From the NCBI GenBank assembly GCA_027079305.1, contig JALWVU010000055.1, forward strand, positions 62,001 through 126,000: 64,000 bases of DNA. The letters run 5' to 3'. The stretch comes from Aquificaceae bacterium (GTDB lineage Bacteria > Aquificota > Aquificia > Aquificales > Aquificaceae). Under the pieces are notes generated by a model. It was given only the letters and a program-made list of their open reading frames with translations, was not told the DNA's origin and made no database searches. Below are positions 1 through 64,000 of the stretch, in pieces. Numbering within the stretch: position 1 is the first letter of the stretch; the number at the start of each line of letters is the position of its first letter. Both the position numbers and the translations under genes were made by a program.

Positions 1-131
1 TTTATAACCTCTCTCAACTTCTGAACGTAAGCCCCTGCCTCCTCAAGGGATGCACTTCTGATCTTATCAATATCCTTGAGGAGCTTTCTCGTTAGCTCTA
101 TAAGTTCCCTTTCCCTCTCCGGAGTATACAT
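1..131 (-). CDS. N-terminal fragment of an unrecognised protein (runs off the window)
   Basis: An open frame starts at ATG 131-129 and runs off the left edge, giving about 43 residues that begin MYTPEREREL and contain a helical Lys/Glu-rich stretch ending KLREVI. It is divergent from the methyltransferase that starts at 178, leaving 46 bases for both promoters. The helical start faintly resembles N-termini of NAD-dependent DNA ligases of this lineage, but the diagnostic part lies outside the window, so no function is assigned. Confidence 0.5.
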   Translation of the reverse strand, partial: MYTPERERELIELTRKLLKDIDKIRSASLEEAGAYVQKLREVI

Positions 132-141
132 GCTTATTAAT

Positions 142-169
142 TTAACCGACAATTGAAATGGGTTAGAAT
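142..169 (+). promoter_or_regulatory. Candidate promoter of the methyltransferase gene
   Basis: TTAACC at 142-147 and TAGAAT at 164-169 are separated by 16 bases. The -10 box ends 8 bases before the GTG start at 178 and no Shine-Dalgarno sequence lies between, so the transcript would start at or next to the start codon. Read from sequence only. Confidence 0.4.
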
Positions 170-177
170 CTATCTCC

Positions 178-837
178 GTGCGATACAGAGGTGTAGCGGA
201 GATATTTTCACAGATAAGCGGTATTTACGATAGATTTCTCTCCACTGCAACCGCGGGCAGGATCCACTCTTGGCAGAGGGAGCTTTTATCCCAGATGAAC
301 CCCTCCGGAAACTGGCTGGACGTGGGAACCGGAACGGGAGAGGTTCTGAGAAAGCTGAGGGATAGATACGAAGGTATTAGGGTGGGTGTGGATCCTGCTA
401 TAGGGATGCTTAGGATAGCCAAGGAGAAATGCGGAAGCTGTTATTTCATCCAAGCTGTGGGAGAGAGCCTGCCTTTTAAAGACGGGAGCTTTAGCAACAT
501 CTCCCTGTCTCTTGTTTTCAGACACCTTCAGGACAAGGAAAGCTTTATAGAGGAAGCGGGTCGTCTTCTTGCGGAAGGGGGCAGGGTTGGAATAATAGAC
601 ATAGGCAAGTTCAGAGGGACCCCCTTTCTCCTGTTCCTTATGAGAACTCTCCTGAAGCCGATAGGCCTACTCCTGTTCGGGAAGGACAAATGGGACTTCT
701 TCATACATTCCGTAGAGGAGAGCTACAGCCTTGAGGAGATAAGGAGTATGTTTGAGCGTAAAGGCTTTAGCCTCAGCTACCGGAGCGGGAGGTTCTTCGG
801 AGTGGTCCAGATAGCTATCTTTATCAAAACTGCCTGA
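178..837 (+). CDS. UbiE/MenG-like class I SAM-dependent methyltransferase
   Basis: A 219-residue protein with the SAM-binding motif I LDVGTGTGEV at about residues 47-56 and a UbiE-like post-motif layout (GESLPFKDGSF, then a FRHL segment near residue 120). UbiE/MenG enzymes C-methylate the quinone ring in ubiquinone or menaquinone synthesis; Aquificaceae use a menaquinone-type quinone, so a quinone role is plausible but inferred. The length is slightly short for the family (about 230-250). The start is GTG at 178; no better start lies upstream. The 3' end overlaps convergent pheS by 14 bases. Other small-molecule methyltransferases cannot be excluded. Confidence 0.75.
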   Translation: MRYRGVAEIFSQISGIYDRFLSTATAGRIHSWQRELLSQMNPSGNWLDVGTGTGEVLRKLRDRYEGIRVGVDPAIGMLRIAKEKCGSCYFIQAVGESLPFKDGSFSNISLSLVFRHLQDKESFIEEAGRLLAEGGRVGIIDIGKFRGTPFLLFLMRTLLKPIGLLLFGKDKWDFFIHSVEESYSLEEIRSMFERKGFSLSYRSGRFFGVVQIAIFIKTA

Positions 838-1834
838 GAAACCGGACGTCGTTTTCGTAAAAGAGCTTTATGTTATCTATACCAAAGAGCAACATGGCGA
901 GCCTCTCCACCCCCATGCCGAAGGCAAAACCCTGGTATAGGTCTGTATCTATACCGCAGGCTTCCAGAACGTTGGGATGAACCATGCCACATCCCATAAC
1001 CTCGAGCCATCCTGTATCCTTGCACACTCTACATCCTTCCTGATGGCATATCACACAACCTATGTCCACTTCCGCGGAAGGCTCCGTAAAGGGAAAGTAG
1101 GAGGTTCTGAATCTGACGGGCAGATCCGTCTGAAAGAACTCCCTCAGAAACTCCTGGATAACGTATTTCATATGCTTGAAGTTAGCCTGTTCGTTTACAA
1201 CGAGTCCTTCTACCTGATGGAACATGGGTGAGTGAGTGGGATCGTCATCTCTCCTGTAGACCTTACCGGGAGCTATCATCTGAATGGGAGGCTTCTGCTT
1301 CAACATAGTTCTTATCTGAACAGGGGATGTGTGGGTTCTGAGAAGATATCCGGGTTTATTTACATAAAAGGTGTCCTGCATATCCCTGGCGGGATGATCC
1401 GGGGGTATATTGAGTTTGTCGAAGTTGTACTCCTCGAGCTCTACCTCAGGCCCTTCTTCAACGGAAAAGCCCATACCTCTGAATATGTTCACTATCCTCT
1501 TGAGAGTTATGGTTATCGGATGAAGGCTTCCCGCAGTTCCCCTTACGGGAACCGTTAGATCCATCCATTCTTTGGAAAGCTTCTCCTCCAGCTCTCTCCT
1601 CTTAAGTTCCTCTTCCTTCTTTTGAATTATGTCCTCAACGAACTCTTTTAGCTCGTTTACCTTTCTACCGAACTCCTTCCTTTCTTCAGGTGGGATATCC
1701 TTTATTCGCTTTAGAGCGGAGCTGACCAGACCTTTCTTACCCAGATACTTTGAACGGACGTTCTGAAGCTCTTGCAGGCTATTTGCTGAGTTTACATCCT
1801 TTAGAGCTTCTTCCCTTATATCTTCAAGGTTCAT
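824..1834 (-). CDS. pheS: Phenylalanine--tRNA ligase alpha subunit
   Basis: The 336-residue class II synthetase subunit that, with PheT as an alpha2-beta2 enzyme, charges tRNA-Phe. An N-terminal coiled-coil tRNA-binding arm (about 1-90) precedes the catalytic domain. Motif 2 FHQVEGL is at 205-211, the Phe-pocket segment FPFTEPSAEVD at about 247-257, and motif 3 GFAFGMGVERLAML near the end. Four cysteines in CxxC pairs (C260/C263, C268/C271) precede GMVHP, as in many bacterial PheS. It follows rplT with a TAATG one-base overlap, so the two are translationally coupled. pheT is not in the window. Confidence 0.97.
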   Translation of the reverse strand: MNLEDIREEALKDVNSANSLQELQNVRSKYLGKKGLVSSALKRIKDIPPEERKEFGRKVNELKEFVEDIIQKKEEELKRRELEEKLSKEWMDLTVPVRGTAGSLHPITITLKRIVNIFRGMGFSVEEGPEVELEEYNFDKLNIPPDHPARDMQDTFYVNKPGYLLRTHTSPVQIRTMLKQKPPIQMIAPGKVYRRDDDPTHSPMFHQVEGLVVNEQANFKHMKYVIQEFLREFFQTDLPVRFRTSYFPFTEPSAEVDIGCVICHQEGCRVCKDTGWLEVMGCGMVHPNVLEACGIDTDLYQGFAFGMGVERLAMLLFGIDNIKLFYENDVRFLRQF

Positions 1835-2181
1835 TACAGGGCGGACTTTGCCTTTTCGACCACCTGGGCGAAGGCTTCTGGATCTCTCACAGCCATGTCC
1901 GCGAGGATCTTCCTGTCAAGCTCTATACCGGCTTTCTTTAGCCCGTTTATAAACCTGCTGTAGGACAGCCCGTAGGGCCTGACAGCCGCGTTTATCCTCG
2001 CTATCCAAAGTCTTCTGAACTCCCTCTTGCGCTGTCTCCTGTCCCTGTACTCATAGTAGAGGGCACGCATAACCGCTTCCTTGGCCCTCCTGTAGGAGGT
2101 ATGGCGCATTCCCCTGTATCCTTTTGCAAGCTTGAGTATCTTCTTCTTACGCTTCCTCGAGGAAGGACCTTTGACTCTCAT
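1834..2181 (-). CDS. rplT: 50S ribosomal protein L20
   Basis: A 115-residue, strongly basic protein beginning [13 protein letters not shown], with the L20 hallmark [19 protein letters not shown] and the conserved WIARINAA motif. L20 binds 23S rRNA early in large-subunit assembly. The start is ATG 2181, preceded by a strong AAGGAGGAG ribosome binding site; an in-frame ATG 27 bases upstream is disregarded because it would add a nonconserved tail. The usual infC-rpmI partners are missing upstream, where tRNA-Ser lies instead; pheS follows directly. Confidence 0.97.
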
Positions 2182-2263
2182 CTTCTCTCTCCTCCTTAGA
2201 TGGAGCAAAGTATTTTAGCACAGAAAAAGCCCGTGGGTGTAGTGTTGGTGGAAAACTCAGCCA

Positions 2264-2351
2264 CGGAGGGGGTGGGATTCGAACCCACGGAGGGCTGTGA
2301 ACCCTCAAGGGATTTCAAATCCCCCGCCTTCGTCCGCTCGGCCACCCCTCC
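2264..2351 (-). tRNA. tRNA-Ser (anticodon UGA)
   Basis: On the minus strand GGAGGGG (2351-2345) pairs with CCCCTCC (2271-2265), with discriminator G at 2264. The anticodon loop reads TTTGAAA, giving anticodon TGA (UCA codons). The T arm GGGTTCGAATCCC is canonical and a long variable arm (GAGGGTTCACAGCCCTC) is typical of class II serine tRNAs. The gene does not encode the 3' CCA (GTGG follows the acceptor stem), so CCA must be added by nucleotidyltransferase. It lies about 80 bases upstream of rplT in the same direction. Confidence 0.97.
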
Positions 2352-2368
2352 TGAGGAAAAGCTTCTGA

Positions 2369-2674
2369 CTAACCTCCTCCGTATTCGCTCTGATCTATTT
2401 CCATTTCAAACTCTTGAATGAAGTGCTCTATCAGGTTGATCAGGTCCTTTAAATCCTTCTTAAGGTGGTATTCGTATAGGTCTATCCTCCTCTCGTGGAA
2501 GTGTTCGTCTATGTAGTATCTGACTCTTACATAGGGAACCCCTACTTCGGACTGGTATCCCTCATCCCCGGGAAGGAGGATCTCCACCTCCACCTCACCG
2601 CCTTCGCTTTTGTTCTTAAAGATCTCCTTCAGTTCCAAAACCTTTTCCTTATACTGCTCCCAGTTGTGTTTCAT
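2369..2674 (-). CDS. Small acidic protein of unknown function
   Basis: A 101-residue soluble protein with a helical N-terminus, a central beta-rich part (EVEVEILLP, YVRVRYYI) and an acidic helical tail. No transmembrane segment, signal peptide or recognisable motif is seen. It lies 12 bases downstream of lpxI on the same strand and just upstream of tRNA-Ser, so it is probably co-transcribed with lpxI. Codon use is like its neighbours, which supports a real gene. I do not recognise the family. Confidence 0.75.
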   Translation of the reverse strand: MKHNWEQYKEKVLELKEIFKNKSEGGEVEVEILLPGDEGYQSEVGVPYVRVRYYIDEHFHERRIDLYEYHLKKDLKDLINLIEHFIQEFEMEIDQSEYGGG

Positions 2675-2686
2675 AATGGGTTCATT

Positions 2687-3472
2687 TTAACACAGGCCGA
2701 CGACCGGTATGCCCAACCTGTCAGCCTTCCGTAAGAACTTTTCCTTATCCACTATGTAGACCTTACCAGCTTCCAAAAATAAAGCGTCAGCTTTGATCTC
2801 TCTTATCACCTCGAGAGTATCTATACCTACGGTGGGGACGTCTATCCTGAAGTCCTGATTTTTTCTGGCAACCTTAACTATACGTGTTCCTTTGCCACCT
2901 ATTTTCCCTCCTCTCTTTATTGTCTCCTGCGTCCCTTCCATGGCCTCGACCGCCACGACCGCTTTATCCTTTACCACTACTGTTTGTCCGACATCGAGCT
3001 CAGCCAACTCCTTAGCTACGATAAAGCCAAACATACCGTCTTCCATAGCCTCTTCCGAGGGTTCTCTTCTTCCCATTACACCTTCATCAGCGAGGAGATC
3101 CCTTAGATAAGGTGTAGGATCTATAAACTTAAAACCCTCCTCCTCCAGGGCTTCCATAAAAGCTTTTATCAGAGTTGCTGGTCTTCTATCCTTTGCGCGT
3201 CTCAGGATCGAGAGGGCTTTGAGATCGAAGGCCAGAAGGCTTGAGTATATTAGCCTGTGTTCAAACTTGCCGAGCATAACCACCTCACGAACTCCCCTCT
3301 TCTTAAATAGCTTTATCAGTTTTCCTACTCTTCCGAGAGGAAGTAGCTCGTCCACTTGAAAGTCCGTTATACCCTTTACTCCCACGCTGAACACTTCCTC
3401 GCCCGATTTCTCCGCGGACTCCCTGAATATCTGCGGGAGCCTGCCCCTTCCCGCTATAAGACCTATAGGCAT
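2687..3472 (-). CDS. lpxI: UDP-2,3-diacylglucosamine diphosphatase LpxI
   Basis: A 261-residue member of the LpxI (DUF1009) family, which hydrolyses UDP-2,3-diacylglucosamine to lipid X plus UMP in lipid A synthesis at the inner membrane. Seen: the N-terminal IGLIAGRGRLP turn, the central DGMFGFIVAKEL region and the C-terminal PTVGIDTLEVI plus ALFLEAGKVYIVDK segment, all in family order and length. LpxI replaces LpxH in many bacteria, so this supports an LPS-bearing outer membrane, in line with bamA and lapAB nearby. It is divergent from RNase G with only 27 bases between the start codons. Confidence 0.93.
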   Translation of the reverse strand: MPIGLIAGRGRLPQIFRESAEKSGEEVFSVGVKGITDFQVDELLPLGRVGKLIKLFKKRGVREVVMLGKFEHRLIYSSLLAFDLKALSILRRAKDRRPATLIKAFMEALEEEGFKFIDPTPYLRDLLADEGVMGRREPSEEAMEDGMFGFIVAKELAELDVGQTVVVKDKAVVAVEAMEGTQETIKRGGKIGGKGTRIVKVARKNQDFRIDVPTVGIDTLEVIREIKADALFLEAGKVYIVDKEKFLRKADRLGIPVVGLC

Positions 3473-3499
3473 ATCAAGAAATACTTTAAAATATCTACG

Positions 3500-4885
3500 A
3501 TGGATGTCCGCCTTATAATATCAGCGAGCAAGAGCCTCGTTTTATCCTTCATCCTTAAGGAGGGGGAGATCTCGGAGATAAAAGTCGAAAAGAGGGAGGA
3601 GAAGAGACTCGCGGGTAGCATCTTTAAAGGAAAGGTAAAAAGGCTTGCGAAGAGCCTCAACGGCGCCTTCGTGGACATAGGCCTCGATAAGGAGGCTTAC
3701 ATGCCCCTGAAGGGGGCGGAGGATGAAGAGACCTGCGCTCCGGTGGGTGTGGGATCCGAGGTCATAGTCCAAATGAAGAGAGAGCCCATGGAGGAGAAGG
3801 GAGCTAAGGTTACAAACAGGATAAGCATACCGGGCAAGTATCTCGTTTACCTGCCTACTACGAGGAATGTTTTCGTCTCCTCGAAGATTGAGGGCGAGGA
3901 AAAGAGGCAACATTTTAAAAAGCTTTTGGAAAGCGTTCTAAGGGATGAGGGCGTTATAGTAAGAACCTCCGCTGAATGGGTCTCTGACAAAGAGCTTTTG
4001 GAGGAGCTTGACCTCCTGAGGGAAAAATGGGGGGAGATAAGGAAGAGGGCTTCTGAAGTAAAGGTGGGCCTTGTTCACGAGGAGGTTCCCCTCTACGGAC
4101 AGATAATAAGGGATTACTGGCACGATATTTCCGAGATAGTGGTAGATAACAGGGAACTGTGGACAGAGATCCTATCTTTCCTTGAAGAGAACTTCCCAGA
4201 GCTGGTCGACAAGGTCAGGTATGTAAAGGACATGAGTGTTTTTTTCAAGAGATACGGCCTCGATAGAGCACTGGCAAAGCTCTTCTCCAGGTGCATATGG
4301 CTTAAAGGGGGAGGTTACATTATAATCGAGGAAACACAAGCCCTTACGGTTATAGATGTAAACAGCGGTTCTGGATGTGGCGAGACTCTCGAGGAAAACG
4401 CTCTCAGGACGAACCTCGAGGCAGCGGAGGAGATAGTCAGACAGATAAAGCTCCGCGATATAGGAGGGATCATAATAATAGACTTCATAGACATGAAGGA
4501 TAAGAGGAACAGGGATAGGGTGGTCAGGAGGGTCAAGGAGCTCTTTGCTGATGAGGGATCCAAAGTCCATGTATACGGCATAACCAGCCTCGGACTTTTG
4601 GAGCTTACCAGGAAGAAGGAAACGCCAAGCGTAACAAAGCTTCTGTCTACCGATTGCCCTTACTGCAGGGGGAGGGGCTACCTGAAAAGCCCGGAGGTGG
4701 TTCTATACGAGATAGAGAAGGAGATAAACTACTTTAAGGGCAGATACCTGGAGATAAGGGTCAATCCGACCCTTAAAGGTAGTGTGGAGAGGCTACTGGA
4801 GAAGAAAAACCTCAAGCAGTGGGTTCAGATAAAAGAGGATTATGATGCTCCTTTAGACTACTACGAGATGTTCTTAGCGGGATGA
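3500..4885 (+). CDS. rng: Ribonuclease E/G family endoribonuclease
   Basis: A 461-residue endoribonuclease of RNase G size, acting in rRNA maturation and mRNA decay. An N-terminal S1 domain contains VDIGLDKEAYMPL. The catalytic core has VIDVNSGSG (first metal-binding Asp) and IIIIDFIDM (second). A CPYCRGRG element corresponds to the Zn-link that joins protomers in RNase E, here CxxC. There is no RNase E-type degradosome scaffold at the C-terminus. ATG 3500 is chosen over an in-frame start at 3356, which would add 48 nonconserved residues over lpxI; TAAAAT at 3487-3492 sits 7 bases before this ATG. First gene of the operon running to 9927. Confidence 0.94.
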   Translation: MDVRLIISASKSLVLSFILKEGEISEIKVEKREEKRLAGSIFKGKVKRLAKSLNGAFVDIGLDKEAYMPLKGAEDEETCAPVGVGSEVIVQMKREPMEEKGAKVTNRISIPGKYLVYLPTTRNVFVSSKIEGEEKRQHFKKLLESVLRDEGVIVRTSAEWVSDKELLEELDLLREKWGEIRKRASEVKVGLVHEEVPLYGQIIRDYWHDISEIVVDNRELWTEILSFLEENFPELVDKVRYVKDMSVFFKRYGLDRALAKLFSRCIWLKGGGYIIIEETQALTVIDVNSGSGCGETLEENALRTNLEAAEEIVRQIKLRDIGGIIIIDFIDMKDKRNRDRVVRRVKELFADEGSKVHVYGITSLGLLELTRKKETPSVTKLLSTDCPYCRGRGYLKSPEVVLYEIEKEINYFKGRYLEIRVNPTLKGSVERLLEKKNLKQWVQIKEDYDAPLDYYEMFLAG

Positions 4886-5799
4886 AAGTGAGAGGTTTAC
4901 TGACTTTCCTGACACTTTTACTTCTCTTGGGTAGCTGTGCCAAAATGTCCGAGGAGGAAAGGGCGAGAAAGGCCCAAGAGTACTACGCTGAAGCCATAAA
5001 AGCATTCAAAGAGAAAGATTATAAAGATGCTGCCTGGAACTTCAACGAAGCCCTCAAGTTCATGGACTACCTGACCCCCCAGCAACTGGAAAACGCCAAG
5101 TTCCTTTTGGGGAAGAGCTACTACCTGAAAGAGGACTACGTAAACGCTGTTGTAGCCCTTGAGGACTACGTCTTCTATTATCCCAAGCTTCCCAGAACAG
5201 AAGAGGCCTACTACATGCTCGTAGAGAGCTACATAAAAGTATCGCCGGATCCATACAGAGATCAGGAGTATACCTGGAAGGCTATAGACAAGGCAAAGGA
5301 ATTCCTGAGTAAATTTCCCAACAGCCCCTTCGCTCCTAAGGTTCAGGCCCTGATCGAAGAGGCTTACAGGAAGATAGCCAAGCACGAGCTTTTCATAGCC
5401 AAGTTCTACGAGGATTACGGTTATCCGTACTCCGCCGCTGTCAGATACAGGGAGATACTGATAAACTTTTCCAAATACATATCCGAAGAGGAAGTGGCCT
5501 TCAGGTATATTAGGTGTCTTCTGCTCTCGGACAGGCAGGTTGAGCTGGAGAAGGAGAAGGTAAGGGATCTTCTGGAAGATACTAAGGACAAACTTAAAGA
5601 GCTTAAGGGAGAGGAAAGAAAGGCTGTAGAGAGGAGGATAAAGTTCCTTGAGAGCGAGATAAAAAGATGGGAGATGATAGGTAAGAGAGCAAGGGAGGAG
5701 GCTTTAGAGACTCTCAGGAAGTACAGGGAAGTCTACGGGGAGACCAAGTACTACATAGAGCTCAAGAAGCTCATCGAGAAGAAGTCATGGAAAAGTTGA
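4882..5799 (+). CDS. bamD: BamD-like outer membrane lipoprotein with TPR repeats
   Basis: A 305-residue lipoprotein with lipobox LGSC (Cys19), followed by tetratricopeptide-type helices (AIKAFKEKDYKDAAWNFNEAL, then a FYYPK / KFPNSPFAP pattern typical of BamD/ComL). BamD holds the BamA barrel-assembly machine at the periplasmic face of the outer membrane; bamA is in this window at 32226-34559. The start ATG overlaps the rng stop as ATGA. The C-terminal third is a long charged helix, longer than E. coli BamD (245 residues), so another TPR lipoprotein such as a YbgF-like protein remains possible. Confidence 0.78.
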   Translation: MKVRGLLTFLTLLLLLGSCAKMSEEERARKAQEYYAEAIKAFKEKDYKDAAWNFNEALKFMDYLTPQQLENAKFLLGKSYYLKEDYVNAVVALEDYVFYYPKLPRTEEAYYMLVESYIKVSPDPYRDQEYTWKAIDKAKEFLSKFPNSPFAPKVQALIEEAYRKIAKHELFIAKFYEDYGYPYSAAVRYREILINFSKYISEEEVAFRYIRCLLLSDRQVELEKEKVRDLLEDTKDKLKELKGEERKAVERRIKFLESEIKRWEMIGKRAREEALETLRKYREVYGETKYYIELKKLIEKKSWKS

Positions 5800-6116
5800 A
5801 GCTCATAAAGGAAACTTTGGAGAATAAGAAGGCGGAGGACATAGTAATCCTCGATGTCTCCAGGCTAACGAACATAGCGGACTTCTTCGTAGTAGCCTCA
5901 GCTTCTTCTCCGGTCCATGCAAGAGCCCTTGCGGAACACCTCATGGAAAAAATGGAGAAGGCAGGCTACGCGGTGGATCATGTGGAGGGGATGGAGTTCG
6001 GAAACTGGATACTTGTTGATCTGCTGGATGTGATAGTCCATATCTTCACCCCCGAATGGAGGGAGCACTACGGTATAGAATGGATATGGGCGGAAGCGGA
6101 AAGGTTGGAAGTATGA
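5787..6116 (+). CDS. rsfS: Ribosomal silencing factor RsfS
   Basis: A 109-residue RsfS/Iojap/DUF143 protein. It binds L14 on the 50S subunit and blocks subunit joining when cells slow down. Family landmarks: DIVILDVSRLTNIADFFVVASA near residue 18, then GNWILVDLLDVIVHIF and the C-terminal REHYGIEWIW. The length is normal. It overlaps bamD by 13 bases upstream and the lapAB fusion downstream as ATGA, so it sits tightly inside the operon. Confidence 0.96.
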   Translation: MEKLKLIKETLENKKAEDIVILDVSRLTNIADFFVVASASSPVHARALAEHLMEKMEKAGYAVDHVEGMEFGNWILVDLLDVIVHIFTPEWREHYGIEWIWAEAERLEV

Positions 6117-7186
6117 TAGCCTTCAAGGTAATCCTTTTCACCGCTTTCCTTCTTATTGCTCTGCTGTTTGCCTACTACAACCTTCAAGAGGCGGAGATCA
6201 GGTTCCTGAACTACTCCCTGAATATGCCCCTCTTTCTGCTCGTCCTTGCAAGCTTTGTTCTGGGATTTATCCTCGCGCACCTTTCCAGTGAGCTGAGGTC
6301 CTTCGGAACGCGCAAGTACGGAGAGAAACTCAGAAAGGGCCTTAGGAAGCGCTGGACCGGTAGGTACACGGAGGCGGAGACGGAGCTCTCTAAGCTCCTC
6401 GATGGGGAGGAGATCGTTCCTCTTTACGTGGACGTTCTCGATCGATTGGGGAAAGAGCCTTCCCTATATCTGGAAAAATATAATCTGGGAATAGTGGAGA
6501 CGGTCCTCGCAAGAAGAGTCCTCAGGAAAGATCCTGAGAGGGCAAGGAACCTGCTTGAAAAGGCCCTTGGCAAGAACTGGGAAAATCTGGAGGCGAGAAG
6601 ACTGCTAAGGAGTCTGTATTTCTTAGAGGGTGACTTCGAGAAAAGCATAGATCTTCAGAGGAGCCTCCTTCAGGACTCGGAAAAGCCGCTTAAAGAGGAG
6701 GAAAGACAGATCTTGGCATCGATGCTATCGGAAGCAAAAGGAGAGGGAGCTTTGCAGGAGGTAGAGAAACTGCCCCTCACACCCTCTTCTCTTGCTCTCC
6801 TGATCAGTTCCGTAGATCAGAAAAGGAGGAGGAAATATATCTCCAAGATGTTCCAGCTCGGAATTCAGAACGAGGTGATCCTGATCCTGACAGAGAAAAA
6901 CGACCTCTCTCCTGAGATCATAGAAGCTGTGGAAGAAAATAAGGAAAGGTTTTCCAAAGCGGTTCTTGCGTTCCTGTATGCGAACCTGGGCATGCATGAG
7001 AGGCTGGAGGACCTAAAAGAGCAACTCCCAAAACCGATAAGAACTTTCATAACCGGAGGTGAGGAAGACCGGGAGTGTTTGATGCTCTGGGAGTGTGCTG
7101 AGTGCGGGAAGGATTTCGGTAGATATACACCTGTATGTGGAAACTGTTTAAGTTGGAATAAATTAAAAACAAAAGGAGGAGGTTAA
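6113..7186 (+). CDS. LapA-LapB fusion: inner-membrane TPR protein with rubredoxin-type zinc knuckle
   Basis: A 357-residue protein. Residues 1-65 form a LapA/DUF1049 unit: two membrane helices (about 4-20 and 40-58) around a short loop of YYNLQEAEIRFL type. Then come TPR-like helices (about 70-310) and a C-terminal CxxC-x10-CxxC knuckle (C328/C331/C342/C345), the hallmark of LapB/YciM. LapB in E. coli steers FtsH degradation of LpxC and so controls LPS output. The two are normally separate adjacent genes; here they are one chain. ATG 6113 is chosen because the longer ORF start lies inside rsfS. A weak point is that the TPRs are divergent. Confidence 0.82.
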   Translation: MIAFKVILFTAFLLIALLFAYYNLQEAEIRFLNYSLNMPLFLLVLASFVLGFILAHLSSELRSFGTRKYGEKLRKGLRKRWTGRYTEAETELSKLLDGEEIVPLYVDVLDRLGKEPSLYLEKYNLGIVETVLARRVLRKDPERARNLLEKALGKNWENLEARRLLRSLYFLEGDFEKSIDLQRSLLQDSEKPLKEEERQILASMLSEAKGEGALQEVEKLPLTPSSLALLISSVDQKRRRKYISKMFQLGIQNEVILILTEKNDLSPEIIEAVEENKERFSKAVLAFLYANLGMHERLEDLKEQLPKPIRTFITGGEEDRECLMLWECAECGKDFGRYTPVCGNCLSWNKLKTKGGG

Positions 7187-7187
7187 G

Positions 7188-7760
7188 ATGCTGATCGACT
7201 CTTCGAGGGGGACCGTCAAATTCAAGGTGGTCTACCACGGTATAGCTATGTCAGGCAAGACTACCAACATAGAACAGCTCGCCAAGGCAAGCGGTCTCGA
7301 TGTCCTGAGCTTTGACACGAAAGAGGAGAGGACTCTGGTATTCGACTTCATAACGAAGAAGGTAAACTTGGACGGCTTCACACTGAGCTTTTCTATATAC
7401 ACTGTCCCAGGACAGAGCATCTACGGTGATATCAGAAAGATGGTCATGAGGGGAGCGGACGCGGTGGTGTTTGTGGTGGACTCCTCCGAGAGGAGGCTCT
7501 CGGAGAACAAGGAGTTCATAAACGTCCTCGAGGGGGACCTTAAGATGTATGGAAAAACCCTCGAGGATACTCCCATAGTGGTTCAATACAACAAAAGGGA
7601 CCTGCCCGACGCCCTCCCGTTAGATGTCCTCAAGGAGGAGGTCTGCATACCCGGAAAGAAGTGCACTGAAGCAATAGCAGTTCAGGGGAAGGGAGTGGAG
7701 GAAACCTTCAATCTCGTGATGGAGGAACTTCTTGAGAAGTTCAGAAAGATGGTAGGATAG
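7188..7760 (+). CDS. MglA-like small Ras-type GTPase
   Basis: A 190-residue bacterial Ras-like GTPase of the MglA group. The P-loop GIAMSGKT is at residues 18-25, and the switch I-like DTKEERTLVFDF at about 43-54 matches MglA's ERTLFFDF. A VPGQ motif replaces the classical DxxG (73-76), as in MglA, and the NKxD motif NKRD is at 135-138. MglA defines a cell pole and drives motility in Myxococcus and polarity in Thermus. A strong GGAGGAGG ribosome binding site precedes ATG 7188. The partner gene downstream is a DUF4388/PATAN-like protein; no roadblock-type MglB is in the window. Confidence 0.92.
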   Translation: MLIDSSRGTVKFKVVYHGIAMSGKTTNIEQLAKASGLDVLSFDTKEERTLVFDFITKKVNLDGFTLSFSIYTVPGQSIYGDIRKMVMRGADAVVFVVDSSERRLSENKEFINVLEGDLKMYGKTLEDTPIVVQYNKRDLPDALPLDVLKEEVCIPGKKCTEAIAVQGKGVEETFNLVMEELLEKFRKMVG

Positions 7761-7769
7761 TTAAGAGTT

Positions 7770-9185
7770 ATGTTCCACGGTTATATCGGGGACACCCGAA
7801 GTTTAAACGATGTGGTCACCGGACTCCTCCAGGGAAGGACCGGGACCTTAGAGCTTTTCATAAACAGATACTTCCTCTCCATGACTGTGAAGGAAGGTCT
7901 CGTTACCGAGTTCAGATGCGACTTGGCGCCCTTTAACAAGAAGAAGGTGAACCTGTACAACCTGCTCATATACTGCCTGGCGGAGATGCTGTCCAATCCT
8001 GAAGGGTTCTTCGCCTTCTACGACGAGGAGACTAAACCGAAAGGTCTCCCTTTAGAGAACCCCGTCGGAAGCGACGAGCTGATGATACAGGCCACCATAG
8101 TTAGAAGGGAGCTAGACGAGATAGTGGACAGGATAATCTCGCCCTACGCCATCTTCAAGGCCACCACGAAGGACCAGAGAGCCGGCTTTTACGAGGGTAA
8201 GAACCTCATAGAGGCAGTGTCTCTGTCCCAGGACTCCATAGTGTCTGTTCTGAGGGAGATAAAGGACCTCCTCATAGAGGGAAAGCTTGACATATACGAG
8301 TTCAGGGAGAGCGACCACTCCGACGCTCCCGAGATAGACTACATGATGGAGGGTGTCCCTTTAAGGAAGGTGAACATGGTTGCGATCCTGGAAAGCCTCA
8401 AAAACAACTCTTTCTCCGGGATAGCGAGGATATCTTCCCCCACTTACACCATAAACCTCTTCTACGAGAACGGGGAGATGTTCGCGGTCTATCCGGTGGA
8501 TCAGGACATATTCGAGTTCTTCCTCTCACCCGACAAGAACGCGGAGCTGAGCCTCGTGAACCTCGAGAGCTCCATAGTGAAGTTCGTGGCCATGAGGTTC
8601 CTCTCAAAACCCGACGTAGACATGGTGAGCAGTCAGTTCATGGAGGTAAGCAAGCTCGTCCTCGGCCTGAGCAAGTATAAGAAAGACGCTCTGCTGCTGA
8701 TATCAGAGAAGATCGGGGACAGATACATAGTCTTCAAAGAGGGGAGACTCCTCATGAACATGGTCGAGTCCTCGGGGAAGTTCAAGGCCTCCGATACCCT
8801 CAGGTTCACCGAGCCCTACTTCGTGAGCCTCTTCTTCTACAGGAAGGTGGAGAACCTGGCCTCCATAGTCTACCTATTCATGATAAATGAGGTCCTGAGC
8901 GTCTTCATGAAGCGCTCGCCCTCCAAGATGAACTCCATAATCCTGAGGGAGGCGGTCAGGTATCCCTTCATAACCTTCTCCGAGGGGAAGTTCCACCTGG
9001 TGAAAAACCCCGGGGAGGAGGAGGAAAGGGATCTGATGGCCCTTCTGAGCTTCATGCTGGAGCTCGGCTCTCAGGAGATAGGTGAAAGTAAGCAGGAAGA
9101 GGAGCTCGAGTTCCAGCTGAGACCTTTCAAGGACATCTTCAAAGTTCTAAACATCGAAAAATACCTCCAGGTGGCCCACGGCTGA
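7770..9185 (+). CDS. DUF4388 (PATAN)-like protein, probable MglA partner
   Basis: A 471-residue soluble protein. The N-terminal 90 residues match the DUF4388/PATAN pattern (SLNDVVTGLLQGRTGTLELFI, then FRCDLAP and an LLIYCLAEML helix), and a second similar segment lies near residue 195-240 (VAILESLKNNSFSGIARI, TINLFYENGEMFAVYP). The rest is mixed alpha/beta without a motif I know. PATAN domains occur in cyanobacterial and myxobacterial response regulators and are often found near MglA-type GTPases. It starts 9 bases after the GTPase stop with a weak ribosome binding site. A role as an effector or localiser of that GTPase is inference. Confidence 0.72.
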   Translation: MFHGYIGDTRSLNDVVTGLLQGRTGTLELFINRYFLSMTVKEGLVTEFRCDLAPFNKKKVNLYNLLIYCLAEMLSNPEGFFAFYDEETKPKGLPLENPVGSDELMIQATIVRRELDEIVDRIISPYAIFKATTKDQRAGFYEGKNLIEAVSLSQDSIVSVLREIKDLLIEGKLDIYEFRESDHSDAPEIDYMMEGVPLRKVNMVAILESLKNNSFSGIARISSPTYTINLFYENGEMFAVYPVDQDIFEFFLSPDKNAELSLVNLESSIVKFVAMRFLSKPDVDMVSSQFMEVSKLVLGLSKYKKDALLLISEKIGDRYIVFKEGRLLMNMVESSGKFKASDTLRFTEPYFVSLFFYRKVENLASIVYLFMINEVLSVFMKRSPSKMNSIILREAVRYPFITFSEGKFHLVKNPGEEEERDLMALLSFMLELGSQEIGESKQEEELEFQLRPFKDIFKVLNIEKYLQVAHG

Positions 9186-9186
9186 T

Positions 9187-9927
9187 ATGCTCGAGGAAGG
9201 AGACTGGATCCTGATCAGGTTCGGGGAGAAAAAGTATCTGAGAGAGCTCCGCCCGAAGGACTCCCTGAACGTGAAGAAGGAGGTCCTCAAGTTCTCCGAG
9301 ATCTTGGGAAAGCCCGAGGGGATCAAGGTAGGGAGCTTCGAGATCTTCAAGCCTACCCTCGAGGAGATCATACTGCTCGGCTTCGAGAGGAAGACCCAGA
9401 TAATATACCCCAAGGACGCCTTCTACATAGCCTTCAAGCTGGGGATAGATAAGAACTCAAAGGTTTTAGAGTTCGGCACCGGAAGCGGGGCCCTGTGTGC
9501 CGTCCTCTCGAGGGTGGCGGGAGAGGTCCACACCTACGAGATGGTGGAGGAGTTCCACAGGCTCGCCAAGAAGAACCTGAAAAGGTTCGGCCTCGGGGAG
9601 AACGTTAAGTTCCACCTGGGTGACTTTCTCGAGGCGGAGGTGGAGGAGGAGAGCTTCGACACCGCCTTCGTGGACGTCAGGGACCCCATACCCTACTTGG
9701 AGAAGCTCCACCGCTCTTTAAAGAAGGGTGCGCCCGTGGGCTTTCTGCTTCCCACCGCAAACCAGGTGGTGGAGCTTCTAAAGAGTATGGAAGACAGGTT
9801 CGGGGGGGTGGAGGTGCTCGAGATAATGGTCAGACATTACAAGACCGTTCCCGAGAGGTTCAGACCCGAGGACACCATGGTTGGACATACCGCATACCTG
9901 GTCTTTGCAAGAAAGCTCACAGCTTAG
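9187..9927 (+). CDS. trmI: tRNA (adenine-N1)-methyltransferase TrmI
   Basis: A 246-residue class I methyltransferase of the TrmI/GCD14 family, which makes m1A58 (and in some thermophiles m1A57) in the tRNA T-loop and stabilises tRNA at high temperature. A small N-terminal beta domain (GDWILIRF, about 1-60) precedes the catalytic domain: QIIYPKDAFYI is the conserved TrmI lead-in, EFGTGSGAL (about 97-105) is the SAM site and the FVDVRDP segment (about 158-164) corresponds to the family's D-x-P active-site motif. Start and stop fit the operon, last member of the run from 3500. Its end overlaps the convergent DUF501 gene by 11 bases. Confidence 0.92.
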   Translation: MLEEGDWILIRFGEKKYLRELRPKDSLNVKKEVLKFSEILGKPEGIKVGSFEIFKPTLEEIILLGFERKTQIIYPKDAFYIAFKLGIDKNSKVLEFGTGSGALCAVLSRVAGEVHTYEMVEEFHRLAKKNLKRFGLGENVKFHLGDFLEAEVEEESFDTAFVDVRDPIPYLEKLHRSLKKGAPVGFLLPTANQVVELLKSMEDRFGGVEVLEIMVRHYKTVPERFRPEDTMVGHTAYLVFARKLTA

Positions 9928-10357
9928 AGAGGACGAACTCGCCTATGGGATTTCTGAACCTCTCGTCGCCCAGATGGTAGGCGGTCCACAGGTGAAGGCA
10001 CCTGACCTTGAAGGGCCTGCTCCTGAACTTCCTTATGCCTCCTATGCCGATGTCCGGATCCAGGAGGACCCTCTTGCACACGAGGTCCCATTTGCCCTTG
10101 CCCTCGTAGACCTCGGGGAACCTATCCTTCAGTATCCGCCTCCTCACCTCCACCTCCCTCTCGTGGAGCCTTACGAAGAAATCAAACAATTCCTCATCCG
10201 CGGTTATACGCTCCGAGAACCTCCTTATCCACCCCTCCGCCTCCAGCTTCGAGATCTCACCCCTCACCTTCCTGTCCAGTACCCAGAAGCGGGTTGGCTC
10301 GGGCCTGTATATTCCTCTCTCGTAAACCACTATCGGATTTTCCACTACCTCGATCAT
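9917..10357 (-). CDS. DUF501 family protein
   Basis: A 146-residue protein matching the DUF501 layout: VVENPIVVYERGIYRPEPTRFWVLD at the N-terminus, KVRGEISKLEAEGWI, a central amphipathic helix, then GIGGIRKF, KVRCLHLWTAYHLG and NPIGEFVL. The single Cys-Leu-His near residue 120 is the family's conserved element. The function of DUF501 is unknown; it is often next to housekeeping genes in thermophiles and actinobacteria. No membrane segment. It is convergent with trmI and about 65 bases downstream of the next gene. Confidence 0.8.
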   Translation of the reverse strand: MIEVVENPIVVYERGIYRPEPTRFWVLDRKVRGEISKLEAEGWIRRFSERITADEELFDFFVRLHEREVEVRRRILKDRFPEVYEGKGKWDLVCKRVLLDPDIGIGGIRKFRSRPFKVRCLHLWTAYHLGDERFRNPIGEFVLSKL

Positions 10358-10422
10358 GGCCTAATCATAACCTTTGATAGCGGGAAATTACATAAGGCTT
10401 AGAATCGAAAACTTGATCGGAA

Positions 10423-10812
10423 CTAAGCGGTCTTTCTTACTCTCGATCCTCTTCTGTATTTCTCGAGCTCGTGAAAGAACTTGTTCACAGCTCTTACTAT
10501 AAGTTTCCTCGCTTCCCTTCTGCTGTTTATACCAAAGTCCTCCATGAAGGTTCTTACGTCACCCTCAAAGTATCTGCCTCTGATTATCTCGTCAAGTGGA
10601 CTTTCGAGCTTTGATATAAGGTTCTCTATGTCCACCGCGTAGATAACTATATCCTCGAAGTATGCATTCTTACTAACTTTGCCTTCCTTCTCGGGAGGCT
10701 TGACGAAAAGTTTAGAGTTCGGCTTCCTCGCCCCGTTCTTGCAGTTCTCATACCTGTCGAGCATCTCTCCTATAACCCAGACCTTGTAGTGGTAAGGTCC
10801 TATCGCCCCCAT
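10423..10812 (-). CDS. Unknown protein with a sigma region 4-like helical tail
   Basis: A 129-residue basic protein. Residues 65-125 are helical and include SPLDEIIRGRYFEGDVRTFMEDFGI followed by SRREARKLIVRAVNKFF, which has the spacing of a sigma-70 region 4 or ArpU-type helix-turn-helix (conserved growth of a 'YFEG...E.FGIS..EA' kind). This could mean DNA binding, but the similarity is pattern-level only. The N-terminal half has no recognisable motif. It follows fabD by 22 bases on the same strand. I cannot name the family. Confidence 0.6.
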   Translation of the reverse strand: MGAIGPYHYKVWVIGEMLDRYENCKNGARKPNSKLFVKPPEKEGKVSKNAYFEDIVIYAVDIENLISKLESPLDEIIRGRYFEGDVRTFMEDFGINSRREARKLIVRAVNKFFHELEKYRRGSRVRKTA

Positions 10813-10834
10813 TCCGATCCCCTAAGCTTTTAGT

Positions 10835-11773
10835 TTAGAGCGCGGACTTAACCTTTTCAAGATCCTCAACCTTCTCCACGTTGAAAACCCGAACGTTTGA
10901 AACTGTCTGCTGGACGAGTTTTGATAGAACGTTCTTTGGGCCTATTTCTACGAAGGTATCCACGCCCAGCTTTACCATATACTCTACGCTCTGATACCAC
11001 TTGACGGGGGAGAAGATCTGCCTGTATAGGTTTTCCCTTACCTCATGGGCCATGGTGTGCTCCTTAGCTGTGTAGTTCTGAACTACCGGTATCTTCGTGT
11101 TTTTTATCGGTGTCTGGGCGAGTTTTATCTTGAAGGCGTCAGCGGCGTCCTTCATAAGTGAGCAGTGGGAGGGAACGGAGACCTTCAAAGGTATAACTTT
11201 TGCACCTCTTTCCTTTGCGATCTCCCCAGCTTTTTCCACCGCCTGCTTCTCACCTGATATAACAGTCTGCTGGGGAGAGTTGTAGTTGGCGGGCTCTACC
11301 ACTCCGAAGCTGCGGGCTTCCTCGCATACTTTTTCAACCTCCTCGGGAGAGATCTTCAGGACCGCCGCCATGGCTCCCTTACCTTCAGGAACCGCTTCCT
11401 GCATGTATTTACCTCTCAGATAGGTCAGCCTGACAGCTTCGAACAGCTCTACACCGCCTGCCACAAGGAGAGCTGTATATTCTCCGAGTGAGTGTCCCGC
11501 CACATAATCCGGTTTTGGAAATCCTTTTTCTTCCATAACCCTGTATATGGCGTAAGAAGCCACCAGTATACCCGGTTGAGTGTATACGGTTTTGTTAAGC
11601 TTCTCCTCCGGGCCCTTGAGAACCACGTCAACTATATCGGGCAGAGACATCCTTAAGGCGTGCTCAGCCTCGTGAAAGACGTCCGCCGCTTCATGAAACT
11701 CCCTGTAAAAGTCGTAGGCCATCCCAACGTATTGAGATCCCTGTCCCGGAAATATGTAGGCTATCTTTCCCAT
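10835..11773 (-). CDS. fabD: Malonyl-CoA:ACP transacylase
   Basis: A 312-residue FabD that moves malonyl groups from CoA to acyl carrier protein for fatty-acid elongation. Seen: the N-terminal YIFPGQGSQYVGM, the nucleophile elbow GHSLGEYTAL (Ser at about residue 94), the arginine region YLRGKYMQ, SVPSHCSLM with the catalytic histidine (about 199) and the C-terminal FVEIGPKNVLSKL. Length is typical. A TAGAAT box on the minus strand (11787-11782) ends 8 bases before the ATG, and no Shine-Dalgarno sequence lies between. Confidence 0.97.
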   Translation of the reverse strand: MGKIAYIFPGQGSQYVGMAYDFYREFHEAADVFHEAEHALRMSLPDIVDVVLKGPEEKLNKTVYTQPGILVASYAIYRVMEEKGFPKPDYVAGHSLGEYTALLVAGGVELFEAVRLTYLRGKYMQEAVPEGKGAMAAVLKISPEEVEKVCEEARSFGVVEPANYNSPQQTVISGEKQAVEKAGEIAKERGAKVIPLKVSVPSHCSLMKDAADAFKIKLAQTPIKNTKIPVVQNYTAKEHTMAHEVRENLYRQIFSPVKWYQSVEYMVKLGVDTFVEIGPKNVLSKLVQQTVSNVRVFNVEKVEDLEKVKSAL

Positions 11774-11866
11774 GGAGGAATATTCTATTACAACCTCGTG
11801 AGTTTATTGTGAATTTTAACTTCATGAACTTTCCGGCACACCAGCTTTTGGGAAACCACAAACCCT

Positions 11867-11894
11867 TTGAAAAGGCGCTTGCAGGGGATATAAT
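11867..11894 (+). promoter_or_regulatory. Promoter of tRNA-Asp
   Basis: TTGAAA at 11867-11872 and a perfect TATAAT at 11889-11894 are 16 bases apart, a near-consensus sigma-70 type promoter. The -10 box ends 12 bases before the tRNA 5' end, so only a very short leader needs processing. The same transcript probably continues into the OLD-like gene that begins 17 bases after the tRNA. Confidence 0.75.
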
Positions 11895-11906
11895 AATAGT
11901 CTGGCT

Positions 11907-11984
11907 GGAGCCGTAGTTCAGCCCGGTCAGAACGCCGGCCTGTCAAGCCGGAGGGCGCGGGTTCAAATCCCGTCGGCTCCGCCA
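11907..11984 (+). tRNA. tRNA-Asp (anticodon GUC)
   Basis: Acceptor stem GGAGCCG (11907-11913) pairs with CGGCTCC (11974-11980), followed by discriminator G and an encoded CCA (11982-11984). The anticodon loop reads CTGTCAA with anticodon GTC. The T arm GCGGGTTCAAATCCCGT is canonical. Encoding of CCA contrasts with the tRNA-Ser at 2264-2351, which lacks it. Confidence 0.97.
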
Positions 11985-12001
11985 TAAAAACACACAAAGG
12001 G

Positions 12002-15065
<3,064 letters not shown>

Positions 15066-15071
15066 AATAGG

Positions 15072-15085
15072 GGGGCGCAAGCCCC
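15072..15085 (+). terminator. GC stem-loop with GCAA tetraloop after ahcY
   Basis: GGGGC / GCCCC with a GCAA (GNRA-type) loop begins 7 bases after the ahcY stop. There is no T-run after it on either strand, so it is not a textbook intrinsic terminator; it may be a 3'-end stabiliser or processing signal. It lies between two convergent genes. Confidence 0.45.
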
Positions 15086-15116
15086 AGAGCCATAAACAAG
15101 AGCTATCTTAAGGTTC

Positions 15117-16811
15117 TTACTTAAGCAGGGTTTTCATAATAGCCCAGATTTCCCCCTCGCTTACACCTGTAGTATTTATCCCTTGAAGGGACTCCAGGGA
15201 ATTTCCACCGGAAGATATGCCGAAGGATCTTCCGAAGACGTCTCTCCCGTATTTGTATGCTTGCGCTTTGACTATTCTGTAGTACTGTTTATTTATACTG
15301 TAGGCTCTCCCCGAGGAGGGAATGAAGAGTTCGGGTTTTATGGTTCCATCATTGTTGAGATAGTTTATGAGGCTTGGGTCATTTAATATATTCTGACCTG
15401 GGCTCAGAACAAAAGATATTTTGTTAGGATCCGTGCTTATCCACGAAAGAATCTCTGTATTGCTCCTAAAGTGGTCTCCTCCATTAGTCATTGAAAAGTA
15501 GAGCTGATACTCTCCAAATTCACTTCCTGGATTGGAAGAGCAAAAAATTTCAAGAACCGATTTCAGGCTACCTCCGAGGTTCAGGCTCTGAAGATTAGAG
15601 CATCTCAGCTCCCTGTAGCTCCAATCCTTTATACTCGCTTGGGTAAGGTTGTAATCCTGCTCCATCCAGCCGGCTGAGCCAGGAACTTTTCTCCAGAATG
15701 TGAAGGTTCCATCAACAGTCCCACCTATACCTCCATGACAGGATATACAGAACTTGCTTTCTTCTTTCGTTTGGGGCCTAAGGTTTCCCATTTCATCCTC
15801 TATAAAAGCTCTCATCTCCCACAAGCCGGAACTATTTAAGAACCTGCCCTTATCCCAGAAAAAGTTTTTTTCCTCTTCTTCTCCCTCATCATCTTCACGT
15901 ATTGGAGCGTAAGTTATCTTTCTCATATACCTCATCTCCTTTATCCTGAGAGATTTGAAGGAGTAGGTATTCGCTGGATCAAGGTAATATATGGGATGGG
16001 CAAATTCTGTTCCCGGAGGATACTGAAAGGTGATAACCGGGGTGTCGGAAGCGTCTCCCTCGTAGCGGGAGGGCATTGTAAAGCTCCCTACTTCGGTTCC
16101 CGAGCAGATCTCACCGGGCTTTATACCTTTGATCGCGCACTCAAGTATACCGAGATTCTTCTTGTAGGTATTTAGGTCAAAATTTCCGTTCCTTTTTCTG
16201 AACTTCTCAGGCAGTCTTATCAGGGTAGAGTCTATCCTACCGTTGGTAGGAAAGAATCCGGGAAAAGGCTTCCACTTGAATACCCTCCAACCCGTGTACT
16301 CACCGTTCCATATTACAAAGCCTTCGGAATCTACATTTACTAAGCTGTAATTTCCAGCGCTGTAAGAGTAAAGAGGGGGTACATCCGGGAAGTACTCAAG
16401 ACTCCCTCTGCCTCTGTTCATAAAAGCTGGAGTCCAATTATCCGTTCTTATCCAGTTTTCTATTTCGGAGTCTGTGGGAACAGGAACATGTCTTATAGTA
16501 AGCTCAGGCTTTATAGCATTCAGCCAGGGATTTCCCATTGTTTTTATCTTCTTAGGGAAGTCGTAAGAGAGTGTCAAATCGAAGTCATCAGCTTCGTTAG
16601 CGTATGGTGTATTAGCTTTGGTGTGGCAGACATAGCAGGGATTTGCAACTGCTATACCTGAAGTAGTTATGCCTGTGTCAGTATAACACTCTAATGGTAT
16701 GTTCGGTTCGGGATTGTATTCTTTTGTGGCGAGTATGTCATCCATGCTTAACTCGGAAGTCCCACAGGAAAGAATAAAACCTAATGTTAAAAATGTTAAA
16801 ATCTTTCCCAT
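15117..16811 (-). CDS. Two-haem c-type cytochrome lipoprotein, unrecognised family
   Basis: A 564-residue exported protein. A lipoprotein signal ends at Cys16 (LSCG). Two CxxCH haem c sites are present: CYVCH (59-63) and CISCHG (355-359). Between them lies a long, mostly beta and aromatic-rich region with an acidic patch (EDDEGEEEE). It would be attached to the outer or inner membrane and carry electrons. An AGGAGG ribosome binding site is formed by the end of the preceding small ORF. With the porin and apbE upstream it may belong to an extracellular or periplasmic redox module; the electron partner is unknown and I do not recognise the family. Confidence 0.82.
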   Translation of the reverse strand: MGKILTFLTLGFILSCGTSELSMDDILATKEYNPEPNIPLECYTDTGITTSGIAVANPCYVCHTKANTPYANEADDFDLTLSYDFPKKIKTMGNPWLNAIKPELTIRHVPVPTDSEIENWIRTDNWTPAFMNRGRGSLEYFPDVPPLYSYSAGNYSLVNVDSEGFVIWNGEYTGWRVFKWKPFPGFFPTNGRIDSTLIRLPEKFRKRNGNFDLNTYKKNLGILECAIKGIKPGEICSGTEVGSFTMPSRYEGDASDTPVITFQYPPGTEFAHPIYYLDPANTYSFKSLRIKEMRYMRKITYAPIREDDEGEEEEKNFFWDKGRFLNSSGLWEMRAFIEDEMGNLRPQTKEESKFCISCHGGIGGTVDGTFTFWRKVPGSAGWMEQDYNLTQASIKDWSYRELRCSNLQSLNLGGSLKSVLEIFCSSNPGSEFGEYQLYFSMTNGGDHFRSNTEILSWISTDPNKISFVLSPGQNILNDPSLINYLNNDGTIKPELFIPSSGRAYSINKQYYRIVKAQAYKYGRDVFGRSFGISSGGNSLESLQGINTTGVSEGEIWAIMKTLLK

Positions 16812-16816
16812 TTTAT

Positions 16817-16963
16817 CTACCTCCTGTTTACTTCTAAGCGGAGTTCCTTTGCTATTTCAAATACTTTTCCGTCTTCCACAAGACTGAATCTTCTTACAAG
16901 CTTTGAGGCTATCAGAGGCCTTTTCCTTATGTGGTCTTCTGACAACCTTCCGTTTCCAGGCAT
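16817..16963 (-). CDS. 48-residue basic protein of unknown function
   Basis: ATG at 16963 is preceded by a perfect GGAGGTGA Shine-Dalgarno sequence with short spacing, in a run GGGAAGGAGGTGAAGCC. The frame gives a 48-residue, Arg/Lys-rich protein (starts MPGNGRLSED, contains KLVRRFSLVEDGKVFEIA) and stops at 16817. Its last codons supply the ribosome binding site of the cytochrome gene, six bases further on, suggesting coupling. It looks like a short helix-strand-helix and could be a small regulator or a maturation peptide; nothing identifies it. Confidence 0.6.
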   Translation of the reverse strand: MPGNGRLSEDHIRKRPLIASKLVRRFSLVEDGKVFEIAKELRLEVNRR

Positions 16964-16985
16964 GGCTTCACCTCCTTCCCCTCCC

Positions 16986-17008
16986 TCCCAGCGACAGCCA
17001 AGCTGGGA
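16986..17008 (-). terminator. Stem-loop between porin and small ORF
   Basis: TCCCAGC (16986-16992) and GCTGGGA (17002-17008) form a 7-bp stem with a 9-base loop, starting 3 bases after the porin stop. There is no T-run (a GGGAGGG run follows on the minus strand), so it may be a processing or attenuation hairpin that lowers expression of the downstream small ORF and cytochrome relative to the porin. Confidence 0.45.
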
Positions 17009-17011
17009 ATC

Positions 17012-18277
17012 TTAGAACATCCAGCTTATAGCTCCCCTGTATATGTTTTGGTCTTCAACACCGTCACTCCTGTCCTCTTTAACGTAGTCAGTCTTCAGAG
17101 CCACGAGAGGATGGGGTTTGTAGGAAACACCCAGATTGTAGACTCTAACTTTGTGTCCTGCGGGTTTTAAGTAACTGGAGGGTGTACTCGCATGGGTGTC
17201 ATAATTTTCATACATTCCGAAGAGGTACAGTTCCTGATCAAGATCCGCAAATCTGAGAACGTTGTAGGCTACTTGAAGGTAGAATCCCTGCATCCTCTTT
17301 GGAAAGACATTACACTGGGTGGGGTCTATACCGCAGGCTGCGGGTGAGAGTTCAGCCGTTATCTTATCCGCATTACTCACAGTTGCGTAGGTTCCTACAA
17401 ACCTAACGTCAAATCCCGCGTATTGCCACCACAGGTGGGGTGAAAAGAGTGAAATAGAGCCGAGTCTGTCTCCATTTCCGTTTTGCACTCCAGAGATAAA
17501 GGCGGAAGCTCCCACCTTTAAATTTTTCGGGAGTTTAAAGTCAAACCTCCCGGTAAAGGCAAGCTCGTCAAGGGAAGCTTCAGCCCCGTTCTGGCGTAGT
17601 TTTTTCAGCGGAGCTGAACTTTTAAACTCTCCCTCCTCTGCCTTCATTCCGTTCACCACGTAAGCCCTGTAGCTGAGGAGCTTAGTTTCTCCGTAAACTC
17701 CTATACCGTTCTCCCTCCAAGTTGTGGGAATTACGTTTCTTTCAAGGTACGGTCTATCAACGGAGTAGAAGGTTGGGGGTTCATGAAACTCGTTAACGAT
17801 ACCTACCGGTATGAGAACCATACCTCCTCTTATACCGAAGCTTCTGCTGAAGTTGTAGTCAAGAAAGGCAAACTCTACCGCAAGCTCTCCGCTCTCCTCT
17901 CCACCCTCTACAAGAGCGTGCTCTATCTCTATCTCCGAGTTGAACTTGAGTTTCTCGGTGAAGGAGTATCCGAAGTATAAGATAAACCTCTTCAGGTCTA
18001 TTTCGCTCTTTGGTTTTCTATCCGGGTTGTGGGTCAGATGGATCTCACCGTATCCGCCTACGGAAACACCTTTGGGGTTTATCAAAGCCTTCGAGGCTGC
18101 GGGGCCGAGTCCGCTGTAGCTCTGATAGGTGGTTATCTGAGGCATGGAGATTTCAAGCTTGAGTTTACGGAGTTCTTCTTTCAGAACCTCAACCTCCTCC
18201 CTGAGTTGTCTTATCTCGTCCTGGGCGAAGACCGCCGAAGAGAGCAGAAGAGTGGTCCCTATCAACTTCCTCATCAT
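17012..18277 (-). CDS. Outer membrane porin with N-terminal coiled coil
   Basis: A 421-residue exported beta-barrel protein. A signal peptide (about 1-18, ending VFAQ) is followed by a short coiled coil (EEVEVLKEELRKLKLE, about 25-45), then GYGEIHLTH and alternating amphipathic strands, ending in a C-terminal phenylalanine (ISWMF), the Bam signal. The KSEIDLKRFILYFGYSF strand and GGMVLIPVGIVNEFHEP turn resemble phosphate-selective porin O/P-type and Aquificales porins. Start codons MM at 18277/18274 follow GGGAGGT. A perfect palindrome lies 28 bases upstream. Substrate is unknown. Confidence 0.82.
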   Translation of the reverse strand: MMRKLIGTTLLLSSAVFAQDEIRQLREEVEVLKEELRKLKLEISMPQITTYQSYSGLGPAASKALINPKGVSVGGYGEIHLTHNPDRKPKSEIDLKRFILYFGYSFTEKLKFNSEIEIEHALVEGGEESGELAVEFAFLDYNFSRSFGIRGGMVLIPVGIVNEFHEPPTFYSVDRPYLERNVIPTTWRENGIGVYGETKLLSYRAYVVNGMKAEEGEFKSSAPLKKLRQNGAEASLDELAFTGRFDFKLPKNLKVGASAFISGVQNGNGDRLGSISLFSPHLWWQYAGFDVRFVGTYATVSNADKITAELSPAACGIDPTQCNVFPKRMQGFYLQVAYNVLRFADLDQELYLFGMYENYDTHASTPSSYLKPAGHKVRVYNLGVSYKPHPLVALKTDYVKEDRSDGVEDQNIYRGAISWMF

Positions 18278-18304
18278 TTCCGACCTCCCTAAGTTTGAAG
18301 ATAA

Positions 18305-18319
18305 TGAAATCGGATTTCA
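18305..18319. promoter_or_regulatory. 15-bp perfect palindrome upstream of the porin gene
   Basis: TGAAATC-G-GATTTCA is a perfect 7-1-7 inverted repeat, 28-42 bases upstream of the porin start and between the apbE stop and the porin ribosome binding site. Its size and placement suit an operator for a dimeric regulator. The regulator is not identifiable from the window. Confidence 0.45.
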
Positions 18320-18396
18320 ATTTCTATTACTATGACACAGATCATTTCAGGCACTTGTAATCCTATACCGCAAATATGTATTTTGAGATTTGCTCT

Positions 18397-19272
18397 CTAT
18401 TTCTTTATGATTATTGTCTCGAAGAATTTCCTGAAGCCCTTATTCATGTAAATGCTTCCGTCTCTGAAGAGTTCCAGAACTCCTACATCGGGATTCTCCT
18501 TCTCGAACCTTCTCCTCAACTTCCTCGGCATGGAGAAGAGGGCTGTTGCGTAAGCGTCCGCATAGGTGCAATCTTCATGGGCCACCGTTATCTGGATCAG
18601 CTCCTCGTCCCTCTGACGTATGTGCTTCCTCAGGTAGTTTCCTGAGGTGGAAAGACATAGATCCCTCGAGTTCACCATCTGGACCAGGCTTCCCCCGGAG
18701 ATGGGGTCTTTTATCGCGAGCGCTCTTTTGTGTCCCCAGACCTTCATGTCACCCGCGGCTCCTATGAATCCCCGGGGTGTATTCAGCGCTTCGTAGGCCT
18801 TCTCCACTATAAAGCCCTTGCCTATACCACCGAGGTCTATGGCCATGCCTTTCTTCCTCAAGAATACCTTACGCCCTTTCAACTCTATCTCCCTGTAGTT
18901 CACGAGCTTTTCAGCCTCCTCCAGGCTCAGTTTTCTCTCCCTCCCGTGTCTTACGGTTATGGCTCCCACACTGATATCGAAGTATCCGTAAGTTTTCTCC
19001 GATATCTCGAGGGACTGTCTAATTACCTCAAGGGTTTCCTCCGACACTTTCACGGGCCTTATCCCAGCCCATTTGTTTATAAGGGATACCTCTGATTCGG
19101 GAATGTAATCGGAGAGCTTCTCCTCGAGGGATCTCATTATCCTGTAGGCCCTGTAGGCATCTTCGTCAGTGGGAAGGTCTACAACAACGTAGGTTCCCAT
19201 CAGGTAAAAGACCTTCTCCTTGCTGAAGGCTATGACGAAGATTAGTAAGAGGGGGACGATGGCCTTAATCAT
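18397..19272 (-). CDS. apbE: FAD:protein FMN transferase (ApbE)
   Basis: A 291-residue ApbE that attaches FMN covalently to periplasmic or membrane flavoproteins. An N-terminal hydrophobic segment (about 1-17) exports or anchors it. Landmarks: MGTYVVVDL, LIDKWAG-type LINKWAGIRPV, YFDISVGAI, GMAIDLGGIGKGFIVEKA, GDMKVWG and AYATALFSM. ATG 19272 is preferred to the longer frame start at 19437 because it gives a proper signal sequence; the longer version would lie over the divergent gene. It is upstream of the porin and the cytochrome lipoprotein on the same strand, so its flavinylation target may be in a nearby redox system. Confidence 0.93.
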   Translation of the reverse strand: MIKAIVPLLLIFVIAFSKEKVFYLMGTYVVVDLPTDEDAYRAYRIMRSLEEKLSDYIPESEVSLINKWAGIRPVKVSEETLEVIRQSLEISEKTYGYFDISVGAITVRHGRERKLSLEEAEKLVNYREIELKGRKVFLRKKGMAIDLGGIGKGFIVEKAYEALNTPRGFIGAAGDMKVWGHKRALAIKDPISGGSLVQMVNSRDLCLSTSGNYLRKHIRQRDEELIQITVAHEDCTYADAYATALFSMPRKLRRRFEKENPDVGVLELFRDGSIYMNKGFRKFFETIIIKK

Positions 19273-19281
19273 GGCAGGGCC

Positions 19282-19287
19282 TAAAAT
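19282..19287 (+). promoter_or_regulatory. -10 box next to the start of the DraG-like gene
   Basis: TAAAAT ends 6 bases before ATG 19294 and the 21-base gap to divergent apbE holds no Shine-Dalgarno sequence. The transcript would begin at the start codon. One of several such arrangements in the window. Confidence 0.35.
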
Positions 19288-19293
19288 TAAACT

Positions 19294-20280
19294 ATGCAGA
19301 TTTTGAAGGAGAAGTTCAAGGGAGCGGTCCTCGGTGCAGCGCTCGGAGACGCACTGGGAAAGAGCGTGGAGGACATCGTCGAGGAGGAGGTGTACGAGTT
19401 CTATGGCGGGAGAATAGAGAGCTTTGTCTCGCCTCACCCTTCGAGCCCGGCCTACGGACAGCTTCCCGAGGAGACCTCGGACGAGACAACGATAATGAGG
19501 ATCCTTTTAGAAAGCGTTGTGACCAAAAAGGGCCTGGATGTTAGGGACTTCTTAAACAGGCTTATTCTCTGGTATGAAGACGAGCCGAGCCACAGGTATC
19601 CGGATCCCACGCTACTCAGGGCGATAGACCTCCTTTCGAGGGGGATAAACCCCACCTCCCATGGCCTGCGCTCTGACTCGGTGGAAGGTATCCTCAGGAG
19701 CGTGGTGGTAGGCCTGTTTCACTACTACAATCCCGAGCTCGCCGCGGAGGGATCAAAGCTCGTTTCGCTCTTAACTCACAGGGGGCAGGCCATAGCGGAC
19801 GGATCCGCAGTCCTGGGAGCCTCCGTGGCCTATCTGGTCTTAGAGGAGTTCGACCTGACAGATTTTAACGAGAGGATAAGGTTTGTAAACGCTCTCAAGA
19901 GATTCGTGAGCGAGAGAAGGTTCGAGAAGGTTTTGGACCTCGTTCAGGAGCTTCTCTTCGAACAGGCGGATCTGGATACCGCCATAAGGAACATAGGAAA
20001 CGGGAGCTATGTCTTTGAGGCCCTTCCCCTCGCCCTGTTCATATTCCTGTCCAACGTGGACTCCCCCCTAGAGGGCCTCTGGTGGGGGGTGAACTCCTAC
20101 GGGGAGTTCGGAGGGGACACGGACTCGATAGGCTTTCTGGTCGGTGCCTTCACGGGGGCTTACTTTGGAAAGGGTGTATTCCCGAGGCATCTGATAGAAG
20201 GGCTGGAGAACTCAGAACTCTATGAAGATCTTGCCCAAAAGCTGTATGATATTACAGAAAACATGATAATAAGGAGGTAA
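19294..20280 (+). CDS. ADP-ribosylglycohydrolase (DraG/ARH family)
   Basis: A 328-residue ADP-ribosyl hydrolase. The N-terminal FKGAVLGAALGDALG and ETSDETTIM (metal-binding SDxT-like element, about residues 62-66) and the C-terminal GGDTDSIG with a following acidic residue form the two-metal site of DraG-type enzymes. DraG removes ADP-ribose from arginine of dinitrogenase reductase, but the family also acts on other proteins and on small molecules. No nif gene or DraT-like transferase is in view, so the substrate is unknown. It is 6 bases upstream of hfq on the same strand. Confidence 0.9.
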   Translation: MQILKEKFKGAVLGAALGDALGKSVEDIVEEEVYEFYGGRIESFVSPHPSSPAYGQLPEETSDETTIMRILLESVVTKKGLDVRDFLNRLILWYEDEPSHRYPDPTLLRAIDLLSRGINPTSHGLRSDSVEGILRSVVVGLFHYYNPELAAEGSKLVSLLTHRGQAIADGSAVLGASVAYLVLEEFDLTDFNERIRFVNALKRFVSERRFEKVLDLVQELLFEQADLDTAIRNIGNGSYVFEALPLALFIFLSNVDSPLEGLWWGVNSYGEFGGDTDSIGFLVGAFTGAYFGKGVFPRHLIEGLENSELYEDLAQKLYDITENMIIRR

Positions 20281-20286
20281 GAGCGG

Positions 20287-20529
20287 ATGCCTTACAAACT
20301 ACAGGAAAGCTTTCTTAACACCGCGAGGAAAAGGAGGGTGAAGGTCTCCATATACCTCGTAAACGGGGTCAGGCTTCAGGGTAAGATAAGGTCCTTCGAT
20401 ATGTTCACAATTCTTTTGGAGGATGGGCGTCAGCAGACTTTAGTATACAAGCATGCGATAACTACAATAATTCCTCACGAGAGGCTTGAGATAGAGTTCG
20501 AAGAGGCGGGGGTGCCGGGACAGGCTTAG
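20287..20529 (+). CDS. hfq: RNA chaperone Hfq
   Basis: An 80-residue Sm-like protein, the size of Aquifex Hfq. Sm1 motif [26 protein letters not shown] and Sm2 motif [10 protein letters not shown] are intact, including the Tyr-Lys-His of the U-rich RNA site, and the N-terminal [11 protein letters not shown] helix carries the family Gln. It works as a hexameric ring that pairs sRNAs with mRNAs. AAGGAGGT overlaps the end of the upstream gene and gives a strong ribosome binding site. Confidence 0.97.
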
Positions 20530-20858
20530 AACATTCCCGGCGGTTTCCCTTTGGATACAACGAGCCTGTCTACTGGCTGGCCTCCCTTCAGGTGCTGGCT
20601 AACTATTTCTTCTACATCCTCAACCTTAACGTTTCCGTACCAGACACCCTCCGGATACACCACTATGGTGGGGCCCATCATGCAGGGTCCGAGGCATCCG
20701 GTGGGCGTTATCGCCACGGACATGAAGAGCTCGGGGTCCTGCTGGAGCTTCTCCATGAAGGCCTGGTAGATCTCCCTCGAGCCCTTGTCCGCACAGGATC
20801 CCTGGGGGTGTCCGGGTGGTCTCTGATTTACGCATATAAACACGTGCTTGAATTCCAT
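20526..20858 (-). CDS. Thioredoxin-like [2Fe-2S] ferredoxin
   Basis: A 110-residue protein with Cys9, Cys22, Cys55 and Cys59, the exact ligand spacing of the structurally characterised Aquifex aeolicus thioredoxin-like ferredoxin. The [10 protein letters not shown] loop carries the last two ligands and the N-terminal [16 protein letters not shown] loop the first two. The family is known from clostridial and Azotobacter ferredoxins and from NuoE-like subunits. Its redox partner is unknown. The stop codon overlaps the convergent hfq stop by 4 bases. GAGGTAAGG precedes the start. Confidence 0.95.
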
Positions 20859-20930
20859 TCCCTTACCTCCTCTGGAGTTTGACCATAATTTTATCAGCGA
20901 AAGGACTCAGGCTCCTATGAGTTTTCTCAA

Positions 20931-21614
20931 TCACTTGAGAACTTTTTTGGTCTTTATGTAGAAGATGTAAAGGTCCAGCTCCGCCTGCGTTATCCCGAGT
21001 TCCCTGCATACCTTCTCTAAGACTTTTTCAGCCTCGAGGTATCTTTTGGGTGTTATAGTTTTTACCTCCGGGAAGAGGCGGTTTTCAGTTAGGAATCTGT
21101 AGACGTGTCTGTCTATTATGGCCACATCCTCCCTGCCGATGTTTCTGAGGAAGTGGGAGGCCTCCTTGTATCCGAAGCCCTTTATCTTGAGAGGTGATTT
21201 TGGATCTGCAAGGAGTTCCCTCAACTTTTTGGAATCCTCCTCGCTTTTGATGGCCTCCTCTATCTGGTTCCATCTCTCCCTCACCTCCAGTATCCTCTCC
21301 GCCCTTTGCTCGGGAAACCTGTGGCCGTGCTCTCTTATCGTCTGGGCAAGCTCCTCGAAGCTCGCGTTCATAAAACCCTCGTCTCCCAGCCTGGCCTGTA
21401 TCCTTATCCCCATCGCTGCGGAGGAGTTGGCGGTCAGTATGCAGAAGCACAGCTCCGAAAAGAGGCCCGCCTCGAAGTCTATGTCGAGAAAAGGTCTGAA
21501 GTCGTAGTGGGTTCCTCCCTCCTTCCCGAGTTTCCTGAACTCCCCTATCCTCTGGGATACGTAGGGACCTACCTTGGGGATGACCTCCTTTACCTTTTCG
21601 ATCGCTATCTTCAT
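20931..21614 (-). CDS. ogg: Ogg2-type 8-oxoguanine DNA glycosylase / AP lyase
   Basis: A 227-residue N-glycosylase/DNA lyase of the archaeal Ogg2 type. The helix-hairpin-helix element KIKGFGYKEASHFLRN ends in the Schiff-base lysine (Lys150) and is followed by IIDRHVYRFL with the catalytic aspartate (Asp168). The family removes 8-oxoguanine, the main oxidative guanine lesion, and cuts the strand by beta elimination. The 11-kDa N-terminal part is all helical, as expected. The C-terminal VLK end matches the family, whose terminal lysine recognises the lesion. Confidence 0.93.
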   Translation of the reverse strand: MKIAIEKVKEVIPKVGPYVSQRIGEFRKLGKEGGTHYDFRPFLDIDFEAGLFSELCFCILTANSSAAMGIRIQARLGDEGFMNASFEELAQTIREHGHRFPEQRAERILEVRERWNQIEEAIKSEEDSKKLRELLADPKSPLKIKGFGYKEASHFLRNIGREDVAIIDRHVYRFLTENRLFPEVKTITPKRYLEAEKVLEKVCRELGITQAELDLYIFYIKTKKVLK

Positions 21615-21660
21615 GGCTCATCTTATATCGCTGAAAGGAAAGAGGCTTTCTTTAACATGA

Positions 21661-22779
21661 CTACTTATAGTATATCCCTCTCGGAGAGAAGGTAGAGGCA
21701 TCCCTCTGGTATATAATCCTTAAAACTTCCTGCAGGTTTAACTTCAGTGTCTCATGGTCTTCCGCAACCACGTTCACGTGTCCCATCTTCCTCCTCTCCC
21801 TCTTCTCCTTACCGTACCAGTATAGCTTCGCTCCCTCCACGGAGAGGATGTCCTCGACATCTATATCCTCCAATGAAAGACCCAGTATGTTCACCATTCC
21901 TGAAGGTGCTTTTAGCCTGGTGGATCCTAAGGGAAGGCCCGTTATGGCCCTTGTGAGGTTCTCGAACTGGGAGGTGTAGGCCCCGTCGAGAGTGTAGTGT
22001 CCCGTGTTGTGGGGCCTTGGAGCAAACTCGTTTATGAGGATCTTTCCTTCCTCCGTCAGGAAGAACTCAACCGCGAGAAGTCCCACCACAGATAGGTCCT
22101 CCATCAGATCCGAAACTACGCTCACCACATCATTCGGGACCTCTTCTTCTTTGGGAGTCCAGTTGTAGAGGAGTATACCTTCTTCGTGAACGTTCTGGGT
22201 TACGGGAAAGACCCCTATCCTTCCTTTCTTGTCCCTCACACCTACAGCGGAAATTTCCGCTCTGAAGTGAACCATCTCCTCTACTACGAAGCTCTCACCC
22301 TCGGGATGGTTTTTACTAATGCTTTTGAGATCATTTAAACTGGACACTCTGTATTGGCCCTTACCGTCGTATCCAAGCTTTTCCGCTTTAACTACCGCGG
22401 GCAGACCTACTTTTCTCACACATTCTTCGAGATTTTCGAGCTTGCAAACCTCGAACTTAGGCACGGGATAACCTGCTTTCAGAAGGAAGTTCTTCTCACT
22501 CCCTCTATTCTTCTTTATTTTGAGAACATCAAGGCTTGGAAGAACTTGCCCTTTCAAATTCTCTATAACGCTGTCCTCTATGTGTTCGAACTCGTAGGTG
22601 ATCACATCGCACAACTCGGAAAACTCTTCCACCTTCTCGGGAGGAAACCAGCCGTCCGCTACTTTGCTTGCGGGAGCATGAGGGTTTTCGTCCAGAACGA
22701 AGAAATTGAAGCCGAACTTCCTTCCCTCGAGTATGGTCATCCACCCCAGCTGACCACCGCCGAGGATGCCTATGTTCAT
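21661..22779 (-). CDS. purK: 5-(carboxyamino)imidazole ribonucleotide synthase
   Basis: A 372-residue ATP-grasp enzyme of purine synthesis that carboxylates AIR to N5-CAIR with bicarbonate. Landmarks: IGILGGGQLGWM at the N-terminus, the DVITYEFEHI segment, ATP-grasp KAEKLGYDGKGQ and VEEMVHFRAEISAVGVRD, and the C-terminal NEFAPRPHNTGHYT metal/substrate site. purC is also in the window (25031) but on the other strand. A decayed TnpB lies 20 bases upstream of the start and may have displaced the native promoter. Confidence 0.97.
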   Translation of the reverse strand: MNIGILGGGQLGWMTILEGRKFGFNFFVLDENPHAPASKVADGWFPPEKVEEFSELCDVITYEFEHIEDSVIENLKGQVLPSLDVLKIKKNRGSEKNFLLKAGYPVPKFEVCKLENLEECVRKVGLPAVVKAEKLGYDGKGQYRVSSLNDLKSISKNHPEGESFVVEEMVHFRAEISAVGVRDKKGRIGVFPVTQNVHEEGILLYNWTPKEEEVPNDVVSVVSDLMEDLSVVGLLAVEFFLTEEGKILINEFAPRPHNTGHYTLDGAYTSQFENLTRAITGLPLGSTRLKAPSGMVNILGLSLEDIDVEDILSVEGAKLYWYGKEKRERRKMGHVNVVAEDHETLKLNLQEVLRIIYQRDASTFSPRGIYYK

Positions 22780-22784
22780 AGTGG

Positions 22785-23297
22785 ACCTCTCCTTCCTTAC
22801 CGGAGGAACTTCCGGTAGTGGATTTTACCCCATCCAGAAGACCCGCAGGGGGATCCCTGCATGGGCTGGGGCTCTTCGTTCCCTCCACAAACGTAAGTTC
22901 GGGTCGTCTTGATCTTAACACTCCTGAGGCAGGCGAGATCTTTCTTTTCCATTACTGTCCCGCATTCGGGGCATTCATGCAACCTTTCAGCTATGAGTTT
23001 GGCTGAACTGCTACTTTGAACAAGTCCCTTTATGTTCAAATTTTCAAAGCTTATGTGGTCGCAATTGCTTACGAGGTATCTTGACAGCTTGCATAGAAAG
23101 CCTCTCCTTGCATTCCTTACATTCTCGTGAATCTTAGCTACTCTTTTCCTCTCCTCAATAGCATGGTTGTAAAGGTTGCAAAGCATGTAGATCTGATTTT
23201 CCATTCTGTATTCCAACAGGGCTGGGGGATATGCCCTGAACTTGTAGGTCAGCAAGAGCTCAGTTTCTTTCGTAACTCTGGACATTTTATCTACCAC
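22785..23297 (-). pseudogene. Internally deleted TnpB (IS200/IS605 family) remnant
   Basis: An open frame of 166 codons joins two pieces of a TnpB protein. Residues 1-50 resemble the TnpB N-terminus (TYKFRAYPP, LYNHAIEERKR). Then the sequence jumps to the RuvC-II region (KIHENVRNARRGFLCKLSRYLVSN, FENLNIKGLVQ), missing about 150 residues with the first catalytic Asp. Next comes one half of the zinc ribbon (CPECG) and a frayed tail (YVCGG). Catalytic residues are therefore absent. The frame has stayed open through the deletion. A 7-bp hairpin (22798-22817) at its 3' end looks like the element's right end. It is unlike the intact TnpB at 28435 and thus a different subgroup. Confidence 0.8.
22798..22817 (-). 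repeat. Hairpin at the 3' end of the TnpB remnant
   Basis: TACCGGA (22798-22804) and TCCGGTA (22811-22817) form a 7-bp stem around a 6-base loop, overlapping the last codons and stop of the TnpB remnant. IS605-type right ends have such subterminal hairpins, so this probably marks the old element end, only about 20 bases before purK. Confidence 0.5.
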
Positions 23298-23394
23298 TTT
23301 GTTTTATTATATTCACCAACGTCCTTCACAAACGACGTTCTGTATCCATTCCCTGGATGGGGATTTAGGGTGTGGATTTAGTTAATATGGTCAT

Positions 23395-24123
23395 ATGACT
23401 ACGTTCAAAAGAACTCTTCCTTTTCTTATGCTTATGTCGGTCACAGCTTTTACCTCGGAGGAGACTAAGAAGAAGGTGTGGAGTGCTCACATAGAGCTGT
23501 CCTACGTGAACACCTCCGGGAACATAGAAACTCAGACTCTCTCCGAAAAGCTTGAAATAAAGAGAGAGGGGAAGGTAAACAGGTTCTACTTCAAGAACTC
23601 GGCCCTCTACGCTACACAGAAAGAAAAGGAAACCGCCAAGAGGATAGATGCAAGCGGGAGGTGGGAGAGATTGTTCACAGAGAGATTCTTCGGCTTTCTG
23701 ACTGCAGGTTATGAAAGGGATAAGTTCTCGGGATACGAGTATAAGGTAAACGGCGGTCCGGGTGTAGGTTACGATCTTCTGAAGACTAAAAAGCACGAGC
23801 TGAAGATCCTCGCCTCGACGCCTTACTACTACAACAAAGTGGAGAAGGACGGAACAGACAACTACGGGACCGCAAAACTCGAGCTTTACTATCAGTGGAA
23901 CATACTTGAAAACTTGAGATTCAAAGAAAACGCCAGCTACTTTGTGAATCTCTCCGATACGAGGATTTACTTCATAAACTCGGAGACCTCCATCGAGGTG
24001 AAGGTCTACAGCTACGTCTCCCTCGGGGTCAGCTACAAGCTCGCCTATCAGAACAGACCTCCTGAACCAGACATAGAGAGAACTGATACGACCTTCTCCA
24101 CCTCGCTGATAATAGACTTTTAG
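23395..24123 (+). CDS. DUF481 outer membrane beta-barrel protein
   Basis: A 242-residue exported protein with a signal peptide (about 1-19, ending AFT) followed by strands typical of DUF481/YdiY: WSAHIELSYVNTSGNIETQTLS, RWERLFTERFFGFLTAGYERDKFSGYEYKVNGGPGVGYDL. It ends in aromatic Phe (SLIIDF), as outer membrane barrels do. Family function is unknown. A TAATAT box (23383-23388) ends 6 bases before ATG with no Shine-Dalgarno sequence. The end overlaps the convergent transporter by 4 bases. Confidence 0.88.
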   Translation: MTTFKRTLPFLMLMSVTAFTSEETKKKVWSAHIELSYVNTSGNIETQTLSEKLEIKREGKVNRFYFKNSALYATQKEKETAKRIDASGRWERLFTERFFGFLTAGYERDKFSGYEYKVNGGPGVGYDLLKTKKHELKILASTPYYYNKVEKDGTDNYGTAKLELYYQWNILENLRFKENASYFVNLSDTRIYFINSETSIEVKVYSYVSLGVSYKLAYQNRPPEPDIERTDTTFSTSLIIDF

Positions 24124-25013
24124 ATCCTCTTGAACGCAAAGGAAAGCAGAACACCGAGTATATTCTGGGACAGGCTGAAGACAGCTGAAGGCAGGGCGGA
24201 AAGCTGGGAGAAGAACTTTAGGGCGAGCACCGTAGAGAGTCCCGAGTTCTGCATACCCACCTCTATGGAGAGGGTCTTTGCCAGTTTGTTATCAAGGCCC
24301 ACAAGCTTTCCAAAAAGGAAACCGAGGGAAAATCCAAGCAGGTTATGTATAAGGACCGCACTGAGGACAAGAAGACTCAACTCCTCCAATCTATCCTTGT
24401 TCAGGGCAAAGATCACCGCTATTATGAAGGAGATTGAGAGAACCGCAAGGTAGGGAAGGGAAGGCTCTATCTTTTTGACATCTTCCCCGAGAAGGCGCCT
24501 TATACCCATACCGAGCAGAACCGGGACAACCACTATTTTCAGAGTCGTCAGAGCCATGTCCAGAAAGGGAACGGGAACGAGTTTGCCCGCGAGGATCAGG
24601 GTCCAAAGGGGTGTAAATATGGGAGCGAGGAGCGTGGAGAGGGTGGTCATGGATATGGAGTAGGATAGGTCTCCCTTAGATACGTAGGTTATAAGGTTAG
24701 AAGCGGTCCCTCCGGGAGCGGATCCAACGAGCACCACACCCACCAGAAGTTCTGGACCAAGTCCAAGCCCCCTCGCTATGAAATAGCCCGATAGGGGCAT
24801 TATGGAAAACTGCAGGAGCGCCCCGTAGAGGATTATGTGTGGTCTTCTGAATATCCTTTTGAAGTCTTCCGGAGTCAGCGTTATTCCCATACTGAGCATT
24901 ATGACAACGAGTAGGGGGACTATGAGACTCCTGAAGCTTTTGAAGAACTCGTCGAATGCAAAACCCAGAGCGGAAAGAGTCAGGAGTATGAGCAGAAGGT
25001 ATAGGTTCCGCAT
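24120..25013 (-). CDS. Bile acid:sodium symporter (BASS) family transporter
   Basis: A 297-residue inner-membrane protein with about 9-10 hydrophobic helices. It has the BASS signature LLVVIMLSMGITLTPEDFKRI near the N-terminus, then SAPGGTASNLITYVSKGDL, which is the conserved cation/substrate crossover loop, and a later VGMQNSGLSTVLA that matches the second crossover. BASS proteins take up organic acids, pantoate, pyruvate or other solutes with Na+. Substrate is not predictable here. It is divergent from purC with 17 bases between start codons. Confidence 0.92.
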   Translation of the reverse strand: MRNLYLLLILLTLSALGFAFDEFFKSFRSLIVPLLVVIMLSMGITLTPEDFKRIFRRPHIILYGALLQFSIMPLSGYFIARGLGLGPELLVGVVLVGSAPGGTASNLITYVSKGDLSYSISMTTLSTLLAPIFTPLWTLILAGKLVPVPFLDMALTTLKIVVVPVLLGMGIRRLLGEDVKKIEPSLPYLAVLSISFIIAVIFALNKDRLEELSLLVLSAVLIHNLLGFSLGFLFGKLVGLDNKLAKTLSIEVGMQNSGLSTVLALKFFSQLSALPSAVFSLSQNILGVLLSFAFKRI

Positions 25014-25018
25014 GGAAT

Positions 25019-25024
25019 TATAAT
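25019..25024 (+). promoter_or_regulatory. -10 box immediately before purC
   Basis: A perfect TATAAT ends 6 bases before ATG 25031 and there is no Shine-Dalgarno sequence. On the other strand TAAAAT lies 9 bases before the transporter start. No good -35 element is visible, so the promoter class is uncertain; both mRNAs would be leaderless. Confidence 0.4.
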
Positions 25025-25030
25025 TTTAGA

Positions 25031-25738
25031 ATGCCGGAGAAGAGAAAGAAGCTGTATGAAGGAAAGGCAAAGATAGTATACGAAACCGAGGAGAGGGATA
25101 AGCTTATCCTTGAGTTTAAGGATACAGCTACAGCCTTCGACGGCGTGAAGAAAGCGGAGCTGGAGGGAAAGGGAGCGCTGAACAACACCATATCGAGCCT
25201 GATATTCGAGATACTGGAAAGGCACGGTGTGAGAACCCATTTCATAAGGAAGCTTTCCGACAGGGAGATGCTGGTGTGGAGAGCTGAGAGGTTTCTGGTG
25301 GAGGTGGTTGTCCGGAACGTGGCAGCCGGTAGCGTGGTAAAGCGCCTTGGGTTTAAGGAAGGAGAGAGATTTAAGAAACCTCTGGTCGAGTTTTTCTACA
25401 AGAATGACGAACTGCACGACCCACTCGTGTGTGAGACACACATAGAACTGATGAACCTTGCTCCTATGGAAGCCCTACCCTCGATGAGAGAGACAGCTCT
25501 GAAGGTAAACGAGGTGCTGTCCAAGCTCTTTTCCGATAAGGGGATAATTCTTGTGGACTTCAAGTTAGAGTTCGGGAAGCTTCCGGACGGGAACGTGGGT
25601 ATAGTGGACGAGATCTCCCCCGATTCTATGAGACTCTGGGATGCTGAAACGGGAGAGAAGCTGGATAAGGACAGGTTCAGGTTCGATCTGGGAGATCTTC
25701 TCGAAGGCTACAGGAAAGTTCTCGAGCGTATCTCTTAG
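25031..25738 (+). CDS. purC: Phosphoribosylaminoimidazole-succinocarboxamide synthase
   Basis: A 235-residue SAICAR synthase of purine synthesis, joining CAIR and aspartate with ATP. N-terminal KKLYEGKAKIVYET is the ATP-binding strand-turn, with FKDTATAFDG, then VRNVAAGSVVKRLG and LVDFKLEFGKL; the DEISPDSMRLWD element carries the catalytic Asp and metal ligands. The length matches bacterial PurC. The start gives the usual short N-terminus and the stop overlaps the convergent copper ATPase stop. Confidence 0.97.
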   Translation: MPEKRKKLYEGKAKIVYETEERDKLILEFKDTATAFDGVKKAELEGKGALNNTISSLIFEILERHGVRTHFIRKLSDREMLVWRAERFLVEVVVRNVAAGSVVKRLGFKEGERFKKPLVEFFYKNDELHDPLVCETHIELMNLAPMEALPSMRETALKVNEVLSKLFSDKGIILVDFKLEFGKLPDGNVGIVDEISPDSMRLWDAETGEKLDKDRFRFDLGDLLEGYRKVLERIS

Positions 25739-27780
25739 GACCTTTCCCTTGTCATAAGGAGGGTGTTAAAGACCACGCTGAGGGAGGAGAGTGCCATCAT
25801 AAGCCCCGCAACTTCTGGCTTCAGGTATATGCCGTACTTGGAGAAAAGTCCCGCGGCGACAGGTATACCTATGACGTTGTATATGAAGGCCCAGAAGAGG
25901 TTCTGCTTCACCTTCCTGCTCACAGATCCACCTATCCTGATGGCTCTGGGAAGGACCTTTATACCTCCTAAGAGGACCACATCTCCCACCTGCTTGCTGA
26001 GATCTACCCCCTGAGCAACCGCAAAGGATACGTCCGCCTGGGCGAGGGCGGGAGCGTCGTTTATGCCGTCTCCCACCATACCTACCTTCCTACCTTCCTT
26101 CTGGAGTCTGCGAACGAACTCCCTCTTCTCCTCCGGACTCACCTCCGCCACGAACTCCTCTATGCCAAGAAGCTTGGCCACCCTCTCGGTGTTTTCCTTC
26201 CTGTCCCCTGAAAGTAGCACCGGTTTTATGCGGAGCTTTTTTATCTCCTCCACCACCTCCCTCGCCTCGCTCCGGAGGGTATCCTTTAAGTGAAAGACCG
26301 CGAGAACCTGGCCGTTTTGGGTAAGGGAGACTATCTTCTCGTTCCCGTTGGCTTCACGGGCGTCACCTATGAAAAACTCTCCGCACCTTATCCCCTTACC
26401 CCTTATCTCCTCACAACCTTCGAGCTGAACCTCCTTAGCCCCTCTGTTTCTGGCGAACTCCCTTATAGCCTTCGCTATTGGATGGTTCGATCTCATCTCC
26501 ATTGTGTAAGCCAAATCTAATGCTCCGGGAACCTTAAGCTCGAACCTGACCACCTCGAACTTGCCTTCTGTAAGCGTCCCCGTCTTGTCGAAAACGAGTG
26601 TATCTATCCTGTGAACGAGTTCGAGGATCGAAGGCCTTTTTATGAGGATACCTCCCTTGAGAGCTTTAGATATTCCCACGGTTATCGCCAGAGGTGTGGC
26701 TATGCCGAAGGCGCATGGACAGGATATGACGAGGACCGCAAGGGCGAACTGAACCGCTGTCTGAATGTCTGAAGTAGCCTTAAACCACAGGAAGAACGTC
26801 CCGAGGGATATTAAAACCACCACCTGCACGAAGTAGTGGGAAACCCTGTCCGCAAGTCTCTGTATCCTCGGCTTGTCCGAAAGGGCCTTATCTATCAGAG
26901 CACCTATCTTGGAAAGGTAGGAGCTTTCGTAGGAACTCTCCACCTGCACCTCAACGACACCGTCCTCCACCACAGAACCACTGATTATCCTGTCTCCTTC
27001 CCTCTTCAGCACAGGCTCGGGTTCTCCCGTCAGAACCGCCTCCGAAACGTAGGCACTACCTTTAACCACGATCCCGTCCAGAAGAACTATGTCCCCGGAC
27101 CTGTATACGACCCTCTCCCCCCTTGCAATCTCCCTAACGTTCTTCTTTATTTCCTTGCTTCCCTCCACTACTACCACCTCAGAATGCTGGGCGGAGAGCA
27201 TATTCCTCAGTAGCTGTGTGGCCCTTCTCTTTGCCTTCTCCTCTATGAACCTGCCCCCCCTAACGAAGGTTATCAGGAGCGCGTTGGTCTCAAAGAAGGG
27301 AGTCCCCTTTATAAAACCCACAAGGGCAAGGAGGCTGTAAAGGTATGCCCCGCTCGTCCCGAGGGAAACCAGAACGTCCATCCCCGCAACGCCCTTGGAG
27401 AGAGAAGAGTAAGCTCCCCTGTAGAACTTCCATCCCCCTATTACCTGCACGAGGGTGGAGAGAAGAAACTGAACGTATAGAGCTCCCTTAACCGGATACA
27501 GCATCAGGAGAACTATGATCAGGGAAGACACACCTGAAAGGAGCAGGACCAGAAGGTCTCTCCCGCTCTCCTCCTCTTCCACCACCCTGTATCCCAGGCT
27601 GTCTATAGTTCTTACTATCTCCTCCTCACCGATTTTATCCTCGTCAAAATCTACCTTAACCCTTCCCAGCTCAAAGGAAACTTCAACATCTCTGATACCA
27701 TCCTTCCTCTTTAGAGCTATCTCAATGGTTCGGGCGCAGTTAACACAGCTCATGCCCTCAACTTTAAAGGTCTTCTTCAT
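25735..27780 (-). CDS. copA: Copper-exporting P1B-type ATPase
   Basis: A 681-residue heavy-metal ATPase. One N-terminal HMA domain carries GMSCVNC (residues 9-15). There are eight membrane helices, with the ion site CPC in SCPCAFGIATPLA and the phosphorylation motif DKTGTLT. HP in RSNHPIA is the P1B signature, GDGINDAPALAQADV the hinge, and C-terminal YNVIGIPVAAG plus MALSSLSVVFN are the class 1B-1 (Cu+) membrane motifs. These assign it to Cu+/Ag+ export. No CopZ or CopY-like regulator is adjacent; the ATPase is alone between purC and the THEP1 gene. Confidence 0.95.
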   Translation of the reverse strand: MKKTFKVEGMSCVNCARTIEIALKRKDGIRDVEVSFELGRVKVDFDEDKIGEEEIVRTIDSLGYRVVEEEESGRDLLVLLLSGVSSLIIVLLMLYPVKGALYVQFLLSTLVQVIGGWKFYRGAYSSLSKGVAGMDVLVSLGTSGAYLYSLLALVGFIKGTPFFETNALLITFVRGGRFIEEKAKRRATQLLRNMLSAQHSEVVVVEGSKEIKKNVREIARGERVVYRSGDIVLLDGIVVKGSAYVSEAVLTGEPEPVLKREGDRIISGSVVEDGVVEVQVESSYESSYLSKIGALIDKALSDKPRIQRLADRVSHYFVQVVVLISLGTFFLWFKATSDIQTAVQFALAVLVISCPCAFGIATPLAITVGISKALKGGILIKRPSILELVHRIDTLVFDKTGTLTEGKFEVVRFELKVPGALDLAYTMEMRSNHPIAKAIREFARNRGAKEVQLEGCEEIRGKGIRCGEFFIGDAREANGNEKIVSLTQNGQVLAVFHLKDTLRSEAREVVEEIKKLRIKPVLLSGDRKENTERVAKLLGIEEFVAEVSPEEKREFVRRLQKEGRKVGMVGDGINDAPALAQADVSFAVAQGVDLSKQVGDVVLLGGIKVLPRAIRIGGSVSRKVKQNLFWAFIYNVIGIPVAAGLFSKYGIYLKPEVAGLMMALSSLSVVFNTLLMTRERS

Positions 27781-27826
27781 GGGATTTAGGTTAAGGCGAT
27801 GGCAGTGTTAATACAATCCTTTAATT

Positions 27827-28351
27827 TCACGTTAAAAGTTTCAGAACCTCCTCATCCATCCCCTCCCTGTTGCTTCTCTTAAGCTCTATGAGAACCGCTC
27901 CGGGAAGCCTTCTCAGTTCCTTTACTATAGGGTGGACGTCCCTTATTGGAAGCGTCGCGAGGAGTCTGAGCTTAGGATCGTAGGCTATCTCTCTGACGAG
28001 ATCCCTGAACCTCTTTGAGAAGAGCTCCATCTTCCCTATCTCGTCTATGACGATGACTTTGCCTTTCCCTTCCCTGAGGGCTCTTTCGAGGAGGGGTAAG
28101 GCCACCTCTTCAAATCTCTGAACGTTCACCCCGTAGGACCCGACCAGATGCTTTGAGGTGAAGGTTTTGCTCGCAAAGAGCTTCTCTTTGCCGTCGGTGT
28201 TTACCACCTTAAATCCTTTTCTCTTCCCGGTCTTCTTATCCCTTACCTCCTCCGTCCAGAAGCCGATAGCCCTGTCACCGAGTTTCTCCACGACCTTTTT
28301 AACCAGTGTAGTCTTCCCGACACCCGGTTCTCCCGTTATAAAGATCTTCAT
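27827..28351 (-). CDS. Nucleoside-triphosphatase of the THEP1 family
   Basis: A 174-residue P-loop NTPase like the Aquifex THEP1 of known structure. Walker A GEPGVGKTT (7-15), Walker B VIVIDEIGKMELF (about 96-108), and the family tail LATLPIRDVHPIVKEL are present. THEP1 slowly hydrolyses several NTPs; its role is uncertain. Its ribosome binding site AAGGAGG lies in an 11-bp sequence that also occurs at the coaE 3' end, on the other side of an inserted TnpB element. This indicates that coaE and this gene used to overlap. Confidence 0.93.
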   Translation of the reverse strand: MKIFITGEPGVGKTTLVKKVVEKLGDRAIGFWTEEVRDKKTGKRKGFKVVNTDGKEKLFASKTFTSKHLVGSYGVNVQRFEEVALPLLERALREGKGKVIVIDEIGKMELFSKRFRDLVREIAYDPKLRLLATLPIRDVHPIVKELRRLPGAVLIELKRSNREGMDEEVLKLLT

Positions 28352-28362
28352 GGATCCTCCTT
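28352..28362. repeat. 11-bp direct repeat, THEP1 side of the TnpB element
   Basis: GGATCCTCCTT (minus strand AAGGAGGATCC) directly precedes the THEP1 start codon and supplies its ribosome binding site. The identical 11 bases occur at 29679-29689 in the coaE 3' end, so the copies flank the TnpB element. IS200/IS605 insertion normally makes no target duplication. Confidence 0.85.
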
Positions 28363-28434
28363 GCTGTCGGGGCCCCCTTCCGTAATTAAGTGGAAGAGAG
28401 CGCTTTTGAAAGTTTGCAAGTATTTAAGTAATAT

Positions 28435-29637
28435 ATGAATATGAAACTCCAACGAACCCTTAAACTCGTCCTCAAACCTACAAAAGAGCAGAAACAGATA
28501 CTTCTTGAGACCATTGAGCAATACAAGTTTGCCTACAATTACATCTGCAAAGTCGGTTGGGAAGCTGAACTTTGGAATAGTATTGAACTCCACAAACTCA
28601 CTTACCGCACAGTCAAGGATAAAACCTTTCTTCCTGCTCAACTCGTTATCTCCGCAAGGGTTGTGGCTACAGAAAGCCTCAAGTCCGCCATAAAGAGAAA
28701 GGGAAAAGGACTCAAAAGCAAATGCCCTCAGAGCAACAATCCTGCCATACGTTACGATAAACGTTCTTATACAGTTTGGCTGGATAGAGAGGAAGTTTCC
28801 CTTACCACTATCAAGGGAAGACAGAGGTTCAAGATAAAAGTTCCTGAATACTTCAAGCAATACCTTGACTGGAAGCTTACATCCGCAAACCTCAAATACG
28901 ACAAGAAGCTTAAGAAGTTCTTCCTTCACGTAACCGTAGAAAAGGATGTTTCCGAGATAGAAACCAAAGACTTCTTCGTAGGAGTTGACCTTGGACTCCG
29001 TAAGCTTGCTGTAGTTTCTACCTCTGATGGAAAGATAAACAAGTTCTTTGATGGAGGGCATGTGAGGGCTGTATCTGAGAGGTATCAAGCTCTTAGAAAG
29101 CGTCTGCAGTCCAAAGGCACCCCCTCTGTCAAAAGGCATCTCAAGAAGCTCTCGCGGAAGGAGAAACGGTTTCGGACTGCAATCAACCATAAGGTGGCAA
29201 AGGATATAGTAGAGCTCGTTCCTGCTGGCGGTGTGATAATTCTTGAGAAGCTTAAGGGGATAAGGGGGAGAATAAAAGCAGGTAAGCAAAACAGGAAGTG
29301 GATACACAGCTGGAACTTTGCTCAGCTCCAGAGGTTTATAGAATATAAAGCACGGGCTAAAGGTATAAAGGTAGTCTATATAGATGCACACTATACATCT
29401 CAGAGGTGTAGCAGGTGTGGGCACATATCCAGAAGGAACAGGAAGGACCAGGCGCACTTTGTGTGTGAGGTGTGCGGTTTTCAGCTCAACGCAGATCTGA
29501 ATGCCAGCAGGAATATAGTTAAGAACTATCTGGCTTCCCTTGAAGGGAAGTCGGGGCACGGAGAGGCAGGTCCCTCCGTGTGGGGCGTGGTCAATCGTCC
29601 CTATGTAGGGAGTGTTGGCTGTGCTGTGCATGGCTAA
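28435..29637 (+). CDS. tnpB: TnpB RNA-guided nuclease (IS605 OrfB)
   Basis: A 400-residue intact TnpB. N-terminal wedge and REC region (about 1-175), then split RuvC: GVDLGLRKLAVVS (Asp185), IILEKLKGIR (Glu271) and ADLNASRNI (Asp354). A zinc ribbon lies between the last two (Cys325/Cys328 and Cys344/Cys347). All three catalytic residues are present. TnpB cuts DNA next to a short target-adjacent motif guided by an RNA transcribed from the element's right end, helping the element to persist after excision. The 3' part of the gene overlaps several hairpins that would form this RNA. Codon use is more A-rich than neighbours, consistent with transfer. Confidence 0.95.
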   Translation: MNMKLQRTLKLVLKPTKEQKQILLETIEQYKFAYNYICKVGWEAELWNSIELHKLTYRTVKDKTFLPAQLVISARVVATESLKSAIKRKGKGLKSKCPQSNNPAIRYDKRSYTVWLDREEVSLTTIKGRQRFKIKVPEYFKQYLDWKLTSANLKYDKKLKKFFLHVTVEKDVSEIETKDFFVGVDLGLRKLAVVSTSDGKINKFFDGGHVRAVSERYQALRKRLQSKGTPSVKRHLKKLSRKEKRFRTAINHKVAKDIVELVPAGGVIILEKLKGIRGRIKAGKQNRKWIHSWNFAQLQRFIEYKARAKGIKVVYIDAHYTSQRCSRCGHISRRNRKDQAHFVCEVCGFQLNADLNASRNIVKNYLASLEGKSGHGEAGPSVWGVVNRPYVGSVGCAVHG

Positions 29638-29678
29638 CCTCACCTACAAGCTCCTCCTGTCAGGGAGGAGTAGTTGAC
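29521..29678 (+). ncRNA. Candidate omegaRNA (guide RNA) scaffold of TnpB
   Basis: The end of tnpB and the right end contain four hairpins in a row: CTTCCC/GGGAAG (29534-29550), CACGGAG/CTCCGTG (29557-29580), TCCCTA/TAGGGA (29598-29611) and CTCCTCC/GGAGGAG (29651-29670). In known TnpB systems the RNA covers this region and its guide is the sequence just after the right end. Here that would begin with the 11-bp repeat GGATCCTCCTT at 29679 and continue into coaE. Boundaries are inferred. Confidence 0.55.
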
Positions 29679-30265
29679 GGATCCTCCTTTATACGTCTAA
29701 ACACCTCTTCTACCTGCTTCCTCGTTCTTTCTATCCCATCCGAGTTATCTATCACAAAGTCCGCGAACTTAACCTTCTCCTCTATCGGCATCTGCTTCCT
29801 CCACCTCCTCTCAAAGTCCTCCTCCGAAAAGCCCCTCCTCAGTGCCCTTTCCTTGCACACCTCGTAGGGAGCGTAGACCACCACGGTCTTGTCGTAGTTC
29901 CTGTAGGTTCCCTTTTCGATCAACAAACTTGCCTCCACGACCGCAACCGCATCTTCGGGAAGTCTGGAAAACTCCTCCTCGAGGTATTCGTAAAGGGCCC
30001 TGTGTGTTATCTCCTCGAGCTTCTTCAGTTTTCTTTCATCTCCGAAGACCACATCAGCGAGCTTCCTCCTGTCCACGTTCCCTTCCTCATCCAGGATTCC
30101 CTTCCCGAAGGCTTTCACAACCTCGTCCCTGACGGGGTGATCCTTCATGTAGAAGGAGTGTATTATCCGGTCCGCGTCAAACACGTAAGCACCCAGCTCG
30201 CTGAATATCCTGCCCACGGTGGACTTACCACAGCCGATGTTCCCCGTGAGGCCTATTCTCTTCAC
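29660..30265 (-). CDS. coaE: Dephospho-CoA kinase, with C-terminus altered by insertion
   Basis: About 201 residues; the last step of CoA synthesis, phosphorylating the 3' hydroxyl of dephospho-CoA. P-loop GLTGNIGCGKST near the start, FDADRIIHSF, the CoA-binding region PEDAVAVVEASLLIE, YNYDKTVVVYAP-like core and RRGFSEEDFERRWRKQMP lid. GTG 30265 is chosen because VKRIGLTGN matches family starts; ATG 30292 is an alternative and would overlap the divergent aroD start. The last residues STTPP come from the inserted TnpB element, replacing an inferred stop right after RIKEDP. Function should be unaffected, as the tail is outside the fold. Confidence 0.92.
   Translation of the reverse strand: MKRIGLTGNIGCGKSTVGRIFSELGAYVFDADRIIHSFYMKDHPVRDEVVKAFGKGILDEEGNVDRRKLADVVFGDERKLKKLEEITHRALYEYLEEEFSRLPEDAVAVVEASLLIEKGTYRNYDKTVVVYAPYEVCKERALRRGFSEEDFERRWRKQMPIEEKVKFADFVIDNSDGIERTRKQVEEVFRRIKEDPSTTPP
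29679..29689. repeat. 11-bp direct repeat, coaE side of the TnpB element
   Basis: Second copy of GGATCCTCCTT, inside the last codons of coaE. On the minus strand the coaE codons ATA AAG GAG GAT CC would continue as CCA TGA if joined to the THEP1 start, giving an ATGA overlap in the ancestor. Confidence 0.85.
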
Positions 30266-30276
30266 TTTGGTGATTA

Positions 30277-30282
30277 TATAAT
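30277..30282 (+). promoter_or_regulatory. -10 box next to the aroD start
   Basis: TATAAT ends 8 bases before ATG 30291 with no Shine-Dalgarno sequence between, implying a leaderless or nearly leaderless aroD mRNA. The -35 region falls inside coaE and is weak. Confidence 0.35.
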
Positions 30283-30290
30283 GAATTACC

Positions 30291-30947
30291 ATGCTCATAG
30301 CGGTTCCCCTCACGGACGAAAACTTTGAGGAAAAAGCTAAAGAGGCGAGGGAGAAAGGTGCGGACCTTGTGGAGCTCAGGGTGGATCAGTTTTCGAGAAC
30401 AGAGGTGGAATACGTATCCGATCTTCTGGAAACCGTCAAGAATCTTGGGCTCGGAACGATACTGACCGTCCGCATAGAGGAGGAGGGAGGAAGGAAGGTT
30501 CCCAACAGAAGGGAGATCTTCGAGAAGCTCGCCCCTAAGAGCGACTACGCGGACGTGGAGCTTGTCGCGAGGGAGGAGGTAATCCTCGTTAGGAACGCCC
30601 TTGAAAGGGGAGGAGGCAGGCTTATAGTTTCCTACCACAACTTCGAGCGCACACCCGCCAACTGGATACTCAGAGAGGTTCTCAGGGAGGGTCGCAGATA
30701 CGGAGGAATTCCCAAGGTTGCTGTGAAGGCAAACTCCTACGAAGATGTATCAAGGCTCCTCTGCGTGGGCAATCAGGAGAAATACGAGAAGATACTTATA
30801 GCGATGGGGGAGGTAGGAAAGATCTCGAGGCTCGCGGGCTTCATCTTTGGTTCGGTAATAACCTACGCCTCCCTTGGGAAGAGCTTAGCCCCCGGTCAGC
30901 TCCCTCTGGAGGATATGGTAAAGCTGAGGGAACTTTTCTACAAGTGA
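30291..30947 (+). CDS. aroD: 3-dehydroquinate dehydratase, type I
   Basis: A 218-residue class I dehydroquinase of the shikimate pathway, working through a Schiff base. Seen: VELRVDQF at about residues 27-34 (substrate Glu/Arg), the IVSYHNFERTP element with the catalytic histidine (about 122), PKVAVKANSYED with the Schiff-base lysine (about 146), and the C-terminal GSVITYASLGKSLAPGQL. The (beta/alpha)8 layout and length are as in Aquifex. Its 3' end overlaps the convergent CPBP gene by about 63 bases, unusually long but both frames carry family motifs. Confidence 0.96.
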   Translation: MLIAVPLTDENFEEKAKEAREKGADLVELRVDQFSRTEVEYVSDLLETVKNLGLGTILTVRIEEEGGRKVPNRREIFEKLAPKSDYADVELVAREEVILVRNALERGGGRLIVSYHNFERTPANWILREVLREGRRYGGIPKVAVKANSYEDVSRLLCVGNQEKYEKILIAMGEVGKISRLAGFIFGSVITYASLGKSLAPGQLPLEDMVKLRELFYK

Positions 30948-31412
30948 GAAGTAGATAAGATTGGAGCTGAAGTGTAGTAGGATCGGAGCGAGTATAGATC
31001 CCGATCTCCTGTAGACTTCCCCGAAGAGTAAAGAAGGAAAGAAAACGAGCAGGGAGTTTAAGGTTGGAAAGTGGATCAGGTGAGCGAGGGAGAAGAGAAG
31101 GGAGGTTCTAACGTTTCCCAAACTTCTCATCAGGTATCCCCTGAAGAAAATCTCTTCCGCGGTAGCTATACCGAGCTGGTTCAGAACCCAGGCTGGACAG
31201 GAGAGGTTTGGAGGCAGGAGGATAAACAGAGGGAACAAAGCAACCCCGTATAGAAATCCTTTTCTGTAGTTCTTGAAGCCCAGCTCCTCGTCCTTCAGGG
31301 TAAAGAGGGGAAGGAGCATATACAGTAGAGTCAGGATTTCAAGCTTGGGAACATGCTTGGAGATGAACAGGGTTATTAGAAGTCCCAGATAGATTAGAAG
31401 CTCTCTCCGCAT
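30885..31412 (-). CDS. CPBP-family intramembrane metalloprotease
   Basis: A protein of about 175 residues with some 5-6 membrane helices. The CPBP/CAAX-protease motif 1 EEIFFRG (about residue 85), motif 2 in LLFSLAHLIHF, and motif 3 APILLHFSSNLIYF with the last histidine are all present, so the di-Glu/His active site is intact. These enzymes cleave prenylated or leader peptides or process bacteriocin-like substrates; the target is unknown. ATG 31412 follows GGAG by 8 bases and overlaps the thiD stop region, suggesting coupling. The frame could start 15 bases earlier. Confidence 0.85.
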   Translation of the reverse strand: MRRELLIYLGLLITLFISKHVPKLEILTLLYMLLPLFTLKDEELGFKNYRKGFLYGVALFPLFILLPPNLSCPAWVLNQLGIATAEEIFFRGYLMRSLGNVRTSLLFSLAHLIHFPTLNSLLVFFPSLLFGEVYRRSGSILAPILLHFSSNLIYFSLVEKFPQLYHILQRELTGG

Positions 31413-32209
31413 TCTTTGAGTCTCCACATATGGTTGAGGGGTCCTTTTCCCCTTCCGAGGTTGAGGCTGTTCTCTATAGCCCCCTGGATATAGTCCCTGG
31501 CCCTCTCGACCGCCTCTTTAAGCTCAAGACCTTTGGCCATAAAGGCGGTTATTGCAGCGGAGAGGGTGCATCCGGTTCCATGGGTGTTTTTGGTTCTTAC
31601 CCTGTCTCGGACAATGTAGTGAAATTCATCACCTCCTTCGTAGAGAAGGTCTATTACCTTACCGCCTTCCAGATGTCCTCCCTTTATCAAGACCGCTCCC
31701 ACACCGGTCTCCATTATCTCCCGTGCGCACAGTTCCACATCCCGCAGTTTGCTTATCTTCATACCGCAGAGGACCTCCGCCTCCGGCACGTTGGGAGTAA
31801 CGAGCCTTGCGAGGGGAAGTAGCTCCCTCTTAAGAGCCTCAACACCGTGTTTATCGAGCAGGTCAGCACCGCTGGAGGACTTTACTATAGGATCTACCAC
31901 AAGGTTTTCTATGCCAAGTTCCTGAACAGCACGGGCAACCGCGGAGACAATATCACCGTTGCCGAGCATACCGGTTTTAGCGGAATCGACACCTATGTCC
32001 TCTACCACAGCTCTAATCTGCTCGTGAACAAGATCCGCGGGCAAGTGGAAGGTCTTTAATACACCCTCCGTGTTCTGAACGGTTATGGAGGTTATGGCGC
32101 TCATACCGTAAACTCCCAGGGCTGTGAAGGTCTTAAGATCAGCCTGAACTCCAGCCCCTCCGCTCGGATCTGATCCTGCAACTGTAAGAGCCCTCGGGAG
32201 TTGAGCCAT
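31394..32209 (-). CDS. thiD: Hydroxymethylpyrimidine / phosphomethylpyrimidine kinase
   Basis: A 271-residue ribokinase-fold kinase of thiamine synthesis that phosphorylates HMP and HMP-P. N-terminal ALTVAGSDPSGGAGVQADLKTF is the diagnostic start, with the AITSITVQNT substrate site, VVDPIVKSSSG, VTPNVPEAEVL and the C-terminal KNTHGTGCTLSAAI anion hole with catalytic Asp-equivalent. ATG 32209 is preferred, giving MAQLPRAL; the upstream frame would add 13 residues. No TPP riboswitch is visible upstream; the gene follows bamA by 16 bases. Confidence 0.96.
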   Translation of the reverse strand: MAQLPRALTVAGSDPSGGAGVQADLKTFTALGVYGMSAITSITVQNTEGVLKTFHLPADLVHEQIRAVVEDIGVDSAKTGMLGNGDIVSAVARAVQELGIENLVVDPIVKSSSGADLLDKHGVEALKRELLPLARLVTPNVPEAEVLCGMKISKLRDVELCAREIMETGVGAVLIKGGHLEGGKVIDLLYEGGDEFHYIVRDRVRTKNTHGTGCTLSAAITAFMAKGLELKEAVERARDYIQGAIENSLNLGRGKGPLNHMWRLKECGESF

Positions 32210-32225
32210 GGGATTAATATACTTC

Positions 32226-34559
32226 TCAGAAGAACCCGCCCATAACAAAGTGGACTCTGGTATTGGAAGTGTCCCCGGGCACCTTCTTGGTCTTCCAGGC
32301 CAGATCTATCCTTATGGGGATCATGGGCGTTATTATCCTTACTCCTATACCGTATCCTCCCTTCCAGTTCTTAGGATCAAACTCCCTCCAGTCGTCCGCG
32401 CCCAGACCCGTATCGTAGAACACCCCCGCGTAGAACATGGGATGGATCTTGTAGTTAAGCTCGAAATTGAGAATAAGTTCCTTAGTAGAACCTATCGGAT
32501 CGTTGTTCCGGTCGAGAACACCAGCCATTCCGTAATCGTATCCCCTTATGGTAAAGTCCCCTCCCACGAAAAACCTCTCGTCGAGGGGAACCTCTTCACC
32601 CCCGTAGGGTTCCACAAAGCCTACCGTTGCCTTTGAAGAGAAGACAAATCCCGAATCAAAGTAGGTGTCCTTTATAAACTTGGAACCTGTGAAGATAACT
32701 TTGTGGAACTGCTCTGTTCCACCCAGGACGGGAACCGCAACCGTGTAGCTAAGACTCGTATAGGAACCTTCGGTCGGAAACAGGAAGAAGTCCCTCGTAT
32801 CCCTTGATAAAGAAAAGGTAAGTTTCCTCGACTCCCTCCTTCCCTCCTGGGCCCTCACGAAGAAGGAAGCGTTCGGATCTATGTCCGAATACCTTATCCT
32901 CTGGAAGCTGAATCCTATTGCCCACCTCCAGTATTCCCAGAACTCCCTCGAAAAGGTGGCGCTCGCTCCGGTTCTCTGAATGGTGTAGGTTGTATACTGG
33001 ATCCTCCTGTCGAACACCGACCAGGTAAGGTCCACGGGCTTGTTCATGAACCACTTGTCCGTGTAGGAGATGGCGTTATCCCTGTATCTGGATCCGTAGC
33101 TGATAGAAATTCCGATTATGTCTCCTGTGCCGAGGAAGTTCCCCTTCCTGATTGAAGCGAACCCGGAAAGCCCCGTTATTTGGTTGTAGGAAAGTCCCAC
33201 CGAGAACTGGCCCGTGAACCTCTCTCTTATCTTCACGAGGAGGTCCCACTTATCGTTTCCCACGGGAAAGGGCTGGATCTGAACGTCCTCGTAGTATCCC
33301 AGGTTCAGTATCCTGCTCCTCGACCTCCTTATTCCCTTCCTTAGAGCAAGCTCCTGTTCCTGAACCCTCAGCTCCCTCCTTATGACGTAGTCTCTCGTTT
33401 CGTAATTGCCCTCTATCTTTACCTTCCTCACGTAGACGGGCTTACCCTCGTGCACGTTCAGAACCACGCTGACTTCTTTCCTCTCCGCATCTATCTTCCT
33501 TTCCTCCTGGACGAGGGCGTTGGCGAATCCTATCTCCGCGTAGAGGTCCTTTATGTTTTGCTTTACCTTATCTATAACCCCCTTTCTATAAAAGCCCCCC
33601 TTCCTTCTGTTCTTTTCAAGGATGTTGCCTACAAGCTCCGAGTAGGCGTAGAGTTTGTTTCCCTTTATCCTGAGTTCCTTTAGCCTATATCTGGGGCCTT
33701 CCTCTATGAAGATGTATATGTCGTGTCTCCCGTTCTTTCTCTCTACCTTGTAGTCTACCTTTACCTCAAGAAAGCCTTCGTTTCTGTAGAACTCTCTAAT
33801 CCTCTCTATGTCCTCTTTTAAGACCTCTTCGCTGAAGGGAGGTTTCAACCTGAATATGAATATGTTCCTGTCCTGAGTCTGCATGAGATCTTCCAGCTTG
33901 CCTGAGGAAAAGGTTTTGTTTCCTTTAAAGACTATGTCCACCACATACTTTTCCTCTCCTTCCTTTATATGGAAGACGAGCTTGGAAGCTCCCTTCTTGG
34001 GAACTATCCTGTAGCTGACTTCCACGTCCGGGTATCCTTCTTCCCTGTAGATCTCCTTTATCCTCCTGACAAGGAACTCTATCTCCTGCGGTGATAGAAC
34101 CCTGCCCAGCTTTATTTTCCTCTGGATCTCTATTCTCTCCTCCAAGGCGGGGCTCGATGTGTATCCGGTTATCAGCTCCTCCACGTCTATCTTTCCCACC
34201 TCAGTTTCGACGCCGAGCTTATCGGAAAGGTCTTCGTCGTCGAGTTCTTCGTTTCCTTCAAACTCTATCTTGTATATGACCGGAAGGTCCTCCACAACGT
34301 AGAGGAGTTTTACCTTTCCATCCTCTTCGAACCTGTGAACCTCTATCTTCTTGAAGAAACCCGTCCTGAATAGTCTCCTTATATCCCTGCGGATTTTTTC
34401 TATCGAAAACTGGCTACCTTCCTTCGTAAGTAGTATCTCCTTTATCAGCTCGTCCGGAACGTATCTGTTTCCCTCTATCTCTATCCTTTCTACTACCTGA
34501 GCGAAGGACAGACCGCTGAGGAGAACGAGGAACAGGAAGAGCTTTATGTATCGTTTCAC
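32226..34559 (-). CDS. bamA: Outer membrane protein assembly factor BamA
   Basis: A 777-residue Omp85 protein, the core of outer membrane protein insertion. The signal peptide (1-20, ending SFAQ) is followed by five POTRA-type domains, each opening with an IEIEGN / IEFEGN / IVFKGN / LRIKGN / VKIEGN element. The 16-stranded barrel follows, with the RGY-type lid motif VGGDFTIRGYDYG (VRGF-equivalent) and a C-terminal aromatic GGFF. It starts with GTG and no Shine-Dalgarno sequence; a TATAAT box ends 9 bases upstream. It works with the BamD-like protein at 4882. Confidence 0.97.
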   Translation of the reverse strand: MKRYIKLFLFLVLLSGLSFAQVVERIEIEGNRYVPDELIKEILLTKEGSQFSIEKIRRDIRRLFRTGFFKKIEVHRFEEDGKVKLLYVVEDLPVIYKIEFEGNEELDDEDLSDKLGVETEVGKIDVEELITGYTSSPALEERIEIQRKIKLGRVLSPQEIEFLVRRIKEIYREEGYPDVEVSYRIVPKKGASKLVFHIKEGEEKYVVDIVFKGNKTFSSGKLEDLMQTQDRNIFIFRLKPPFSEEVLKEDIERIREFYRNEGFLEVKVDYKVERKNGRHDIYIFIEEGPRYRLKELRIKGNKLYAYSELVGNILEKNRRKGGFYRKGVIDKVKQNIKDLYAEIGFANALVQEERKIDAERKEVSVVLNVHEGKPVYVRKVKIEGNYETRDYVIRRELRVQEQELALRKGIRRSRSRILNLGYYEDVQIQPFPVGNDKWDLLVKIRERFTGQFSVGLSYNQITGLSGFASIRKGNFLGTGDIIGISISYGSRYRDNAISYTDKWFMNKPVDLTWSVFDRRIQYTTYTIQRTGASATFSREFWEYWRWAIGFSFQRIRYSDIDPNASFFVRAQEGRRESRKLTFSLSRDTRDFFLFPTEGSYTSLSYTVAVPVLGGTEQFHKVIFTGSKFIKDTYFDSGFVFSSKATVGFVEPYGGEEVPLDERFFVGGDFTIRGYDYGMAGVLDRNNDPIGSTKELILNFELNYKIHPMFYAGVFYDTGLGADDWREFDPKNWKGGYGIGVRIITPMIPIRIDLAWKTKKVPGDTSNTRVHFVMGGFF

Positions 34560-34586
34560 GGGAAGTGTATTATAACTTACTTCCCG
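34559..34586 (-). promoter_or_regulatory. bamA promoter within an 8-bp inverted repeat
   Basis: CGGGAAGT (34559-34566) and ACTTCCCG (34579-34586) are a perfect inverted repeat around a minus-strand TATAAT (34574-34569). The repeat covers the -10 box and reaches into the GTG start codon, so a protein bound here, or an RNA hairpin from upstream transcription, would block both transcription and translation start. The -35 is poor (CTGACG, 16 bases upstream). Confidence 0.5.
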
Positions 34587-34615
34587 CTTGCGTCAGGACG
34601 AATGGATAACACCTA

Positions 34616-37057
34616 TCAGCTCTCTTTAAGGAGCGCTTCCTCGAGCTTTTCCTTCTTCTTGACAGGTTTTATGTAAGGTTTGTTGTTCTTCACCCTTATT
34701 TCAACCAGATCCACGTCCTTGAGGGTTCCCTTTATAAGCTCCTCCGCGAGCAGATCCTCCACATGCTTCTGGAGAGCACGCTTGAGGCTCCTTGCCCCGA
34801 ACTCGGGTTTGTATTCCCTATCAATTATCCAGTCGGTGAAGCTCTTGTGGAGCTTTACCTTTATACCCCACTCTTCCAGCTTCTCGTTCACTTCGTTAAC
34901 CTGCAGATCCAGTATCTTCTCCACGTCCTTCTTCTCGAGAGGTCTGTAGACGATTATCTCATCCAGCCTGTTTAGGAACTCAGGATTGAAGGTCCTCTTA
35001 ACCTGATCCATCACGTTCTTTCTCATCTGTTCGAAATCGATCATTCCGAACTTCTTCTCAAAGCCCATCGTTCCGCCTTGGACTATCATCCTCGCTCCCA
35101 GGTTGGAGGTCATGATTATGATGGTGTTGGAGAAGTCTACTGTCCTCCCGAGACCGTCGGTGAGCCTTCCGTCGTCGAAGATCTGCAGGAAGACGTTGAA
35201 CACATCCGGATGGGCCTTCTCTATCTCATCGAAGAGCAGGACGGAATAAGGTCTTCTCCTAACCTTCTCCGTGAGCTGGCCACCCTCCTCGTATCCCACA
35301 TAGCCCGGAGGTGCGCCTATAAGTCTTGATACGGTATGCTTCTCCATATACTCGGACATGTCGAATCTTATAAGGGCGTCCTCGGTTCCGAAGAGGTACT
35401 CCGCCAGAGCTTTGGCGGTCTCAGTTTTACCGACCCCCGTAGGTCCGAGGAAGAGAAAGACACCTATGGGCCTGTGCTTTCCTTTGAGACCAACCCTCGA
35501 CCTTCTTATGGCCTTTGCTATTGCCTTTATAGCATCGTCCTGTCCGACGACCCTCTTCTTCAGCTCGTCCTCTATGTGGAGGAGCTTCTCCATGTCGCTC
35601 TCGTGAACACGCTTAACGGGTATACCGGTCCACCTGGCTACCACCTCCGCCACGTCCTCCGCGGTGACCTTGGGCCTGTTCTTCTCCATCTCCTGCTTCC
35701 ACTTGGCCTTTAGGTTCTCAAACTTGGCCCTGAGTCTGAGCTCTTCGTCCCTTATCTTTGCGGCACGTTCGTAGTCCTGATCGCTCGCAGCTTCCTCCTT
35801 TTCCTTTTCAAGCTGTTTTATCTTCTCCTCGAGCTCCTTTAGCTCAGGGGGGAGGTCCATGGCCTTGAGCTTCACCAGCGCCCCAGCCTCGTCCACCACG
35901 TCTATGGCCTTATCGGGTAGGTTCCTGTCGGTTATATACTTGACCGAGAGGGACACCGCCTTCTCTATGGATTCGGGCGTATACTCAACTCCGTGGAACT
36001 CCTCGAACTTGCTTTTGAGACCATAGAGGATTTGAATCGTATCCTCCTCGGAAGGCGGATCTACGAGAACGGGCTGGAACCTTCTCTCCAGAGCACCGTC
36101 CTTCTCTATATACTTCCTGTATTCGTCGAGGGTGGTGGCGCCTATCACCTGTATTTCGCCCCTCGCCAGGGCGGGCTTTAGCATATTGGAGGCGTCTATT
36201 GACCCCTCCGCGGATCCAGCACCCACGAGGGTGTGGATCTCGTCTATAAAGAGTATGACGTTGGGAGCCTTTTCAAGCTCTTTCAGTATGTTCTTCAACC
36301 TCTCCTCAAACTGGCCCCTGTATTTAGTTCCAGCAACGAGGGCGGCGAGGTCGAGAGCAACCACCCTCTTGTTCAGGAGGGGCTCGGGAACCTCCTTGTT
36401 GGCTATTCTCTGGGCAAGACCCTCCACTATGGCGGTCTTACCTACTCCGGGATCTCCGAGGAGAACGGGATTGTTCTTTCTCCTTCTCACAAGGATCTGT
36501 ATAACCCTCTCTATCTCACGTTCCCTGCCTATTACAGGATCGAGCTTTCCTTCCCTGGCCATCTGAGTCAGATCCCTTGAGAACCTGTCCAGGTTGGGCG
36601 TGGGAGCGTATTTGACACTCTCCTGGGGAGGAAGCTCTCCGAGGATCTGGAGAACCTCTCTTCTGACGGAGTATTCGTCAAGACCGAAACCCCTGAGTAT
36701 CCTACCGCCGAGGCCCGTCTTCTCCCTGACTATACCTATGAGTAGGTGTTCCGGACCTACGAACTGGTGATGGAGTATCCTCGCCTCCTCCACAGCAAAC
36801 TCTATCACACGCTTGGCGTCAGGGGCAAAGAGTATCTCTCCCGTGTGGGAGCCCTTGTTTATCTGCCCCATTATGGCCTTTCTTACTTTTTCAGGCGTGA
36901 GGCCGAACCTCGAAAGGACCAACGTGGGAACATCCTCGTCCTTTATAAGGGCAAGCAGTATATGCTCGCTTCCGAGATAACTGTGTCCAAGGTCAAGCGC
37001 CTCTTCCCTTGCCTGAAGTATTACCTGACGTGCTCTTTCCGTAAACTTTTCAAACAT
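34616..37057 (-). CDS. clpC: ClpC-type AAA+ protease ATPase
   Basis: An 813-residue HSP100 unfoldase that feeds ClpP. Double Clp_N repeats (about 1-145) come first. D1 ATPase: Walker [14 protein letters not shown] (about 205-217), Walker [14 protein letters not shown]-like M domain ([32 protein letters not shown] region, about 410-460) marks ClpC rather than ClpA or ClpB. D2: [26 protein letters not shown]. Expected P-loop for ClpP docking is near IVRRR-like late D2. GAGGTTAAGG precedes the ATG. A mcsA/mcsB/ctsR operon is not next to it; a divergent gene and palindrome lie upstream. Confidence 0.97.
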
Positions 37058-37080
37058 GCCTTAACCTCACTTGAGTTTAT

Positions 37081-37109
37081 AAGATAACAATACGGAGAGC
37101 GGATGACAA
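37081..37109 (-). promoter_or_regulatory. Promoter of clpC
   Basis: On the minus strand TTGTCA (37109-37104) and TATCTT (37086-37081) are 17 bases apart. They lie about 24 bases upstream of the clpC start, giving a normal leader with a Shine-Dalgarno sequence. A palindrome at 37120-37134 lies directly upstream of the -35. Confidence 0.55.
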
Positions 37110-37119
37110 TACCATGTTA

Positions 37120-37134
37120 GAGGTCATTGACCTC
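37120..37134. promoter_or_regulatory. Perfect 15-bp palindrome between clpC and HEPN-like gene promoters
   Basis: GAGGTCA-T-TGACCTC is a perfect 7-1-7 inverted repeat, 10 bases from the clpC -35 and 6 bases from the TTGACA of the divergent gene. It fits a shared operator. The AGGTCA / TGACCT half-site recalls CtsR half-sites (GGTCAAA) but the arrangement is inverted rather than a direct repeat, so CtsR is not claimed. Confidence 0.55.
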
Positions 37135-37140
37135 AATCAT

Positions 37141-37170
37141 TTGACAGGCGTCCGGGCAAGCCTTTATTCT
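37141..37170 (+). promoter_or_regulatory. Promoter of the HEPN-like gene
   Basis: Perfect TTGACA (37141-37146) with TATTCT at 37165-37170 (18-base spacing; TTTATT at 37163 gives 16). The box ends 8 bases before ATG 37179 and no Shine-Dalgarno sequence is present, so the mRNA is probably leaderless. Confidence 0.6.
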
Positions 37171-37178
37171 AATCGAAG

Positions 37179-38057
37179 ATGGCCAAAAAGAAAAGAACCT
37201 TCAAGATAAGCCTCATCGTTGAGGCATTCCAGAATCTGGAGAAGTCTTATGTGGATCTGAAAAAACACGTATCTCTTCCCAAGGAAGAGTTTGTAAAGAA
37301 CAAGCTCGTTCTGGACAAGGTCAGGATAGACTTCAACCTCGCCTTCGAGAGCTGTATGAGGGTCTGCAGGCACATGTCAACCGTTCTGGGACTCAAGACG
37401 AGCTCCAAGGACTGCCTCGTGAAGCTCGCCGAGCACATAGGTATGAAGGAGGTAGATAAGCTCCAGAGGTTTACAGAGTTTTACTTCAAATACAGAGATC
37501 TGAAGGATTCGGTTTCCCCTGAAGAGCTTTACGATTTTCTGAAAGAGAATCTCTACATGTTCAAGGAGTTTGCCAGAGCTGTGGTTGAGTATATCAAAGA
37601 AACTACCGGAAACTACCTGCTGATAGACTTTGACCTTCTGAATGAGAAGTCCAAGTTCATAAAGGACTCTGTAAAGAAGATAGAATTCGTTCTATCTCAG
37701 GGGCTGGAGGAGTTCAAGAGCAAGCCTATGTATTATGACAGGACGAAGTATTTTTACCAGGTAGCCTACGACTCCCTTTTCGACATATGCAAGCATCTGG
37801 CTCCCAAGTTCGGGATAAAGAAGTTCGGGGACGACTGTCTCTCCAAGATGCTCGAAGCGGGAATAATCCCCCAGGAATACTACATGGACGTCTTCAAGAT
37901 GACCAACCTGAAGAATAAGCTCATAAGCACCTGGGACGTATCTCCCGATGAGCTTTACAGATCCCTTGAAGAGCTCACGCCCAAGTTCGGGATAATAGTT
38001 AAGGAGATCTCAAAGAGCCTGAAGAAACTTCTTGAGGAAAGGAGCGTGAAGAAATGA
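37179..38057 (+). CDS. Tandem HEPN/HepT-like protein lacking the RNase motif
   Basis: A 292-residue soluble helical protein made of two copies of one fold. Copy 1 (about 45-130): DFNLAFESCMRVCRHM, then KYRDLKDSVSPEELYDFL. Copy 2 (about 190-275): VAYDSLFDICKHL, GIKKFGDDCLSKM, NLKNKLISTWDVSPDELY. This order matches DUF86/HepT (bA..cicnhi..g, then RNllvHxY..id.e.vy). The catalytic R-x4-6-H is lost: KYRDLKD in copy 1 and TNLKNKL in copy 2 lack the histidine. No MNT-type antitoxin gene is adjacent. A non-catalytic regulatory or binding role is inference. The next gene overlaps as ATGA. Confidence 0.6.
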   Translation: MAKKKRTFKISLIVEAFQNLEKSYVDLKKHVSLPKEEFVKNKLVLDKVRIDFNLAFESCMRVCRHMSTVLGLKTSSKDCLVKLAEHIGMKEVDKLQRFTEFYFKYRDLKDSVSPEELYDFLKENLYMFKEFARAVVEYIKETTGNYLLIDFDLLNEKSKFIKDSVKKIEFVLSQGLEEFKSKPMYYDRTKYFYQVAYDSLFDICKHLAPKFGIKKFGDDCLSKMLEAGIIPQEYYMDVFKMTNLKNKLISTWDVSPDELYRSLEELTPKFGIIVKEISKSLKKLLEERSVKK

Positions 38058-38740
38058 AGCTTTTCATAACCGGTGTGGGCTCCGGACTGGGGAAGGCTCT
38101 GGCTGAGGAGGCTCTGAGCAGGGGCTACGAAGTCTATGCCCTGAGCAGGCATCTGCCGGAAGATTTGAGAGGGAAAGTAAAGTTTAAGAGGTGCGATCTT
38201 CTGGAACTGGAAAAGGTCTATCCCGCCGTGGTAGAGCTCCTGTCTGGTATGGACTCTCTGGATCTCGTTATACTGAACGCAGGGATCCTCGGGAAGTTCG
38301 GAGACACACACGAGGTTCCCCTCTACGAGATGGAGAGGGTGATGGACATAAACGTCTGGGCCAACAAGGTTATCCTGGATGCCTTGATCGATCTCAAAGT
38401 TCCCGTTAAACAGATCGTCGGGATCTCTTCGGGAGCGGCGGTCAACTGCAACAGGGGCTGGAACGCCTACTCCATATCCAAGGCGGCCCTGAACTGCCTT
38501 TTAAAGCTCTACGCCAGGGAGATGGAAGGGACCCACATAACCGCCCTCGCTCCGGGACTCGTTCTCACCCCCATGCTGGAGGAGGTTATGAAGCAGGACG
38601 AGGAGAAGTATCCCTCCATAAAGAGGATCAAGGAGTCTCCCAAACGAACTCCCGAGGAGGCGGCCAAGCTACTCTTCGAAACCTTTCCGAGACTGTTCGA
38701 TTTTGAAAGCGGGTCCTTCGTGGATATCAGAAAAATCTGA
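38054..38740 (+). CDS. Short-chain dehydrogenase/reductase
   Basis: A 228-residue classical SDR. Dinucleotide site ITGVGSGLGKALAEEA (about 5-20), NAG motif VILNAGILG (about 76-84), catalytic Ser in ISSGAAV, and YSISKAA (Tyr-x3-Lys, about 148-154) are intact. The PG motif ALAPGLVLTPML follows. Such enzymes reduce or oxidise a hydroxyl group with NAD(P)H; no closer substrate can be given. It overlaps the HEPN-like gene as ATGA, so the pair is one operon. It ends 9 bases from the convergent chemoreceptor gene. Confidence 0.9.
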   Translation: MKLFITGVGSGLGKALAEEALSRGYEVYALSRHLPEDLRGKVKFKRCDLLELEKVYPAVVELLSGMDSLDLVILNAGILGKFGDTHEVPLYEMERVMDINVWANKVILDALIDLKVPVKQIVGISSGAAVNCNRGWNAYSISKAALNCLLKLYAREMEGTHITALAPGLVLTPMLEEVMKQDEEKYPSIKRIKESPKRTPEEAAKLLFETFPRLFDFESGSFVDIRKI

Positions 38741-38749
38741 GAGCTGATT

Positions 38750-39802
38750 TTAGCCCTGTTCCCCTGCGAACTTTGGTATTCGCTGAAATTCAGCGTAAAG
38801 GGCTTGCACACTGCTCAAAGCGGCATCCGGATTGACCTCACCCTTAAGAACCTTCTCGAACTCCTCTATCATGTAGGCAAGTAATCCGAGAGCCTTCTCA
38901 GTGTTCTTCAATCTCTCGTTGGAAACATCCACGGTTTTGAGGGCGGAGAGTATGGTCTCCCGAACTTCCTGAAGGAGGCCCATGTCCTCTTTCACATACG
39001 CCCGGACGTATTCGAGAAAGTCCATAAAGTTCTGAGCCATCCAGAGGAGATCCTTGTTCAGTCTGTCCGAGAATTCCTTGTGCTCCCTCTCCATACTGAC
39101 CATACTGGTCTCGAAGCTGTCCTGGGCCTTCATCTGCTCCGCGAACCTGCTGTGCAGGCTCCTTATAGCCTCTATTATTTCAGAGGCAAGCTCGTTCGTC
39201 CTGACAGAGGCTCTCCTGACCTCGTCCGCTATCACTTTAAAGCCCCTCCCCTGGTCCCCGAGCCTTGCCGCCTCTATGTAAGCGTTCAGAGCTATTATCT
39301 CTATAACCTCCGCTATGTTCATTATCTTCTCAGCACTCAGTGTCAGCTGTTCCACCTCCTTTCCGAGCTCCCTTATACCCTTCTTCAGGTCCTCCGATCC
39401 TGCCTTTATGGACTCTCCGAAGGAGCTGATCTTCTCGATTATTTCGGAAAAACGCTCCTTCAGATAATCCACAGACTTCTTGCACGTGCACTCCTCTCCC
39501 GTAAAACCGCAGACGTCCGGATCCTCTCTAAGTTCCCAGACCCTTTGCTTGATTTCCTCCGGTATATCCTTCAACCCGTAATCAAGCTCGCTTGTATAAG
39601 CGCAGGAAACATATCTCTCAAACACAACGAAGTCCCTGAAGCTCGTCTCTATCTTTTTGAAGAAGTTGTTTAGCTTCTCCAGAATACCCCCGAAGGCGGA
39701 ATCGCACTCCGAGTAAGAAGAAGCTCCTATCATCTCTTCCACCGATCTTGCGGTTTTAAGGATCGTGTCGGTAAGCTTTATGAGGACCTCTTTTTCACCC
39801 AT
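38750..39802 (-). CDS. Soluble methyl-accepting chemoreceptor with cysteine-rich sensor
   Basis: A 350-residue cytoplasmic chemoreceptor without membrane helices. The coiled-coil signalling tip is present (ALNAYIEAARLGDQGRGFKVIADEVR). The N-terminal input (about 1-125) has no PAS or CHASE motif but carries Cys33, Cys67, Cys98, Cys105 and Cys107 (DVCGFTGEECTCKK), which could bind a metal or Fe-S cluster or sense redox. ATG 39802 is chosen because GGGAGGATCGCC provides a strong ribosome binding site; an earlier frame start would overlap the receiver gene. Last gene of the minus-strand operon from 42803. Confidence 0.85.
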   Translation of the reverse strand: MGEKEVLIKLTDTILKTARSVEEMIGASSYSECDSAFGGILEKLNNFFKKIETSFRDFVVFERYVSCAYTSELDYGLKDIPEEIKQRVWELREDPDVCGFTGEECTCKKSVDYLKERFSEIIEKISSFGESIKAGSEDLKKGIRELGKEVEQLTLSAEKIMNIAEVIEIIALNAYIEAARLGDQGRGFKVIADEVRRASVRTNELASEIIEAIRSLHSRFAEQMKAQDSFETSMVSMEREHKEFSDRLNKDLLWMAQNFMDFLEYVRAYVKEDMGLLQEVRETILSALKTVDVSNERLKNTEKALGLLAYMIEEFEKVLKGEVNPDAALSSVQALYAEFQRIPKFAGEQG

Positions 39803-39876
39803 GGCGATCCTCCCTATGGAGGGTATAGTTGTTTCACCTTCAAACCCCCAGATTTTTACGCCTTTAAATCGGAAAC

Positions 39877-40245
39877 TCAAGGAGATATTTTTAGGGATTT
39901 GATCGCATCAATGACGGTTTCGGGATCCAAAGGCCTGTTTATGTATCCATCCGCCCCGAGCCTCTCCACAAGCTCCCTATGTCTTGCGGGAGGATCGAAG
40001 GAGAAGAGGAGGATATGTGTTCCGGGGGAGAGCTCCTTTAAATACTCTAAGTGATTTGTCTCACCGTCTGTCAAGCAGGACATATCGCAGATGACTACGT
40101 CGTAGCTCCTCCTTCTGAGGAGGTCCGTAAGCCTGTCAGGCGAGTGAACCACGCTTATGTCCTCGACCAAATTGTGAAGTATAAATTTCAAGGCCTCCGC
40201 AAAGAATTTTGATCTTGAAAGTATTAAGAGCTTTACCCCTTTCAT
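39877..40245 (-). CDS. Single-domain response regulator with altered active site
   Basis: A 122-residue CheY-like receiver. The phosphoacceptor is in VVICDMSC (Asp about 53), and LLILSRSKFF replaces the usual acidic pair (DD) near residue 10. The conserved Lys-Pro of beta5 reads INRPLD, so the lysine is replaced by arginine. The missing acidic pair predicts poor Mg2+ binding and phosphorylation, so it may act without phosphate, as atypical receivers do. It lies between the GGDEF-EAL gene and the soluble chemoreceptor and may connect the two. Confidence 0.82.
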   Translation of the reverse strand: MKGVKLLILSRSKFFAEALKFILHNLVEDISVVHSPDRLTDLLRRRSYDVVICDMSCLTDGETNHLEYLKELSPGTHILLFSFDPPARHRELVERLGADGYINRPLDPETVIDAIKSLKISP

Positions 40246-40317
40246 GAACCGCTATCAATTTATCCACCGCTCCGGGACTATCAACCAGAAGACATACGTA
40301 TTTTTATGGAAGAATTG

Positions 40318-42510
40318 CTACCTCAGGTCCGGCTCTGGTCTTCCCACATAGAATCCCTGAGCGTAGTCTACACCCAAGGACCTTACCATGTCGTAAACTT
40401 CTTCGTTTTCCACGAACTCAGCCACTGTTTTTATCTCAAGAGTCTTTGCAAGGGCCACCACGCTGATGACAAAGGCTCTATCCATTCTGCTGTTTATAAT
40501 CGAGCGGATGAACTCACCCTCTATCTTCACATAATCTACCGGAAGGTGTTTGAGATACATGAAGGAGGAGTATCCAGAGCCGAAGTCGTCCACCGCAAAG
40601 TGGAAACCTTCCCTTTTCAGGCTCATGCTGAGATCCCTCAAAGCGTGAATATTTCTAACGGTTTCCCTCTCGGTTATCTCGAAGACCATCTGGTCAGGAT
40701 TGAAGCCGTGCTTTTCAACGAGTTCCAGAGTATCTTTGATGAAGTCCTCAAAAACGAGAACCTTCGGTGTGATGTTGAAAAAGAGCCTGCCCTTAAATCC
40801 GTTCTTCACGGCCTTCTCTAAGGCTTTATCTATCAGGATATGATCGAGCTTGTGGATAAGTCCCATCCGTTCCGCCGTCGGAACGAACTCGGAGGCTGGT
40901 ATGAGCTTCCCGTCTTTCTCTATCCTCATCAGGACCTCGTAGGCGTGTATCTTTCTCGTCTCCACTTCTACTATTGGTTGGAACACAGGAACTATGCTTC
41001 CCTTATCGAGGGCTTCAAGGACTATGATCCCCCTCTTACCCTCGGCCTGTCTGAAGCTCTCCACGTCCTCCGGTAAGGGCAGGGAGACCCTGTTCTTGCC
41101 TTCCGCCTTTATTCTGTACATGGTGCTGTCCGCCACCTTGAAAAGCTCCTTGGCATCCCTTCCGTGGACCGGATACACCGCCACGCCGATAGAAACGGTA
41201 GCCTTCACCGGTTTTCCGTCGGGAGCCTGAACGGAGAAGTTCTCGAGTCTTTCGAGCAACCTCTTCGCGGTCTTAAGAGCTTCCTCTTGAGATGTGTAAG
41301 GTAGGATTACCGCGAATTCGTCCCCTCCGTAGCGGGCAACTATGTCTTCTCTCCTGAAGGTCTCCTCGAGGAACCTGGCAAACTCCTTCAGAAATTCATC
41401 TCCAAAGATATGCCCGTAGGTATCGTTTATTACCTTGAAGTTGTCTATGTCTATCATCAAGAGGGCGAACTCGTACTTCCTCCTCTTTGCCCTTTCCACC
41501 TCATACTCTAAAAGCTCCCAGAACATACGCTGGTTATAAAGACCCGTCAGGGCATCCCTTGTGGCGTAATACTCTATTTCCTTTGCGTAGCTCTCCAACG
41601 CTCGGGCGGAACCCACAACGCTTGCAAGGGCGGGCAGGAAACCTTCCACCACCTCCAGCTCTCTGGAATCTCCGTCACTGATCACGAGGCCGGTGCAGAC
41701 CACCTGACCTATCGAGGCATCTTTGAGGGCTATGTATACCAGCTCTCTGTTCTGGGCCTTCCTACTCTCGGTGGAAAGCTGATGATTTATGAGAATAATA
41801 TCCTTCAGATCTTCGTAATGCCCTCTCACCCTCTCCTTTATAAGCTCCTCGTAGGATGGATCCCTCTCGCACAACCAGAAGAGATGAATTTCGATCTCGT
41901 CCTGAGAGAACATAAAGCCTACAACGAAGCAATCGATCTCCATCAGCTTGGACAAGTCCGCGAGTATTTCCCCCACAGCCTCGCTCCAGTCCCTCACACT
42001 TGCGTAAGGTATAAGCAGGGCTTTAGTTAGGCCGAGTTCCAGTTCCGCCAGACGACTGGAGATCCTCGTTTCCTCAAGCTCCCTGAACACCTTTATAAGT
42101 TCTCTCTTTATCTCGTTCAGCTCCTCAAATCCGAGATCTTCCCTTTCCAGAGAGTAAATCTCCGCATCTCCATCTCTTGCAAAGGAAGAGGCTCTTTCCC
42201 TGAGCCTGGATAAAGCGGAGGACACCTTCCTCCTGAACACCAGAACAACTAACGACGCTCCCAAGAGGGGCGGAACGAAGGAGAGGAGAACTATGTCCAG
42301 TAGGTGTTCATCTATAACCTCTTCTATAGCCTCTTCTTTCCCTTCCACAGCTCCAATCAGATCGCTGGCAAAATCCCTTATAACTTTTTCTACAAGGATA
42401 AGAGTTGTGATCGAGCTTAATAGAGCAACGATTAAAGCTATTACCAGCAGAAATGTGGAAAAGGATCTATAGATCACCTTCCTCAGCCTTGATAGTAGGG
42501 GAAGATGCAT
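40318..42510 (-). CDS. Membrane HAMP-GAF-GGDEF-EAL c-di-GMP protein
   Basis: A 730-residue protein. Two membrane helices (about 15-38 and 72-92) bracket a short periplasmic loop, then a HAMP-like segment and a GAF-like sensor (about 150-300). The diguanylate cyclase motif RYGGDEFAV is intact with an upstream RxxD inhibitory site (RRED). The phosphodiesterase domain has EVL in place of EAL, ITERET and VDDFGSGYSS with catalytic residues present. It can therefore both make and degrade c-di-GMP, switched by the sensor. It starts next to the RHH-like gene (2-base gap). The ORF has a weak ribosome binding site. Confidence 0.94.
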   Translation of the reverse strand: MHLPLLSRLRKVIYRSFSTFLLVIALIVALLSSITTLILVEKVIRDFASDLIGAVEGKEEAIEEVIDEHLLDIVLLSFVPPLLGASLVVLVFRRKVSSALSRLRERASSFARDGDAEIYSLEREDLGFEELNEIKRELIKVFRELEETRISSRLAELELGLTKALLIPYASVRDWSEAVGEILADLSKLMEIDCFVVGFMFSQDEIEIHLFWLCERDPSYEELIKERVRGHYEDLKDIILINHQLSTESRKAQNRELVYIALKDASIGQVVCTGLVISDGDSRELEVVEGFLPALASVVGSARALESYAKEIEYYATRDALTGLYNQRMFWELLEYEVERAKRRKYEFALLMIDIDNFKVINDTYGHIFGDEFLKEFARFLEETFRREDIVARYGGDEFAVILPYTSQEEALKTAKRLLERLENFSVQAPDGKPVKATVSIGVAVYPVHGRDAKELFKVADSTMYRIKAEGKNRVSLPLPEDVESFRQAEGKRGIIVLEALDKGSIVPVFQPIVEVETRKIHAYEVLMRIEKDGKLIPASEFVPTAERMGLIHKLDHILIDKALEKAVKNGFKGRLFFNITPKVLVFEDFIKDTLELVEKHGFNPDQMVFEITERETVRNIHALRDLSMSLKREGFHFAVDDFGSGYSSFMYLKHLPVDYVKIEGEFIRSIINSRMDRAFVISVVALAKTLEIKTVAEFVENEEVYDMVRSLGVDYAQGFYVGRPEPDLR

Positions 42511-42512
42511 AC

Positions 42513-42803
42513 TTAATCATTATAGTCCTCCATAAACTTTCTAAGCTTTGCCTCTAAATACATGTTCCTTTCTCTGCACCTTCCCAACTCAAAGCTGAGT
42601 TCCTCTATCCTTTTGACTATGTAATCAAGTTTTTTAACGATTTCCTTTAGTGTATCTTCGTTTTTCCTTCGTTCGCAATTCTGTTCGTAAAGATTTCTTA
42701 TGGCTTCTTTCAATACCACGACCTCTTTTTGATTCAATTCACACTTCAGCTTATCTATCATGTCTAATGTGCTGTCGTCGAATATGTAAGTTTTCTTTTT
42801 CAA
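42513..42803 (-). CDS. Small ribbon-helix-helix-like protein with coiled coil
   Basis: A 96-residue protein. Residues 1-40 fit a CopG/Arc-type ribbon-helix-helix: KKKTYIFDDSTLDMIDKL, then EVVVLKEAIRNLYEQ. A charged coiled coil (about 45-95, LKEIVKKLDYIVKRIEELSFELGR) follows and would dimerise it. It is upstream of the GGDEF-EAL gene and may regulate that operon, which is inferred. Family assignment is by pattern only. Confidence 0.65.
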   Translation of the reverse strand: MKKKTYIFDDSTLDMIDKLKCELNQKEVVVLKEAIRNLYEQNCERRKNEDTLKEIVKKLDYIVKRIEELSFELGRCRERNMYLEAKLRKFMEDYND

Positions 42804-42939
42804 GGCTCGCCTCCTGCTGTAAAGTTTAATGATATAAAGGCAAAAGCTTCCAGTAAACCTGACGAAATCCGTAAGATTACAGAATTCAAAGCGATTTTGT
42901 AGGGTTTTTATCTAAAATCCCTCTGCTAAAATTTTATGC

Positions 42940-43698
42940 ATGGTGCTGTATATAGTAGTAGCGATCCTGGTTCTCTTAGGCCATATGTCCTGTGCCCAGA
43001 AGTCTACTCCGGAAAGATCTATCCGCGTTGCGGTTCTTTTGCCCATAAAGGGAAAGCTGGAATACAGGGAGTATGAAAACGGCAGAGAGGTGGGAGCTTA
43101 CCTTCTCGAATACCTTTCCTTTGGCAAACACAGGGCGGACAAGGGATACATATACTCCTCCATGGCAAGGGACAGGGTGGAAGAGGCGGCGATGTGCGGT
43201 GATCTTCTCACCACAACCCTTAAGAGTATAAAGGGAAAGAAATTAGAAATAGAGGTAGTGGACAGAAAGAACATAGATAAGATCTTTGAAGAGCAGAAGT
43301 TTCAGCACTCAGGCTTCATAGATACCAGCACTATGGTTGAGATAGGCAGGTTGCTGGGAGCAAACTATCTGATATTCGTAGAGCCGAGGTATATATCCTT
43401 TAAGAAAGACTCCTATCAGGACGTCCGGAAGATAGGTGTCCCTCTCGTGTTCGAAAAGGGCAAATACTTCTGCGTATCCTTCAAGGCGAGCGTAAGGCTG
43501 AAGATATCGGTCGTAAACGTGGAGACCGGGAAGGTGCTTGTGAGCAAAGTATACGAGGGCTACGGTGGTCCGGAGAAGCAGTGTTCCAAAACAGGTTTCA
43601 GGACGGATGAGCTTCCCTCATACGACGATCTTATAGATGAGGCTATAAAGGACTCGGCCTCGGATTTCGCAAGCGAATTTTGTAGTTTGGAACTCTGA
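42940..43698 (+). CDS. CsgG-like lipoprotein
   Basis: A 252-residue lipoprotein, with lipobox in GHMSC (Cys18). It has the CsgG / curli-assembly lipoprotein pattern: VAVLLPIKGKLEY, then VDRKNIDKIFEEQKFQHSGFIDTSTMVEIGRLLGANYLIF, and SVRLKISVVNVETGKVL. CsgG-type proteins are periplasmic-side lipoproteins that in E. coli form a curli secretion channel; distant relatives have other roles. No curli subunits are nearby. A TAAAAT box (42927-42932) ends 7 bases before ATG with no Shine-Dalgarno sequence. Next gene: CPA2 antiporter. Confidence 0.78.
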   Translation: MVLYIVVAILVLLGHMSCAQKSTPERSIRVAVLLPIKGKLEYREYENGREVGAYLLEYLSFGKHRADKGYIYSSMARDRVEEAAMCGDLLTTTLKSIKGKKLEIEVVDRKNIDKIFEEQKFQHSGFIDTSTMVEIGRLLGANYLIFVEPRYISFKKDSYQDVRKIGVPLVFEKGKYFCVSFKASVRLKISVVNVETGKVLVSKVYEGYGGPEKQCSKTGFRTDELPSYDDLIDEAIKDSASDFASEFCSLEL

Positions 43699-43724
43699 AG
43701 CGAATGATAAAATACTGAGCCAGT

Positions 43725-44948
43725 ATGGCAGCTGTGAGCGGTGCGGAGGGGACAGCGGGGATAGACGTTCACACTCTTTTCCTGCACATAGCCATAATTC
43801 TCCTTTCGGGTAAGCTTTTCGGGACACTCTTCAAGCGTATCGGCCTTCCGCCGGTTTTGGGAGAGGTCCTTGCAGGAGTGGTTCTGGGTCAGAGTGTTCT
43901 TGGAATAATACCGCTCAGCGAAGCCATAAAGGTCCTTGCGGAATTGGGAGTTATACTGCTCCTGTTCGAAGTGGGGCTTGAGGCGGATATAAACCTGCTC
44001 GTAAGGGTGGGACTTGCTTCAGCGGTGGTGGCCTTCTTGGGAGCTACCCTTCCCTTCGCGGGTGGTTTTCTCGTTTCCCACTACGTTTTCGGGATGTCCA
44101 TGCTCAGCTCTCTATTTATAGGAGGTGCTCTCACAGCTACGAGTATAGGTATAACAGTTAAGGTTTTATCAGATCTCGGAAAGAGAAAGGCCAAGTTCGC
44201 TCAGATAGTCCTCGGTGCTGCGGTGATAGATGATGTTCTGGGTGTGGTTATACTGGCAGCTCTTTACGAGTTTTCAAAAAGTGGAGAAGTCAACTGGGGA
44301 GCCACCGCTGGCCTGATGACGGATATAGCCATCTTCTTTGTAGTTGCGCCTTTCATAGCCAGACTCGCCGCGAAGCTTATATACTTTGTGGTCTACAAGC
44401 TCCAGGATCTTGATGTAATACCTCCCGTTATACTCTCCCTCGTTCTTTTCACCGGATACGGAGCATATAGAGTCGGTTCACCCGAAATACTGGGAGCCTT
44501 TACCGCCGGTCTTGCCCTTTCGAGGCGCTTCGTTATACCCTTCATGGCCTTCCTCAAACTGGATGAGAAGGTGATCCACAGCGTTGAGGAGAACATAAGG
44601 GCCCTGGTGTGGGTGGTATCTCCTATATTCTTTGTATCGGTAGGGCTTGCCCTCAACTTTAAAGCGATAGATTTCAGCTCTTCCCAGTTCTGGTTACTTT
44701 CTCTCTCCCTCATAGCGGTTGCCATACTCGGTAAGGTGGTATCTGGTCTTTTTATCCCTCTCAGCTTTAGAGATAGGATAAACGTTGGTCTTTCAATGAT
44801 GCCACGGGGAGAGGTAGGTTTAATATTTGCGGAGTTCGGGAGAAGTTTTAACGCCATAGATGAGGTGGGCTACGCGGTAGTGGTGTTCGTTGTTGCAGTT
44901 ACCACACTCCTGGCCCCGATACTTCTTAAACTGAACATAAAGGCCTGA
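43725..44948 (+). CDS. Cation:proton antiporter (CPA2 family)
   Basis: A 407-residue inner-membrane protein with about 12-13 helices. GLPPVLGEVLAGVVLGQ and LLLFEVGLEADI near the N-terminus are CPA2 landmarks, then GAAVIDDVLGVVILA, whose adjacent aspartates match the ND/DD ion-binding motif of NapA-type Na+/H+ antiporters. No RCK/TrkA regulatory tail follows. It likely exchanges Na+ (or K+) for H+. TAAAAT (43708-43713) lies 11 bases before the start. SLC13/ArsB-type transporter follows on the other strand. Confidence 0.92.
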   Translation: MAAVSGAEGTAGIDVHTLFLHIAIILLSGKLFGTLFKRIGLPPVLGEVLAGVVLGQSVLGIIPLSEAIKVLAELGVILLLFEVGLEADINLLVRVGLASAVVAFLGATLPFAGGFLVSHYVFGMSMLSSLFIGGALTATSIGITVKVLSDLGKRKAKFAQIVLGAAVIDDVLGVVILAALYEFSKSGEVNWGATAGLMTDIAIFFVVAPFIARLAAKLIYFVVYKLQDLDVIPPVILSLVLFTGYGAYRVGSPEILGAFTAGLALSRRFVIPFMAFLKLDEKVIHSVEENIRALVWVVSPIFFVSVGLALNFKAIDFSSSQFWLLSLSLIAVAILGKVVSGLFIPLSFRDRINVGLSMMPRGEVGLIFAEFGRSFNAIDEVGYAVVVFVVAVTTLLAPILLKLNIKA

Positions 44949-44956
44949 AGAGATAT

Positions 44957-45130
44957 TTACCCTTGAGGTTTAGGCTCTCCCAGAACTTTATACAGAAGCT
45001 GGTGCAGTTCCCTTATATCTTCCTCAAGCTTATCTATGCGTCTATCTATGCTGTCGAGCCTTCTGTTAACGGAGTTTTCCAGAGTGTCTATCCTCTTGTT
45101 TCTAAAGATAATAAACCTGACCCTATTCCA
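44957..45130 (-). other. Coiled-coil open frame without a normal start
   Basis: Between the antiporter and the SLC13-like gene the minus strand is open for 57 codons and encodes a clear coiled coil (RIDTLENSVNRRLDSIDRRI, DKLEEDIRELHQLLYKVLG) ending in TAA at 44957. There is no in-frame ATG, GTG or TTG; an in-frame TGA lies just upstream, and an ATG nearby is off by one base. It may be a frameshifted small gene, an alternative-start gene, or a sequencing error. Confidence 0.35.
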
Positions 45131-45156
45131 TCAGCTTTGAATACCCGGACAATGTG

Positions 45157-46494
45157 TCAAAACCTCAAGAGATAAAGGCTCAGAAGTGCTACGCCGGTAG
45201 AGAGTATGGCAACGGGGGTTCCATATTTCATGAAGGTTAGAAAGGATATGTGGTAGCCTTCCTTCTCCGCCAGGGCCGCGGCCACTATGTTAGCGGAAGC
45301 GCCTATTATGGTAAAGTTTCCCCCAAGGCAAGCTCCGAGGGAGAGTGCCCACCAGAGGGCGTCGAAGTCTCCCGTTATATGCTGTGCCATGTTTTTGAGA
45401 ACAAAAGCCATGGACATGGTGAAGGGTATGTTATCTACAAAACCGGAGATAAGCGCGGAGGAAGCTCCTATTATCCATATACCCTTGCTCACATCGGTTC
45501 CCATCAAACCGGTCAGGTAGTTAGCTGCCTCCGTAAAGACTCCCGTGTGTTCGAGAGATCCCACCACTATGAAAAGCCCCACGAAGAAGAGGAGGGTGGT
45601 CCACTCCACCTTTTCCAGAACATAAGCCGGAGAGAGACCAGACCACATCATGAGGAGCGTGGAGGTGAAGAGAGCTATTATTCCCGGCTCTATGTGAAGT
45701 GTATGGCCCAGGATAAATAAAACTATGGTCCCCACGAAGGTTATAACTCCTTTTCTCATGAGGTCTGGATACACCTCTTCAGACTGAAGCGCTTCAAATT
45801 CCTTCAGATCTATGTCTTCCTTACCAGGCTTCAAAAGCCCTTTGAACTTCAGGTAGGCGAAGTTCACTATCAGCCCTACAACGAAACCTATTATGGCGTG
45901 GGGTGCCACGTGTATGAGGAAGTCGTTGAAGGTCTTCTTGGCTATGCTTCCTATGATTATGTTGGGAGGATCACCTATGAGTGTTGTAGTCCCGCCCGTG
46001 TTGGAGGCAAGGACAAGGGCTATAACGTAGGGAACCGGAGGGAGATCGAGGACTTTGGCTATCCTTATTATTATCGGGGTCATAAAAAGGACGGTGGTAA
46101 CGTTGTCGAGGAATGCGGAGAAGACCGCGGTCAGCACCGTGAAGGTTAAAAGTATCCTGAAGGGGTTGGTTCCGGTAATTTTCAACGCCTTCACCGCCAG
46201 GAGGTTGAAGAAACCGCTGTGAGCTAAAACGGTGACTATATTCATCATTCCAAAGAGCAGAAATATGGTGTTGTAGTCTATCGAGTTCCAGGCATCTTTG
46301 GGAGATATAACTCCAAGGACCATCACAACCGCTGCACCGAGAAGGGCTGCGACAGTCCGGTGGAAGTATTTCTCAAGGATTATCATCACATAAACGAGAA
46401 CGAAGATTCCGAGAGCAAGCTTCTGAAGTCCCTCCTGAGCTATCTGGATATGAAAGGCCTGCAGGAGTCCCCCTATCTCATGGGCTTCCGTCAT
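45157..46494 (-). CDS. SLC13/ArsB-NhaD superfamily ion transporter
   Basis: A 445-residue membrane protein with about 11-12 helices. Two inverted repeats carry the superfamily hairpin motifs: FSAFLDNVTTVLFMTPI with ASNTGGTTTLIGDPPNIIIG, and GFVDNIPFTMSMAFVL with LGGNFTIIGASANIVAA. This is the NhaD/ArsB type (Na+/H+ antiport or anion export). ATG 46494 follows GGAGG by 6 bases; the longer frame start would overlap the divergent gene. The antiporter at 43725 is nearby, so ion homeostasis genes cluster here. The exact ion is not predictable. Confidence 0.9.
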   Translation of the reverse strand: MTEAHEIGGLLQAFHIQIAQEGLQKLALGIFVLVYVMIILEKYFHRTVAALLGAAVVMVLGVISPKDAWNSIDYNTIFLLFGMMNIVTVLAHSGFFNLLAVKALKITGTNPFRILLTFTVLTAVFSAFLDNVTTVLFMTPIIIRIAKVLDLPPVPYVIALVLASNTGGTTTLIGDPPNIIIGSIAKKTFNDFLIHVAPHAIIGFVVGLIVNFAYLKFKGLLKPGKEDIDLKEFEALQSEEVYPDLMRKGVITFVGTIVLFILGHTLHIEPGIIALFTSTLLMMWSGLSPAYVLEKVEWTTLLFFVGLFIVVGSLEHTGVFTEAANYLTGLMGTDVSKGIWIIGASSALISGFVDNIPFTMSMAFVLKNMAQHITGDFDALWWALSLGACLGGNFTIIGASANIVAAALAEKEGYHISFLTFMKYGTPVAILSTGVALLSLYLLRF

Positions 46495-46543
46495 AACGTT
46501 CCTCCAAAGAGTTTGTATTAAGATTATATCGGAGGGTTTTTCT

Positions 46544-46930
46544 ATGGGAGTAACCGTCATAGGAAAGCAGAAAGAGGAGATACTGCATCTGACGAGCTAC
46601 GCTAAAGACAATATAAAGGACGTTAAAAAATTTTTGATAATCTATCTGATACCTCAAAATAAGAACGAATCGGAGGCCCTATCCGAGATAGAAAGTGGTG
46701 TAAAAGAGGTAAGCGAAGATATCCCCTACGAGATAAAGACCTTTACAGGAAGCCCGGACATGGCCATAGAAACCTTCCTCGCAAAGAGGGAGGACATGAG
46801 GATGGTCTTCTTACACATAAGGAAAAAAGACATAAAAGAAATCTTGGAGGGGGACGAATACTCAGTGATTCTTAAAAAGCTTCAGAAAGGTGTTGTGAAG
46901 ATCCCCGTTGTTTTCGTCCCGCACCGATGA
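46544..46930 (+). CDS. Unknown 128-residue protein
   Basis: A small soluble alpha/beta protein (GVTVIGKQKEEILHLTSYAK, KFLIIYLIPQ, MVFLHIRKKDIKEI, VKIPVVFVPHR). A universal-stress-like fold is possible from the strand order but no ATP motif is visible. The start is ATG with TCGGAGGG 6 bases upstream, and the stop overlaps queA as ATGA. It is divergent from the transporter at 46494, and may be its regulator, but this is only position-based. Confidence 0.65.
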   Translation: MGVTVIGKQKEEILHLTSYAKDNIKDVKKFLIIYLIPQNKNESEALSEIESGVKEVSEDIPYEIKTFTGSPDMAIETFLAKREDMRMVFLHIRKKDIKEILEGDEYSVILKKLQKGVVKIPVVFVPHR

Positions 46931-47931
46931 AAGTTGAAGAGTTCGATTACGAGCTTCCCGAGGAGCTTATAGCCAAGTATCCCGCGATTCCAAGGCACAG
47001 CGCAAGACTCATGATCCTTGAAAGGAGGTCGCAGAGTATAAAGCACGATACCTTCTGGAATCTTCCCGATTACCTGGAAGAGGGAGACCTCCTTGTATTT
47101 AACGACACAAAGGTTATACCTGCGAGGCTCTACGGTAGAAAGCCTACGGGCGGTAAGGTGGAGGTGGTCCTGACGGACTACATAAAACCCGACCTCTGGA
47201 AAGCCCTCGTGGGAGGAAAGAAGATAAGGAAGGGCCTCAAAGTAAAGATAGCTTCAGACTTTGAGGTGGAGATCCTCGAACACATAGAGGAGGGGAAGTT
47301 CCTCGTCAGGCTGATAGGTGAAAACCCTTTAAGGCTCATAGACAGATACGGGTACATACCCATACCTCCATACCTCAAGAGGGAAGAGGAGGAGATAGAC
47401 AGGAGATACTATCAGACCATATTCGCAAGGGAAGAGGGCGCGGTTGCAGCACCCACCGCCTCACTCCACTTTTCGGAGGAACTACTGAGGAAACTGGAGG
47501 AGAGAGGCATAGAGAGAGCCTTCATCACCCTGCACGTTTCTTACGGGACCTTTAAGCCCGTTAAAGCGGATAAGGTAGAGGAACACTACGTAGATCCTGA
47601 GTATGTGAAGGTTCCCGAGGAGACGGTGGAGAAGATAATCGAGACGAAAGAAAAAGGGAAGAGGGTGATCGCGGTGGGAACCACAGTTGTTAGAGCCCTT
47701 GAAACGAAGCCCTTCAAGTCTTACGAGGGCTGGACGGATCTTTACATATACCCGGGTTTCGAGTTCAAGGTGGTAGATGCCCTGATAACCAACTTTCACC
47801 TGCCGAGATCCTCCCTTCTTTTTCTGGTATGCGCCTTCGGAGGTAAAGACTTCGTGCTGAGAGCCTACCGCGAGGCGGTCCTTAAAAGATACAGGTTCTA
47901 CAGCTACGGAGACGGCATGCTGATACTATGA
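46927..47931 (+). CDS. queA: tRNA preQ1 ribosyltransferase-isomerase
   Basis: A 334-residue QueA, which transfers ribose from SAM to preQ1 in tRNA to make epoxyqueuosine. Landmarks: FDYELPEELIAKYP, RHSARLMIL, LLVFNDTKVIPARLYG, VVLTDYIKPDLWKALVGGKKIRKG, GAVAAPTASLHFSEELL and the ALITNFHLPRSSLLFLV tail. Length fits. It overlaps upstream and downstream genes as ATGA, forming an operon with the unknown protein and an MFS carrier. Other queuosine genes are outside the window. Confidence 0.97.
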   Translation: MKVEEFDYELPEELIAKYPAIPRHSARLMILERRSQSIKHDTFWNLPDYLEEGDLLVFNDTKVIPARLYGRKPTGGKVEVVLTDYIKPDLWKALVGGKKIRKGLKVKIASDFEVEILEHIEEGKFLVRLIGENPLRLIDRYGYIPIPPYLKREEEEIDRRYYQTIFAREEGAVAAPTASLHFSEELLRKLEERGIERAFITLHVSYGTFKPVKADKVEEHYVDPEYVKVPEETVEKIIETKEKGKRVIAVGTTVVRALETKPFKSYEGWTDLYIYPGFEFKVVDALITNFHLPRSSLLFLVCAFGGKDFVLRAYREAVLKRYRFYSYGDGMLIL

Positions 47932-49124
47932 TCAGGCTACTTCTCCTGCTCTTCCTGATAAGCGCTGTATCCTACGTGGACAGGATCAATATAGCTGTAG
48001 CGGGAAAGGGGATGATGGAGGAGTTCGGAATAGACCAGGTCCAGATGGGGGTTCTCTTCTCCGCCTTCGTTCTCGGATACGCCCTCTTCCAGCTTCCGGG
48101 GGGTGCCCTCGCGGACAGGTTCGGTGGAAAGCTGGTCCTCACCTTTGCTCTGATATGGTGGTCCCTGTTTACCGGTTTAACGGGAGTTGCAGGGGATGTG
48201 GCGCTCAAATTAGGTTTAGATCTGATAATGCTCACAGCTCTTGTAAGGTTCCTCGTGGGTGCGGGAGAGGCGGTCGCCTTTCCCTCCTACAACAGGATAG
48301 TGGCCTCCGAGCTCCCTCCGGATAAAAGAGGACTCGGCATGGGAGTTTCCATCGGCGGTATAGGAGCCGGAGCCGCGCTCACTCCTCCCTTCGTGGTCTT
48401 GGTTATGGAGAACATGGGCTGGAGGTGGGCTTTTTACCTGTCCGCGCTCGCGGGCTTCCTTCTCGCGGTCCTGTGGTGGCTCTCTGTAAAGGAGAGAGGA
48501 GTGGCTACGGAGGAAAGGGGAGAAAATTTCTCAAAGCTTTTGAAAGACAGGAGGGTGTGGTTCCTTACCCTCAGCTATACAACCTTCGGATACATCGTCT
48601 ACGTCTACTACTCCTGGTTTTTCCTATACCTTACCGAGGTGAGGGGCGTCGATTTGAAAGAGAGCGCTGTCCTGAGCACCATGCCTTTTATAGCCTTGAC
48701 CTTAGGCTCCTTTGCGGGGGGTTTCTTAACCGACAGACTTACCTCAGCCTTCGGAAGGACAAAGGGGAGGATACTCCTTATCTCCGCCTCTATGAGCACC
48801 GCGGGACTCTTTATAATCCTGGGTAGCACCGCAGAGTCTCCTGTGCAGGCGGTCATCTACCTTTCCCTCGGAGCCTTCTTCCTTTTCCTATCCTTGGGGG
48901 CCTACTGGGCCCTTCCCATAGACATATCAAATCCGAACGCGGGAAAGATATCGGGAATAATGAACACGGGAGCAAACCTTGGAGGAACGCTTTCTCCCAC
49001 CCTCACACCCCTCATAGCTAAGGGCTTCGGATGGCAGTGGGCCATAAACTTCTCCGCCCTGATGGCCTTCCTGGGCGCTGTGCTAATTCTCCTCTGTGTG
49101 CGGAGAGAAAAAGGATCTACATAA
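47928..49124 (+). CDS. MFS transporter (ACS/anion:cation symporter-like)
   Basis: A 398-residue carrier with 12 hydrophobic helices. The N-terminal SAVSYVDRINIAVA and GYALFQLPGGALADRFGGK (motif A) match the anion:cation symporter group (ExuT/NarK-like sialate, glucarate, phthalate and similar), with GAGEAVAFPSYNRIVA in helix 4 and GAFFLFLSLGAYWALPIDI in helix 10. Substrate unknown. The start overlaps the queA stop. Its 3' end overlaps the convergent GGDEF gene by 8 bases. Confidence 0.9.
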   Translation: MIRLLLLLFLISAVSYVDRINIAVAGKGMMEEFGIDQVQMGVLFSAFVLGYALFQLPGGALADRFGGKLVLTFALIWWSLFTGLTGVAGDVALKLGLDLIMLTALVRFLVGAGEAVAFPSYNRIVASELPPDKRGLGMGVSIGGIGAGAALTPPFVVLVMENMGWRWAFYLSALAGFLLAVLWWLSVKERGVATEERGENFSKLLKDRRVWFLTLSYTTFGYIVYVYYSWFFLYLTEVRGVDLKESAVLSTMPFIALTLGSFAGGFLTDRLTSAFGRTKGRILLISASMSTAGLFIILGSTAESPVQAVIYLSLGAFFLFLSLGAYWALPIDISNPNAGKISGIMNTGANLGGTLSPTLTPLIAKGFGWQWAINFSALMAFLGAVLILLCVRREKGST

Positions 49125-49962
49125 AGACCACCCTGTTCTTGCCGTGCTCCTTGGCCTTATACATAGCCTTGTCCACTCTGTCGAGCACTTCCGTATAAGA
49201 TTCTCCCTCCCTGTATCCAGTAGCACCTATGCTGACAGTTACCCTAATGCCTCCGAAATCTGCTTCCTCCACTATTCTTCTTATTCTTTCCGCCACCCTA
49301 ACTGCCTCCTCAGGTCTGGTCTCAGGAAGAATTACAAGAAACTCTTCACCCCCGAACCGGCCAACATAATCCGTAGAGCGAAGTTCCTGTCTTATGAGTG
49401 AAGCCACATGCCGGAGAACCTGGTCTCCTCTCTTATGGCCGTAGGTATCGTTTATCTCCTTGAAGTTGTCTATGTCTATGAATAGGACGGAGATGGGTTT
49501 TTTATATCTCCTCGCTCTCTCTACTTCTAACATAAATATGTCTTCTATCTTCCTTCTATTGTATATTCCCGTTAAACTATCAAAGTCAGCAAGGAACTTT
49601 AGCTCCCTTATTATCTCACCTATGTATCTGTCTATGAACATCTCCATATATAGATCCTCATCCAGCTTGCTTCCTACGAGAAGATGGTAGCTCCTGACAT
49701 CATGCTCGTGGAAGGAGTAGGATCTTTTGCTACATTCCAGATTCTTTATGGGACAGTAGTTTTCTCCGAATACCTTCCAGCAGGGTCTGTCTATCCCATG
49801 GGTTAACTCATAACATTTAGTTCCCTCATCCTTGAAAATCCTTTCCGCCTCCTCGTTCATTAAGATTACTTCGTATGAAGAATTTATGATTAATGTAGGA
49901 AAGGGGAGTCTGTTTATGTAAAAAAGCAATCCCTCCTTCTTCAAGCACTCTGAGAGGCCCAT
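49117..49962 (-). CDS. Cysteine-rich PAS - GGDEF diguanylate cyclase
   Basis: A 281-residue soluble protein. N-terminal PAS (about 15-110) has LIINSSYEVILMNEEAERIF followed by CYELTHGIDRPCWKVF and CPIKNLEC (Cys50, 61, 70, 77), the H-x-PC...CP-type insert found in some redox- or metal-linked PAS domains. The GGDEF domain has RFGGEEFLV with an RxxD inhibitory site (RSTD). Output is c-di-GMP synthesis; the signal is unknown. The start follows a GGAGGAGGGG ribosome binding site. It is convergent with the MFS carrier. Confidence 0.92.
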   Translation of the reverse strand: MGLSECLKKEGLLFYINRLPFPTLIINSSYEVILMNEEAERIFKDEGTKCYELTHGIDRPCWKVFGENYCPIKNLECSKRSYSFHEHDVRSYHLLVGSKLDEDLYMEMFIDRYIGEIIRELKFLADFDSLTGIYNRRKIEDIFMLEVERARRYKKPISVLFIDIDNFKEINDTYGHKRGDQVLRHVASLIRQELRSTDYVGRFGGEEFLVILPETRPEEAVRVAERIRRIVEEADFGGIRVTVSIGATGYREGESYTEVLDRVDKAMYKAKEHGKNRVVFM

Positions 49963-50062
49963 TTCCCCTCCTCCTGCATATGGTTTTTAAAATTTTGCAA
50001 CGAACAAAGTAAGAATCAATTTAAATAGATTTTATGTGGCAATTAAAAAAGCTTATACAGTC

Positions 50063-51715
50063 TTACACCTCAAAGCCTTTCATCCTCTCCTCGACCTGGG
50101 CGGACACTTCCTTTATATTCCTGATCTCCTGAACCATCTCCCTTATGCTGGAGGTATTCTTTTCGGAGACCTGGGTTATCTCGGTCATGTTGTCCCTTAT
50201 TATGTCTATGGCCCTGCTCTGCTCCTCCATGGCAGTCGCTATGGTATCTATCACGCTCGCTATCTCCCTGGTAACCTCCTCTATTCTCTTGTAGCTCTCC
50301 ACCACGTCTTCAGAGGCGTTCTTTCCTTCCTCAACGGTTCCGAGAGCCTTTTCCACGAGGGAGGCTATCTCCTTGGCCGCGTTCCCCGAGATCTCGGCGA
50401 GCCTCCTCACCTCGTCCGCCACGACCGCAAAACCCCTCCCCATCTCACCTGCCCTCGCAGCCTCTATGGCCGCGTTCAGAGCCAGAAGGTTCGTCTGCTC
50501 CGCTATGTTTATGATGGTCTCCGTTATAGAGCTTATCTCCTTGCTCACCTCCACTATATTGCCCATGGCGGTGTGCATTATGTCCACCTTGGACTTTCCG
50601 TTCTGTATGGCCTTTTCCATGTCGAGGGAGATGTTCCTCGCCCTGAGGGTCTCCTCGGAGATCTGCCTGACAGCCTCGGAGGTCTCGTCCACGGAGGTCA
50701 TTATGTTGGCTATGCTGTTGTTGAGGTTCTCGTTCTCGCTCTCTATCCTGCCCGCGTGATCTGTCAGGACGTTTATACTGCTCGCTATGCTGAGTAGCCC
50801 CTCCTTCACATTTTTAAGGGCTTTCTGAAGGTCCGAGAGTGAGTTGTTTATATATTCGGAAAGCTCCTGAAGGTCCCCCTTGTAGCTTCCCTGAATCCTT
50901 ACCTTCATGTTACCCTTTGCCACCCTCATCATCACGTTCTTTATGGAGTTTATGGCGCTTCCAAGATCCCTTACCATCGCCTCGAGGGCTTCCACCAGCC
51001 TGTCCAGCTCGTTTCTGAACTTCCTGAGCTTTATATCCCTGAACCTCATGTTCCTCGCAAGCTCGTCCACGGTGGAGGAGAGGGTGTTTATCTGCTTAAT
51101 GATCCCCCTTGAAACAAACCAGAGTAGTATGGAAACGACGAGTATGGAAGGAACCGTTATGCCTATTACGAGTGTCCTTGCCATGACCACATTCCTTAAG
51201 AGTTCCTCCTGGGCGTTGGCTATAAACTCCCGTCTAATTTCGATCAGCCTGTTGAGAGTCTCGATGGTATCCTTGAAGCCCTCCTTCTCAAGCTCAAGCA
51301 GGGTTTCTTTGGCTTCATCGTAGGCTTCAAGTTCGAGGAGCTGTTTTATACTCTCAAGGTCTCCCTGATAGGTGAAGAAGCTTAAGATCCTTGTAAGCTC
51401 CGCCTCTTCCTTAGAAAGCTCTCTCCTGTTCTCACTTAGCTTTTTGATGTTTTCCGTGTACTCTTTTATGTGCCTGTCCAGCTCCTTCCTGAATTCCTCG
51501 TTGTTCGGATCGAAGATTATGTTCCTTATGTCTATGGCCATGTTCAGAAGACTCATTTTCATATCCTTGTATATAGCCATTTCCTTGAGAGCATTGTGAA
51601 CCTCCTGGACGGACCTGTTCACCTTCTCCTGTATGTTGTAGAGAATAACTCCCACCGCCACCGCCGCTACCACAAGAAGGACATTGATCGAAAGGAGTCT
51701 TGCCTTTATACTCAT
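50063..51715 (-). CDS. Methyl-accepting chemotaxis protein, membrane type
   Basis: A 550-residue chemoreceptor. TM1 (about 8-26), a four-helix-bundle-like periplasmic domain (about 30-180) rich in Glu/Lys, TM2 (about 185-208), HAMP (GIIKQINTLSSTVDELARN), then a long coiled coil with the signalling tip QTNLLALNAAIEAARAGEMGRGFAVVADEVRRLAE. No CheB/CheR docking pentapeptide at the C-terminus. The ligand is unknown. AGGAGG precedes the start. It is divergent from the flagellar gene set at 51790. Confidence 0.96.
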   Translation of the reverse strand: MSIKARLLSINVLLVVAAVAVGVILYNIQEKVNRSVQEVHNALKEMAIYKDMKMSLLNMAIDIRNIIFDPNNEEFRKELDRHIKEYTENIKKLSENRRELSKEEAELTRILSFFTYQGDLESIKQLLELEAYDEAKETLLELEKEGFKDTIETLNRLIEIRREFIANAQEELLRNVVMARTLVIGITVPSILVVSILLWFVSRGIIKQINTLSSTVDELARNMRFRDIKLRKFRNELDRLVEALEAMVRDLGSAINSIKNVMMRVAKGNMKVRIQGSYKGDLQELSEYINNSLSDLQKALKNVKEGLLSIASSINVLTDHAGRIESENENLNNSIANIMTSVDETSEAVRQISEETLRARNISLDMEKAIQNGKSKVDIMHTAMGNIVEVSKEISSITETIINIAEQTNLLALNAAIEAARAGEMGRGFAVVADEVRRLAEISGNAAKEIASLVEKALGTVEEGKNASEDVVESYKRIEEVTREIASVIDTIATAMEEQSRAIDIIRDNMTEITQVSEKNTSSIREMVQEIRNIKEVSAQVEERMKGFEV

Positions 51716-51789
51716 GCCCGAACCTCCTGAGAAAACCTCTCAAAAATAATCGTAAAGTAACGAAGGATATTATAGGAGGGTAAAATTCC

Positions 51790-52041
51790 GTGAGCTTGAG
51801 GGAGAAGATAGAGGGCTTGAAAGAAAGGCTTCTGGACCCCTTCGATGTGGAAGGGCTCGATAGGGAATTCGAGGAGCTTCTGGAGATGATGAGTAGAGCT
51901 GAGCCTGGAGAGATAAAAGGTTTGCAGGACGAATTCGAAGAGGTGAGAAAGCTCGTGAAAAGGAATATGGAGATAATCTCTGGAAGCATTAAGCCTCTGG
52001 TTGAGAAAGTTCAGGACGGAATTCTATCGAGGAGGGTGTGA
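51790..52041 (+). CDS. Small helical protein, FlgN-like chaperone candidate
   Basis: An 83-residue acidic, all-helical protein (LREKIEGLKERLLDPFD, EFEELLEMMSRAEP, KGLQDEFEEVRKLVKRNMEII) directly upstream of flgK; the last base of its stop is the first base of the flgK ATG (TGATG). FlgN, the export chaperone for FlgK and FlgL, is a small helical protein usually encoded just before flgK, so this is the likely role from size, composition and position. No motif proves it. GTG 51790 follows GGAGGG. Confidence 0.6.
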   Translation: MSLREKIEGLKERLLDPFDVEGLDREFEELLEMMSRAEPGEIKGLQDEFEEVRKLVKRNMEIISGSIKPLVEKVQDGILSRRV

Positions 52042-53651
52042 TGTTCGGAGCCTCCTTCGGGATAATCTCTCATGCTCTTGAGATATACAGGAAGTCCCTC
52101 GATGTGAGGAACAGGAACGTCCTGAACGCCAACAACCCCGACTACGTGGAGGAAAACCCTGTTGTGGAGAGCTTCGCCCCAGCGGGAATAAACCTGGCGG
52201 ACGTTCTCAGAGATCAAAACCTCTACTACGTGAACCTCAGGAACTCCAAGCTGTCGATAGTCAGATACTTAGAGGAGAGGAGCGGAGTTCTCTCCAACGT
52301 GGAGGGGATCTTTCAGGAGCTCTTCGAGGGAACTGGTATAAACGACTACACCAACCGCTTCTACAGGGCTTACCTGGATCTTATGAAGGATCCCACCAAC
52401 GAGGGAGCCAGGAGCGAGCTATACAACTCCGCAAGGAGCCTCTCGGACTTCATAAGGAACAGGGGAAGGGATCTGGACGAGCTCAAAAACAGCCTCGACT
52501 TCACAATAAGCCAGACGGTTTCCAGGGCCAACGAGCTTATAAGGAAGATATACGTGATCAACAGGGACATAACGGTCACCTACGCCCAGACCTACGCGAG
52601 GGGGAAGGACTACAAGAACCTCCTCGACACGAGGGACAGGTATCTGAGGGAGCTTTCGGAGCTCATAAACATAGACGTTCAGGAGGACGAGATAGGGAGA
52701 GTCAAGGTTATAACCTCGAAGGGCTTTGCCCTCGTGGACTTTCAGGACAACTACTGGCAGTTGGAGTATTCGGGGGGAAGGCTCTTCTGGAAGTCCAAGA
52801 GCGGGAGCGACGTAGACATAACGGACGTTATAGAGTCTGGAAAGCTCAAGGCCCTCTTCGACGCGATGGGAGACCTGGACAGGTTCAAGAGCGAGCTGGA
52901 CACGATAGCCAGGGACCTCATCTCCAACGTCAAGCTCCCCAGGGCGAACAGCGGGACCTGGTATCTGATAGAGAACCAGCCAGACACCACCTCCTACATA
53001 GGAAGCTCTGGAACCCTTTACCTATACGACAGCTCCAACAACCTCCTGGGAAGGATCGACTACTCCTCTGGAAACCTGAGCGTATACGACTCCGCCAACA
53101 ACCTGCTCGCCACATACCCAGAGGCCAGCCTCCAGAACTTCAGGGACGCCATAAACACCTACTTCGGAGCCAACTTCAGCGCGGACATAGTCAGCAACCC
53201 CGACGGGACATACACTTTAAAGATCACTGAGCTCTCCCCCAACTCCAGGATAGACGACACGGGAGGGAACTTCTACGAAAGCTCCCCCGTCTTTCAGGGA
53301 ACGGGAGTCTCGGACATATCCCCGGTAAGCACCTTGAGCTCGGACTTAGAAGACCTCGACTTCTCACTCACCGACACCTTCAGCGACTTTGCCAACTCCT
53401 GGTGGGAGGGAAGCAGGCAGAAGATAAACGATCTTGTGAACGACATATCCACCACCCAGGCGGACACCAAGGACAAGCTGAGGATAGAGTCCGCCCTTCT
53501 CGAGTCCCTGAACAGGAAGCTCCAGGAGATGCAGGGAGTCTCCATAGACAAGGAGTTCATGGAGATCATGAAGATCCAGAGGACCTACCAGGCGGTGGCG
53601 AGGATAGTGAGGACCATAGACGAGCTTCTCCAGACCACTCTTAACATGTGA
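52041..53651 (+). CDS. flgK: Flagellar hook-associated protein 1
   Basis: A 536-residue FlgK, the first hook-filament junction protein. N-terminal FGIISHALEIYRKSLDVRNRNVLNANNPDYVEENP and SGVLSNVEGIFQELFEGTGI are the D0/D1 coiled-coil parts; C-terminal INDLVNDISTTQADTKDKL and QEMQGVSIDKEFMEIMKIQRTYQAVARIVRTIDEL are the matching half. ATG 52041 is used rather than GTG 52038, giving the TGATG coupling. The surface domain (about residues 318-415) contains a module also found in FlgL (NPDGTYTLKI). The DNA here is G+C-rich and uniform. Confidence 0.96.
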   Translation: MFGASFGIISHALEIYRKSLDVRNRNVLNANNPDYVEENPVVESFAPAGINLADVLRDQNLYYVNLRNSKLSIVRYLEERSGVLSNVEGIFQELFEGTGINDYTNRFYRAYLDLMKDPTNEGARSELYNSARSLSDFIRNRGRDLDELKNSLDFTISQTVSRANELIRKIYVINRDITVTYAQTYARGKDYKNLLDTRDRYLRELSELINIDVQEDEIGRVKVITSKGFALVDFQDNYWQLEYSGGRLFWKSKSGSDVDITDVIESGKLKALFDAMGDLDRFKSELDTIARDLISNVKLPRANSGTWYLIENQPDTTSYIGSSGTLYLYDSSNNLLGRIDYSSGNLSVYDSANNLLATYPEASLQNFRDAINTYFGANFSADIVSNPDGTYTLKITELSPNSRIDDTGGNFYESSPVFQGTGVSDISPVSTLSSDLEDLDFSLTDTFSDFANSWWEGSRQKINDLVNDISTTQADTKDKLRIESALLESLNRKLQEMQGVSIDKEFMEIMKIQRTYQAVARIVRTIDELLQTTLNM

Positions 53652-53661
53652 GGTGTGAGAG

Positions 53662-55107
53662 ATGAAGGTGCCCGATAATCTGGTCTACTCGATCTTCCAG
53701 TTCCAGGATGCGAGGATAAGGCGGGAGCTCACAAGGAAGACGGTGGAGATAGCGACGGGGAAGAGGATACAGAACCTCTCCGACGATCCCGTGGCCACCC
53801 TGGACGTGATAAACCTGAAGCGTGAGATATCCCAGCTCTCCCAGTTCTCCAAAAACAGGCTCTTTGCGGACGTCAACCTCTCCTACATAGACTTCACCCT
53901 CGGCAAGATGTCCGACAAGATAAAGATGCTCTACACCAAGGCGGTCCAGGCCAAGAACGAGATAAACTCAACGGACGCCCTCAAGGCAGTAGGGGCGGAG
54001 TTCCAGGAGGCGATAAAGTTCCTGCTGGATAGAGCAAACGAGAAGGTGGGGGAGAACTACATCTTCTCTGGATCCGCCCTCACCACAAAGCCCTTCACCG
54101 ACAGCTTCGTCTACCAGGGATCGGACGAGCCTTTCAACGTCCAGATAGACACGGGGAGCTTCATCCAGGTCTTCTCCTCTGGAAGGGAGGTCTTCTCAAC
54201 GAACGTCTACCAGATGGACGCCCTCTTCTCTTCACCCGAAGACCCCTTTGCGGTTTCCGGAACCATGAGCGTGAGCTACGACTCGACCACCGTGAGCGTG
54301 GACTACGGGAGGGGGATATGGTATCTGGCTGGTAAGGTCTCGGATCCCGACGTTCCCCTCTCCAGCTACGGCTTCGACGGGGACCTTGTCCTCTACGACA
54401 GCTCCATGAACGAGATCGCGAGGATCTCCAACTACGGCCAGTATTCCCTCAACGACCTTAAAAACCAGATAGACACCCTATTTGGTGCTCAGAACATATC
54501 CGCAACCATCGTAACCAACCCCGACGGGACCTACACCCTGAAGATAGTGGATGCGGACATCCCCCCCGACAACTTCATAGAGGACACCTCTGGGAACATC
54601 CTCGAGAGCAACAACCTCCAGAACTTCGTGAAGATATTCAACGGGATATCCCCTGGGGACGTTAAGGCCTTCGTCCATCAGGTTCCGAACGGCCAGTTCA
54701 CCATGAGGCTGATACCAGAGGATACCTCCACCCCTCTCTCCGTCTCCTTCTCGGGGACCGCCCTGGGGAACTTCTCGACACTCAACGTCTTCCAGGTCCT
54801 CGGTGAGATAAAGGACAAGCTCCTTGCAGGCCTGGGCCCAGACGACTCGGACATAATGGCCAATCAGAGGGCCTACGACAAGGTGGTGAAGGTGAGATCC
54901 CAGGTGGGGAGCGTCCTCTCGCAGGTTAGGGACCTCCAGCCCGTTCAGGAGAACAGGATGGATGTGCTCAACAAGCGCAAGTCCGACACAGAAGAGGTGG
55001 AGCTCTCCGAGAGCATAATGGAGTATACCAGATACAGGATAGCCTACGAGGCCCTCATGAGGATAGTGGCGGAGTCAAGAGATCTAACCATACTCAGATA
55101 CATCTGA
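53662..55107 (+). CDS. flgL: Flagellar hook-associated protein 3
   Basis: A 481-residue FlgL, the second hook-filament junction protein. N-terminal VPDNLVYSIFQFQDARIRRELTRKTVEIATGKRIQNLSDDPVA and the C-terminal RVRSQVGS-type helix with SESIMEYTRYRIAYEALMRIVAE are the terminal coiled coils shared with flagellin. GENYIFSGSAL marks the D1/D2 transition. It is longer than E. coli FlgL (317) because of a large central surface domain (about 170-340). It starts 10 bases after flgK with GAGGTGTGAGAG as ribosome binding site. Confidence 0.95.
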   Translation: MKVPDNLVYSIFQFQDARIRRELTRKTVEIATGKRIQNLSDDPVATLDVINLKREISQLSQFSKNRLFADVNLSYIDFTLGKMSDKIKMLYTKAVQAKNEINSTDALKAVGAEFQEAIKFLLDRANEKVGENYIFSGSALTTKPFTDSFVYQGSDEPFNVQIDTGSFIQVFSSGREVFSTNVYQMDALFSSPEDPFAVSGTMSVSYDSTTVSVDYGRGIWYLAGKVSDPDVPLSSYGFDGDLVLYDSSMNEIARISNYGQYSLNDLKNQIDTLFGAQNISATIVTNPDGTYTLKIVDADIPPDNFIEDTSGNILESNNLQNFVKIFNGISPGDVKAFVHQVPNGQFTMRLIPEDTSTPLSVSFSGTALGNFSTLNVFQVLGEIKDKLLAGLGPDDSDIMANQRAYDKVVKVRSQVGSVLSQVRDLQPVQENRMDVLNKRKSDTEEVELSESIMEYTRYRIAYEALMRIVAESRDLTILRYI

Positions 55108-55452
55108 TCACTCCTCCTCCTCCGTGAAGGCGCTTATTATGGTCTCTATTATGGAGATTATCACCGAGATCACGTTCGCCGCCAGAGCCCCCTGGGCGAG
55201 ACCTATCGCCTCCTGGGGATCCCCCATGTGGTAGAGGAAGAGGGCTGGGATAAGGTGGAGGTCCGCCACCAGGCTCGAGGCGAGCATCTCGGTCGAGAGG
55301 ACCCTTCCCTCGCCCACCTTCAGTATGGTCGCTGCCAGGTTGGCTGCAACCGTCACCACAAGCTCGTAAGAGTTGGGGCTCGTTATGAAGCTTATGTTGG
55401 TGGTAAGGGCCATCAGGATGAAGAAGTCGGTGATTATCTTCTTGTATCTCAT
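55108..55452 (-). CDS. Small membrane protein, partner of the K+ channel
   Basis: A 114-residue protein with three to four membrane helices (about 5-25, 28-45, 60-78, 88-107) and an acidic tail (FTEEEE). It starts at ATG 55452 with GGAGGG as ribosome binding site, which lies in the last codons of the upstream potassium-channel gene, so the two are coupled. It resembles DUF6394-type proteins in length and hydrophobic layout, though I cannot prove the family. A role as channel accessory subunit is inference. Confidence 0.6.
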   Translation of the reverse strand: MRYKKIITDFFILMALTTNISFITSPNSYELVVTVAANLAATILKVGEGRVLSTEMLASSLVADLHLIPALFLYHMGDPQEAIGLAQGALAANVISVIISIIETIISAFTEEEE

Positions 55453-55454
55453 AT

Positions 55455-56591
55455 CTAACCCTCCAGGACCTTGGAAGCCTCCTCTAAGAGGATCCTCTGG
55501 GCCTTCCTCAGGTTCTTGGGCTGTCCGAAGATGATGAGCGTGTCCCCCTCCTCCACGGTAGTCTCACCCGTGATGGTGACGTCCAGGTAGCCGTCTGGCT
55601 TTCTTATGGCTATGACCGTGACTCTCAGAGCCCTTCTGAGATCTATGTCCTTCAGCTTCTTCCCGATGAGCGGAGAGCCAGGCTCCACCTTCAGCTCCAG
55701 TATGTCTATGTCCGTCTCCTCCCCGAAGGCTATCCTGTCGAAGAGGTCCGAGATGAAGGCGGAGCCCGTGTGGAATATGTAGGCGGCGAGCCTGGTGGCG
55801 AGGAGCTTGTTGGGAACGAGGGCCCTGTTGGCCCCCAGCTCCTCCAGCTTCTCCGCGGTCCCGTCGGTGGAGGCGAAGGAGTATATGTAGAACTCCTCCT
55901 TGGAGGGCCTCAGGAGCCTTGCGGTAACTATCACCGCTATGTTCCTGGCGTCGTCCCCTAAGTTCACTATCATCCCTCTCGCCCTCTTTATACCAGCGGA
56001 CTGGAGGACGGACCTCTTGTGAGGTTCTTCTATCAAGAAATACTTGATGTTGTGCTCCTGCAGGAACTTCAGGGCCTCCTCCCTGCTGTCTATGACCACG
56101 AATTCGATCTTCCTCTTTTTAAGAAGCGTTGCGAGCCATGCGGAGGTCTTGTCGTATCCACAGATTATGTAGTGCCCCTCCAGGTTCTCTATCTCCCTCA
56201 GCATCCTTATGGCCCTGTAGAGCTTAATTATATCCTCCTTGAAGAAGACCCTGACTATAACGGTTACCGAGGTTGTGAAGACCCCTATCCCCATGAGGGC
56301 CAGGAAGGAGGTAAAGACCCTGCCGACGAGAGTATCGCTCCCGGCCACTATCTCCCCGTATCCTATGGTCCCGATCGTTATTATGGTCATGTAGAAGGAG
56401 TTTACGAAGTCCCCGTCCGAGAGGATCATGTATCCGATGGTCCCGACGCTGATGGCTGTGTGAAGCATCAGTAGAGGAATCCTGAACTCCTTGAGGGCCT
56501 CTATGAGCCTTCTCTCGTATATCTCTATGAGCTTCTGCTCCCTCTTCCTCCTCCTTATCCTCTTTCTGAGCCTTTTCTTCAGCCTCGCCAT
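55455..56591 (-). CDS. Potassium channel with RCK (TrkA-N/TrkA-C) domains
   Basis: A 378-residue ligand-gated channel subunit. A basic N-terminus (ARLKKRLRKRIRRRKREQK) precedes two membrane helices with the pore loop and selectivity filter TIGTIGYGEIV. The RCK domain has GHYIICGYDKTSAWLA as Rossmann dinucleotide-like site and AGIKRARGMIVNLGDD, then a TrkA-C domain with GSPLIGKKLKDIDLR and GDTLIIFGQ. This is the MthK/Kch type. ATG 56591 is preferred over the TTG at 56612, which would overlap the divergent gene's promoter. The small membrane gene follows. Confidence 0.93.
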   Translation of the reverse strand: MARLKKRLRKRIRRRKREQKLIEIYERRLIEALKEFRIPLLMLHTAISVGTIGYMILSDGDFVNSFYMTIITIGTIGYGEIVAGSDTLVGRVFTSFLALMGIGVFTTSVTVIVRVFFKEDIIKLYRAIRMLREIENLEGHYIICGYDKTSAWLATLLKKRKIEFVVIDSREEALKFLQEHNIKYFLIEEPHKRSVLQSAGIKRARGMIVNLGDDARNIAVIVTARLLRPSKEEFYIYSFASTDGTAEKLEELGANRALVPNKLLATRLAAYIFHTGSAFISDLFDRIAFGEETDIDILELKVEPGSPLIGKKLKDIDLRRALRVTVIAIRKPDGYLDVTITGETTVEEGDTLIIFGQPKNLRKAQRILLEEASKVLEG

Positions 56592-56617
56592 TATCAAGTA
56601 TAATAGTCTCAAGCGGG

Positions 56618-56824
56618 ATGAGAGTGAACGCCCTTGTAATAGACATCGAGGGGACTACCTCCGAGATAACGGAGAAGCTCAACGAGGCTCTCGACGCCAT
56701 ATACGAGGAAGGGGGAGAGGTGATAGACGTGAAGGTCACCCACGCGAGGGAGCACGGGATAGACGGCTTCACGGTAGTATACACCATCCTCTACAGGAGC
56801 GAGAGGGAGATCCCAGAGGAATGA
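56618..56824 (+). CDS. Small acidic protein of unknown function
   Basis: A 68-residue protein, VNALVIDIEGTTSEITEKLN at the N-terminus, then GGEVIDVKVTH and TVVYTILYRSE. The beta-alpha-beta-beta pattern with signature 'IDVKVT...VVYTILY' is like short proteins such as Cse60-type peptides, but the family is not certain. ATG 56618 lies 26 bases from the divergent potassium-channel start. The c-di-GMP gene starts 33 bases after its stop. Confidence 0.6.
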   Translation: MRVNALVIDIEGTTSEITEKLNEALDAIYEEGGEVIDVKVTHAREHGIDGFTVVYTILYRSEREIPEE

Positions 56825-56857
56825 GATACACGCACAAAAACCTTCGGAGGTTCCCCC

Positions 56858-58867
56858 GTGGAGGAGATAAGGAGCGTGCAGAGGTATCTTGAGGAGATAT
56901 TCAACGAGATAAAGAAAGAGCTCAGGGAAAACGAGTTCATCAGAAACCTGGTGGGCTCGGAGGAGAGGATAGAGAGTCTCATAGAGGATCAGCGCACCCT
57001 TATCTCCGAATACATAGAAAACTGGGAGAGCGGGGCGGTGGACTTCTCCAGGAGGTTCGAGGAGCTGTATACCAGAATGGACGTTCCCTACGCGGTGATA
57101 GCCTGGAACATAGATAGGATAAAGAGCAGGCTGATGGAAAAGCTCATAGAGGAGAACTACTCCCAGGAGTTCCTGCTGAGGTTCAAAAGGTATCTGGAGG
57201 ACCTCGTCAACCAGATAGCCAAGATATACCTGAGAAAGGACGTCTCGGTTCTGAAGAACTTTGAGAAGTCCCCCTTCGCTAACAGGCTCCTCTACAGCGT
57301 CCACAGGGACTGGTTCCTGAAGATAGCGGAATGCGTTGAGAGGGACGACTTTACCGAGTTTCCCCTCATCTCCGCTGAGGAGTGCAGGTTCTCTGAGGTT
57401 CTCGAGTATCCCGAGTCCCTCTTCGTCTGTCTGGACGCCAACATGTGCACCTACGTCCACAACCTACACAAGCTCATACACGACACAGCCAACACCTTCT
57501 ACACCTTTTACACCAAGGGGGCCTTCTACCAGGCCTACAGAGTCTTTAAAGACCTCACTGAGCTGGTGGCCAAGCTACTCAAGACCGTGTCCGAGCTTTA
57601 CTTCCTCGCCTACTCCGATCCCGAGTCCAACTTCTTCAGGTTCGTGAGCGCCCTCTCGAGAGAAGAGGGATACAAATACGTCTCAGCCATAGACGTGATA
57701 GGTCTGAAGAAGATAAACAGGACCCACGGAGAGGAGGTGGGGGATGCGATTATAAGGGAGATAGAGAAGAAGCTGAAAGACCTCACCTCAAAGGACACAG
57801 CCAGAACCGTGGTGGTGAGAGGTTCCACCTCCAACTTCTTCATGTTCAGCAAGGATTACTCGGAGGAGGAGGTCCGCAAGCTGGTGGAGGAGATAGGGAG
57901 GGAACTGCACTTCGAGTTCAGGGGCGACGGAAAGAAGGTCCCCATAGAGGTTACGGTGGCGACCCTCGAGATGGAGCCCTACACCGAGCTCGTGGAGAGT
58001 GAGCTCAGGGACATACTCTCTTATCTGAAGGAGGAGGCCAAGAAGGAGAGGGAGCACACGAGCATATCGGTGGGAAGGGAGCGCCTCCAGAGCATAATGA
58101 ACTGGATCAGCGAGAAATACAGGAACGTGAACAGGATCAAGACCATGATAGAGGAGGGGGATGTGGAGGTGGTCTTCCACCCGATAGTGGACTCTCAGGA
58201 TTCGAAGGATATAGTGGGAGTTGAGGTCCTCGCAAGGCTCAGGGAGGAGGACAAACTCGTCCCCACGGGCGTCTTCATAGACCTAATATACGAGCTGGAG
58301 CTGGTGGAGAAGCTGGACATGCAGGTGCTCGAGAAGCTCAAGGAGTATCTGAAGCTCCTGAAACCCGTCAAGAGCCTCTTCATAAACGTCAGCTCCCGCT
58401 CCCTGATGTCGGACAGATACTTAGAGCGCCTCTGCGATTTCATAAAGGAGGTGAAAGACCTGAACATAGTCGTAGAGCTTACGGAGCAACAGCTGTTCGA
58501 GAACACGGATGTGGCTCTCCGATTGGCCCAGAACGGGCACGTGAGCATAGCGGTGGACGACTTCGGGACGGGATACTCCTCCCTCAAGATAGTGGCGGAC
58601 CTGGTGGACAAGGGAGTTTTGAAGGTCCTGAAGATAGACGGATCCCTCATAAGGGAGATGCTCAGGTCCAGGACGGTCTGGAAGGTGGTGGACATGATCT
58701 CCGCCCTGAGCAAGCGCTTAGAGACAAAGACGGTGGCTGAGTTCATAGAGAGCGAAGAGGACCTTTCCGCTGTGAGATCCATCGGCATAAACTGCGTGCA
58801 GGGCTACTACATAGCCAAGCCCATGACGGTCCACGATCTCATGGCCTGGATCAAGACCCTCTCATGA
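56858..58867 (+). CDS. CZB - degenerate GGDEF - EAL c-di-GMP protein
   Basis: A 669-residue soluble protein. N-terminal helical bundle (about 1-140) is globin-like in spacing but shows no clear haem histidine. A CZB-type zinc/HOCl-sensing part follows: H149-R-D-W, ECRFSEV (Cys176), HNLHKLIH (His201, 204, 208). The cyclase domain (about 290-420) is degenerate: RGSTSN replaces GGDEF, so no cyclase activity is expected. The EAL domain (about 430-665) has EVL, ELTEQQ and VDDFGTGYSS, with catalytic residues in place, so a c-di-GMP phosphodiesterase controlled by zinc or oxidant is inferred. Start GTG 56858. Confidence 0.88.
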   Translation: MEEIRSVQRYLEEIFNEIKKELRENEFIRNLVGSEERIESLIEDQRTLISEYIENWESGAVDFSRRFEELYTRMDVPYAVIAWNIDRIKSRLMEKLIEENYSQEFLLRFKRYLEDLVNQIAKIYLRKDVSVLKNFEKSPFANRLLYSVHRDWFLKIAECVERDDFTEFPLISAEECRFSEVLEYPESLFVCLDANMCTYVHNLHKLIHDTANTFYTFYTKGAFYQAYRVFKDLTELVAKLLKTVSELYFLAYSDPESNFFRFVSALSREEGYKYVSAIDVIGLKKINRTHGEEVGDAIIREIEKKLKDLTSKDTARTVVVRGSTSNFFMFSKDYSEEEVRKLVEEIGRELHFEFRGDGKKVPIEVTVATLEMEPYTELVESELRDILSYLKEEAKKEREHTSISVGRERLQSIMNWISEKYRNVNRIKTMIEEGDVEVVFHPIVDSQDSKDIVGVEVLARLREEDKLVPTGVFIDLIYELELVEKLDMQVLEKLKEYLKLLKPVKSLFINVSSRSLMSDRYLERLCDFIKEVKDLNIVVELTEQQLFENTDVALRLAQNGHVSIAVDDFGTGYSSLKIVADLVDKGVLKVLKIDGSLIREMLRSRTVWKVVDMISALSKRLETKTVAEFIESEEDLSAVRSIGINCVQGYYIAKPMTVHDLMAWIKTLS

Positions 58868-59085
58868 GGATAAACGTTAGAGTAAAGCCCAATTCCAGAA
58901 AGGAAGAGGTCAAAGAACTGGCTCCCGACCGCCTCGAGGTGAAAGTCGGTGCCCCTCCAGAGAAGGGGAGGGCCAACGAGAGAGTGATCGAGCTCCTGGC
59001 GGAGCACTACGGAGTTAAAAAGAGCGCAGTCAGGATACTCAGGGGCCACTCCTCGAGGGAGAAGCTCATCGAGATCGACTTCTGA
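58864..59085 (+). CDS. DUF167/YggU family protein
   Basis: A 73-residue small protein with INVRVKPNSRKEEV, then KVGAPPEKGRANERVIELLAEHYGV and VRILRGHSSREKLIEI, the full DUF167 signature. Function is unknown, though structures are solved for this family. The start overlaps the upstream stop as ATGA. The end overlaps the convergent phosphoesterase gene by 20 bases. Confidence 0.93.
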   Translation: MRINVRVKPNSRKEEVKELAPDRLEVKVGAPPEKGRANERVIELLAEHYGVKKSAVRILRGHSSREKLIEIDF

Positions 59086-60166
59086 TTGTGATGACCACAA
59101 CGTCTGGAGGGGAAAGGAGCCTCATGGGAGGGCCTCCCGTTCCCAGGCCCTTGCTCACCGCTATGAACTTCCCCGGGGCCAGCTCCTTTATGCCCCTGTC
59201 TGTCTCGAAGATTAATCTCAGAACCGTGTAGCCCACAAAGAACAGAACACCCCCGTGAGTGTGCCCCGCAAGGACCAGATCCACGTAAGGGAGAGCCTCC
59301 TTTTTAACCTCGGGCCTGTGCTTCATGAGAACGGTGTATCTGGAGGTGTCCAGCCCTTTCAGGACCTCCAGCTCGTCGGTGAAGGCCTCGTAGCCGAGCC
59401 TCTTCCCCGCGGGATCGTCCACACCCACCAGGTTCAGGAAGCCTCCTATCTCTACACCCTCACCCCTCAGGACTCTGAAGCCTGCCCTCTCCAGGAAGGC
59501 AACCGCCTTCTCGTGCCCCACGTAGAACTCGTGGTTTCCCAGAACCGCGAACTTCCCGAGGGGAGGGCTTACCTCGGCCAGCCTCTCCGCGAGGTGCTCT
59601 AGCCCCCTCATGTCCCCGTCCACCATGTCCCCCGTGGCCACTATCAGGTCTGGTCTCTCCTCCCTGTATACCCTCTCGAGCATCTCTATCCTGTCCTCTC
59701 TCATCACGGGGCCCAGGTGCATGTCCGAGATGTGGAGGATCTTTATCTCCTTATCGGGAGGGAGCTTGGGAGTCTCCAAGGTGAGCCTGTATACCTGGAG
59801 GTAGTAGGTCTCCGCGTGGCTGTAGGCGCTCAGGAGCAGGGAGAGGACCAAGGTTATAAAGAAGGCCTTCCTGGGGCCCGGGGAGCGGAACCTCCTGTAT
59901 ATGTCCACCGCAAGGCCCACCATAAGGAAGTAGATCACAAAGCCCATCCAGAGGAGGCTCACAAAGGCGAGAGGTCTCGAGATCTCTACCAGACCGCCCC
60001 TGTCGAGGACCCTCCAGAGGACGGGGGAGAGCGTTGCAAAACCCAGGAGGAAGCCCAGGAGCAGTTTTGCCTTCAGATTAATGGGAAAGGCCTGGACCAC
60101 CTTCCTGTAAAGATAGTAGTGGACGAGTGCGTATAGGATCAGGAAGGAGAGGACGAAGAGCCTCAT
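59066..60166 (-). CDS. Membrane-anchored metallophosphoesterase (YkuE/YaeI-like)
   Basis: A 366-residue protein. The first 130 residues have four hydrophobic segments; the calcineurin-type phosphoesterase domain follows: ILHISDMHLGP (D-x-H), VATGDMVDGD (GDxxD), AVLGNHEFY (GNH[ED]), and late VLAGHTHGG (GHTH). These supply the two-metal site. YkuE/YaeI relatives process lipid-linked phosphates; YaeI in some bacteria cuts UDP-diacylglucosamine. Here the role is unproven, and lpxI already covers lipid X formation. The start overlaps the ilvD stop by one base. Confidence 0.9.
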   Translation of the reverse strand: MRLFVLSFLILYALVHYYLYRKVVQAFPINLKAKLLLGFLLGFATLSPVLWRVLDRGGLVEISRPLAFVSLLWMGFVIYFLMVGLAVDIYRRFRSPGPRKAFFITLVLSLLLSAYSHAETYYLQVYRLTLETPKLPPDKEIKILHISDMHLGPVMREDRIEMLERVYREERPDLIVATGDMVDGDMRGLEHLAERLAEVSPPLGKFAVLGNHEFYVGHEKAVAFLERAGFRVLRGEGVEIGGFLNLVGVDDPAGKRLGYEAFTDELEVLKGLDTSRYTVLMKHRPEVKKEALPYVDLVLAGHTHGGVLFFVGYTVLRLIFETDRGIKELAPGKFIAVSKGLGTGGPPMRLLSPPDVVVITIRSRSR

Positions 60167-61836
60167 CAGGCCTCCAGGATGGCCCCCTTGGAGGCGTCCG
60201 TGACGAGCCTTGCATACCTCCTCAGCCAGGGGCTGGGGATCTCCTTCCGCTTTGGCCTGAAGCTCTCAAGCCTCTTTTGAAGCTCCTCTTCAGAGATCAG
60301 GAGCTCGAGTTTTCTGTTCGGTATGTCTATCAGTATCTCGTCCCCGTCTCTGACAACGCCTATGGGGCCTCCGGAGGCCGCCTCTGGGGAGACGTGGCCT
60401 ACGCAGGCTCCCCTCGTTCCACCCGAGAACCTCCCGTCCGTTATCAGGGCCACCTTGTCCCCGAGGCCCATACCCACTATGGCGGAGGTGGGAGAGAGCA
60501 TCTCCCTCATACCAGGGCCTCCCTTGGGACCCTCGTATCTTATAACCACCACGTGTCCTGGCTTCACCTTCCCCCCCAGTATCCCCTCTATGGCCTCCTC
60601 CTCCGAGTCGAAGCAGATGGCCCTTCCCTTGAACCTGAGCATGCTCTCCACAACTCCCGCGGTCTTGACGACCGCCCCATCGGGGGCCAGGTTCCCGAAG
60701 AGGATCGCTATCCCCCCGTCCTCCGAGTAGGGGTCCTCTATCCTCCTGACCACCTCACCGTCCGCATCGGGAGCCTCCTTAGCTATCTCTCCCAGAGTCT
60801 TCCCGCTCACGGTCATCCTGTCAAGATGAAGTAGACCTTCCTTCTTGGAGAGCTCCCTGATTATGGTGGGGATACCGCCCACCCTGTCGAGGTCCTCTAT
60901 GTGGTAGTGGGAGGCCGGGGCTATCTTGCACAGAGTGGGAGTTCTTCTGGAGATCTCGTTTATCCTGGCAAGGTCGTATTCGATACCCGCCTCCCTCGCT
61001 ATCGCCAGCAGGTGGAGGATCGTGTTGGAGGAGCCTCCCATCGCTATGTCCACGGTGAAGGCGTCGTCTATCGCCTCCTCGGTGAGGATGTCCCTCGCCC
61101 TTATGCCCTTCTCGAGGAGCTCCATTATCCTCCTCGCCGCCTCCCTGGCGAGGAGCTCCCTCCTGGGATCCACCGCGGGGATCGTCCCGTTCCCCGGAAG
61201 GGCGAGGCCGAGGACCTCGGTGAGGCAGTTCATCGAGTTGGCGGTGAACATCCCCGCGCAGGAACCGCAGGTGGGGCAGGCGTTCTGCTCTATGAGCTGG
61301 AGCTCCCTCTCGGTTATCTGACCGCTCTTGAGCTGTCCTATCCCCTCGAAGACCGAGATAAGGTCTATCTTCTTCCCCTCGTATTCACCCGCCAGCATGG
61401 GACCACCGCTTATGAAGATGGTCGGGATGTTCACCCTCATGGCACCCATGAGCATACCCGGGACTATCTTGTCGCAGTTGGGGATGCATATCAGGGCGTC
61501 CAGCTGGTGGGCGTTCACCACCGTCTCTATCGAGTCCGCTATAAGCTCCCTCGAGGGGAGGGAGTAATGCATGCCGTAGTGTCCCATCGCTATCCCGTCG
61601 TCCACCCCTATCACGTTAAACTCTATGGGAACACCTCCCGCCTTCCTGACCTCCTCCTTTATGGGCTCCACGAACTCCCTAAGATGGACGTGCCCGGGGA
61701 TTATGTCTATGTAAGAGTTGGCTATGCCTATCAGAGGCTTGTCCAGGTCCTCCTCGGAGAGCCCGCAGGCCCTCAGAAGCGCCCTGTGGGGCGCCCTCTC
61801 TATACCTTTCTTGACGATGTCGCTCCTCAGCCTCAT
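60166..61836 (-). CDS. ilvD: Dihydroxy-acid dehydratase
   Basis: A 556-residue Fe-S dehydratase for the third step of valine/isoleucine synthesis. Cluster cysteines are in [12 protein letters not shown] (about 119), [12 protein letters not shown] (about 192) and the central [33 protein letters not shown] carries the C-terminal active site. Length and order match Aquifex-type IlvD. Stop and start overlap neighbours as TGATG and ATGA on the minus strand, in an operon with a GGDEF gene upstream and the phosphoesterase downstream. Confidence 0.97.
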
Positions 61837-62849
61837 TCCTTTTCCTCCCGAGAATAATTTACTCCCTTTTTGCCCCTCTTCATCTCGTACATCCTCTCGT
61901 CCGCCAGCTTCAGGATCAGGTTTATGTCCGTCCCCTCCGAGGGGACCGCCACCACCCCGTAGCTGACCGAGAGGCCGTATTTTCTGAAGGTGGTCTCTAT
62001 TATCCTCTTTATCCTCTCGAGCCTCTTCAGAAGCGCCTCCTTCCTGCAGTCGTAGACGATAACTATGAACTCGTCCCCTCCGACCCTTCCCACCACGTCC
62101 CCGCTCCTGAAGTTCTCCTGAAGAATGCGGGCGACCTCTCGCAGGACCATGTCTCCCTCACCGTGCCCGTAGAGGTCGTTTACCCTCTTGAAGTTGTCAA
62201 GATCGAGATAGGCTATGCAGTATTCCCTGCTCCCGTCCCTTTCCACCATAGCTATAACCTTGACCAGCACATCGAAGACAAAGGCTCTGTTGTGAAGTCC
62301 TGTAAGTGCATCCACAGTTGCCCGAACCTCGAGCTTCTTCATGAGGCTGTTCAGTATGAAGCTGTAGAAGGAGGATAGCATCAGAACCGCAAGGTAAGCT
62401 CCCAAGGCCTGCCTGAGGCTGACCCAGCTATAGTAGAAGCTGATCACCCCCTTCTTCCCGAGCCAGAAGAAGAAAAGGAGAAGTAATACCAGTCCTCCGT
62501 TCCAGGCCAGAGCCTCCTTTATGGGCCTCATGAAGAAGGCCAGAAGGGGAAAGGTGTATATCCAGTAGATCCCCGTTCCCTCCAGGCCTCCTGTGATGGC
62601 GAGGAAGGAGAGAACCACAACCATGATAACCAGTATCACCTTTGAGGTGAGCGAGTAATCCTTAGTTCTGCGGTAATATAGAACGTTCACGAAAGCCACG
62701 ACGCAGAGAAAGAGCTCAAAGAGTGCGGAGTAGTAGTTCCCGGCCCTCAGGTGCTGGAGGACTCCAAAGATCAAGGTTGAGCTTATTCCGACGAAGGAGA
62801 AGGCGTAGATGAACCTGTCCCTGTAAAGGGGAATTTCGGGAAGAGTCAT
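61833..62849 (-). CDS. Membrane GGDEF diguanylate cyclase
   Basis: A 338-residue protein. The N-terminal half has about five or six membrane helices (residues 10-170), resembling a MASE-type sensor. A coiled linker leads to a GGDEF domain with RVGGDEFIV and an upstream RxxD site (RSGD), so both catalysis and product inhibition are expected. The segment [21 protein letters not shown] is typical. It starts at ATG 62849 and its stop overlaps the ilvD start as ATGA. The signal sensed in the membrane is unknown. Confidence 0.93.
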
Positions 62850-62894
62850 CTAAGGAGTATTTTGCCATAGGCTATACGCCAGTTGGCGGTTAAC

Positions 62895-62922
62895 TTTCAC
62901 TTCTCGTTTAGAAAGTTATAAT
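62895..62922 (+). promoter_or_regulatory. Promoter of the zinc-ribbon gene
   Basis: TTTCAC (62895-62900) and perfect TATAAT (62917-62922) are 16 bases apart. The -10 box ends 7 bases before ATG 62930, leaving no room for a Shine-Dalgarno sequence. Confidence 0.5.
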
Positions 62923-62929
62923 AAAAGCC

Positions 62930-63256
62930 ATGAAGATCTCCGAGCTTTCCGAGAAGCAGAAGGAGTTTCTCAAAAATGTCTTTGAGCTTGAGGAGCTCTC
63001 GGAAGAGAGCGAGCTTGAGGACTTTTTAAAAGAGAGAGGTTGTGAGCTATACGAGTGTATAGAGTGCGGTAAGCTCGTGTTTCACGATAATTACGAGTTC
63101 TGGAATCTGTCAGAGTGCTGTGATGACAACTCCAAGCTCACGGAGAGAGGACTCCTGTGTGAGGTCTGCTACTCCAAGAGCCCCGAGAACATGAAATACT
63201 GGATCGCCTTCAGGCCCAGCTGGTTCAATAACGTGGACTTCGATCCGGGAAGCTGA
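62930..63256 (+). CDS. Small cysteine-rich (zinc-ribbon-like) protein
   Basis: A 108-residue acidic protein. It has CxxC pairs ECIECGK (Cys43/Cys46) and LLCEVCYSK (Cys77/Cys80), with a Cys-Cys pair (63/64) and Cys38 between and before them. This fits one zinc site with CxxC-x30-CxxC spacing. The first 37 residues are an acidic helix. I cannot name the family. It precedes the DUF458 gene by one base (stop 63254-63256, start 63258), so they are co-transcribed. Confidence 0.7.
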   Translation: MKISELSEKQKEFLKNVFELEELSEESELEDFLKERGCELYECIECGKLVFHDNYEFWNLSECCDDNSKLTERGLLCEVCYSKSPENMKYWIAFRPSWFNNVDFDPGS

Positions 63257-63257
63257 T

Positions 63258-63698
63258 ATGCCTCAGTTCGAAAGCATAGAGGAGGTGAGGGAGTTCATAA
63301 AAAACTCCTCCGAGGAGAGCGCCATATACGTGGGATGTGATTCAAGACAGATCAGAGACAACACTATCTTCGTCACGGTCGTGGTGGTGCATATAAACTC
63401 GAACCACGGCGCCAAGATCTTCTGGCAGGTGGACAAGGTAAGGAGGATAAACTCCATAAGGCAGAGGCTCCTGGAAGAGGTGAACAGGGCGGTCTACACA
63501 GCCCTCATGATAGCGGACGTGGTGGGAGAAAGGCCCTTCGAGGTCCATCTGGATATAAACCCTAATCCTGACCACAGGTCGAGCGTGATACTGAAGGAGG
63601 CGGTGGGATACGTTCTCGCCCAGGGACTCAAACCCGTTCTCAAACCGGACGCCATAGCGGCGACCGCGGTCGCTGACTTCTTCGCCGAAAAGTTTTGA
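63258..63698 (+). CDS. DUF458/YkuK-type RNase H-like protein
   Basis: A 146-residue protein of the DUF458 (RNase H-like) family: SAIYVGCDSRQIRDNTIFVTVVVVH at the N-terminus (acidic residue at the first strand), then LDINPNPDHRSSVILKEAVGYVLAQGLKPVLKPDAIAATAVADF at the end. The Asp in the LDIN strand and the Asp near the C-terminus could complete a metal site. Activity is not established for the family. It follows the zinc-ribbon gene and precedes the lipoprotein by 26 bases. Confidence 0.9.
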   Translation: MPQFESIEEVREFIKNSSEESAIYVGCDSRQIRDNTIFVTVVVVHINSNHGAKIFWQVDKVRRINSIRQRLLEEVNRAVYTALMIADVVGERPFEVHLDINPNPDHRSSVILKEAVGYVLAQGLKPVLKPDAIAATAVADFFAEKF

Positions 63699-63724
63699 TC
63701 TAAGGCCGATAGAATATTTCCCCC

Positions 63725-64000
63725 ATGGGAAAGCTTACCCTCTTCTTAATACCGCTGGCCTTCCTGCTCTCCTGTGCTCCCGCCCCAAAGCAGGTGAAGA
63801 GCTTGAGCGCCCCCTGTCCGAAGACTACCTACATGGTTGTTCGATACTGTCCCACAAAGTTCGCCTACTCCGACAGGATACAGCACCTGAGCAGGATAAG
63901 GATCACGAGTCTTGAGACGGGAAAGAGCCTTACCATATCGGTTAGGCTCAACAGGAACGTGAAGGGACTCTGCATACCAAAGAAATACAGGCGCTTCATG
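63725..64000 (+). CDS. RlpA-like lipoprotein, N-terminal part (runs off the window)
   Basis: ATG 63725 begins a 92-codon fragment that continues past the window. A lipoprotein signal LLSC (Cys17) comes first. The later segment RIRITSLETGKSLTISVRLN matches the double-psi beta-barrel of RlpA (which reads V-V-T-N-L..GRS..VRVND), a septal ring lytic transglycosylase. The catalytic Asp usual after VRVN is replaced by RN in this copy (VRLNRN), so an inactive or divergent relative is possible. Confidence 0.62.
   Translation, partial: MGKLTLFLIPLAFLLSCAPAPKQVKSLSAPCPKTTYMVVRYCPTKFAYSDRIQHLSRIRITSLETGKSLTISVRLNRNVKGLCIPKKYRRFM

What the first reader, a model, noticed from the sequence alone, without database searches (positions are those of the whole stretch)
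28351..29690. TnpB element inserted exactly at the overlapping coaE/THEP1 junction, with an 11-bp repeat that rebuilds the THEP1 ribosome binding site
The 11 bases GGATCCTCCTT occur once right before the THEP1 start (28352-28362) and once in the coaE 3' codons (29679-29689), flanking the element. If the element is removed between the two copies, coaE would read ...RIKEDP then CCA TGA, so the stop overlaps the THEP1 ATG (ATGA), with AAGGAGG as its ribosome binding site. The element thus separated two coupled genes yet kept both working: coaE gained STTPP from element sequence and THEP1 kept its own Shine-Dalgarno copy. IS200/IS605 transposition normally creates no target duplication, so the repeat is unexpected. 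It might be a repair-linked duplication, or a copy selected after insertion.
Basis: partly seen in the sequence, partly recalled or inferred. Interest (0 to 1): 0.75.

Follow-up and report, generated by a model that had tools for sequence, protein, structure and literature searches.

The report
Transposon ends carrying translation start signals
A small TnpB-type jumping element split two overlapping genes of a heat-loving bacterium, and comparison with 23 sister copies suggests that these elements land just in front of gene start codons and carry their own ribosome-binding sequence at the landing edge, so the gene they sit on can probably still be made.

Summary
Observation confirmed: GGATCCTCCTT lies at 28352-28362 and 29679-29689, flanking a tnpB element in an Aquificaceae coaE-THEP1 pair. 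Seven relatives have the predicted empty site with coaE stop and THEP1 start overlapping (NTGA).

The repeat is not a target duplication. In 23 further copies from three Aquificota families the element starts directly after HTCAT (TTCAT in 21 of the 24), and in Aquificaceae its own end is CTTTTTCCTCCTT or close to it. So 8 of the 11 bases are element sequence; only GGA and a 2-bp shorter spacer are special to this copy. The other 20 copies with both flanks show no repeat.

What this reveals is more general. TTCAT is the reverse complement of ATGAA, and the left end read outward is a Shine-Dalgarno (AAGGAGG or GGAGGT, usually 5-7 nt before that ATG). In 19 of 24 copies the ATG starts an intact gene, including the only full-length MurE of its genome, EngB, and THEP1 twice. 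The right end also supplies a stop codon in the ATGA frame. Thus the element probably re-supplies the translation signals it separates. Start-codon targeting is not shown: about 61% of non-disruptive ATGAA sites are start-like anyway. No expression was measured.

The parts
27827..28351 (-). THEP1-type NTPase gene, start codon at 28351-28349
   Evidence: PF03266 and NF010248; N-terminus matches empty-site relatives
28347..28351 (+). TTCAT target / presumed TAM; reverse complement ATGAA contains the THEP1 start codon
   Evidence: HTCAT precedes the left end in all 24 copies, TTCAT in 21
28352..28362 (+). left copy of the 11-bp repeat; bottom strand AAGGAGGATCC = Shine-Dalgarno before THEP1; TCCTCCTT is the family's own left end, GGA is special to this copy
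28363..28406 (+). left-end hairpin region; partly decayed here compared with the family (GCGGTC...GACCGC stem disrupted)
   Evidence: alignment to a family sequence; folds
28435..29637 (+). tnpB, 400 aa, intact, RuvC/TNB motifs present
   Evidence: PF07282, PF01385, NF040570; dN/dS 0.10-0.14 against three related copies
29651..29670 (+). right-end hairpin CTCCTCCTGTCAGGGAGGAG
   Evidence: sequence; conserved in copies
29660..29678 (-). right-end sequence read as coaE tail STTPP plus TGA stop in the ATGA-overlap frame
29674..29678 (+). TTGAC right terminus of the element
   Evidence: same terminus in nearly all copies
29679..29689 (+). right copy of the repeat = native target, 3' coaE codons and native THEP1 Shine-Dalgarno; also the first 11 nt of the predicted TnpB guide
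   Evidence: matches empty-site relatives
29660..30274 (-). coaE, dephospho-CoA kinase (start codon not settled)
   Evidence: PF01121, TIGR00152

Best explanation
A TnpB-only element of the IS200/IS605 kind inserted after TTCAT at the overlapping coaE stop / THEP1 start. Its left end, read outward on the bottom strand, is a built-in Shine-Dalgarno placed to serve the ATG that the TTCAT target always contains. Its right end supplies an early stop for the upstream gene. It therefore re-supplies the translation signals it separates. The 11-bp repeat arises because two Shine-Dalgarno sequences, the element's (TCCTCCTT on top) and THEP1's native one, already share 7-8 bases. The extra GGA and shorter spacer were acquired afterwards, perhaps by copying from an empty site (for example repair of a TnpB cut on an excised sister, switching template at CCTCCTT), or by mutation. 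Shown: boundaries, empty sites, conserved motif and spacing, flanking gene starts. Inferred: that the motif drives translation, and the route of the GGA change.
For: Boundaries from other copies: HTCAT, then the left end, then ...TTGAC. Outward match of at least 6 nt to the Shine-Dalgarno consensus in 20 of 24 copies, 4-7 nt from ATG, against 3 of 21 native leaders with 5 nt or more. Spacer sequence differs between families (AAAAAG, TAAATT, TTTCT) while GGAGG and spacing stay. 19 of 24 outward ATGs begin intact ORFs, among them MurE (no other full-length copy in its genome), EngB/YsxC, ThiO, YifB, DeoC, Hsp33, encapsulin, and THEP1 in two families. The two weakest motifs (L155, L201) sit where no gene starts. 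Ten distant TnpB elements from plasmids and phages and two viral ones show no such motif next to the target, so it does not look like a general need of these ends. Right-end stop in the ATGA frame in nearly all distinct ends of the group, by TGA or TAA. No direct repeats in the other copies with both flanks. tnpB under purifying selection.
Against: Once internal sites are set aside, 61% of ATGAA sites are start-like, so 19 of 24 is only weakly enriched (P = 0.05); loss of gene-disrupting insertions could explain the sites. Five copies are not at gene starts. The copies are related, so motif conservation is not independent. CCTCC could have a DNA-structural role at the left end. Predicted Shine-Dalgarno accessibility is mixed. 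Transcription of the downstream gene is untested. The right-end stop lies in a hairpin loop that is also common in distant elements, so it may be structural. Left ends of the distant elements were placed by eye.
Confidence: 0.7

Rival explanations
1. The left-end motif CCTCC is a structural part of the transposon end (transposase or guide pairing) with no role in translation; insertions are seen at gene starts only because insertions inside genes are lost.
For: 61% of non-disruptive ATGAA sites are start-like; copies L156, L157 and L194 keep the motif without a gene start; a GGAGG on the other side of the hairpin could pair with CCTCC (sequences).
Against: Ten distant elements and two viral ones lack the motif at this place; the window keeps it although its hairpin has partly decayed; insertion separates native leaders from genes such as murE, which then need some new initiation signal.
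Confidence: 0.22
2. The 11-bp repeat is a duplication of target DNA made at insertion or by repair, unrelated to the element's own end.
For: Exact 11-bp identity in register at both edges.
Against: Eight of the 11 bases are present at the left end of sister copies at unrelated sites; the other copies have a 0-1 bp common prefix.
Confidence: 0.05
3. The GGA and the 2-bp shorter spacer are ordinary mutations, kept or favoured because they suit THEP1 translation, not copied from an empty site (compatible with the main explanation).
For: The left end of this copy carries many other substitutions; spacer length varies among copies (L144, L226).
Against: Matching the three native bases by chance is about 1 in 64, less with the matching spacing; no other copy shows it.
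Confidence: 0.4

Closest known systems
ISDra2 and other IS200/IS605 elements with TnpB (Karvelis et al. 2021, PMC8612924)
   Same: Inserts 3' of a fixed pentanucleotide without target duplication, hairpin ends, RuvC TnpB, right flank as the presumed guide.
   Different: Target HTCAT/TTCAT instead of TTGAT; no Y1 transposase found in this genome; left end carries an outward Shine-Dalgarno matched to the ATG in the target.
IS elements that activate neighbours through outward or fusion promoters (e.g. IS5 and fucAO, PMC11894529, abstract)
   Same: An insertion supplies an expression signal to the next gene.
   Different: Here the signal is for translation, in register with the start codon in the target motif, and appears in most copies of the family.
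Bacterial group I introns (PMC3984707, abstract; IStrons from memory)
   Same: A mobile element that limits the damage of its insertion.
   Different: By RNA splicing there; here by re-supplied initiation and stop signals. No Rfam match in the element region.
TldR, RNA-guided transcription factors related to TnpB (PMC13418256, abstract; loss of nuclease activity from memory)
   Same: TnpB homologue close to a host gene.
   Different: RuvC motifs are present here and tnpB sits in an element with both ends.

Membership tests
IS200/IS605 (TnpB-only, IS1341-like) element | TnpB protein with RuvC and zinc-finger motifs | tested here: met
   PF07282, PF01385, NF040570; GVDLG 183, ILEKL 269, NADLNA 352, CxxC pairs
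IS200/IS605 (TnpB-only, IS1341-like) element | Fixed short target motif directly 5' of the left end | tested here: met
   TTCAT in 21 of 24, ATCAT or CTCAT in 3
IS200/IS605 (TnpB-only, IS1341-like) element | No target site duplication | tested here: met
   0-1 bp common prefix in the other copies with both flanks; the window's 11 bp are mostly element sequence
IS200/IS605 (TnpB-only, IS1341-like) element | Subterminal hairpins at both ends | tested here: met
   Present in the family; left hairpin partly decayed in the window
IS200/IS605 (TnpB-only, IS1341-like) element | Y1 transposase tnpA in the element or genome (not required for the TnpB-only subtype) | tested here: not met
   No PF01797 match in the own genome; PMC8612924 notes isolated tnpB genes as one configuration, so the claim is limited to a TnpB-only element
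IS200/IS605 (TnpB-only, IS1341-like) element | reRNA-guided cleavage next to the target motif | not testable with these tools
   needs biochemistry
TldR repressor | loss of RuvC catalytic residues | tested here: not met
   motifs present
IStron (group I intron plus IS605) | group I intron sequence in the element | tested here: not met
   no Rfam match at E<=0.1 in 28200-29900

The most novel reading that the evidence does not exclude
The family is adapted at both ends to be silent at operon junctions: target motif = start codon, left end = Shine-Dalgarno, right end = stop in the -4 overlap frame. In this copy, conversion of the left end also gave the element's own guide an 11-nt match next to the TAM at its left edge, which might let TnpB bind there and affect THEP1 or the element itself.
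Probability: 0.3. Interest if true: 0.8.

Novelty: new variant of a known kind. Interest (0 to 1): 0.62.

Why it matters
TnpB elements are among the most abundant mobile genes and are held to be ancestors of Cas12, yet how they persist in compact, operon-rich genomes is little understood. A target motif that doubles as a start codon, paired with an end that doubles as a ribosome binding site, would be a simple way to survive inside operons, and can be tested with one reporter experiment. It also warns that flanking repeats of such elements may be shared function, not target duplication.

Tried and rejected
Target site duplication as the source of the repeat: rejected by sister copies. Active choice of start codons: not supported once internal sites are excluded. 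Y1 transposase in the own genome: none. Known RNA family in the element: none. Generality beyond Aquificota: ten distant elements (plasmids, phages) and two viral ones showed no built-in Shine-Dalgarno next to the target; Gloeobacter and Nitrosophilus plasmid copies have an annotated gene start with a GGAG-like motif near the left end, but their boundaries are unclear. Paper searches for earlier descriptions found none; the library is open-access only.

Full report
Observation. The 11-mer GGATCCTCCTT is present exactly as described. The element lies in an Aquificaceae genome (G000, contig 55) as a single copy; no Y1 transposase was found in that genome. Upstream and downstream genes are coaE and a THEP1-type NTPase.

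Empty site. Seven relatives without the element (L019, L020, L021, L022, L023, L025, L051) have coaE ending in ...DP* with its TGA overlapping the THEP1 start (ATGA, TTGA or GTGA) and a purine-rich, mostly GGAGG-like site just before it.

The left end in other copies. In 24 copies the element starts directly after HTCAT (TTCAT in 21) and, where the right end is held, ends in TTGAC or a close variant. The Aquificaceae left end is typically CTTTTTCCTCCTTGCGGTC; the window has GGATCCTCCTTGCTGTC, i.e. a 2-bp deletion and TTT to GGA, with TCCTCCTT unchanged. So 8 of the 11 repeated bases belong to the element. In the other copies with both flanks, the left end and right flank share a prefix of 0 or 1 base: there is no target duplication.

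Outward Shine-Dalgarno. TTCAT read on the other strand is ATGAA. Read outward, the left ends give AAGGAGG-AAAAAG-ATGAA (Aquificaceae, G122), GGAGG-TAAATT-ATGAA (Hydrogenothermaceae) and GGAGG-TTTCT-ATGAA (G132). A match of at least 6 nt to the Shine-Dalgarno consensus exists in 20 of 24 copies; at least 5 nt is found in only 3 of 21 native leaders. The spacer bases change between families while the motif and its distance stay.

Flanking genes. In 19 of 24 copies the ATG at the edge opens an ORF of at least 60 aa and, where both flanks are known, an in-frame stop lies at most 31 codons upstream in the rebuilt empty site. Named by profile: MurE, EngB/YsxC, ThiO, YifB, DUF167, encapsulin, nitrite/sulfite reductase-like, DeoC, Hsp33, a Mop-domain protein, and THEP1 twice with unrelated right flanks. 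MurE has no other full-length copy in its genome. Background: 12-17% of ATGAA sites meet the same rule (binomial P about 4e-11). However, among sites that do not lie inside a gene the figure is 61% (P = 0.05). The sites are thus explained by TTCAT plus loss of harmful insertions, with start sites survivable because the element brings an initiation signal; no active targeting of start codons is shown.

Right end. Read from the upstream gene, the right end gives a stop after STTxx in the frame of an ATGA overlap in nearly all distinct right ends of the Aquificota group, by TGA or TAA. Four copies sit at such overlaps (window, L152, L200, L202). Many distant elements share a CTTTAG loop that gives a stop in this frame, with exceptions, so this may be structural and is only suggestive.

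Controls. Distant TnpB elements from Thermus, Allomeiothermus, Halolamina, Parageobacillus, Deinococcus, Streptomyces, two methanogens, a Thermus phage and a Lactobacillus phage and two viral contigs show no such motif beside the target. One 33%-identical element (L228, G026) has AACCTCC after ATCAT and lies inside a Y1 tnpA-like gene (the tnpA reading rests on its sequence, recalled, not on a profile search).

How the 11 bases may have come about. Seven to eight bases were shared from the start because both sequences are Shine-Dalgarno sites. The remaining GGA and the shorter spacer match the native site. Karvelis et al. (PMC8612924) show cutting 15-21 bp from the TAM and propose repair of the empty donor joint from the sister copy. 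A cut end TTCATGGATCCTCCTT could anneal at CCTCCTT of the element's left end and be extended into the element, leaving GGAT in place of CTTTTT. This is inference from one case; plain mutation is nearly as likely.

State of the element. tnpB is intact, with RuvC motifs and dN/dS of 0.10-0.14, while the left hairpin is partly decayed. No mobility or expression was tested.

Noticed in passing
L142, L151, L152, L153, L154, L155, L158 (279-290 bp elements): Short derivatives keep both ends and the conserved right-end region but lack tnpB; they may be served by a TnpB in trans.
   Followed up: partly
L228 around the left end (G026:C1, about 750 kb): A distant TnpB element (33% identity) interrupts a Y1 tnpA-like gene at an internal ATGA site and has AACCTCC next to it.
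   Followed up: partly
28409-28437: Promoter-like TTGAAA - 17 nt - TAATAT lies directly before the tnpB start, so its message may have almost no leader.
   Followed up: no
G000:C20:3238-3924 (L189): A second, distant TnpB (31% identity) in the same genome; its ends were not examined.
   Followed up: no
L202 and window: THEP1 start codon hit in two families by elements about 69% identical with unrelated right flanks; by a rough estimate not surprising given about 20 copies.
   Followed up: partly
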